From contig JAIEQK010000192.1 in the NCBI GenBank assembly GCA_019747795.1, positions 1 to 35,602 of the forward strand: 35,602 nucleotides of DNA. Reading direction: 5' to 3'. Below, in pieces: positions 1-35,602 of this stretch. A program made the position numbers and the translations under genes. Each line of letters starts with the position of its first letter. Position 1 is the first letter of the stretch. This DNA is from Gammaproteobacteria bacterium. GTDB taxonomy: Bacteria > Pseudomonadota > Gammaproteobacteria > Ga0077536. The notes beneath the pieces were generated by a model. That model ran no database searches and was not told where the DNA came from. It saw only the letters and a list, made by a program, of their open reading frames with translations.

Positions 1-2
1 CG

Positions 3-2279
3 CGCGACGCGCAGGCGGCCCGCCACGCGCTGGCGCTGCTCGGCGACGACCCGGCGGTGGCCGAGGCGCGCCTGGAGCGGGCCGATGCGCCTGACTTCGC
101 CCATTACTCGGTCGACGGCGGTGGCCGCTCGTCCGGCCTGGCCCCGGGACCCGAACTCATCGCCGACGTGATGTTCGACGGCGAGCGCGTCGGCCGGGTC
201 ATCGTGCGGACCAGCCGGACCGAACTCATCGCGCGCCTGCTGCACGACCTGGAACTCGTCCTGGCGGTGCTGGCGATCGCGCTCGGCGCGACGCTCGCCC
301 TGTCCCGCCGCCTGCTCGAAGGGCTGTACCGACCGATCATGGCGCTGTCCGCCGCCGCGCGCCGCGTGCGCGAAGGGCGCGACTACGGCGTGCGCGCCCC
401 GCTGCTCGCGCACGACGAGCTCGGCCAGCTGTGCGCGGACTTCAACGCCATGCTGGCCGACATCGAGCGGCGCGACCGGGAACTCGAGTCGCAGATCGCG
501 AGCCGCACAGAAGAACTTCGCCGACGCAACGCCGAACTGTCGGCGCAGGTCGCCGAGCGCGCGGCGGCCGAGCAGGCGCTGCTGGCCAGCGAGCAGCGCT
601 TCAAGGGCGCCTTCGAGAGCGCCGCCATCGGCATGCTGATGGTCAACGAGGCGCGGCAGATCCAGCACGCGAACCAGGCGTTCAGCGACATGCTCGGCTA
701 TCCGCCCGAGACGCTGAAGGGCATGAACCTGCGCGACGTCACCCACCCCGACGACTACGAGGGCGGGCTCTACCAGTTTCACGAACTCGTCGCGGGGCGC
801 ATCGATCGCTACCAGATCGAGCGGCGCTACGTGCATCGCGAAGGGCGGAACGTGTGGGTGCTGTGCCACATCTCGGCGGTGCGCGACGCGCAGGGCCGCT
901 ACGAGTACGCCATTGCGCAGGTGCAGGACATCACCGAGGCCCACCAGCTGTCGCGTGAGCTGTCCTACCAGGCGACCCATGACGCGCTGACCGGGCTGGT
1001 CAATCGGCGCGAGTTCGAGGCGCGCATCGAGTACGCGCTCGAAGGCACCTGGCGCAACGGCAAGGAGCACGCGCTCTGCTATCTCGATCTCGACCAGTTC
1101 AAGGTCATCAACGACACCTGTGGTCACGTGGCGGGTGATGAACTGCTGCGCCAGGTCGCCAACGTGCTGCGCGCCAAGGTGCGCGCCAGCGACACCATCG
1201 CGCGTCTCGGCGGCGACGAGTTCGGTCTCTTGATGGAGAACTGTCCCCTGGCGCAGAGCCAGCGCGTGGCCGAGAGCTTCCGCGCGGCCATCGAGGACTT
1301 CCAGTTCGTGTGGGACGACAAGCGCTTCCGCGTCGGCGTGAGCATCGGACTCGTGCCCATCAACCGCGACTCGGCGAGCGTCACTGAAGTGCTGCAGCAG
1401 GCGGACACCGCCTGCTACGCGGCCAAGGATCGCGGCCGCAACCGCGTGCACACCTACCTGCGCGACGACGAGGAGCTGACGAAGCGCCACGGCGAGATGC
1501 AATGGGTGACCAAGATCCAGGACGCGCTGGAGCGTGACCAGTTCCGGCTCTACGTCCAGCCCATCGTGCCGGTGGCTGGGGACCGTCACCGCTACGAGCA
1601 CTACGAGGTCCTGATCCGCATGATCGACGCGAACGGCCAGGATGTCCCGCCGGGCGCCTTCCTGCCGGCCGCCGAGCGCTACAACCTCGCTGCCCAGCTC
1701 GACCGCTGGGTGGTGTCACGCCTGCTCAACTGGGCGGCGGAGAATCCGCTCGAATTCGCACGCTTCGACATGTGCTCGGTGAACCTGTCGGGGCTGACGC
1801 TGGCCGACGAATCCTTCCTGGGCTATGTCATCGACCTGCTGCGCGCGGCACGCGTGCCGAGCAGCAAGATCTGCTTCGAGATCACCGAGACCGCCGTCAT
1901 CTCCAATCTCTCGCAGGCGACCCGCTTCATCTCCACGCTGAAGGCGCTCGGCTGCTACTTCGCGCTGGACGACTTCGGCAGCGGGCTGTCGTCCTTCGCC
2001 TATCTCAAGAACCTGCCGGTGGACTATCTCAAGATCGACGGCATGTTCGTGCGCGACATCCACGGCGATCCGCTGGACCGCGCGCTGGTGCGCTCGATCA
2101 ACGACGTCGGCAAGGTGATGGGCAAGCAGACCATCGCGGAATTCGTCGAGAACGACGACATCCTCGCGGTGCTGGCCGAGGTCGGCGTGGACTACGCGCA
2201 GGGCTACGGTGTGGGCAAGCCGTTCCCGCTCGCCCTGCTCGGACACCGCGATCAGGCGCCGCTGGCCGCCGTCGGGTGA
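3..2279 (+). CDS. Membrane sensor c-di-GMP cyclase/phosphodiesterase (CHASE8-like, HAMP, PAS, GGDEF, EAL), 5' truncated
   Basis: The reading frame is open from the left edge, so the true start lies outside the window; residues are counted here from the GTG at 57. The first visible residues, including the codons before that GTG, resemble a CHASE8 periplasmic sensor (ALALL..DPAVAEARL...FAHY). A membrane helix lies at about 65-85, followed by HAMP, a coiled coil (about 135-175) and a PAS domain (about 178-300). The GGDEF motif is intact at 385-389, and RASD sits five residues before it, which is the inhibitory I-site pattern, so cyclase activity with product inhibition is likely. The EAL domain reads EVL at 517-519 and has DDFGSG at 638-643, so phosphodiesterase activity is plausible. 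Such proteins balance c-di-GMP at the inner membrane in response to a periplasmic signal. It converges on the nucleotidase gene with 6 bp between stops. Confidence 0.93.
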   Translation, partial: RDAQAARHALALLGDDPAVAEARLERADAPDFAHYSVDGGGRSSGLAPGPELIADVMFDGERVGRVIVRTSRTELIARLLHDLELVLAVLAIALGATLALSRRLLEGLYRPIMALSAAARRVREGRDYGVRAPLLAHDELGQLCADFNAMLADIERRDRELESQIASRTEELRRRNAELSAQVAERAAAEQALLASEQRFKGAFESAAIGMLMVNEARQIQHANQAFSDMLGYPPETLKGMNLRDVTHPDDYEGGLYQFHELVAGRIDRYQIERRYVHREGRNVWVLCHISAVRDAQGRYEYAIAQVQDITEAHQLSRELSYQATHDALTGLVNRREFEARIEYALEGTWRNGKEHALCYLDLDQFKVINDTCGHVAGDELLRQVANVLRAKVRASDTIARLGGDEFGLLMENCPLAQSQRVAESFRAAIEDFQFVWDDKRFRVGVSIGLVPINRDSASVTEVLQQADTACYAAKDRGRNRVHTYLRDDEELTKRHGEMQWVTKIQDALERDQFRLYVQPIVPVAGDRHRYEHYEVLIRMIDANGQDVPPGAFLPAAERYNLAAQLDRWVVSRLLNWAAENPLEFARFDMCSVNLSGLTLADESFLGYVIDLLRAARVPSSKICFEITETAVISNLSQATRFISTLKALGCYFALDDFGSGLSSFAYLKNLPVDYLKIDGMFVRDIHGDPLDRALVRSINDVGKVMGKQTIAEFVENDDILAVLAEVGVDYAQGYGVGKPFPLALLGHRDQAPLAAVG

Positions 2280-2285
2280 GAGACT

Positions 2286-3305
2286 TCAGCCGTCGTTGAA
2301 CAGGCCGAGGGTCGTCATCGCGTCGAGGATGCGCCTGTGAAAGGCGCGTGACGCGCACACCACGCCGCGGTTGGCGCTGAGCGTGGCGCCGTGCGAGAAG
2401 TCGAGCGGTCGGCCGGCGATGTCGGTCACGATCGCGCCGGCCTCCTGCGCGATGATCGCACCGGCGGCGTGATCCCAGATCTTCTCCACGTAGTCGCGGC
2501 GGGTCGGCAGGCGCAGGTAGGCCTCGGCCTGGCCGCGCGCGACCACCGCGTACTTGCACTGGCTGTCGAGTCGCGCGGGCGCGCCACGCGCACCGAGGAA
2601 TTCGACGATGCGGCCGGTGTCGTCCAGGCGCGAGTGCGCCGCTTCCACCGATTCGCACACGCGCATCGCGCCGACGTCCTCGAGGCGCGAGGCGTCCTGC
2701 CGCCGCGCCGACAGCCCGGGCCGGTCGGCCGGCACCATCCAGCTGCCGCCACCGCGGGTCGCATAGAACAAGGTGCCGCGCGGATCCGGGTCGTCGAATG
2801 CGCGCGCGTGGCTCTCGGCCAGGTTGGGGCAGCCCAGCACGCCGAGCGTCACCTGCCCGCGCTCGATGAGCGCGAGCGATACCGCGTACTGTCCGCCGCG
2901 CAGGAAGCCCTTGGTGCCGTCTATCGGATCGAGCGTCCAATAGCTGTCGCCGCTGGCGTCGTGATTGCCCAGATCGATGGCGTCCAGCACCGCGTCCACC
3001 GGCGCGTCGGGCCAGGCCACCCGGGCCGCGGCCGCCACTTCTTCGCGCAGCCCGTCCTGACCCGCGGAGCGCAGCGTGCCCGCGTCTTCCTCGCCGACCA
3101 TGGCCAGCTCGCCGAACGCGTCCGCCAGGTGCCGCGCGACCACCGCCTGCGCCGCGTAGTCGGCGACGGTCACCGGGCTCAGGTCTTCCTTGGCATGGCG
3201 CACGATGTTCTGCTGGTGCGCCTGCACGTGGCGCGTCACGCGGCAGGCTGCGGCGACGGCGGCAATGGCGACCGCCAGGCGGTCAGTGGTCGAGCTTGAA
3301 TTCAC
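2286..3305 (-). CDS. 3'(2'),5'-bisphosphate nucleotidase, HAL2-type inositol monophosphatase family
   Basis: The 339-residue protein has the lithium-sensitive, magnesium-dependent phosphatase signature: GEED at about 71-74, DPIDGTKGF at 126-134 and WDHAAG near the C-terminus. The sequence following DPIDGTKGF (LRGGQYAVSLALI) is that of HAL2/SAL1-type enzymes, which hydrolyse 3'-phosphoadenosine 5'-phosphate (PAP) to AMP and so remove a by-product of sulfate assimilation and sulfation. Length fits HAL2 better than the shorter CysQ or SuhB. The chosen start is GTG; it is divergent from acs, with 178 bp between the starts. Assignment to the phosphatase family is certain; the PAP substrate is inferred from the motif context. 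Confidence 0.88.
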   Translation of the reverse strand: MNSSSTTDRLAVAIAAVAAACRVTRHVQAHQQNIVRHAKEDLSPVTVADYAAQAVVARHLADAFGELAMVGEEDAGTLRSAGQDGLREEVAAAARVAWPDAPVDAVLDAIDLGNHDASGDSYWTLDPIDGTKGFLRGGQYAVSLALIERGQVTLGVLGCPNLAESHARAFDDPDPRGTLFYATRGGGSWMVPADRPGLSARRQDASRLEDVGAMRVCESVEAAHSRLDDTGRIVEFLGARGAPARLDSQCKYAVVARGQAEAYLRLPTRRDYVEKIWDHAAGAIIAQEAGAIVTDIAGRPLDFSHGATLSANRGVVCASRAFHRRILDAMTTLGLFNDG

Positions 3306-3330
3306 GGTCTTTCCCGGTTGCGGTTGGCGT

Positions 3331-3346
3331 GGCGCGGGCCCGCGCC
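3331..3346. repeat. Perfect 16-bp GC palindrome between the nucleotidase gene and acs
   Basis: GGCGCGGG is followed directly by its reverse complement CCCGCGCC. It lies in the divergent promoter region, 26 bp upstream of the nucleotidase start. It could be an operator, but an all-GC palindrome in a GC-rich genome may also be chance. No convincing -10/-35 pair was seen for acs. Confidence 0.3.
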
Positions 3347-3483
3347 CGCGGTGTTAAACTTTCGAGCCAATCTGTCAGCGCTGGCGTGAGTCCTGAGCGC
3401 GCTGGGCGCGCACGGAGAGCCGGCGATGCCCTGCTTCGCTCTCGGCGGCACGCGGGGCCATCCCTAGGAGGAGTGTCGTTCAC

Positions 3484-5407
<1,924 letters not shown>

Positions 5408-5421
<14 letters not shown>

Positions 5422-6469
5422 CGAAGAGGGCCGCACGACGGGCGGCGCAGAGCTGCCCTGGGTCGCCGCATGGCGCGCGTGGCTCGAACAGCTCGGGTCG
5501 CGCGAGCCGTCGGCGGCGGATACGCGTGCCGCGGCCGCCGGCGGGTTCGCTTCGGCCTATCTCGAGTTCGCCAGGGCCATCCAGCGTCTGCTGGATGCGG
5601 CGGGCCCCGGCGACTTCAGCGCGCGGCTCATCGCGGCGCTGCGCGGCGGTGCGGCCGACGCCGCGCTGAACGAGTTCCTGCGCGCCGCCCCGGCGGCCAT
5701 GCTGCACGGCCTGGCGGGCGAGCGGGCGAGCCAGCCCTGGGCGCAGTGGTCCGCGACGCTCACGCGCTGGACTGAAGAGCTGCTGCGTCTCCCGCTCATC
5801 GGGCCCGCGCGCGAATGGCAGTCACTGGTACGCGCCGTCCAGCGCGCGGCCGTGGCGGAGGGCGCGGCGCGTGACCGCCTGGCCGCTCATCTGCACGCGG
5901 TGCTGCGCGCTGCGCAGTCGCACCTGGCCGACCGCCTCGAACAGGACGATGGCCCACCCATCACCACGTTGCGCGCTCTGTACGACCTGTGGATTGAATG
6001 CGCCGAACAGGCCTATGCCGAACGCGTGATGGGGGACGACTTCGCGCGCGACTTCGCCGCCTGGGTCGATGCGGGCAGCGATCTGCGCCTTGCGGTCAAC
6101 GCGCTGCTGGCGCGCGCCGCGGGTGCGGTGGACGCGCCGCGCCGCGAAGAGATCGACGCGCTATTGCAGCGGCAACGCATCCTCGAAGCGCAACTCGCGG
6201 CGCTCCAGGCTGCCCGGGTGGATGAGCGTCGAAGCGCGCCTCCATCCCCCGCGCCGACCGCGGAGGTCACGCATGCCACTCCTGCGGCGCCCCAGCCTGC
6301 GCCGCGGCCGCGTCAACCACGCAAGGCGGAACGCAAACCCGCACCGCCCAAGGCGCAGGCGAAGCCGCGCACGCCGCGTCCCGAGACCACCAAGCCTGCG
6401 GCGCCGCGACCCGCGCGCAAGCCCGGCGCTGAATTCGACATCGCCGAGATCCTCGGCATGGGCAAGTAG
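5408..6469 (+). CDS. phaE: Class III PHA synthase subunit PhaE
   Basis: This 353-residue protein directly precedes phaC, and its size and composition fit PhaE, the partner subunit that forms the active class III PHA synthase with PhaC on granules. The N-terminal two thirds is helical and Ala/Leu/Trp-rich; a Pro/Ala/Lys-rich linker runs from about 270 to 340; the last residues are [11 protein letters not shown]. The start is taken as the GTG at 5408, overlapping the acs stop; the open frame continues further upstream but there it only shadows acs, and no ATG is suitably placed. The family is identified mainly from context plus composition, since PhaE sequences diverge strongly. Confidence 0.82.
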
Positions 6470-6471
6470 CG

Positions 6472-7536
6472 ATGCCACGACTTGCGCTCGAGGCCGCCGG
6501 CCTGCGCGAGGAGATCGCGAGTTTCGAGCAGGGCCTGCGGCGCGGACTCGGCGTCCTGCGACGCGTGGAGGGTCCGCGGCCAGGCGCGACGCCGCGGCAG
6601 TGCGTGTTCGAGATCGAGGGCGTGCGGCTCTACCGGTACGGCGAGGCGCCGCCGCGCCCCGACGCCGTACCGCTGCTGATCGTCTACGCGCTCGTCAACC
6701 GACCGGATATGGCCGATTTGCAGGCCGGCCGGTCGCTGGTCGCGGCGCTGATGGCGCGCGGGTTCGAGGTCTACCTGGTGGACTGGGGCTATCCCGGCGG
6801 CGCGGATCGGCTGCTCGGACTGGAAGACTACGTCTGCCGTTATCTCGACGCCTGTGTCGAGCACCTGCGCCGCACGCTCGCGCGGCCCGCGCTGCCGCTC
6901 CTGGGCATCTGCCAGGGCGGCACGCTGTCCTTGAGCTACGCGGCGCTCGAGCCGCACAAGGTGGAAAAGCTCATCACCACCGTGACGCCGGTGGATTTCC
7001 AGACCGCGGAGGACATGCTGAGTCACCTCGTGCGTGGCGTGGACGTCGCGCGGCTCGTGCGGGCGCACGGCAATCCCAGCGGCGACCTGCTGAACGGGCT
7101 GTTCCTGTCATTGAAGCCCTTTCGACTCACGCAGCAGAAGTACCTGCGCTTCCTGGAGCAGATCGATTCCCCGGAGGCGGTGGCGACCTTCCTGCGCATG
7201 GAACACTGGATCTTCGACAGCCCCGCGCTGGCCGGACGCGCCTGCGTGCAGTTCGCGGAAGAGTTCTACCAGCGCAATCGGTTGATTCGAGGCGGGCTGT
7301 TCATCGGCGGGCGCGAGGTCGACCTCGCGCGCGTCACCATGCCGGTGCTGAACATCTACGCGCGGGACGATCACCTGGTCCCGCCTGCCGCGTCGCGGGC
7401 GCTTGGCGCGGTGGTCGGCACGCGCGACTACACCGAGGCGGAACTGCCCGGCGGGCACATCGGCGTGTACGTGGGATTGAAGTCGAAGCTGTCCGTGCCC
7501 GCGGTGGTCGGGGAGTGGATGGCGGCGCGGGACTGA
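6472..7536 (+). CDS. phaC: Class III poly(3-hydroxyalkanoate) synthase subunit PhaC
   Basis: The 354-residue alpha/beta-hydrolase-fold enzyme has the length of class III PhaC (about 355 in Allochromatium vinosum). The lipase-like box GICQGG at 145-150 provides the nucleophile Cys147; Asp300 in ARDDH and His329 in GGHIG complete the triad, each offset by two from the A. vinosum residues 149/302/331. It polymerises (R)-3-hydroxyacyl-CoA, normally 3-hydroxybutyryl-CoA, at the granule surface. The ATG lies 2 nt after the phaE stop, confirming a phaE-phaC operon. A dedicated phaB reductase is not present next to it. Confidence 0.97.
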   Translation: MPRLALEAAGLREEIASFEQGLRRGLGVLRRVEGPRPGATPRQCVFEIEGVRLYRYGEAPPRPDAVPLLIVYALVNRPDMADLQAGRSLVAALMARGFEVYLVDWGYPGGADRLLGLEDYVCRYLDACVEHLRRTLARPALPLLGICQGGTLSLSYAALEPHKVEKLITTVTPVDFQTAEDMLSHLVRGVDVARLVRAHGNPSGDLLNGLFLSLKPFRLTQQKYLRFLEQIDSPEAVATFLRMEHWIFDSPALAGRACVQFAEEFYQRNRLIRGGLFIGGREVDLARVTMPVLNIYARDDHLVPPAASRALGAVVGTRDYTEAELPGGHIGVYVGLKSKLSVPAVVGEWMAARD

Positions 7537-7546
7537 GAAGAATCCC

Positions 7547-7621
7547 CCTCGGGCCCGTGGGGAGAACGGAACCCGAGGAGGCGAGGGGAGGTGAGGGCTA
7601 GATGGGCATGCGCCCCATCTA
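7547..7621. terminator. Two hairpins between convergent phaC and phasin genes
   Basis: CCTCGGG at 7547-7553 pairs with CCCGAGG at 7572-7578. Further on, TAGATGGG at 7599-7606 pairs perfectly with CCCATCTA at 7614-7621 around a 7-nt loop. Neither has a U-tract on either strand. Their position between two convergent genes suggests a bidirectional terminator or 3'-end stabiliser. Confidence 0.5.
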
Positions 7622-7629
7622 ATTCAAGC

Positions 7630-8028
7630 TCAGGCGGCCTTCTTGCCCGTAGCCTTCTTCGGGAACAGGAAGGTCGGCAGTACCACCTCGGAGTTGGAGG
7701 TGACCGACTTCAGGCCCTTCTCCAGCCACGCCTGGTAGGCCTCGCGCGACTCGGTGAGGATGTCGGCGGTGCTACGCGCGGCTTCGAGCAGTTTCTCGTT
7801 GAACTCGGTGGCGAGCTTGGTCTGCTCGGACAGCAGGTCCTGGTAGCCCTTGACCTCGCCCAGCGACGAGAACAGCTTGGTGCTGGCCTCGAAGGCGGCG
7901 TTCGCCAGCTCCATCTGCTTGCCGGTGATCTTCTCGATCACCTGGGTGTTGATGGTCTCGAGCTCCTTGGCGGATTCCATCGCGGTCTTGCCGTATTCCT
8001 GCCAGTTTTCGATGAACTTGTTTTCCAT
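7630..8028 (-). CDS. Phasin family protein (PHA granule-associated)
   Basis: The 132-residue protein has no signal peptide, is predominantly helical with heptad-like hydrophobics (for example MELANAAFEASTKLFSSL) and ends in a Lys-rich tail (FPKKATGKKAA), as in phasins that coat PHA granules and control their number and size. It is convergent with phaEC. GGAGT upstream of the ATG on the minus strand is a good ribosome-binding site. A near-consensus sigma70 promoter lies about 95 bp upstream, consistent with the abundance of phasins. Family membership is confident; the exact subtype (PhaP or another phasin) is not. Confidence 0.88.
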   Translation of the reverse strand: MENKFIENWQEYGKTAMESAKELETINTQVIEKITGKQMELANAAFEASTKLFSSLGEVKGYQDLLSEQTKLATEFNEKLLEAARSTADILTESREAYQAWLEKGLKSVTSNSEVVLPTFLFPKKATGKKAA

Positions 8029-8100
8029 GGGTCTACTCCTGAAGCGGGTTGTGGCGCGGGGCGCCGGGTGTTCGGAACGCTACAGCGGGCTTTTGGTGCG

Positions 8101-8122
8101 CCGCAACATTATTGCAATGCAG
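8101..8122 (-). promoter_or_regulatory. Candidate operator over the phasin transcription start (TGC-rich dyad)
   Basis: CCGCAA at 8101-8106 and TTGCAA at 8112-8117 form an imperfect GCAA-N5-TTGC dyad, overlapping CTGC-N3-GCAA on the minus strand at 8112-8122. It covers the predicted start of transcription, directly beside the -10 element. TGC-rich dyads of the CTGC/GCAG sort are known PhaR targets near phasin genes, and phaR is 2.7 kb away. Binding by PhaR is an inference. Confidence 0.4.
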
Positions 8123-8149
8123 CATAGATGCGGGTATACGGGAAGTCAA
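8121..8149 (-). promoter_or_regulatory. Sigma70-type promoter of the phasin gene
   Basis: On the minus strand, TTGACT (8149-8144) and TATGCT (8126-8121) are separated by exactly 17 nt. The predicted start near 8114 gives an untranslated leader of about 85 nt. It is the clearest promoter in the window. Confidence 0.65.
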
Positions 8150-8220
8150 GGCGACCGGTGGAAATTTTTTCGGGTCCCGGCGCGGACCTGCAGAGGCGCC
8201 CGAACGGGCCGCTGACTGCG

Positions 8221-8235
8221 GTCACACCCTGTGAC
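8221..8235. promoter_or_regulatory. Perfect inverted repeat upstream of pckG
   Basis: GTCACA and TGTGAC flank CCC. The centre is about 73 bp upstream of the predicted pckG start, a spacing typical of activator sites. The half-site order is the reverse of a CRP site (TGTGA-N6-TCACA), so it is not a standard CRP box. The binding factor is unknown. Confidence 0.4.
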
Positions 8236-8265
8236 GTCTGGTTGGCAAAACGTAACAAGTGGCGG

Positions 8266-8294
8266 TCAACAAGCGCGGACCGGTCGACTACAAT
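8266..8294 (+). promoter_or_regulatory. Probable pckG promoter
   Basis: TACAAT (8289-8294) is a 5/6 match to the -10 consensus. TCAACA (8266-8271), 17 nt upstream, is a weak -35. The predicted start is near 8301, giving a leader of about 130 nt. The poor -35 would suit an activated promoter. Confidence 0.35.
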
Positions 8295-8297
8295 TGG

Positions 8298-8313
8298 CCG
8301 CAACTCATTGCGG
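8298..8313. promoter_or_regulatory. Perfect GCAA/TTGC dyad over the predicted pckG start
   Basis: CCGCAA, CTCA and TTGCGG form a perfect 6-4-6 inverted repeat. It overlaps the predicted transcription start, the usual location of a repressor site. It resembles the dyad in the same position at the phasin promoter. Confidence 0.4.
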
Positions 8314-8430
8314 TCATTGACGGCGTCCCCCTCGAGACTCCCGCCCCGTGGCCTCCGCCCAGGCCCGCGGTCTGACTGCTTTTTTCGAATTTTCAAGAAT
8401 TACTTGGACTTGCAATCTGGAGTGCATTCG

Positions 8431-10194
8431 ATGACAAAAAGTGCCGAATTGGCGGCATGGGTCGAGTCCGTCGCGAAGTTGACGCAGCCGGACCATATCC
8501 ACTGGTGCGACGGCTCGGAGGCGGAGGCGGCTACGCTCACGCAACGCATGCTGGAAACGGGCGACCTCATTCGCCTGAATGAGCAGACCCATCCCAACTG
8601 CTTTCTGCACCGCTCCGATCCCCGCGACGTGGCCCGCGTCGAGCACCTGACATTCGTCTGCACGGACGTGCCCGAGGATGCCGGTCCGAACAACAACTGG
8701 ATGGCGCCGGCCGAGGGCCACGGCACCATCGATCCGCTGTTCGAAGGCTGCATGCGCGGCCGCACGATGTATGTCATTCCCTACCTGATGGGGCCGTACG
8801 GCTCGCCCTACGCGCGACCAGGCGTCGAGATCACCGACAGCCCGTACGTGGTGGTGAACATGCGCGTGATGGCGCGCATCGGCAGCGAGGCCCTGGCAGC
8901 CCTTGAGCAGGCCCCGCGCTTCGTGCGCGGCCTGCATTCCATCGGCGATCTCGACCCCGACCGTCGCTACATCATGCATTTCCCTGGCGAACTGCTCATC
9001 AAGAGCGTCGGCTCGGGTTACGGTGGCAACGCGCTGCTCGGCAAGAAGTGCCACGCGCTACGCATCGCCAGCGCCCAGGCCCGCGAAGAGGGCTGGTTGG
9101 CCGAGCACATGCTCATCCTCGGCATCGAGAACCCGCAGGGCGAGACCACCTACGTGGCGGCCGCGTTTCCCTCCGCCTGCGGCAAGACCAACCTCGCCAT
9201 GCTGGTGCCGCCGGCGAGCTACCAGGGCTGGAAGGTGTGGACGGTCGGCGACGACATCGCCTGGATGCACCTCGGGCCCGACGGCCGCCTGTGGGCCATC
9301 AATCCCGAGGCTGGCTTCTTCGGCGTCGCGCCGGGCACCAGCTCCAAGACCAATCCCAACTGCATGCATATGCTCGACCGCGACACCATCTTCACCAATG
9401 TCGCGGTGACGCCCGATCTGCAGCCCTGGTGGGAGGGCATGGACGGCGCCAAACCCGAGCGGCTCATCGACTGGCAGGGGCGCGAACACGACCCCGAGAA
9501 GACCGGCCCCGCGGCGCATCCCAATTCCCGCTTCACCGTCTCCGCCAAGCGCTGCCCGAGCTTCTCGCCCCAGGGCGAGGCGCCGCAGGGGGTGCCGATC
9601 TCGGCCATCATCTTCGGCGGTCGCCGCTCGACCGTGGCGCCGCTGGTGTTCGAAGCCAAGGACTGGGACCACGGCGTGTTCGCCGGTGCCGCCATGGCCT
9701 CCGAGACCACCGCCGCCGCCACCGGCGCGGTCGGGCAGGTGCGCCGCGATCCGATGGCCATGAAGCCCTTCTGTGGCTACAACTTCGGCGACTACTGGGC
9801 CCACTGGCTCGGCTTCGGCGCGAAGTCGGACCAGCTGCCGCGCATCTTCCACGTCAACTGGTTCCGCAAGGACGCCGACGGCAAGTTCATGTGGCCGGGC
9901 TTCGGCGACAACATGCGCGTGCTGGAGTGGATCCTGGAGCGCTGCGCCGGTCGCGGCGAGGCGGTCGAAACGCCGATCGGCTTCGTGCCGGGGGCCGGGA
10001 CGCTGCGAACCGAGGGACTCGACCTCGATCGTGCCGTGATCCAGGCGCTGCTCTCGATCGACCCGCAGGTCTGGTACAAGGAAGTCGAGGAGATCGAGGC
10101 CTACTTCGACAGCTTCGGCGCGCGCATGCCCAAGGGGCTGCGCGACCAGGCGCGTCTCATCAAGCTGGCGCTGGACGCGCAGCGCGCGGCCTGA
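8431..10194 (+). CDS. pckG: Phosphoenolpyruvate carboxykinase (GTP)
   Basis: The 587-residue protein belongs to the GTP-dependent PEPCK family, which converts oxaloacetate and GTP to PEP, GDP and CO2 as the gluconeogenic exit from the TCA cycle. The nucleotide-binding loop FPSACGKTN has the reactive Cys250 and the GKT at 251-253. Other family blocks visible are FPGELLIKSVGSGYGGNALLGKKC, broken here as IKSVGSGYGGNALLGKK for the substrate region, and PNCMHML. The start is the ATG at 8431, preceded by GGAG at 8419-8422; the frame is open upstream but that part is unlike PEPCK. It sits between the phasin and phaR genes, consistent with switching carbon between storage, TCA and gluconeogenesis. 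Confidence 0.97.
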   Translation: MTKSAELAAWVESVAKLTQPDHIHWCDGSEAEAATLTQRMLETGDLIRLNEQTHPNCFLHRSDPRDVARVEHLTFVCTDVPEDAGPNNNWMAPAEGHGTIDPLFEGCMRGRTMYVIPYLMGPYGSPYARPGVEITDSPYVVVNMRVMARIGSEALAALEQAPRFVRGLHSIGDLDPDRRYIMHFPGELLIKSVGSGYGGNALLGKKCHALRIASAQAREEGWLAEHMLILGIENPQGETTYVAAAFPSACGKTNLAMLVPPASYQGWKVWTVGDDIAWMHLGPDGRLWAINPEAGFFGVAPGTSSKTNPNCMHMLDRDTIFTNVAVTPDLQPWWEGMDGAKPERLIDWQGREHDPEKTGPAAHPNSRFTVSAKRCPSFSPQGEAPQGVPISAIIFGGRRSTVAPLVFEAKDWDHGVFAGAAMASETTAAATGAVGQVRRDPMAMKPFCGYNFGDYWAHWLGFGAKSDQLPRIFHVNWFRKDADGKFMWPGFGDNMRVLEWILERCAGRGEAVETPIGFVPGAGTLRTEGLDLDRAVIQALLSIDPQVWYKEVEEIEAYFDSFGARMPKGLRDQARLIKLALDAQRAA

Positions 10195-10208
10195 GGGAGG
10201 CCGCGCCG

Positions 10209-10240
10209 CCGGCCTTCGCGGTGAACGCCGCGAAGGCCGG
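10209..10240. terminator. 13-bp hairpin between convergent pckG and phaR
   Basis: A perfect 13-bp stem (10209-10221 with 10228-10240) closes a 6-nt TGAACG loop, 15 bp after the pckG stop. There is no U-tract on either strand, so its action may be Rho-assisted or mRNA-stabilising. The position suggests bidirectional use. Confidence 0.6.
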
Positions 10241-10251
10241 TCAGAGGGGGA

Positions 10252-10767
10252 TCATTCGTCGTCCGGCTCGTCGTCACCGGCGGTCGGCGGCGTAGAGGCC
10301 TTGCCGCGCGCGGGCGCGCGCGCGCCCTTGAAGAAACTGTCCTGCATCTGCCGCCACATGTCGAAGTTCTGCTTGGCCATCTCGCTGAACGCCGCCGGCA
10401 TGGGCAGGCTCTCCATCGCTTCGCGCATCTGGTTCTGGAAGCGCTGCTGCTGCTCCTGGAACATGTTCAGGCTCTGGCTGATGAAGTCGCCGGCCACGCC
10501 TTGCACCGAGTTCCCGTAGAACCCGATCAGTTGTTCCAGCACGTCCGTCGAGAACAGCGGCTCGCCGGCTTCCTCCTGCTCGATGATGATCTGCAGCAGG
10601 ATGTTGCGCGTGATGTCCTCGCCGGACTTCTTGTCGATGACGCAGAAGCTGACCCCGTCCAGCACCAGCTTGCGCACGTCCTGGAGGGTGACGTACTTGC
10701 TTTCCGCGGTGTCGTACAGACGGCGGTTGGGGTACTTCTTGATGACCCGTTTGACTTCGTCGTTCAT
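10252..10767 (-). CDS. phaR: PHA synthesis repressor PhaR
   Basis: The 171-residue protein begins with VKRVIKKYPNRRLYDT, the PHB/PHA accumulation regulator DNA-binding domain, with the conserved KYPNRRLYD motif. A Gln/Met/Phe-rich region follows (MFQEQQQRFQNQMREAM), which in the family contacts the polymer or granule. PhaR binds both DNA and nascent PHA, and releases phasin and its own promoter when granules form. The ATG at 10767 is chosen because the open frame upstream is not PhaR-like; the ribosome-binding site is weak (AAGG). It follows phaA on the same strand with an 83-bp gap. The tail is acidic (DDEPDDE). Confidence 0.95.
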   Translation of the reverse strand: MNDEVKRVIKKYPNRRLYDTAESKYVTLQDVRKLVLDGVSFCVIDKKSGEDITRNILLQIIIEQEEAGEPLFSTDVLEQLIGFYGNSVQGVAGDFISQSLNMFQEQQQRFQNQMREAMESLPMPAAFSEMAKQNFDMWRQMQDSFFKGARAPARGKASTPPTAGDDEPDDE

Positions 10768-10780
10768 GTTGCCTTGCCTG

Positions 10781-10792
10781 TTGCTTCCGCAG
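10781..10792 (-). promoter_or_regulatory. phaR: Candidate PhaR autoregulatory site
   Basis: The minus strand reads CTGC-N4-GCAA 14 nt upstream of the phaR start codon. It is close to the TGC-rich pattern at the phasin promoter. Autorepression is known for PhaR; this particular site is inferred. Confidence 0.3.
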
Positions 10793-10829
10793 TGTAGCGA
10801 CGAATGCAGGTTCGCCCCGGTTGATGGGT

Positions 10830-10847
10830 GAGCCGCGCGGGCGGCTC
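10830..10847 (-). terminator. Hairpin just after the phaA stop
   Basis: GAGCCGC (10830-10836) pairs with GCGGCTC (10841-10847) around GCGG. It lies between phaA and phaR without a U-tract, so it may be an attenuator or RNA-processing structure rather than a full stop. Confidence 0.4.
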
Positions 10848-10850
10848 GCG

Positions 10851-12038
10851 TCAGGCGCTCTCGCGCTCCACGGCCAGGGCCACCCCCTGGCCACCGCCTA
10901 TGCACAATGTGGCCAGCCCGCGCCGCGCGTCGCGTCGCGCCATCTCGTGCAGCAGGGTGACCAGGATGCGTGCGCCGGAGGCGCCTATCGGGTGTCCGAG
11001 GGCGATGGCGCCGCCGTTCACGTTGACCTTGGCCGGATCCCAGCCGAGGCCGCGGTTGACCGAGATGGCCTGGGCGGCGAAGGCCTCGTTGGCCTCGACG
11101 AGATCCAGGTCGCTCACCGCCCAGCCCGCCTTCGCGAGCGCGCGCTGGGACGCCGGTATCGGGCCCGTGCCCATGATGGCCGGGTCGACGCCGGCGCTCG
11201 AACCGGCGCGGATCACCGCTATCGGCGTAAGGCCGAGCGCCGCGGCCTTCTCGCGCGACATCACCACCACGGCGGCGGCGCCGTCATTAATGCCCGAGGC
11301 GTTGCCCGCGGTCACGGAACCCTCTTTCTTGAAGGCCGGGCGCAGCTTGTTCAGGGTCTCGACGGTGGTCGAGGCGCGCGGGTACTCGTCCTGCGCGAAC
11401 ATCACCGGCTCGCCCTTCTTCTGCGGTATGGCGACCGGGACGATCTCCGCCGCGAAGCGTTCGGCGGCCTGGGCCGCGGCGGTCTTGGCCTGGGTGGCGG
11501 CGGCGAATTCGTCCTGTTCGGCGCGGGAGATCCCGAACTTGTCGGCGATGTTCTCGGCCGTGATGCCCATGTGATAGCTGTTGAAGGCGTCCCACAGGCC
11601 GTCGACGATCATGGAATCCTGCAGCGACCAGTCGCCCATCTTCTGGCCGTTGCGCGAGCGCGGCAGGATGTGGGGCGCGAGGCTCATGTTCTCCTGGCCG
11701 CCGGCGATCACCACCTCGGCGTCGCCGCAGCGCACCGCCTGCGCCGCGAGTTGCACGGCCTTCAGCCCACTGCCGCAGACCTTGTTGATGGTCAGGCAGG
11801 GGGTGCTGACGGGGAGGCCGGCGGCGAGGGCCGCCTGGCGCGCGGGGTTCTGTCCGGCCCCGGCGGTGAGCACCTGCCCCAGGATGACCTCGTCCACGCT
11901 TGCCGGGTCCAGCGACAGCTTCGCCAGCAGGCCGCGTATGACGCAGGCGCCCAGTTCGTGCGCAGGAATGTCGGCAAGGGCGCCGCCGAAAGCACCGATG
12001 GCGGTGCGCAGCGCGGCTACGATGACAGCGTCGCTCAA
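10851..12038 (-). CDS. phaA: Acetyl-CoA acetyltransferase (beta-ketothiolase)
   Basis: This 395-residue thiolase condenses two acetyl-CoA to acetoacetyl-CoA, the first step of PHB synthesis. Catalytic residues are all present: Cys88 in NKVCGSG, His349 in [10 protein letters not shown] and Cys379 in CIGGGQG, at the same numbers as in Cupriavidus PhaA; NEAFAAQ is at 317-323. The start codon is TTG, supported by GAGGAGG a few nt upstream and by the family N-terminus. phaR lies downstream on the same strand. The biosynthetic direction is inferred from the PHA neighbourhood; a degradative acetoacetyl-CoA thiolase would look very similar. Confidence 0.95.
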
Positions 12039-12110
12039 GACTGCCTCCTCACGAGGGCGCGGGGCTCGGTCAATCTAGCCTACGCTGCACCGCACCATGA
12101 TGCAAGCACC

Positions 12111-12153
12111 GAAAAGGTGCCGCGAACCGGTGAGAAATCACCGGTGCGGCACC
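12111..12153 (-). terminator. Intrinsic terminator of the sucA-sucB-lpd operon
   Basis: Read on the minus strand, an 8-bp outer stem (12153-12146 with 12123-12116) and an 8-bp inner stem (12145-12138 with 12133-12126) enclose a 4-nt loop, with a 2-nt bulge, followed by TTTTC. It begins 12 nt after the lpd stop and is a convincing Rho-independent terminator. Confidence 0.85.
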
Positions 12154-12165
12154 CGCTGCGAGGGG

Positions 12166-13584
<1,419 letters not shown>

Positions 13585-14793
13585 TCAGACCTCGAGCAGG
13601 ATGCGGGTCGGGTCTTCGAGCAGACGCCGAATGGTGTCGAGGAACTGCACGGCCTCGCGGCCATCGATGATGCGATGGTCGTAGGACAGCGCGAGGTACA
13701 TCATCGGCCGGATCACCACCTGGCCGTTCTCGGCCACCGGGCGGTCCTGGATCTTGTGCATGCCGAGAATCGCGCTCTGCGGCGGGTTGATGATCGGTGT
13801 CGAGACCAGCGAGCCGTACACGCCACCATTGCTGATGGTGAAGGTGCCACCGGTCAGTTCGTCGATGGTCAGCTTGCCATCGCGCGCGCGCTCGCCGAAA
13901 TCACGGATGCGGCGTTCGATCTCGGCGAAGTTCATGCGCTCCACGTCGCGCAGGATCGGCACCACGAGGCCACGCTCCGAGCCGACGGCCACGCCGACGT
14001 CGAAGAAACCGTGATAGATGATGTCATCGCCGTCGACCGAGGCGTTGACCACGGGGAACTTCTTCAGCGCCTCGACCGCGGCCTTGACGAAGAACGACAT
14101 GAAGCCCAGGCGCACGCCGTAACGATCCTCGAAATCGCCCTTGAAGCGATTGCGCAGGTCCATCACCGGCTGCATGTTCACCTCGTTGAAGGTGGTGAGC
14201 AGCGCGTTGTCGCGCTGTGCGGCGAGCAGGCGCTCGGCGGTGCGCTTGCGCAGGCGCGTCATCGGCACCCGCTCTTCGATGCGATTGGCGACCGCGTGCG
14301 GCTGGGCCTGCACGGTGAGCGCCGGCGCCGGCGGCGCGCTCGGTTGCGCCGCGGCAGGTGGACGCGCGGCCGCGGCGCTGATGTCGGCCTTGGTCACGCG
14401 GCCGTCCTTGCCGCTGCCGGGGATGCTGGCCGGATCGACGCCGGTCTCGGCCGCGAGCTTGCGCGCGGCAGGGCCGGGCTTCGGCGCGGGCGCCGCGGCT
14501 GCGACCGGCTCGGGGGTGGATGCCGCGGGCGCGGCGGCGGCGACGGTCGCCGTGCCCTCGGTGTCGATCACCGCGAGCACCACGTCGGTCAGCACCACGT
14601 CGCCGGTCTGATGGCGAATCTCCTTCAGCACGCCGGCTTCGGGCGCCGCGACCTCGAGCGTGACCTTGTCGGTCTCGAGATCGATGAGATTGTCGCCTCG
14701 CTCGACCCGCTCACCCACTTGCTTGTACCAGTTGAGCAGCGTCGCGTCGGGCACGGATTCGGCGAGCTGGGGCACTTTCACTTCGATTAACAA
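13585..14793 (-). CDS. sucB: 2-oxoglutarate dehydrogenase E2, dihydrolipoamide succinyltransferase
   Basis: The 402-residue E2 core has one lipoyl domain with the lipoylated Lys43 in ETDKVTLEV, an Ala/Pro-rich linker (about 80-110), an E1/E3-binding domain near [13 protein letters not shown], a second Ala/Pro linker and a catalytic domain ending in [13 protein letters not shown], with His373 and Asp377. It transfers the succinyl group to CoA. The start is TTG with GGGAGA upstream; an internal GTG a few codons later is a less likely alternative because it would remove conserved lipoyl-domain residues. It lies 34 bp after sucA. Confidence 0.96.
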
Positions 14794-14827
14794 GACGATT
14801 CTCCCGGATGCGGCTTCAGCGCGACGC

Positions 14828-17671
14828 TCACGCCGACTTCTTCTGTTTCATTTCACGCTGCGACAGGCGCAGCGCCTCATCGATGATGCGTGCCTGCTGC
14901 TCGAGGTGTAGCGACACGTAGCCCACCGCCGGCGACGCAGACTGCGGCCGCGCGACGCAGCTCAAGGACATCTCCTCGGTCAGGCAGCCGCGCAGGTGGC
15001 GGGCCGAGAGCAGCATGGACCAGGCGCCCTGGTTGCGCGGCTCTTCCTGCACCCACACGAGCTTGTCCGCCTTCGGATATTGCGCGAGCAGCGCCTGCAT
15101 CTCTTCACGCGGAAAGGGATAGAGCTGCTCGAGACGGATGATCGCGCAGTCCTCGATGCCGTGTTCGCGCCTGGCCTCCAGCAGATCGAAGTAGACCTTG
15201 CCGCTGCAGGCCAGGATGCGCCGCACCTTGGTCTTGTCGAGCGCATCCACCTCGTCGATGACGGGCCGGAAGCCGCCGTGGGTGATCTCGCTCAAGGGCG
15301 AGACCGACAGGCGGTGACGCAGCAGGCTCTTCGGACTCATCACCACCAGCGGCTTGCGATAGGGACGCAGCATCTGTCGGCGCAGCATGTGGAACATCTG
15401 CGCGGGCGTGGTCGGATAGCAGACCTGCATGTTGTCCTCGGCGCAGAGCTGCAGGTAGCGCTCGAGACGCGCCGAGGAGTGCTCCGGTCCCTGGCCGTCG
15501 TAGCCATGGGGCAGCAGCATCACCAGGCCGCAGTAGCGTCCCCACTTTTCCTCGCAGGACGCGATGAACTGGTCGATCACGACCTGCGCGCCGTTGGCGA
15601 AGTCGCCAAACTGCGCTTCCCAGATGACCAGCGCGTTGGGCTCGGTGCTGGCATAGCCGTACTCGTAGCCCAGCACCGCCTCTTCCGACAGCGTGGAGTT
15701 GATCACCAGGAAGCTCGCCTGGTCAGGCGCGAGATTCTGCAGCGGCAGGTAGGTGTCGCCGGTCTTCTGGTCGTGGATCACCGCGTGGCGATGGAAGAAG
15801 GTGCCGCGGCCGCTGTCCTGGCCGGAGATGCGCACCGGCGTCTTGTCGCTGAGCAGAGCGGCGTAGGCCAGCGTCTCGGCGAAGCCCCAGTCGCAGTCTT
15901 TCTCGCCCTGCGCCATCGCGTGGCGATCGGCCAGCAGACGCGTCACCGCGCGATGCAGCGTGAAGTTCTCGGGCACGGTATTGAAACGCTCGGCCAGTCG
16001 GCGCACGCGTTCGGCACTGATGGCGGTGTCGGTCTCCTCGCGCCAGTCGGTGCCGCGGAAAGGCTCGAAGTTGGTCGCGTAGCGGCCGTCGGTGAACTTG
16101 GCATGGGGTCGCGACACGACCTCGTTGTTCTCCAACGCGGTCACGTAGTTCGCCGCCATCGCCTCGGCGTCACCCGGCTTGATCACACCGGCCTGCACCA
16201 GCTTCTCGGTGTAGACCTTGCGCACGCCCGGATGATTGCGGATGTGCTGGTACATGATCGGCTGGGTCGCCGCCGGCTCGTCGGCCTCGCTGTGGCCGTG
16301 CTTGCGGTAGCAGATCATGTCGATGACGACGTCCTTCTTGAACTCCATGCGGTAGTCGAGCGCGATCTGCGCGGCCAGCGCCACTGCCTCGGGGTCGTCG
16401 CCGTTGACGTGAAAAATAGGCGCCTGGACCATCTTCGCCACGTCCGTGCAATAGAGCGTCGAGCGCGAATCCAGCGGGTCGCTGGTGGTGAAGCCGATCT
16501 GGTTGTTGATGACGATGTGCACCGTGCCGCCGGTGGTGTAGCCGCGCGTCTGCGAGAGGTTCAGCGTCTCCATCACCACGCCCTGGCCGGCGAACGCGGC
16601 GTCACCGTGGATGAGGATCGGCAGCACCTGGCTGCGTTCGTGATCGCGGCGCCGGTCCTGGCGCGCGCGCACCGAGCCCTCGACCACCGGGTTGATGATC
16701 TCGAGGTGCGAGGGATTGAAGGCCAGTGTCAGGTGCAGCGGCCCGGCTGGCAGCTGGATGTCGGACGAGAAGCCCATGTGGTACTTCACGTCGCCCGAGC
16801 GCGTCTCGCGCGGCCCCTTGCCCTCGAACTCCGCGAACAGCTTGGACGGATGCTTGCCGACGATGTTGACCAGCACGTTGAGGCGGCCGCGGTGCGCCAT
16901 GCCGACCACGCATTCCTTGAGACCGTGGCGGGCCGCGTCTTCCACCAATTGGTCCATCATCGCGATGAACGACTCGCCGCCTTCGAGCGAGAAGCGCTTC
17001 TGCCCGACGTACTTGGTGTGCAGGTATTCCTCCAGCGCGCCGGCCGCGATCACCCGCTCGAGCAGCTGGCGGCGCTTGGCTGCGTCGAAGTTCGGCTTGG
17101 CGCGGGTCGGTTCCAGGCGCTGCTGGATCCAGCGCTTCTGCGTGGTATCGACGATGTGCATGTACTCGGCACCGATGGTGCCGCAGTAGGTGGTGCGCAC
17201 GATGTCCAGGATGTCGCGCAGGGTGGCGCGGTCCGGTCCCTGCAGCGAGCCGGTGTTGAACACCGTGTCGAGGTCGGCGTCGGTCAGGCCGTGGAAGGCC
17301 GGGTCCAACTCGGACACCACCGGCCGTTCGTACTGGTTCAGAGGGTCGAGGTGGGCCTGGCGATGACCGCGGAAGCGGTAGGCATTGATGAGCTGCAGCA
17401 CCGCGACCTGCTTGGCTGCGTTCTGGGCGTCGTCCTGGACCACGGTCACGGTCGCACCGCGCGGCTGGGCAGCGATCGCCAGCATGCGGTCCTGGACCTC
17501 GGAATGGCGCACGTCGCGCCGGGCATCGGAGCGTTCGTCCTGGAGTGAGGCGAAGTAGGCCCGCCATTCGTCGCTGACCGCCAGTGGGTCGGCGAGCCAG
17601 GTCTCGTAGAGTTCTTCCAGGAACGGGGCGTTGGCGCTGTAGAGGCAGGAGGGAGGCGGCTGGGTCATCAT
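14828..17671 (-). CDS. sucA: 2-oxoglutarate dehydrogenase E1 component
   Basis: The 947-residue thiamine-diphosphate enzyme decarboxylates 2-oxoglutarate and succinylates lipoyl-E2 in the TCA cycle. The N-terminus ([19 protein letters not shown]) is the E2-binding helix typical of OdhA/Suc[18 protein letters not shown] and NNQIGFTT form the cofactor and metal-binding core, and the C-terminal part contains the transketolase-like [18 protein letters not shown], given here as [17 protein letters not shown]. Two ATG codons are adjacent (17671 and 17668), with AAGGA upstream; either may be used. The frame is open upstream to 17785 but that part is not SucA-like. It heads the sucA-sucB-lpd operon. 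Confidence 0.97.
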
Positions 17672-17731
17672 GGTTCCTTGCGGCTGATCCGAAGTGGACC
17701 GCGTCGTCCGGGCGTCGCCGGAATCGGCTTC

Positions 17732-17745
17732 GCCGTCGCGACGGC
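17732..17745. repeat. Perfect 14-bp palindrome upstream of sucA
   Basis: GCCGTCGCGACGGC reads the same on both strands. Its place in the sucA leader or promoter makes an operator possible, but GC-only palindromes arise readily in such DNA. Confidence 0.3.
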
Positions 17746-17894
17746 ATATCGGCAAACGACACGGAGATCTTTGATCAATCGGCACTTCATGTCATTAAGG
17801 ACGCCTGCGCCGCGGCGGTGCGAGTGGCGCTGCCAGCGCGCGGACAAGGCTCGTCGACTAGTGTACGTCCCTCGCCCCGGGACGGTTCGCTGCC

Positions 17895-17924
17895 TTGCCC
17901 GGTCTTCCCACGGAACGGTATGCT
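17895..17924 (+). promoter_or_regulatory. Possible mdh promoter
   Basis: TTGCCC (17895-17900) and TATGCT (17919-17924) are separated by 18 nt; each matches the consensus at 4 of 6 positions. The resulting leader of about 185 nt is long, so another promoter may exist nearer the gene. Confidence 0.3.
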
Positions 17925-18116
17925 TGCGCGCTCCCGTCGCGGGATTGCCCGCATCGCGGCGGCAGCGATCCGGGGGACAGCGCCGCGCCTCCCGCCCCTA
18001 TCCTGCCCGCGCCCGGACACGCACCCACGGGCGTCCGTCCGCGACCGGGCGGGCCGCGGTGCATCCGCCCGCCCGACGAACCCTATGAACCTCTCGACTG
18101 AAAGGACCTGCCTGTT

Positions 18117-19097
18117 ATGAAGCCCCCTGTACGCGTTACCGTCACCGGCGCCGCCGGTCAGATCTCCTACGCCCTGCTGTTCCGCATCGCCGCCGGCGAA
18201 ATGCTCGGCCGCGACCAGCCGGTGATCCTGCAGCTCCTGGAAGTGACCCCGGCGATGAAGGCGCTGCAGGGCGTGGCGATGGAACTCGACGACTGCGCGT
18301 TCCCGCTGCTGAAGAGCATGGAGCTCACGGACGACCCGAACGTCGGCTTCAAGGACACCCAGGTGGCGCTCTTGGTCGGTGCCCGTCCGCGCGGTCCCGG
18401 CATGGAGCGCAGCGACCTGCTCGCCGCCAACGGCGGCATCTTCAAGGTGCAGGGCAAGGCCATCAACGACAACGCCTCGCGCGACATCAAGGTGATCGTG
18501 GTCGGCAACCCGGCCAACACCAACGCCTGGACCTGCATGAAGAGCGCGCCGGACATCAATCCCGCGCAGTTCACCGCCATGACCCGCCTGGACCACAACC
18601 GCGCCAAGGCCCAGCTCGCGGCCAAGACCGGCAGCGCGGTGTCCGATATCAAGAAGGTCACCATCTGGGGCAACCACTCGACCACCCAGTACCCGGATCT
18701 CAGCCAGGCGACCGTCGGCGGCAAGGCCGCGCTGTCGCTCGTCGAGCGCCCCTGGTACGAGAACGACTACATTCCGCGCGTCGCCAAGCGCGGCGCCGAG
18801 ATCATCGACGCACGCGGCGCCTCCAGCGCTGCCTCGGCGGCCAATGCCGCGCTCGAGCACATGCGTGACTGGGTGCTGGGCACGCCCGAAGGCGACTGGG
18901 TCAGCATGGGCATCCCGAGCGACGGCAGCTACGGCATCGAGCCGGGGCTCATGTATTCCTTCCCGGTCACCTGCAAGGACGGCAAGTACAGCATCGTGCA
19001 GGGGCTGCCGGTCGACGAGTTCAGCCGCAAGCGCATGACCGTCACGGCCGACGAACTGAAGGAAGAGCGCGACGCCGTGCAGCAGCTCCTGGCCTGA
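18117..19097 (+). CDS. mdh: Malate dehydrogenase
   Basis: The 326-residue enzyme oxidises malate to oxaloacetate with NAD+. It belongs to the cytosolic-type MDH group found in many proteobacteria: NAD-binding TGAAGQIS at 10-17, mobile-loop arginines in [10 protein letters not shown] (Arg92, Arg98), LDHNRA with Asp159 and Arg162, and catalytic His187 in WGNHST. Length and motifs are complete. AAAGGA upstream of the ATG is the likely ribosome-binding site, with slightly long spacing. It is divergent from sucA and followed by a strong terminator, so it is monocistronic. Confidence 0.97.
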
Positions 19098-19120
19098 ACC
19101 GAGGCTGCCAACGATCCGAG

Positions 19121-19145
19121 AAAGGCGCCTGCGGGCGCCTTTTTT
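19121..19145 (+). terminator. Rho-independent terminator of mdh
   Basis: AAAGGCGCC (19121-19129) pairs with GGCGCCTTT (19134-19142) around TGCG, and six T residues run from 19140 to 19145. It lies 24 nt after the mdh stop. Confidence 0.9.
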
Positions 19146-19233
19146 CTTGGCCGCGGTCGGCGGTTGAACTGGGCAGGCGCTTTGTACACAATCCGGCCAG
19201 TCGTTCAGCCAGAGCCGTGTGCGTCCCGCGACC

Positions 19234-19758
19234 ATGATCGACAAGTACGGTTTCCGTTCAAACGTCGGCATCATCCTGCTGAACCAGCGCGGGCAGGTGT
19301 TCTGTGGTCGGCGCGTCGGCATGTCCGCCTGGCAGTTTCCGCAGGGTGGCATCAATCGCGACGAATCGCCCGAAGAGGCGATGTACCGCGAGCTGGAAGA
19401 AGAAATCGGGCTGAAACCCAATGACGTGGAACTGCTGGGCTCGACCAAGGGCTGGCTGCGCTATCGCCTGCCCAAGCGTTACATCCGCTACAACCAGACG
19501 CCGCTGTGCATCGGTCAGAAGCAGATCTGGTTCCTGCTCAAGTTCTGTGGCGAGGAAGCGCGCCTGAAGCTGGACGCCGCGCCGGAACCCGAGTTCGACG
19601 CCTGGCGCTGGGTGGATTACTGGGACCCGCTGGGTTTCGTGGTGCCCTTCAAGCGCAGCGTCTACGAGCGTGCGCTGCACGAGTTCTCGACTTTCGTGGC
19701 CAGCATGAGTGGCCTGCCGCCGGTCGCGGCGCCAAACGACGCCCCCGGCTCGACCTGA
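19234..19758 (+). CDS. rppH: RNA pyrophosphohydrolase, Nudix family
   Basis: This 174-residue protein removes pyrophosphate from 5'-triphosphorylated mRNA, starting RNase E-dependent decay. The Nudix box is complete at 38-60 (G-x5-E-x7-REL-x-EE-x-GL), preceded by WQFPQGGI and followed by WLRYRLPKR and [11 protein letters not shown], blocks characteristic of RppH rather than other Nudix enzymes. The ATG at 19234 aligns with the E. coli start (MID..G.R.NVGI). It follows the mdh terminator and converges on a small exported-protein gene. Confidence 0.96.
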
Positions 19759-19759
19759 A

Positions 19760-19777
19760 GCGGCCGGGCGCGGCCGC
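19760..19777. terminator. Short hairpin between convergent rppH and a small gene
   Basis: GCGGCC (19760-19765) pairs with GGCCGC (19772-19777). It lies directly after the rppH stop, without a U-tract. Confidence 0.35.
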
Positions 19778-19783
19778 GACTTC

Positions 19784-20155
19784 TCAGTTGCTCTTCCGGG
19801 CCGCCAGTTCCGGCAGCACGCTGCGCGCTGCGCGGTCGCGCACCGTGCGCGCGAAACCCTCGGCGAAGTAGTCGGGAAACTTCCAGCCGCGAATCTTGGC
19901 GCGCAGCGCCTCCAGGTCCGGCTCGCAGGCGCCAAGCGCGGCGTCGGCCACGCGCCGGATGTCAGGTTCACCCTCCGCGCCGCCCATCGCCTTCTGGTAC
20001 ACGCAACTGTTGTAGTCGTTGGTGGCCTTCATCATCTCGGTGCGTTCTTCGACCGTCATGTCCCCAGGCGAGCGTTCGCCGGCCGGAGCGACGGCGTCGT
20101 CGGCCAGGGCGCTCGCGCAGGCGAGCGCGAGAAGGCAGGTGAGGGTGAGGCGCAT
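19784..20155 (-). CDS. Small exported protein of unknown function
   Basis: The 123-residue product has a clear signal peptide (MRLTLTCLLALACASALA, cleavage near residue 18). The mature part is charged and helical, with two cysteines (YNSCVYQK and GACEPD) that could form a disulfide in the periplasm. No family was recognised. It starts 9 bp after the stop of another small exported-protein gene on the same strand, so the two probably form an operon and may act together. A good ribosome-binding site (AGGAGAT) precedes the ATG. Confidence 0.75.
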   Translation of the reverse strand: MRLTLTCLLALACASALADDAVAPAGERSPGDMTVEERTEMMKATNDYNSCVYQKAMGGAEGEPDIRRVADAALGACEPDLEALRAKIRGWKFPDYFAEGFARTVRDRAARSVLPELAARKSN

Positions 20156-20164
20156 GGCGATCTC

Positions 20165-20509
20165 CTAGGGCGTGAAGGTGGCGCGCTCGAGCAGCCAGTC
20201 CTGGGGACGACCATCGACGCGCGTGCAGCCGAGCTTGACCGGTTCGCCGCCGGGCGGGGCGGTGCCCACCACCCGGTTCTGCGGACGGCCGTTGGCGAAC
20301 ACCCGCATCAGGCGGTAGTCGATGGCCCGCTCCGAGTGGCGGTTGCGCAGGATGCGCAGCTGACCGCCTTCGCTCAGGATCTGGCAACGACCATCGTTCT
20401 CCGCACTGAACTCGAGGAAGCTCGCCGCCGGATCGGATTCGGTGGCGCACTGCGCCGGGCCGGCGAGCAGTGCGAGCAGCAGGCAGTGAGAAGGGGACAG
20501 GCGCCGCAT
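20165..20509 (-). CDS. Small exported protein of unknown function, first of a pair
   Basis: The 114-residue product has a signal peptide (HCLLLALLAGPAQC, cleavage near 21), then a mature domain of about 90 residues with predicted strands and paired cysteines (GRCQIL and KLGCTR). No family was recognised. Its stop is 9 bp from the start of the next small exported gene. Its promoter must lie in the non-coding stretch to its right, where DnaA-box-like sequences are found. Confidence 0.7.
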   Translation of the reverse strand: MRRLSPSHCLLLALLAGPAQCATESDPAASFLEFSAENDGRCQILSEGGQLRILRNRHSERAIDYRLMRVFANGRPQNRVVGTAPPGGEPVKLGCTRVDGRPQDWLLERATFTP

Positions 20510-20612
20510 GGGCGGCAGTGTACGAGCACGGAAGAACCGGCACTAGCCCCGCAAAGCTTGTGGGACGTCTAGGATTTTCGTGGTTTCCCTTTGATTTTTT
20601 TGCCTTCTCCGG

Positions 20613-20635
20613 TTACCCACAGAAGCTGTGGATAA
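20613..20635. promoter_or_regulatory. Inverted pair of DnaA-box-like sequences
   Basis: TTACCCACAG at 20613-20622 faces CTGTGGATAA at 20626-20635 across AAG. The right element contains TGTGGATAA, the exact complement of the strong DnaA box TTATCCACA; the left differs from it at one position. Confidence 0.5.
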
Positions 20636-20817
20636 GTCTGTTGAGGAAATGCGGACAGGCGTCTCTCATACCCGGCGCGTGGGCGCTTTATGTCAGATCG
20701 GTGAATTTTTCGCCGGCCAAGCATCCTCATCGGATTCAAGCAGTTAGGCGGCGCCAGCGGGCGCCGGGCGGCGCTTCCGACCTGACTTCCTCGGTCCCTG
20801 TCAAGCGCCTCGCGCGT

Positions 20818-20826
20818 TGTGTATAA
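20818..20826 (-). promoter_or_regulatory. DnaA-box-like sequence TTATACACA
   Basis: The complement of TGTGTATAA at 20818-20826 fits the consensus TTATNCACA exactly. It lies about 185 bp from the inverted pair. A single 9-mer could be chance. Confidence 0.35.
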
Positions 20827-21121
20827 GCGACGCCGCCGGGGCTTGTCAGCGCGCGAATTTCATGAATCGTCGGCCCCTGGGCGATCGCTTGACGAGACGT
20901 GGCCGGGCCGTTCCATGGACCGTCGTCCTGGGCCCCTGAAGCCCCTTGCAAATGCCTCGCCCGGCCGGGATTTCAACGAGTCAAGGCCCCTCGCGGGCCA
21001 TCCTCCAGGGGCGCGCGAAGAGGCCCAAAGGCGAGCGCCGCCACGCCCCTTTCCCGCTATGGCGACAGTTCGCGCGGGACGCTTAGCATGCCTGCCTACA
21101 CGTCCAGGGCAGGAAACCACC

Positions 21122-22435
21122 ATGCCGCAACGCTTCGTGAAGATCGCGCAGGGGCTCGCGCTCCTGCTGGCGAGCATCTCGCTCGCCCACGCTGGCGGCG
21201 GATACTTCGCCCTCGGCTACGGACCGGCGGCGCGACAGATGGCCGGGGCGACCACCGCCCACGCGGCCGACGCCTACGCGGGCGCCTCCAATCCCGCCAA
21301 GTGGCTGGCCGCGGGCAACCGCCTGGATCTGGGCGTCGAATTCTTCCTGCCCTACCGGCGCGTCGAGCGCGAGGGCTCGAACACCGTCTACGACTTCGCC
21401 ACCACCAGCGGGCGCGACGTGTTCGTCATCCCCGAAGGCGCCTACAGCCGTCGCGTGAGCGAGCGCCTGGCGCTGGGCTTCACGCTGTACGGCAACGGTG
21501 GGCTGAACACCACCTACCGCGGGGACAACGGCGTGCCCGGCAGCAACTTCGCGCCCGCCGACTGCGGCACGCGACCCGCCAACTTCCTGTTCGGCTGCGG
21601 TCGCATGGGGCTGGACATCATGCAGGTCGTGTTCGCCCCCGGGGCCGCCTGGCAAGTGGCGCCGGGCCACAGTCTGGGAGTCGCGCCGCTCATCGCCGTG
21701 CAGCGTTTCAAGGCCTATGGGCTGCAGAGCTTCGCGGCCTTCTCCGCCCATCCGACCGACGTCTCCAATCGCGGCTACGACTGGGCGCTGGGCCTCGGCG
21801 TGCGCGTCGGCTGGCTGGGGGACATCACGCCGTGGCTGAAACTCGGCGCGGCCTGGTCGAGCAAGGTCTACATGCAGGAGTTCGAACAGTACGACGGCCT
21901 GCTCGCGGATGGCGGCCTGGACATTCCCGCGAACTGGTCGCTAGGTCTGGCGGTCACGCCGAGCCCGCGCTGGGTGCTGACCTTCGACTACCAGCGCATC
22001 GAGTTCGGCGGCGTGCGGGCCAATGCCAACGGCGTGATGAACACGCTGCTCGACCCGCTCGGCAGTCCGCTCGGCAGTCGGCGGGGCAGCGGCTTCAACT
22101 GGGGCGACCAGGACAATTTCCGCGTCGGCGTGGAGTTCGCGCTCAGAAGCAGCCTGCGGCTGCGCGCGGGTTACGCCTATGGCGATCGGCCGCAACGCGA
22201 CGCCAGCATCAACTCGGTCACGCTGAACATGATGGCGCCGACCGCCGTGCACCAGGCGAGCGTCGGCCTGTCCTGGCAGCCGCGCGCGCAACACGAACTC
22301 AATCTCGCCTACAGCCGCTTCATCGCACCCGCGTTCGACGGCCCTTCGGCGACGCGGCTGCTCGGCGTGGGCGGCACGGAGCGCGTGCACGCGCACGTCA
22401 ACACGGCCATGCTGGCCTGGTCCTGGAAGCGCTGA
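21122..22435 (+). CDS. FadL/OmpP1/TodX family outer-membrane protein
   Basis: The 437-residue protein has a signal peptide cleaved after AHA (residue 24) and a mature start GGGYFALGYGPAARQMAGA, the small-residue N-terminal plug typical of FadL-family channels for long-chain fatty acids and hydrophobic compounds. ASNPAKW corresponds to the family NPA motif. Alternating hydrophobic strands continue to a C-terminal aromatic strand (MLAWSWKR). The ATG at 21122 has AGGA seven nt upstream; the open frame reaches further left but lacks a signal peptide there. Substrate is unknown; uptake of hydrophobic substrates would suit the monooxygenase and dehydrogenase genes nearby. Confidence 0.85.
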   Translation: MPQRFVKIAQGLALLLASISLAHAGGGYFALGYGPAARQMAGATTAHAADAYAGASNPAKWLAAGNRLDLGVEFFLPYRRVEREGSNTVYDFATTSGRDVFVIPEGAYSRRVSERLALGFTLYGNGGLNTTYRGDNGVPGSNFAPADCGTRPANFLFGCGRMGLDIMQVVFAPGAAWQVAPGHSLGVAPLIAVQRFKAYGLQSFAAFSAHPTDVSNRGYDWALGLGVRVGWLGDITPWLKLGAAWSSKVYMQEFEQYDGLLADGGLDIPANWSLGLAVTPSPRWVLTFDYQRIEFGGVRANANGVMNTLLDPLGSPLGSRRGSGFNWGDQDNFRVGVEFALRSSLRLRAGYAYGDRPQRDASINSVTLNMMAPTAVHQASVGLSWQPRAQHELNLAYSRFIAPAFDGPSATRLLGVGGTERVHAHVNTAMLAWSWKR

Positions 22436-22451
22436 GCGCGCGCCTCAGCGC
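22429..22451. terminator. Hairpin containing both convergent stop codons
   Basis: GCGCTGAG (22429-22436) pairs with CTCAGCGC (22444-22451) around a 7-nt CG loop. The TGA stops of the FadL-family gene and of the lipoprotein gene lie within the two arms. No U-tract follows. Confidence 0.5.
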
Positions 22452-22777
22452 GCGAACTGCACCTCGTATTCGACGTCGGTCTGCGAGCCGCCAATCGGTG
22501 ACCTGCGCACGATCTCGTAGGAGTTGTACGCATTGTTCATGCGATGCCGTTCGATGATCTTCTTCGCGCGCTGATCGACCGTCTCGCTGCCGACCAGGCT
22601 GGACATCGCGTCCAGCGACACCTTGAACACGAAGCGGTCGGGATTGTCGCCGGTGTTCCGGCCTTCACTGGCGGCGGGCGCGGCGCTGGGGCCTGCCCCG
22701 CCGCCGGATGACGCGCAGGCACTGAGCAGGGCGAGCAGGCACAGGAGCGGAAGAACGCGGCGGCACACGGGCGGCAT
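22445..22777 (-). CDS. Small outer-membrane lipoprotein of unknown function
   Basis: The 110-residue product has a lipoprotein signal peptide with lipobox LSAC ending at Cys21; the next residue is Ala, not Asp, which predicts outer-membrane sorting. A Gly/Ser/Pro-rich tether (about 22-45) leads to a compact domain (DRFVFKVSLDAMSSLVG...VEYEVQFAR). No family was recognised. It is convergent with the FadL-family gene, 9 bp apart, with both stops in one hairpin. Confidence 0.8.
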   Translation of the reverse strand: MPPVCRRVLPLLCLLALLSACASSGGGAGPSAAPAASEGRNTGDNPDRFVFKVSLDAMSSLVGSETVDQRAKKIIERHRMNNAYNSYEIVRRSPIGGSQTDVEYEVQFAR

Positions 22778-22874
22778 GGGACATCCTCATCAAGTACGAC
22801 CTCGCAGCGAGGCCGTCGGATGCTAGCAGAGGCGGCCGCGTGCCGGGCAGGCTGCACAGCCTGACCGGCGCGAC

Positions 22875-22900
22875 TTTAAAGACGTCCCGTCCCTGGGACG
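22875..22900 (-). terminator. Weak terminator after the choice-of-anchor L gene
   Basis: On the minus strand CGTCCC (22900-22895) pairs with GGGACG (22888-22883) around six nt and is followed by TCTTT. It lies 37 bp beyond the stop at 22937 and also separates this gene from the lipoprotein gene. Confidence 0.4.
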
Positions 22901-22936
22901 CTTGGCAGAGAGCGGTGCGGCGCGTGGACCGATCGC

Positions 22937-24028
22937 TCAGGTGCGACGGCCGCGACGCGCGCGGGCGAGGGTGGCGACCAGCGCGCTACCGAACAACAGC
23001 AGCGGCGCCGGCACCGGCACGGTCGACACCGGCGGCTGCGTGCCGGAGAGGCCGCGCAGCTGGGACAGGAAGATCGCGCTGTCCCACAGGGGATCACGCG
23101 AGTCCGAGACCACCGCCGTGATGGTGTGCGTGCTCTTGGTCAGGTCGAGCAGCCCGGTCGCGGTCAGCACCGCGGTGTAGCCGTCGTACTCCAGGGGCTG
23201 TGCGCCCGCGCCACTGTTGGCGGTGAAGTATCCGTTGTCGTTCTGCGTGGTGTCTGTGCACGGGAACACACCATTGGTCGAGCAATCGTCCAGCACCACG
23301 AAGTTGTTGGCGTCGAAGCGTGCGACGTTGACGCCGTCCACCAGCAGCGCGAAGCCGTCCTTGAATATGCCGGTCCATTCCGGATATTCCTCCGAGGCGA
23401 ACACGAACTTGGTGGTCACCGCGTCGATGCCGGGCGTAACCGAGAAGCTGAAGCTGAGCTTGTTCTGGTCATAGCTCCACTGCTTGCTGATCGAGGAGAT
23501 CTCGACGCTCGCGCCGGTACCCGTGATGTTGGTGTAGCCGCTCGACGTGTTGCTGGTCGGCGAATCGGAAAAGCCGGGGGCCTGGCCCGAGGTCAGCACG
23601 ATGCCGCTGGTGTCGATCAGCGTGCCGACGTTGGCGGCGTTGTACACCGCGCCCTGCTTGCTGGCGCCGATGTAGGTGATGGAGGACGCGTTGACCAGGA
23701 TGCCGCTGTTCGGCACCACCCAGGCATCGACCAGTTCGTTACCGGTGGTGGAGGGCGGCTGGTTGGCCGGCGGCGTGACCGCCAAGGGCGGCGTGGCCGG
23801 CGTCTCGGTCTCGAGCGACTCGATCTCCTCTTCGGTCATGTCGGGGAGGTCGGCGTTGTCTTCCTTCTCCGCGCCGTACTGCAGCACGTAGAGATCGTCG
23901 GCGGACGGGTTGTCGTCGACGCCGCCGTTGTTACCACCACCGCCACCGCTGCCGCCCTGGGCAAAAGCAGTGCTGCTGGCGAGCAGAGAAGCGAGAAAGA
24001 GCACGCGGCGCAAGTTTTCTGAAGTCAT
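22937..24028 (-). CDS. Choice-of-anchor L domain protein with VPxPA-type C-terminal sorting signal
   Basis: The 363-residue product has a signal peptide (cleavage after TAFA, residue 23), a Gly/Asn-rich then acidic, Pro/Thr-rich stretch to about 100, and a beta-rich domain containing FVFASEEYPEWTG and DGFALLVDGVN, the hallmark of choice-of-anchor L proteins. The end (VPVPAPLLLFGSALVATLA plus an Arg-rich tail) is a PEP-CTERM-like tripartite sorting signal: short motif, transmembrane helix, basic tail. Such proteins are processed by exosortases and released or surface-linked, often with exopolysaccharide. The ATG is chosen for its signal peptide; the frame is open far upstream without support. 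No exosortase gene is in the window. Confidence 0.85.
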   Translation of the reverse strand: MTSENLRRVLFLASLLASSTAFAQGGSGGGGGNNGGVDDNPSADDLYVLQYGAEKEDNADLPDMTEEEIESLETETPATPPLAVTPPANQPPSTTGNELVDAWVVPNSGILVNASSITYIGASKQGAVYNAANVGTLIDTSGIVLTSGQAPGFSDSPTSNTSSGYTNITGTGASVEISSISKQWSYDQNKLSFSFSVTPGIDAVTTKFVFASEEYPEWTGIFKDGFALLVDGVNVARFDANNFVVLDDCSTNGVFPCTDTTQNDNGYFTANSGAGAQPLEYDGYTAVLTATGLLDLTKSTHTITAVVSDSRDPLWDSAIFLSQLRGLSGTQPPVSTVPVPAPLLLFGSALVATLARARRGRRT

Positions 24029-24273
24029 GTCGTACCTGGATCCCGATGTAGCGGTTGAAGCGAAGGTCGGCGCCGCAGGGCGCGTCTTACCGCATGAATG
24101 GGACGGGCGGCGCAAATGGTTCTCGCGGTCGCGGCGCGAGCGGCGCGATGATGGGCGTGGGTCGCGCCGCGAGCGTGACCAGAGTGTGATGAAGGTCCGA
24201 TCCGGCGCGCCCAAACGAGCGATTGCAGCGGATTTGCGTCGCGATTCACCGGCGCGGGTGGCGCCGCGCGGGA

Positions 24274-25317
24274 TCATTTGTTTGCAATGTTTTGCATTTG
24301 TCTCGACGCCGCCTCGCGCCAGTCCGCTGGCGTGCACGCATGCCAGCGCCTGAACGCCTTGCGAAAGCTCGCCGCGTCGGCGAAGCCGAGTCGCGCCGCG
24401 ACGTCCTGCACGCGGTGCGAGACCAGGAGTTCGCCCGCGCGGCGCATGCGCTCGGCGTCGCTCAGGGCCTGGTAGCTGGTGCCGGCAGCGCGCAGACGTC
24501 GAATCACGGTGCGCGCCGAGCAGTGCAGCCGTGCGGCGACCTGCGCCACGGTGGGCAGTTCGACCCGACCGGGCGCCACCAGCGCTTCCTGCAATAGATC
24601 GCGCACCCGTCCTACCACGTCCTCGGCCGCTGCCGCGGGCGACGCGCTCGCAGCGCAGCGCGTGAGCGCCACCCGCCACGCCTCGGCATCGAAGTCCAGG
24701 TTGGCCACGGCGCGCCAGGCACGCGGGATCACCAGCGCGCTCACGGGGTGCTCGAAGCTCACCGGACAATCGAAGTATGCGGCGTAACGCGCGCGGTACT
24801 CGGTCGCGCCATAGTCGAGTTCGATGCGCGCGCCGGTGAGCGGGCCGGGGTGCATGACACGCACGTATTCGTGCATCACCAGCAATGGCACTTCGATGAC
24901 CATCGCGCGCACCGCGCCCACGTCGAAGCGCGGTACGACCTCGCAGCGGAACTCGCCGTCTGCCTGCCGGCTGCGCCAGTCCAAGTAGGGCACGCGGCTC
25001 GGCATGTACTTCACCAGCACGTCCAGGCCATCGCCCAAGGTCGGCGCGGTGAGGCAGGCGAGCGTCACCGGGCCATGGAAGTTCTCCGCCATGCGCTTGC
25101 CCCACTGCAGGTGCCAGTCCGGGCTGCGTCGCAGCGGCAGGATGTTCGCGATGCAGCGCAGGTGCTGGGCCACGGTGATGGGGTGGGGATAGTCGGCCAG
25201 GCCCGTGGCGGGAATGCCGGTACCGGCGGTGACCGCCGCGAGATCGCTGAACTCCTGCGTGAGCAGACGCACGTAGGTGTTCGGCATCAGGGTTCGCTTG
25301 AGTTCACTCAAGTTCAT
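24274..25317 (-). CDS. AraC-family transcriptional regulator with arabinose-binding-like N-domain
   Basis: The 347-residue protein has the large N-terminal ligand domain seen in OruR/ArgR-like AraC regulators (for example the GLADYPHPIT and MHPGPLTG regions). The C-terminal pair of helix-turn-helix motifs is at about 265-340, with VAARLHCSARTVIRRLRAAG and VAARLGFADAASFRKAFRRW. It is divergent from the monooxygenase gene with a 123-bp gap, the standard arrangement of an AraC activator and its target. The effector may be the monooxygenase substrate or product. The ATG at 25317 lacks a clear ribosome-binding site; Met11 is an alternative. Confidence 0.92.
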   Translation of the reverse strand: MNLSELKRTLMPNTYVRLLTQEFSDLAAVTAGTGIPATGLADYPHPITVAQHLRCIANILPLRRSPDWHLQWGKRMAENFHGPVTLACLTAPTLGDGLDVLVKYMPSRVPYLDWRSRQADGEFRCEVVPRFDVGAVRAMVIEVPLLVMHEYVRVMHPGPLTGARIELDYGATEYRARYAAYFDCPVSFEHPVSALVIPRAWRAVANLDFDAEAWRVALTRCAASASPAAAAEDVVGRVRDLLQEALVAPGRVELPTVAQVAARLHCSARTVIRRLRAAGTSYQALSDAERMRRAGELLVSHRVQDVAARLGFADAASFRKAFRRWHACTPADWREAASRQMQNIANK

Positions 25318-25440
25318 CAGACATTGTCACCATTTGACCCCTGCGGTGTCATCTGTGGCGTCTGGTCCGTCGAGACCGCTATTTCCATACTGCGCCCCCG
25401 GCCTTCGTCGCTACGGCCGAGCCATTCCGAGGACTACGCA

Positions 25441-27045
25441 ATGAACGACAGCAAGAACATCGACGCCATCGTGGTCGGCGCCGGCATCGCCGGCCTGTAC
25501 GCGGTCTATCGACTGCGCGAACTGGGCCTCGAGGTGCAGGCCTTCGACGCCGCCACCGACGTCGGCGGGACCTGGTACTGGAACTGCTACCCCGGCGCGC
25601 GCGTGGATTCGCAGTCTTACGTCTACCAGTACTGGTTTTCCGACGAGCTGCTGAAGGAATGGGACTGGAGCGAGCGCTTCCCCGCCCAGCCCGAGACCGA
25701 GAACTACCTGCGCCACGTCGCCGACAAGTTCTCCTTGCGCAAGCACTACAAGTTCGAGACCCGCGTGGCCCATGCCGAGTGGCACGAGGCCGAAGGGCTG
25801 TGGCAGGTGGAGACCGAGGCCGGCGAGCGCTACCGCGCGCCGTACTTCATCAGCTGCGCCGGCATGCTCTCGGCGCCCAAGGTGCCGCCGTTCCCCGGCC
25901 ACGAGCGCTACCAGGGCGTCATCGCCCACACCGCGCGCTGGCCGCGCGAGGGCATCGATCTGAAGGGCAAGCGTGTCGGCGTGGTCGGCACCGGCGCGAC
26001 CGGCATCCAGGTCATCCAGACCATCGCCGGTGAAGTGGCCGAGCTCAAGGTCTTCCAGCGCACCGCGCAGTACGCGGTGCGCATGAACAACGAGCGCTAC
26101 GACGCGGCGGCCTTCGCCAAGTGGCGCGCGCAATACCCGGAGCTGCGCAACAAGGTGCATCACACCTTTGCCGGCTTCGGCTTCGATTTCGCGCTGCCGC
26201 CGTGGGCCGAGCTCACGCCCGAGCAGCGCCGCGCGGAGCTGGAGAAGCTGTGGACCGACGGTTCGCTTGCGATCTGGGTCGGCGGCTTCCAGGAAACCAT
26301 GATGGACCCCGAGATCAACTTCGAGATCTCGGAGTTCATCCGCGAGAAGATCCGCGCCCAGATCAAGGACCCGAAGAAGGCCGAACTGCTGGTGCCGCGC
26401 GAGTACGGCTTCGGCACCTATCGCGTGCCGCTCGAGAACGGCTACTACGAGGCTTTCAACCGCGACAACGTCGAACTCATCGACGTGCGCAAGACGCCCA
26501 TCGAGCGCTTCACCGAGAAGGGCCTGGTGGTCGATGGCAAGGAATACGAACTCGATGTCGTGATCCTCGCCACCGGTTTCGACGCCGGCACCGGCGCGCT
26601 GACGCGCATGGACATCCACGGTCGCGACGGCGTGTCACTGACCGAGCTGTGGCAGAAGGACATCCGCTCGACGCTCGGGCTGCAGGTGCACGGCTTCCCC
26701 AACCTGTTCACCGTCGCCGGTCCGCTCGCGCCGTCCACCGCGTTCTGCAACATGACCACCTGCCTGCAGCAGCAGGTCGACTGGGTGATGAACTGCATCA
26801 CCTGGGTACGCGGGCAGGGCAAGCGCACCATCGAGCCGACCGCGGCGAAGGAAGACGAGTGGGTGCGCCATCACGACGAGGTCGCGAACGCGACGCTCGT
26901 GGTGCTGACCAAGTCCTGGTACACGGGCGCCAACATCGAGGGCAAGCCGCAGCGGCTGCTTTCCTACATCGGCGGCGTGGGCAACTACCGCAAGATCTGC
27001 GACGACGTGCAGGCGCAGGGCTACCCGGGGTTCGCGGTGGCCTGA
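25441..27045 (+). CDS. Flavin-containing (Baeyer-Villiger-type) monooxygenase
   Basis: The 534-residue protein has two Rossmann motifs, GAGIAG at 13-18 (FAD) and GTGATG at 183-188 (NADPH), and VGGTWYWNCYPGARVD at 41-56, typical of cyclohexanone-monooxygenase-like enzymes. The Baeyer-Villiger fingerprint is present as Y157-x-G-x3-H163-x3-W167, with Tyr instead of the usual Phe. ATGFDAGTGAL near 430 is the family C-terminal motif. Such enzymes insert oxygen next to a ketone, giving esters or lactones. GAGGA lies 7 nt before the ATG. The divergent AraC regulator suggests inducible expression. Substrate cannot be told from sequence. Confidence 0.93.
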   Translation: MNDSKNIDAIVVGAGIAGLYAVYRLRELGLEVQAFDAATDVGGTWYWNCYPGARVDSQSYVYQYWFSDELLKEWDWSERFPAQPETENYLRHVADKFSLRKHYKFETRVAHAEWHEAEGLWQVETEAGERYRAPYFISCAGMLSAPKVPPFPGHERYQGVIAHTARWPREGIDLKGKRVGVVGTGATGIQVIQTIAGEVAELKVFQRTAQYAVRMNNERYDAAAFAKWRAQYPELRNKVHHTFAGFGFDFALPPWAELTPEQRRAELEKLWTDGSLAIWVGGFQETMMDPEINFEISEFIREKIRAQIKDPKKAELLVPREYGFGTYRVPLENGYYEAFNRDNVELIDVRKTPIERFTEKGLVVDGKEYELDVVILATGFDAGTGALTRMDIHGRDGVSLTELWQKDIRSTLGLQVHGFPNLFTVAGPLAPSTAFCNMTTCLQQQVDWVMNCITWVRGQGKRTIEPTAAKEDEWVRHHDEVANATLVVLTKSWYTGANIEGKPQRLLSYIGGVGNYRKICDDVQAQGYPGFAVA

Positions 27046-27051
27046 TCGCAC

Positions 27052-27081
27052 CGCCGGGCGAGGCTTCCGTCTCGCCCGGCG
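27052..27081. terminator. 11-bp hairpin between convergent monooxygenase and TPR-like genes
   Basis: CGCCGGGCGAG (27052-27062) pairs with CTCGCCCGGCG (27071-27081) around an 8-nt loop, 7 nt after the monooxygenase stop. There is no U-tract. Confidence 0.55.
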
Positions 27082-27094
27082 CGCGCGTGGCGTC

Positions 27095-27682
27095 TCACTC
27101 TCGCCAGCCCCCGCGCGGCGGCGGCTCGGCCATGTCGTCGAGCCCGAAGTCGCGCGGCTCCAGCTCTTCTTCCCCGGTCAACTCGTAGGTGCGCGGCGGC
27201 GCGGGCTCAGCCCTGTGCTCGCGGCGGTCGGCGTGGAACCCGTGCTTCGCCGCCGAACGCAGCGGCTCGGAATGGCGTCGCAGCGCCAGCACGAGGCCCA
27301 CGGCCGCGAACAGGGCCGCCGCCAGCTTGAGGCGATCGCGCAGCGGATGGGGGCGCGTCGCCCCGGCCACGCTGCGGCGTAGTTCGTCCACCGCGGCCGA
27401 GGTCGTGAAGGGCAGTTCGGGTTGCAGTGCCTCGGCCGCGGCGAGCGCCTCGCGGCCGGCGGCGAGCTTGCCTTGGCGGGCGTCGACTTCGGCCTGCAGG
27501 TAATGCGCCTCCGCGTCCTCGGGGTGGCGTCTGAGTCGTGCCTCGAGCATGCGCTCGGCGCTGGCCAGGTGTCCGGCGCCGAGCGCCGCATGGATGCGTT
27601 CGAGCTTGCCGTCCGCGTGACCGGGCGCGCTCGCGCCCAGCCACAGCATCGCCATCCACAACAGGCCGTACACGTTGCGCAT
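27095..27682 (-). CDS. Exported TPR-like protein with a single membrane helix
   Basis: The 195-residue product has a signal peptide (MRNVYGLLWMAMLWLGASAPGHA begins the protein; cleavage near 23). Two tetratricopeptide-like helical repeats follow (LERIHAALGAGHLASAERML; HPEDAEAHYLQAEVDARQGK), then a hydrophobic segment (LKLAAALFAAVGLVLAL, about 118-134) and a charged, Pro-rich cytoplasmic-type tail. It looks like a membrane-anchored periplasmic scaffold; no specific family was recognised. GGAG precedes the ATG. The open frame upstream (to 27829) is not coding-like. Confidence 0.72.
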   Translation of the reverse strand: MRNVYGLLWMAMLWLGASAPGHADGKLERIHAALGAGHLASAERMLEARLRRHPEDAEAHYLQAEVDARQGKLAAGREALAAAEALQPELPFTTSAAVDELRRSVAGATRPHPLRDRLKLAAALFAAVGLVLALRRHSEPLRSAAKHGFHADRREHRAEPAPPRTYELTGEEELEPRDFGLDDMAEPPPRGGWRE

Positions 27683-27786
27683 CGCACTCTCCTCGCCGCG
27701 AATCCCTGGAGCCCTTGCCGACGGTCGCGGCCCGGGTTCCAGGCTGACCGACGCAGCGGCACTGAGTTCGCACGCGCGAGCGCGCG

Positions 27787-27805
27787 TTACGACATCGTAA
27801 TGTCG
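27787..27805. promoter_or_regulatory. Two overlapping perfect dyads upstream of the TPR-like gene
   Basis: TTACGA-CA-TCGTAA spans 27787-27800 and CGACAT-CGTA-ATGTCG spans 27790-27805. The site is about 105 bp upstream of the gene. It is AT-richer than its surroundings and may be an operator. The factor is unknown. Confidence 0.35.
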
Positions 27806-27840
27806 CGCCCCGGTATCGAGGCGCGTCACACGGGCGGCGG

Positions 27841-28131
27841 CTAGACGCCTTCGACGATACGCAGGTCGCGCGTCGCGCCGTCGGCGAGGGCGGCCAGCGC
27901 CGCCTGGTAGCCAGGACTGTCGTGGCAGGCCTCGGCGGCGGCCAGCGAGTCGAACTCGATCACCACCGTGCGCTGCATCCGGCCCGCCTCGTAGGCCTTG
28001 GCCGCCGGGCCGCGGGCCAGGAAGCGTCCGCCCGCGGCGAGGATGGCAGGCCCGGCAAGCGCGGCGTAGGCCGCGAGTTTCTGTTCGTCGTGCACGGCGT
28101 GGTAGGCGCTGACCCAGTAGGCCTTCGGCAT
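27841..28131 (-). CDS. DUF1330 family protein
   Basis: The 96-residue product matches the DUF1330 dimeric alpha/beta-barrel fold: it starts with AYWVSAYHAVHDEQKLAAYAAL, has a central GGRFLARG, then VVIEFDSLAAAEACHDSPGYQAAL, which is the family core. The biochemical role of DUF1330 is not established. The ATG at 28131 is chosen because the family N-terminus starts there (MPKAYW). It is upstream of the TPR-like gene on the same strand, 158 bp away. Confidence 0.88.
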   Translation of the reverse strand: MPKAYWVSAYHAVHDEQKLAAYAALAGPAILAAGGRFLARGPAAKAYEAGRMQRTVVIEFDSLAAAEACHDSPGYQAALAALADGATRDLRIVEGV

Positions 28132-28183
28132 GGCAGTGATCTCCGCGTGAAGTTGGCGAGCGGGCAGTGTAGCCGCTCGCCGT

Positions 28184-28393
28184 TCAGGCCCGCGCGCGGC
28201 GCCCCGTGAGCAGACCCGCGAGCGCGACGCCCAGCAGCGAGACCGGCGCGGGCAGGGGCACGGGCGCCACGGCGAGGCGCAAGCTGCTCGCATCGCGTCG
28301 CAGGGCGAGACGCACGCCCTCGACCGAGGGTAGGAACACGGCGGCGAAGTCGCCGGTGAGGGCGCTTTCGCGAGGCAGTCCACAAGCCGGCAT
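28184..28393 (-). pseudogene. Orphan VPLPA-type sorting tail, probable remnant of a surface protein gene
   Basis: The 69-residue frame ends in VPLPAPVSLLGVALAGLL followed by TGRRARA: short VPLPA motif, hydrophobic helix and Arg-rich end, exactly the architecture of PEP-CTERM-like sorting signals. The preceding residues (GDFAAVFLPSVEGVRLALRR) look like the end of a larger domain. No signal peptide is present and the frame upstream only shadows the antisense dehydrogenase gene, so a 5' part appears lost. A very small intact gene is an alternative. Confidence 0.45.
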
Positions 28394-28469
28394 TCTCGTC
28401 GGCCCTGTCACCGAGCCCCGGTGCTGTCGTCTAATGCGGCGTCCTGCTCCATCCCGCGAGGAACCCGTC

Positions 28470-29246
28470 ATGCCCGCATTGCCCCGTTTCGGCCTCGACG
28501 GCCAGGTCGTCATCGTCACCGGCGCCGGCCGCGGCATCGGCCGGGTGATCGCGCTGGAGGCGGCGGCCTCCGGTGCGCGCGTCGCGGTCGGCAGCCGCAC
28601 CACCACCGAGCTCGAAACCCTGGCGCAGGAGATCGAGGCCGCCGGCGGGGAATGCTTCGCCCATCCGCTGGACGTCGCCGACGTGCCCTCCATCCACGCG
28701 TTCTTCGCCGCCGTGGTCGCGCGTTACGGCCGTGTCGACGTGCTGATCAACAACGCCGGCTACAACAAGCTCGGACCGCTCATCGACACCGACGAGGCGC
28801 TCTACCACCGCATCGTCGATGCCAACCTGAAGAGCGTGATGTTCTGCAGCCAGGCGGCCGCGCGCCAGATGATCGCGCAGGGCGAGGGCGGCGCCATCGT
28901 CAACATCTCCTCCCAGGCGAGCGTGATCGGCGCGCCCGAGCGCGGCATCTATTCCGGCGCCAAGGCGGGGGTGAACAACCTGTCGCGCACGATGGCGGCG
29001 GAGTGGGCGACGCACGGCATTCGGGTCAACGTGGTGGGGCCGACGGTCACGCGCTCGCCGCTCGCCGAGCAGGCGATGCGTGACAGTCCGACCTTCGCCG
29101 CCTCGGTGGAGCGCAACAACCTGCTGCGTCGCGGGCTCGCCGAACCCGAGGAGATCTCTGCGCCGGTGATCTTCCTGGCCTCGCCCGCCGCGTCGATGAT
29201 CACCGGGCAGGTGCTGATCGTGGACGGCGGCTGGACGATGGTCTGA
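28470..29246 (+). CDS. Short-chain dehydrogenase/reductase, classical SDR
   Basis: The 258-residue protein has the NAD(P)-binding TGAGRGIG at 17-24, NNAG at 94-97 and the catalytic tetrad Asn119, Ser148, Tyr161 and Lys165 (YSGAK). It reduces carbonyls or oxidises alcohols; the closest named families are 3-oxoacyl-ACP reductase-like and glucose 1-dehydrogenase-like SDRs. GAGGA sits 7 nt before the ATG. It converges on the methyltransferase gene. It might supply ketone to the monooxygenase or serve lipid metabolism; substrate is unknown. It is not clearly a PhaB. Confidence 0.93.
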   Translation: MPALPRFGLDGQVVIVTGAGRGIGRVIALEAAASGARVAVGSRTTTELETLAQEIEAAGGECFAHPLDVADVPSIHAFFAAVVARYGRVDVLINNAGYNKLGPLIDTDEALYHRIVDANLKSVMFCSQAAARQMIAQGEGGAIVNISSQASVIGAPERGIYSGAKAGVNNLSRTMAAEWATHGIRVNVVGPTVTRSPLAEQAMRDSPTFAASVERNNLLRRGLAEPEEISAPVIFLASPAASMITGQVLIVDGGWTMV

Positions 29247-29265
29247 GCGCCCTCGATCGAAGATG

Positions 29266-30183
29266 TCAGTCGAAGAAGGTGGTGTCCGCCAGCGGCTCGT
29301 CGGGCGCGCGCTTCTGGTTCAAGGTCTGGGTGCCGATGCCGTCGTAGACACCGTCCAGCCACGGCAGCCAGCGCACTTCCTGGGTGACGAAGCTGCGCTC
29401 CGCCACTGACGCCTCGCCGCCGGGCGGGAGCTTCTCCAACACCACGACAAAGGTCGCGTTGCGGTCCACCGGGTCGCGCGATAGTTCGCGGATGCGAAAC
29501 GGCAGGTCGCGCAGACCGTCGTCCAGGTCGCGCGCGCGGATCTGCGCGCCGACCAGCACGTTGGTGGTGGTCGCGCGTCCGCGGTTGCCCATGAACTGGA
29601 ACAGGAACAGGCCGCCGGGCCGCAGCACGCGCAGCCCCTCGCGCAGGTAGCCGACGATGACCGCGCGCACGGTGATGTGCTGCAGTACCCCGGCGCAGAT
29701 CACGTAGTCCAGCGTGCCATCGCCGACCACGCGCAGATCCTGGCCGTTGTTCTGCAGGTAGCGAATGTTGCCGATGCCGGCCAGGCGGCGCTGCGCGGTG
29801 GCGAGCATGGCGTCCGACACGTCGACCCCGGTCACGCTGCCGAAGTGTGCGGCGAGCGGGCCCAGGAAGCGGCCCGTGCCGCAGCCGATCTCGAGCACGC
29901 TGGCGCCAGCCAGCCGGCCGTCACCGTAGGCGTGGAAGCGTTCCAGCATGCGCGCCACGAAGCGCTCGCCGACCAGGCGGAATTCCTGTTCGTTCCATTC
30001 GCCGTCGGTGGATTCGAGGAAGGAGATGGCGCCGAGGCCCCAGCCGTCGTGCAGCCGGTTCCACGAGCGACGCATCAGCCAAGCGTGCAGCTTGAGCCAC
30101 CAGCTCGCGCCGCCACCCTGGGCGACCGCGGGAATCCTGTCCAACCAGGCAGTCAGGCGCTGTTTGAAGTCCATGGCCCGCAT
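29266..30183 (-). CDS. Class I SAM-dependent methyltransferase
   Basis: The 305-residue product has motif I VLEIGCGTGRFLGPLA starting at 97, an acidic loop (GVDVSDAMLATAQ) and the post-motif region YVICAGVLQHI, as in UbiE/Methyltransf_11-type enzymes. The N-terminal about 90 residues are Trp-rich and helical, and a C-terminal extension of about 70 residues follows the fold. The substrate is not predictable. Two starts are possible (30183, or 30174 at MDFKQRL); neither has a strong ribosome-binding site. It is divergent from sodB. Confidence 0.88.
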   Translation of the reverse strand: MRAMDFKQRLTAWLDRIPAVAQGGGASWWLKLHAWLMRRSWNRLHDGWGLGAISFLESTDGEWNEQEFRLVGERFVARMLERFHAYGDGRLAGASVLEIGCGTGRFLGPLAAHFGSVTGVDVSDAMLATAQRRLAGIGNIRYLQNNGQDLRVVGDGTLDYVICAGVLQHITVRAVIVGYLREGLRVLRPGGLFLFQFMGNRGRATTTNVLVGAQIRARDLDDGLRDLPFRIRELSRDPVDRNATFVVVLEKLPPGGEASVAERSFVTQEVRWLPWLDGVYDGIGTQTLNQKRAPDEPLADTTFFD

Positions 30184-30318
30184 TCTAGTGCGAGGCCCCG
30201 CCGGTACCAGCCCGCGCGGCTGGCGGCACCACCCTGGGCGATTCCCGGGCGAAGGGGATAGAATCAGGGTTCTTCTTGATCTCCATCAACCCAGCCACAG
30301 AAAAAGCGGAAATCGACC

Positions 30319-30915
30319 ATGCCCTTCACACTACCTGCCCTGCCCTACGCGGACAACGCTCTCGACCCCGTGATCTCGTCGAACACCCTGGGCTTCCATT
30401 ACGGCAAGCACCACAAGGCCTATGTCGACAACCTCAACAAGCTGGTCGCCGGCACCGAATTCGAGGCCATGTCGCTGGAAGACGTGATTCGCAAGACCGC
30501 CGGCGTGGCCGACAAGGCCGGCGTGTTCAACAACGCCGCGCAGATCTGGAACCACACTTTCTACTGGAACAGCCTGAAGCCGAACGGCGGCGGCGCGCCG
30601 ACCGGCGCCATCAAGGCCAAGATCGAAGCTGCCTTCGGCAGCTACGAGAAGTTCGCCGAGGACTTCGCGCAGGCCGCCGTCACGCAGTTCGGCAGCGGCT
30701 GGGCGTGGCTGGTGGCGGAAGGCAGCGAGGTCAAGCTGGTCAAGACCGCCAATGCCGAAGTGCCCTTCACCAAGGGACAGACGCCGCTCCTGACCATCGA
30801 CGTGTGGGAACACGCCTACTACCTCGACTGGCAGAACCGCCGCCCCGACTACGCCAAGGCGGTGATCGAGAAGCTCCTGAACTGGGACTTCGCGAACGCC
30901 AACCTGGCTGGCTGA
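30319..30915 (+). CDS. sodB: Superoxide dismutase, Fe type
   Basis: This 198-residue protein dismutates superoxide in the cytoplasm. Metal ligands are His27, His79, Asp161 and His165 (DVWEHAYYLDW); Gln75 in NAAQIWNHTFYW is the outer-sphere residue typical of Fe-SOD, while Mn-SOD has its Gln elsewhere. Length and motifs are complete. No Fur or RyhB-type site was identified. It is followed by two strong hairpins, so it is probably monocistronic. Confidence 0.96.
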   Translation: MPFTLPALPYADNALDPVISSNTLGFHYGKHHKAYVDNLNKLVAGTEFEAMSLEDVIRKTAGVADKAGVFNNAAQIWNHTFYWNSLKPNGGGAPTGAIKAKIEAAFGSYEKFAEDFAQAAVTQFGSGWAWLVAEGSEVKLVKTANAEVPFTKGQTPLLTIDVWEHAYYLDWQNRRPDYAKAVIEKLLNWDFANANLAG

Positions 30916-30925
30916 CGCTAGCCTT

Positions 30926-30977
30926 TCGCGCCGCTTGCGCGGCGCGAGCGGGCCGCCGGTGAAGGCCGGCGGCCCGC
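30926..30977 (+). terminator. Tandem hairpins after sodB
   Basis: A 9-bp stem (30926-30934 with 30939-30947, TTGC loop) is followed at once by a 12-bp stem (30948-30959 with 30966-30977, TGAAGG loop). Neither is followed by a U-tract. They separate sodB from the next operon. Confidence 0.6.
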
Positions 30978-31086
30978 CGTCGCCTCTCTCTTCCCCAGCG
31001 CGCGCGCCGCGTGCGCCACGCCTCTTGCAAGCCCTGTCGACCGGCGCGACCATCCCCTGACGCACACGAGGAGGGGAGGACTCGCG

Positions 31087-31980
31087 ATGGCGGAGCCAGT
31101 CTATGGTTTCGTGGGTGTGGGCCGCATGGGCTCACTGATGTCCGGCCGCCTGCTCGCGGCCGGACACACCCTGTGGGCCTTCGACAGCGCGCCTGCCGCG
31201 CTGGCCGCGGCCACGGCCGCAGGCGCTCACGGCGCGGCCTCGCCGCGCGCAGTGGCCGACGCCGCCGATGTCGTGTTCCTGAGCCTGCCGACGCCCGACA
31301 TCGTGCAGGCCGTCGCGCTTGGCCCCGACGGCCTGGTACACGGCCAGCGCGCGAAGCGCATCGTCGATTTCTCCACCATCGGTCCGCGCATGGCGAGCCA
31401 CGTCGCCGCCGCGCTCGCGCCGCATGAGATTGTCTACGTCGATGCCCCGGTGAGCGGCGGCCTGGCCGGCGCGCGCGACGGCACGCTGGCGGTGATGGTG
31501 TCCTGCGCCCGAGCGGTGTTCGAGGAACTCGAGCGCGTGCTCGCCACCTTCGGCAAGGTCTTCCATCTCGGCGAGGGCGCGGGCCAGGCGCAGACCATGA
31601 AGCTCGCCAACAATCTCTTGTCCGCCGCCGCCGTCGCGCTCACCTCGGAAGTGATGGTGATGGGCGTCAAGGCGGGCCTCGATCCGCGCACCATGCTCGA
31701 CGTGATCAATGCCGGCTCCGGGCGCAACAGCGCGGCGCAGGACAAGTTCCCCAAGGCCATCCTGCCCGGCACCTTCGATTTCGGCTTCCACACCGGGCTG
31801 TCCTACAAGGACGTGCGCCTGTGTATCGACGAGGCCGAGCACCTGGGCGTGCCGATGGTGGTGGGCGCGGCGGTGCGTGAGATGCTCGCGGTGACCAACG
31901 CGATGTATGGACCGGAGTCGGACTTCACTTCGCTGTGCCGGGTGATCGAATCCTGGGCCGGCGTGACCGTGCGCGGCTGA
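31087..31980 (+). CDS. 3-hydroxyisobutyrate dehydrogenase-family oxidoreductase
   Basis: This 297-residue beta-hydroxyacid dehydrogenase has the NAD(P) loop FVGVGRMGSLM at 8-18, the substrate motif DAPVSGG at 119-125 and the catalytic Lys172 in QTMKLANNL. The family includes 3-hydroxyisobutyrate, tartronate-semialdehyde and 6-phosphogluconate-like enzymes; the exact hydroxyacid is unknown. A strong GGAGGA precedes the ATG. It is the first gene of a four-gene operon, ending 5 nt before the MmgE/PrpD gene. Confidence 0.93.
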   Translation: MAEPVYGFVGVGRMGSLMSGRLLAAGHTLWAFDSAPAALAAATAAGAHGAASPRAVADAADVVFLSLPTPDIVQAVALGPDGLVHGQRAKRIVDFSTIGPRMASHVAAALAPHEIVYVDAPVSGGLAGARDGTLAVMVSCARAVFEELERVLATFGKVFHLGEGAGQAQTMKLANNLLSAAAVALTSEVMVMGVKAGLDPRTMLDVINAGSGRNSAAQDKFPKAILPGTFDFGFHTGLSYKDVRLCIDEAEHLGVPMVVGAAVREMLAVTNAMYGPESDFTSLCRVIESWAGVTVRG

Positions 31981-31985
31981 CGGCC

Positions 31986-33368
31986 ATGGTCGCCGTCGTC
32001 GCGCGAAGCGAGGACCCGGCGCCGCTCGCGCGCTCGCTCGCGGAGCGCGCGCTGGCCTGCACGTACGCGGACCTCGACGCCGCCACCGTCGCCAAGGTCA
32101 AGACCTGTCTGCGCGACTTCATCGGTTGCGCGTGCGAGACCTTCGATCTGCCCTGGGCGCGCCAGGCGCGCGCGGCGGTCGGCTTCGGCGCTGCCGAAGG
32201 TGCGAGCGTGATTGGCTGCGCGGTTGCGGCCACACCGGGTGACGCCGCCTTCGCCAACGCCGTCATGGGTCATGGCCTGGTGCGCGAGGACATGCACGCC
32301 GGCAGCATCTCCCATCTCGGCATCGTGGTGCTGCCTGCGCTGCTCGCCCAGGCCGAGACGCAGCCGGTCTCCGGCGCCGACTTCATCGCCGCCACGGTGG
32401 TCGGCTACGAGGCCGGTGGACGTCTCGGGCGCGCGCTGCTCGATAAGGACGTGGCGCGCATCCACCGTCCGACCGGCATCACCGGGCCGCTGGCCGCGGC
32501 GCTGGCCGGCGCTCACTTGCGCGGCCTTGCGCCTGATGCGGCCACGAGCGCCCTGGCCCTCGCGGCCAACGCCTGCGCGGGCTTCAACCAGTGGGCGCAC
32601 ACCGGCGGCAGCGAGATGTTCTTCCAGGCCGGCCTGGCGGCGCGCAATGCCGTCACCGCGGTCGACCTCGCCGTGGCCGGCGCCTTCGCGTCGCCGGACG
32701 CGCTGGAGGGCGAGGCCGGACTGTTCGTGGCGCTGCGGCGGCGCGAGCGGGCGCAGGGCGTGCGCTTGTTCGACGGTCCGCCCGAGATTCTTGCCGTCTA
32801 TCACAAGCCGGTGCCGGCCTGTAATTTCGCCCAGACCGCGACCGTCGCCGCCGCCGACCTCGTTGCCCAGGGTGGCTTCACGCCGGCCGACATCGCGGCC
32901 ATCGAAGTGCGCGTGCCGCTGGCCGGTGCGCGTTATCCGGGCTGCGACGCGCGTGGCCCGTTCGAGCACGTCCTGCAGGGCAAGATGAGCATCCAGTTCA
33001 ATGTCGCCGCGACGCTCGTGAGCGGCTCGGCGGGCGAGCACAAATTCGCGTTGCTGGACGATGCCGCCGTGCGCGGGCTCATCGCCCGCACCACGCTCAC
33101 GGTGGACGATGCGCTGACCGCCGCCTACCCGGGTGCGCAGGGTGCCGAGGTCGCGCTCACGCTGCACGACGGCCGCGCGCTGCGTCGCCGTCTCGACGAT
33201 GTGCGCTTCGCAAGCGCGGACGAGGTGCGCGCGCGCTTTCTGGCGGCGCTCACTACTGCCTTCGGCGCGGAGCACGCGGCCGCGGTCGACGCCGCCATCG
33301 AGTCCCTGGACAGCTTCGCCGATGCCGGCGCGCTACCGCGCCTTCTGCGTCGCGCGCGCGGCGCCTGA
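31986..33368 (+). CDS. MmgE/PrpD family protein
   Basis: The 460-residue protein belongs to the family of 2-methylcitrate dehydratase (PrpD), cis-aconitate decarboxylase and related lyases or epimerases acting on di- and tricarboxylates. Visible blocks are FANAVMGHGLVREDMHAGSISHLG near 87-110, quoted here as GHGLVREDMHAGSISHLG, AATVVGYEAGGRLGRAL, and ACNFAQTATVAAADL in the C-terminal half. It is not next to prpB or prpC, so a propionate role is unlikely. The start at 31986 is 5 nt after the upstream stop, indicating cotranscription. The substrate is unknown. Confidence 0.9.
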   Translation: MVAVVARSEDPAPLARSLAERALACTYADLDAATVAKVKTCLRDFIGCACETFDLPWARQARAAVGFGAAEGASVIGCAVAATPGDAAFANAVMGHGLVREDMHAGSISHLGIVVLPALLAQAETQPVSGADFIAATVVGYEAGGRLGRALLDKDVARIHRPTGITGPLAAALAGAHLRGLAPDAATSALALAANACAGFNQWAHTGGSEMFFQAGLAARNAVTAVDLAVAGAFASPDALEGEAGLFVALRRRERAQGVRLFDGPPEILAVYHKPVPACNFAQTATVAAADLVAQGGFTPADIAAIEVRVPLAGARYPGCDARGPFEHVLQGKMSIQFNVAATLVSGSAGEHKFALLDDAAVRGLIARTTLTVDDALTAAYPGAQGAEVALTLHDGRALRRRLDDVRFASADEVRARFLAALTTAFGAEHAAAVDAAIESLDSFADAGALPRLLRRARGA

Positions 33369-33404
33369 CGCGCGGCGTCGATTCCACATTCAACCAGGAG
33401 TGCC

Positions 33405-33812
33405 ATGCTGATGAACGACGACTTGTTCGATCGCGGTCTCGCCATTCGCAAAGCGGTGCTCGGCGCCGAGTTCGTCGAGAAGTCGTTGGCCGGCGCCGAC
33501 GAGTTCACCATGCCGCTGCAGGAACTCGTCACCGAGTACTGCTGGGGCGCGGTATGGGGGCGCGAGGAACTGCCGAAGCGCATCCGCAGCATGCTCAACA
33601 TCGCCATGCTGTCGGTGCTGAACCGGCCCAACGAACTCAAGGTGCATGTCGCCGGCGCGCTGCGCAACGGCGTCAGCAAGACCGAGATCCGCGAAGTGCT
33701 GCTGCAGGTCGCGATCTACGCCGGCGTGCCGTGCTCGGTGGATTCCTTCCGCGTCGCGCGCGAGTCCATCGCCGAGTACGAACGCGCCCAGGCCGACGGC
33801 GGCAAGGGCTGA
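33405..33812 (+). CDS. Carboxymuconolactone decarboxylase family protein
   Basis: The 135-residue, all-helical product has the PcaC-like core: RIRSMLNIAMLSVLNRPNEL, VHVAGALRNGVSKTEIREVL and LLQVAIYAGVPCSVDSFRVA. PcaC decarboxylates 4-carboxymuconolactone in the protocatechuate route; the wider family includes unrelated activities. It lacks the AhpD-type CxxC. AGGAG precedes two nearby ATGs (33405 and 33411); the first is used here. It sits in the four-gene operon, 36 nt after the PrpD-family gene. Confidence 0.9.
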   Translation: MLMNDDLFDRGLAIRKAVLGAEFVEKSLAGADEFTMPLQELVTEYCWGAVWGREELPKRIRSMLNIAMLSVLNRPNELKVHVAGALRNGVSKTEIREVLLQVAIYAGVPCSVDSFRVARESIAEYERAQADGGKG

Positions 33813-33830
33813 GCACTCGGACCGCTGAAC

Positions 33831-34628
33831 ATGGCCGAAGACACCTACGAGATCCATGCCGTCAAGTACGCCTACGTGACGCGCCGCTCGCCGGACAATT
33901 TCCTCGGCGGCGATCCCCACGACGTGCCGATGCCGCTCAACTACTACGTGTGGGTGGTGCGTAACGCGGCGCGCACGGTGGTGGTCGACACCGGCTTCGG
34001 CGAAGGCGCCGCGGCCAAGCGCGGTCGCCAGATCATCCACCCGGTGGCCGAGGGCCTCGCCGCGCTCGACATCAGCCCGTCCGCGGTCGACACCGTGGTC
34101 ATCACGCACCTGCACTACGACCACGCCGGCAACCTGCCGCTGTTCGAACGCGCGCGCTTCCATCTGCAGGACAGCGAGATGAGCTTCGCGACCGGTCGCT
34201 GCATGTGTCACCACGCGTTGCGCCACGGCTACGAGGCCGACGACGTGGTGCAGATGGTGCGCTACGTGTTCGACGAACGCGTGCGCTTCCACGCCGGTAC
34301 CCATGAACTCGCGCCGGGCATCGAACTGCACCATCTCGGCGGGCACACCCAGGGCCTGCAGGTGGTGCGGGTGCGCACCGCGCGCGGCTGGGTGGTGCTG
34401 GCCTCGGACGCCAGCCACTTCTACGCCAACCTGGAACAGGCGCGGCCCTTTCCCATCGTGCACGATCTCGGCGCGATGCTGGACGGCTACCAGCGGCTGC
34501 GCGAGCTGGCCACCTCGGAGGCGCACATCGTGCCGGGCCATGACCCGGCGGTCATGGCGCGCTACCCGGTGGCGCGCCCCGGCCTCGAGGACTGGGTGGT
34601 GCGCCTGGACCTGGCACCAGGTGCCTGA
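33831..34628 (+). CDS. Metallo-beta-lactamase fold hydrolase, N-acyl-homoserine-lactonase-like
   Basis: The 265-residue product carries the complete dinuclear zinc site: H93-x-H95-x-D97-H98, His172, Asp193 and His237. Overall it resembles the AttM/AiiA type of lactonases more than beta-lactamases or glyoxalase II. It may hydrolyse a lactone formed by neighbouring enzymes or quench acyl-homoserine lactones. It is the last gene of the operon, 18 nt after the decarboxylase-family gene and 13 nt before a terminator-like hairpin. Specificity is not deducible. Confidence 0.92.
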   Translation: MAEDTYEIHAVKYAYVTRRSPDNFLGGDPHDVPMPLNYYVWVVRNAARTVVVDTGFGEGAAAKRGRQIIHPVAEGLAALDISPSAVDTVVITHLHYDHAGNLPLFERARFHLQDSEMSFATGRCMCHHALRHGYEADDVVQMVRYVFDERVRFHAGTHELAPGIELHHLGGHTQGLQVVRVRTARGWVVLASDASHFYANLEQARPFPIVHDLGAMLDGYQRLRELATSEAHIVPGHDPAVMARYPVARPGLEDWVVRLDLAPGA

Positions 34629-34641
34629 GCGCGGCGATTCC

Positions 34642-34664
34642 CTCGGGCGTCATTGACGCCCGGG
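34642..34664 (+). terminator. Hairpin closing the four-gene operon
   Basis: CGGGCGTC (34644-34651) pairs with GACGCCCG (34655-34662) around ATT, with two more pairs outside (one G-U). It lies 13 nt after the lactonase-like gene and has no U-tract. Confidence 0.5.
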
Positions 34665-34718
34665 GTTCGGCGCGTGACCATGGCCATTCTCGAACAGCGG
34701 TTCAGGCGGAGAAGGGGC

Positions 34719-34988
34719 ATGGCCGGCGGATGGTCGCGCGACGGCGCGGTGCAGGACCAGATCGATCAGAGCATCGCCGACGCGGTGAAGCACGCGCGCG
34801 AGGCGCTGGCGCCGGTCGGCGAATCGCGCCCCGATTGCGAGGAGTGCGGCGAGCCCATTCCGGAGGCGCGCCGCAAGGCCGTGCCTGGCGTGCGCCGCTG
34901 CGTCGCCTGCCAGGAGGCGCTGGACGCCGAGACCCGCTTTCAGAGCACCTTCAACCGCCGCGGCAGCAAGGACAGCCAGCTGCGCTAG
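34719..34988 (+). CDS. DksA/TraR C4-type zinc finger protein, YbiI-like
   Basis: The 89-residue protein resembles E. coli YbiI: it begins with a GW-rich segment (MAGGWSRDGAVQDQID), has a short helix, then a zinc finger Cys40-x2-Cys43-x17-Cys61-x2-Cys64, and ends with NRRGSKDSQLR, the same C-terminus as YbiI. It lacks the coiled-coil tip with the acidic residues that DksA inserts into RNA polymerase, so DksA-like activity is not expected with confidence. The ATG at 34719 aligns with YbiI; upstream in-frame ATGs are not supported. Confidence 0.92.
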   Translation: MAGGWSRDGAVQDQIDQSIADAVKHAREALAPVGESRPDCEECGEPIPEARRKAVPGVRRCVACQEALDAETRFQSTFNRRGSKDSQLR

Positions 34989-35127
34989 ACCTCTCGGTCG
35001 AGGTCATCTCGCCAACACCGAGACGCGGTCGCACGAAGAGATTATCTCGACCAAGTCCCCGAGGCTGGTCTTTCGACGCGCCACGCGTCACCATCACGGG
35101 CTTTCACACACACCTGAGGAGAGGGAT

Positions 35128-35508
35128 ATGTTTTCGCACATCATGGTCGGCAGCAACGACCTGGACAAGTCCAAGAAGTTCTATGACGCGATGCTCGGCG
35201 CGCTTGGCGCCAAGCCCGCGATCGTCGACGACAAGGGCCGCCTGATCTACATGCACAACAATGGCATCTTCATCGTCACCAAGCCGATCGACGGCAAGGC
35301 GGCGACCGGCGCCAACGGCGGCACCATCGGCTTTGCCTGCGCCTCGCAGGAACAGGTCGACGCGATGCATGCGGCCGGCTGCGCCAACGGCGGCACCACC
35401 TGCGAAGATCCGCCCGGCGTGCGTGAGGGCGGCTTCGGCAAGCTCTACCTGTGCTACATGCGCGATCCGGCCGGCAACAAGCTCTGCGGCATGTTCCGTC
35501 TCGGCTGA
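35128..35508 (+). CDS. VOC (glyoxalase/dioxygenase) superfamily protein
   Basis: The 126-residue product has two beta-alpha-beta-beta-beta modules: FSHIMVGSNDLDKSKKFYDAML at the start (quoted without its first Met as HIMVGSNDLDKSKKFYD) and GTIGFACASQEQVDAMH in the second half, ending with YMRDPAGNKLCGMFRL. His4 is at the usual first metal position, but the second module has Gly at the usual metal site, so metal binding may be altered. Function is unknown. GAGGAGAGG upstream of the ATG is a strong ribosome-binding site. Confidence 0.88.
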   Translation: MFSHIMVGSNDLDKSKKFYDAMLGALGAKPAIVDDKGRLIYMHNNGIFIVTKPIDGKAATGANGGTIGFACASQEQVDAMHAAGCANGGTTCEDPPGVREGGFGKLYLCYMRDPAGNKLCGMFRLG

Positions 35509-35519
35509 GTTGCGCTCGG

Positions 35520-35548
35520 CGCGCGGCGGCCGTTCCGGCCGCCGCGCG
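35520..35548 (+). terminator. 13-bp GC hairpin after the VOC gene
   Basis: Positions 35520-35532 pair perfectly with 35536-35548 around a TTC loop, 11 nt after the stop codon. There is no U-tract. Nothing else is recognised up to the right edge. Confidence 0.55.
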
Positions 35549-35602
35549 GTGCGGGCCTGCGCGTCACGGCGCGGCGCCCGCTGCTTCTTACCCCGCCGAG
35601 GG

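Follow-up and report, generated by a model that had tools for sequence, protein, structure and literature searches.

A recurrent four-gene cluster with a divergent MmgE/PrpD protein as a candidate core of an undescribed lactone-acid pathway

Four adjacent genes in the window, by which we mean the whole 35,602-nt stretch of DNA that was analysed, recur as a group in many bacteria of soil and water. We propose that they supply the central enzymes of a catabolic pathway, so far undescribed, that degrades a small carboxylated lactone or its hydroxy acid, a reading that we place slightly above even odds (probability about 0.55). The second gene, B, encodes a divergent MmgE/PrpD protein whose subfamily lacks three of the reported dicarboxylate-binding residues, the observation that is new in this analysis. 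With a little less than an even chance, B would have a new function in its family, as an enolate-forming lyase not using a 1,4-dicarboxylate, in an undescribed, widespread lactone-acid pathway with its own transporter in most lineages. If true, a lyase of this kind would break the published rule of a substrate core common to all MmgE/PrpD members. According to a 2025 paper, MmgE/PrpD homologues occur in 19.2% of the species in its database and are mostly uncharacterised, and the four characterised activities all act on 1,4-dicarboxylates (PMC12290011).

All four genes are intact and lie on the + strand with intergenic gaps of 5, 36 and 18 nt: A (31087-31980, 297 aa), an enzyme of the 3-hydroxyisobutyrate dehydrogenase (HIBADH-type) superfamily; B (31986-33368, 460 aa), an MmgE/PrpD-fold enzyme; C (33405-33812, 135 aa), a PcaC-like protein of the carboxymuconolactone-decarboxylase (CMD) family; and D (33831-34628, 265 aa), a lactonase-like MBL-fold hydrolase that carries dinuclear metal-site residues. 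Profile search gave NAD_binding_2/NAD_binding_11 for A, MmgE_PrpD_N/_C for B, CMD for C and Lactamase_B with lactonase relatives for D; in this search none of the four reached a named equivalog cut-off or matched a CoA-transferase, CoA-hydratase or CoA-lyase family. An earlier note on this DNA had described a hairpin-bounded operon downstream of sodB, and its coordinates and gaps agree exactly with ours, as do its four family calls and the position of sodB. Two adjacent strong hairpins follow sodB (30926-30977, + strand), a possible terminator with a C/T-rich rather than T-rich tail, and a strong hairpin without a T-tract lies 3' of D (34640-34665, + strand). Both regions fold better than their shuffles (30915-30990, -52.3 kcal/mol, 0/200 shuffles as good, z -4.2; 34628-34680, -35.7 kcal/mol, 0/200, z -4.9). 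A terminator scan of 30200-35602 returned two sites, which overlap, whereas shuffles led us to expect 2.6; both lie on the 3' side of the hairpins upstream of A, and no site was returned at 34642. The hairpins are real, but the word terminator is unproven, since these sites do not exceed the shuffles and none falls at 34642; we rejected them as proven intrinsic terminators, and the bounding hairpins of the earlier note hold as folds, but the downstream one has no recognisable terminator. We infer that the four genes are transcribed as an operon.

The grouping of A to D is no chance neighbourhood. We compared the best 80 of 182 stretches encoding a B relative (E 1e-3 or better), 34 of the 80 being Bradyrhizobium by title. 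Among these best 80 of 182 loci, whose flanks reached up to 10 kb but fell short of 9 kb on one or both sides in 20, A was near a close B in 68, C in 63 and D in 58, with all three in 53; without the 34 Bradyrhizobium loci, A, C and D were near B in 34, 30 and 31 of 46, and all three in 26. At the same thresholds, A, C and D were found in 0 of 20 control stretches around distant MmgE/PrpD genes, several of which are short contigs. By locus titles, the four-gene set occurs in Beta-, Gamma- and Alphaproteobacteria, a few Acidobacteria and one Marinimicrobia bin, in orders that differ across lineages (A-B-C-D, A-B-Liv-C-D, D divergent from A-B, and A-C ahead of B); the earlier note had made its proposal depend on recurrence elsewhere, and the set does recur in other lineages. 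Among 39 relatives searched, five other genomes had a close B. Four of them carry all of A-B-C-D in an unchanged order; in the fifth (G016), A was a remnant and B was broken. When 274 genomes were sampled evenly over the class, only two had a close B (E 1e-60 or better), the window's own included. The four genes had correlated distances across 50 loci and the window (r 0.68-0.94). Each locus was represented by its best-scoring copies, among which there may be second copies of C and D, and shared ancestry of the genomes partly explains this correlation.

At least one of A, C and D was missing within the covered flanks in 27 of the best 80 of 182 loci, and nine of the 80 had B with none of them, so B also occurs elsewhere. 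These nine loci suit an account in which the four enzymes have separate roles and are kept together by vertical inheritance, not by one pathway; this account is improbable, as mere inertia does not predict a set that persists while its order varies by lineage, and the empty control stretches also argue against it. In the three Acidobacteria loci with B alone (L086, L099 and L110, forming one cluster), its neighbours were DUF6152, an FAD-linked oxidase and a penicillin-amidase-like protein, which give no clue to the substrate. In most relatives the cluster also has transporter genes: branched-chain-amino-acid-type (Liv) ABC transporter genes were present in 63 of the best 80 of 182 stretches (LivK in 57, LivM/G/F-type in 62, LivH in 41). 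Of the same 80, six had an aldehyde dehydrogenase (ALDH) and five an Ldh_2. No Liv-type gene lies between A and D in the window, and a search of its genome with one relative's LivK, run without a positive control, was empty. The four-gene unit of the earlier note thus recurs elsewhere, but the cluster is usually larger than the short form present in the window.

B matched PF03972 and PF19305 with 147.2 and 68.4 bits (gathering score 32.1), and its fold aligned over the full length with eleven listed MmgE/PrpD entries (Z 36-46). A plain methylcitrate/propionate role was rejected, B being far below the PrpD cut-offs (NF006943, 25.5 vs 575; NF042438, 28.9 vs 950) and the sole MmgE/PrpD N-domain match in its genome. 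The 2025 paper lists six substrate-coordinating residues of methylsuccinate isomerase: His88, Glu91, His102, His152, Lys202 and Lys266 (PMC12290011). B keeps H96, H110 (the catalytic His) and K274 (one enolate Lys), and lacks three of the six reported 1,4-dicarboxylate-binding residues, with D/E replaced by V99, H by R161 and K by M211, an absence of half the signature that the earlier note had left out. These replacements are nearly constant in the subfamily (V99 in 81/81, R161 in 82/82, and M in 81/82 and L in 1/82 at position 211), the 82 sequences being those of the 80 loci, L031 and a broken copy, L037, that has no residues at 96-110, with duplicate-locus copies of the same genomes left out. 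For comparison, the same columns were read in a further 21 MmgE/PrpD proteins from the relatives' genomes and hold D in 20 (one gap), H in 20 and K in 20; these 21 were counted separately because, of the 47 distant MmgE/PrpD rows, which include pAKD34 despite its subfamily motif, 25 of the other 46 come from B loci, mostly of one Bradyrhizobium clade. The subfamily formed one group in the tree (84/84 sequences) with low node support (0.27, and 0.19 in the other tree), and thus the claim of a subfamily is based on the residue pattern and not on the tree. No Tyr, the second base of iminodisuccinate epimerase and methylsuccinate isomerase, was present at position 156 in the 82 sequences (L 51, V 10, I 7, F 5, M 4, T 4, N 1, mapped by alignment), an absence that is not specific to B, since only 5/21 of the other MmgE/PrpD proteins have Tyr there. 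Four records of a plasmid collection had B relatives, and the subfamily is carried by a Pseudoroseomonas plasmid and by pAKD34; the other two are Rhodococcus records at 37% identity, and the pAKD34 member, at 41%, has the subfamily motif, in which its residues 99 and 211 are both I.

From this alignment, and from a published rule drawn from few characterised members, the substrate of B is predicted to be other than a 1,4-dicarboxylate, and R100 and R161 could form a second set of residues that binds carboxylates instead. Arginines might alternatively hold a dicarboxylate in a branched-dicarboxylate pathway (itaconate, methylsuccinate, 2-hydroxyparaconate), where D would open a paraconate-type lactone and B would isomerise or dehydrate the arginine-held acid. 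In the itaconate cluster of Pseudomonas, the MmgE/PrpD protein is a methylsuccinate isomerase, and a proposed 2-hydroxyparaconate lactonase is also encoded there (PMC12290011); genes annotated as acyl-CoA transferase and acyl-CoA dehydrogenase near the subfamily member on pAKD34 recall that cluster, and in many Bradyrhizobium loci a conventional MmgE/PrpD gene adjoins the cluster with B. The three replaced residues and the missing second-base Tyr in B, together with the lack of CoA-transferase, CoA-hydratase and CoA-lyase families among A-D, nevertheless make this pathway unlikely.

In the carboxylated-lactone pathway that we favour, D would open the lactone and A would oxidise the freed alcohol with NAD+. 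D has the HxHxDH motif, two further His and a bridging Asp of a dinuclear MBL-fold lactonase, with H93, H95, D97, H98, H172, D193 and H237 invariant in 25 rows, their roles as metal ligands being presumably those of AiiA-type lactonases. Its nearest solved chains by fold were AHL lactonases and 4-pyridoxolactonase (8x78, Z 33.5, rmsd 2.3, 259 aligned; 9b2i, 28.7; 3aj3, 28.4). Its scores for AiiA, AidB, AhlS, YtnP, AttM and 4-pyridoxolactonase were 41-61 bits against cut-offs of 325-475, and D as a named AHL lactonase was rejected; D could also be an MBL hydrolase of some other kind. A quorum-quenching or signal-lactone salvage operon, with D cleaving acyl-homoserine lactones and A-C using the products, would be consistent with an AHL lactonase as the nearest solved relative of D by both sequence and fold, with the N-acyl homoserine lactonase family annotation of D on the Pseudoroseomonas plasmid, and with the penicillin-amidase-family protein near B in the three B-alone Acidobacteria loci, a family that includes AHL acylases. 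It is highly improbable given the 44-61 bits of D against AHL-lactonase cut-offs of 360-475, the poor fit of A, B and C to acyl-homoserine and the lack of D in those same Acidobacteria loci.

A has both superfamily domains (NAD_binding_2 and NAD_binding_11) and the conserved Lys of the 3-hydroxyisobutyrate dehydrogenase superfamily (K172, conserved in orthologues), with D33 in 69/69 rows. As an Asp at this Rossmann position generally favours NAD+, D33 favours an NAD+-type enzyme. A scored below the HIBADH, tartronate semialdehyde reductase and threonate dehydrogenase equivalogs (199 vs 397, 194 vs 341, 180 vs 292 and 143 vs 350 bits). The catalytic residues of D and A agree with the lactone opening and oxidation of the earlier note, but both activities stay putative.

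In the next predicted step, H110 of B would abstract the proton alpha to a carbonyl and K274 would stabilise the enolate, and B would then eliminate, by dehydration or decarboxylation, on a substrate other than the usual 1,4-dicarboxylate. C would decarboxylate a lactone or a beta-keto-type intermediate, and uptake in most relatives would probably run through the Liv-type ABC transporter of the cluster; the substrate class, the reactions and their order are all deduced from families and residues. C matched the PcaC model TIGR02425 over positions 2-121 of 123 with 142.0 bits (141.5 in a second search), below the cut-off of 155.7, and was rejected as a plain PcaC; CMD proteins are not always decarboxylases. 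Its score would suit a PcaC/PcaD-like tail for a carboxymuconolactone-type compound, in which C decarboxylates, D replaces PcaD as the enol-lactonase, and A and B handle a side branch, as would the proximity of C and D (at most 1.5 kb apart in 47 of the best 80 of 182 loci, second copies counted), which resembles the pcaC-pcaD fusion NF051488. We consider such a tail rather unlikely, in view of the missed PcaC cut-off, the lack of a ring-cleavage or PcaB family among the recurrent neighbour clusters identified (a part of all clusters), and the lack of a place for A and B in that known pathway.

The nearly constant replacements in B and its lactonase-like, dehydrogenase, PcaC-like and often transporter partners make this subfamily a directly assayable lead to a new activity and, probably, to a catabolic pathway not described before in Bradyrhizobium and other soil bacteria. 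Searches of the open-licence literature by title and abstract start, some with weak queries, found no paper describing the A-B-C-D set, so the suggestion of the earlier note that the pathway may be undescribed stands that far.

Among known systems, the Agrobacterium blc (attKLM) gamma-butyrolactone operon encodes a lactonase, an alcohol dehydrogenase and an aldehyde dehydrogenase. We take it to be like A-D in outline, with a lactonase and a dehydrogenase (an aldehyde dehydrogenase occurs in a few relatives here). It differs in that its dehydrogenase is of another family and in having no known counterpart of B or C. D has the fold and the seven metal-site residues of the MBL-fold AHL lactonases and 4-pyridoxolactonase, but is far below each named equivalog and lies in a cluster of catabolic enzyme families. 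A shares both domains, the conserved Lys and the NAD+-type Asp with 3-hydroxyisobutyrate, tartronate-semialdehyde and 2-hydroxymethylglutarate dehydrogenases, but stays below all equivalog cut-offs, and C resembles 4-carboxymuconolactone decarboxylase (PcaC) in sequence, but is below its cut-off, and none of the other three genes belongs to a protocatechuate-pathway family. B has its fold, catalytic His and one enolate Lys in common with 2-methylcitrate dehydratase, cis-aconitate decarboxylase, iminodisuccinate epimerase and (S)-(R)-methylsuccinate isomerase, whereas its subfamily, besides lacking the second-base Tyr, has replaced three of the six residues that bind the dicarboxylate.

The earlier note described a hairpin-bounded operon of four genes, and all four are present on the plus strand with spacings of 5, 36 and 18 nt: a HIBADH-type dehydrogenase gene (A, 31087-31980), an MmgE/PrpD gene (B, 31986-33368), a CMD-family gene (C, 33405-33812) and an MBL-fold lactonase-like gene (D, 33831-34628), with families in agreement with our own assignments. 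Both hairpins claimed to flank the set are strong by folding energy (-52.3 and -35.7 kcal/mol, 0/200 shuffles as good for each); a terminator scan did not class them as clear intrinsic terminators. The sodB gene lies upstream, a DksA/TraR-family C4 zinc-finger gene (34677-34988, same strand as D; NF008243, 135 bits vs a cut-off of 96) stands immediately 3' of the hairpin after D, and a VOC-superfamily gene (35128-35508) is also found downstream. Elsewhere in the window, 12166-19097 is an ordinary TCA-cycle block: the minus strand encodes dihydrolipoamide-dehydrogenase-type, 2-oxoacid acyltransferase and 2-oxoglutarate dehydrogenase E1 proteins, the plus strand a malate/lactate dehydrogenase.

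Searching 40 relatives' genomes, including the window's own, we found a close B in five others (56-61% identity), and the complete A-B-C-D set stood in the same order in four of these. In the fifth (G016, locus L037, about 9155-10541), a frame or stop defect interrupts B, and A is a remnant with a 44% match over the first 78 residues; C and D seem intact. Scanning genomes at one per species yielded 182 stretches encoding a B relative, and among the best 80 of these, A (at least 50% identity), C (at least 50%) and D (at least 45%) occurred within the locus flanks in 68, 63 and 58, respectively, with all three in 53. Of this subset, 60 loci have flanks of 9 kb or more on each side, and 43 of these contain all three; counts without the 34 Bradyrhizobium loci were 34/46 for A, 30/46 for C, 31/46 for D and 26/46 for the full set. 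At the same cut-offs, none of 20 control stretches around distant MmgE/PrpD genes of relatives' genomes carried A, C or D, a control weakened by the shortness of several contigs; two contained a weak A-like match (26%), and neither C nor D was found in the 20 down to E 1e-6. Across the window plus 50 loci, the pairwise distances for the four genes were correlated (r 0.68 to 0.94), with 0/1000 permutations reaching each observed r, as expected for genes inherited together, genome relatedness also contributing. The set is kept while its order varies: D is divergent in loci L062 and L074, and in L089 and L109 B comes after A and C. Such reordering speaks for a functional link among A-D rather than a frozen order.

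Most named loci begin with A-B, followed by an ABC transporter of the branched-chain-amino-acid type (permease, permease-ATPase fusion, ATPase and one or two binding proteins); after it comes C, often with D. Among the best 80 of 182, LivH, LivM/G/F-type and LivK genes were counted in 41, 62 and 57 loci (any of them in 63), two SDR families in 34 and 27, GntR and LysR regulators in 29 and 13, a TctC-type receptor in 34, an aldehyde dehydrogenase in 6 and a malate/lactate-type dehydrogenase in 5, all approximate, as the open reading frames came from a simple ORF picker and the single-linkage clusters took their names from one or two members each. In the window, no transporter genes lie between A and D and none of these transporter clusters occurs in its remainder; none was found either in the flanks of its close relatives L048, L049, L050 and L052. 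In the B tree, seven loci classed as compact do not group cleanly: the ancestor that they share spans 21 sequences, and this scatter would fit repeated transporter gain or loss. On the opposite strand, many Bradyrhizobium loci bear a D, a conventional MmgE/PrpD and a further copy of C; in L063 (6192-8815) and its equivalents in other Bradyrhizobium loci these adjoin A-B, the MmgE/PrpD having the D/H/K signature, so that one pathway may use both MmgE/PrpD types there. An A-B-Liv-C-D cluster was also seen in L038, from a metagenome bin titled Bordetella parapertussis, a label that may be wrong.

The most interesting part of the set is B, which represents a divergent MmgE/PrpD subfamily. The structure predicted for it, with a mean pLDDT of 93.3, aligns along its entire length with eleven MmgE/PrpD entries at Z 36 to 46 and rmsd 2.3-3.4 (427-435 aligned residues), including mouse and human cis-aconitate decarboxylase, iminodisuccinate epimerase, Bacillus IRG1, Bacillus MmgE and PrpD; assignment as PrpD itself was rejected on scores below the PrpD cut-offs. 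A 2025 paper (PMC12290011) states that all known MmgE/PrpD substrates share a 1,4-dicarboxylate core coordinated by residues conserved in every member, and gives His88, Glu91, His102, His152, Lys202 and Lys266 as the coordinating residues of methylsuccinate isomerase; a paper on Bacillus IRG1 names D91, H102, H151, K200, K266 and C271 (PMC7347537). In HMMER alignments the six coordinating residues correspond to H96, V99, H110, R161, M211 and K274 of B, and C271 is kept as C279. The lysine column is ambiguous, one alignment placing it between M211 and F212, use of the next glycine as anchor and a second alignment both placing it at M211; under neither placement does B have a lysine at the Lys202/K200 position. 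Across the subfamily we found V99 in 81/81 members having that residue, H110 in 81/81, R161 in 82/82, M211 in 81/82 (L in the other) and K274 in 82/82, vs D 20 (one gap), H 21, H 20, K 20 and K 21 in the matching columns of 21 other MmgE/PrpD proteins from relatives' genomes; R100, W203, Y317 and K333 are also invariant in the B subfamily. The second-base tyrosine of the epimerase/isomerase (position 156) is absent from the subfamily, yet only 5 of the 21 other proteins have it. By its residues, B retains the proton-abstracting histidine and one enolate-stabilising lysine without the full dicarboxylate clamp, and we infer a substrate different in kind from the usual 1,4-dicarboxylate, although two new arginines could instead bind a carboxylate another way.

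The partner proteins belong to known families and stand apart from named members. A has two HIBADH domains with conserved K172 and D33 (69/69 rows); since aspartate at this position of a Rossmann fold favours NAD+, NAD+ use and hence the oxidation direction are favoured. A fell under every dehydrogenase equivalog cut-off. C is PcaC-like with conserved H81, and a plain PcaC was rejected on score (142 vs 155.7). The window's own genome has 22 CMD-domain matches, some being two domains of one frame; a second PcaC-like one (C292:13846-14208, 139 bits) is among them. D carries the residues of a dinuclear metal site and a lactonase fold nearest to an AHL lactonase from Pseudomonas poae (Z 33.5), followed by GcL, 4-pyridoxolactonase and AiiA types (Z 27-29); it scored far under every named lactonase cut-off.

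These data indicate that A-D is a real, conserved and catabolic-looking gene set, apparently uncharacterised: no paper on it was found in an open-licence library, judged from listings. Families and residues point most likely to a lactone-acid pathway, in which D would open a lactone acid (the open acid could also be the starting compound), A would then oxidise, B would carry out a further enolate-type elimination and C would decarboxylate; chemical reasoning offers mevalonolactone, pantolactone, paraconate-type lactones and isosaccharinolactone as candidate substrates. A B-subfamily member by motif (I at 99, R100, R161, I at 211) lies on the conjugative IncP plasmid pAKD34 (L032, 2896-4116), flanked by two proteins clustering with TctC receptors and close to genes whose annotations read amidohydrolase, acyl-CoA transferase and acyl-CoA dehydrogenase. 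The acyl-CoA genes slightly raise the alternative that the set serves a branched-dicarboxylate pathway, which we still consider improbable. The preferred lactone-acid pathway would have the combination of lactonase and dehydrogenase in common with other lactone-acid catabolic operons, but B is set apart from characterised MmgE/PrpD enzymes by lacking three of their six coordinating residues.
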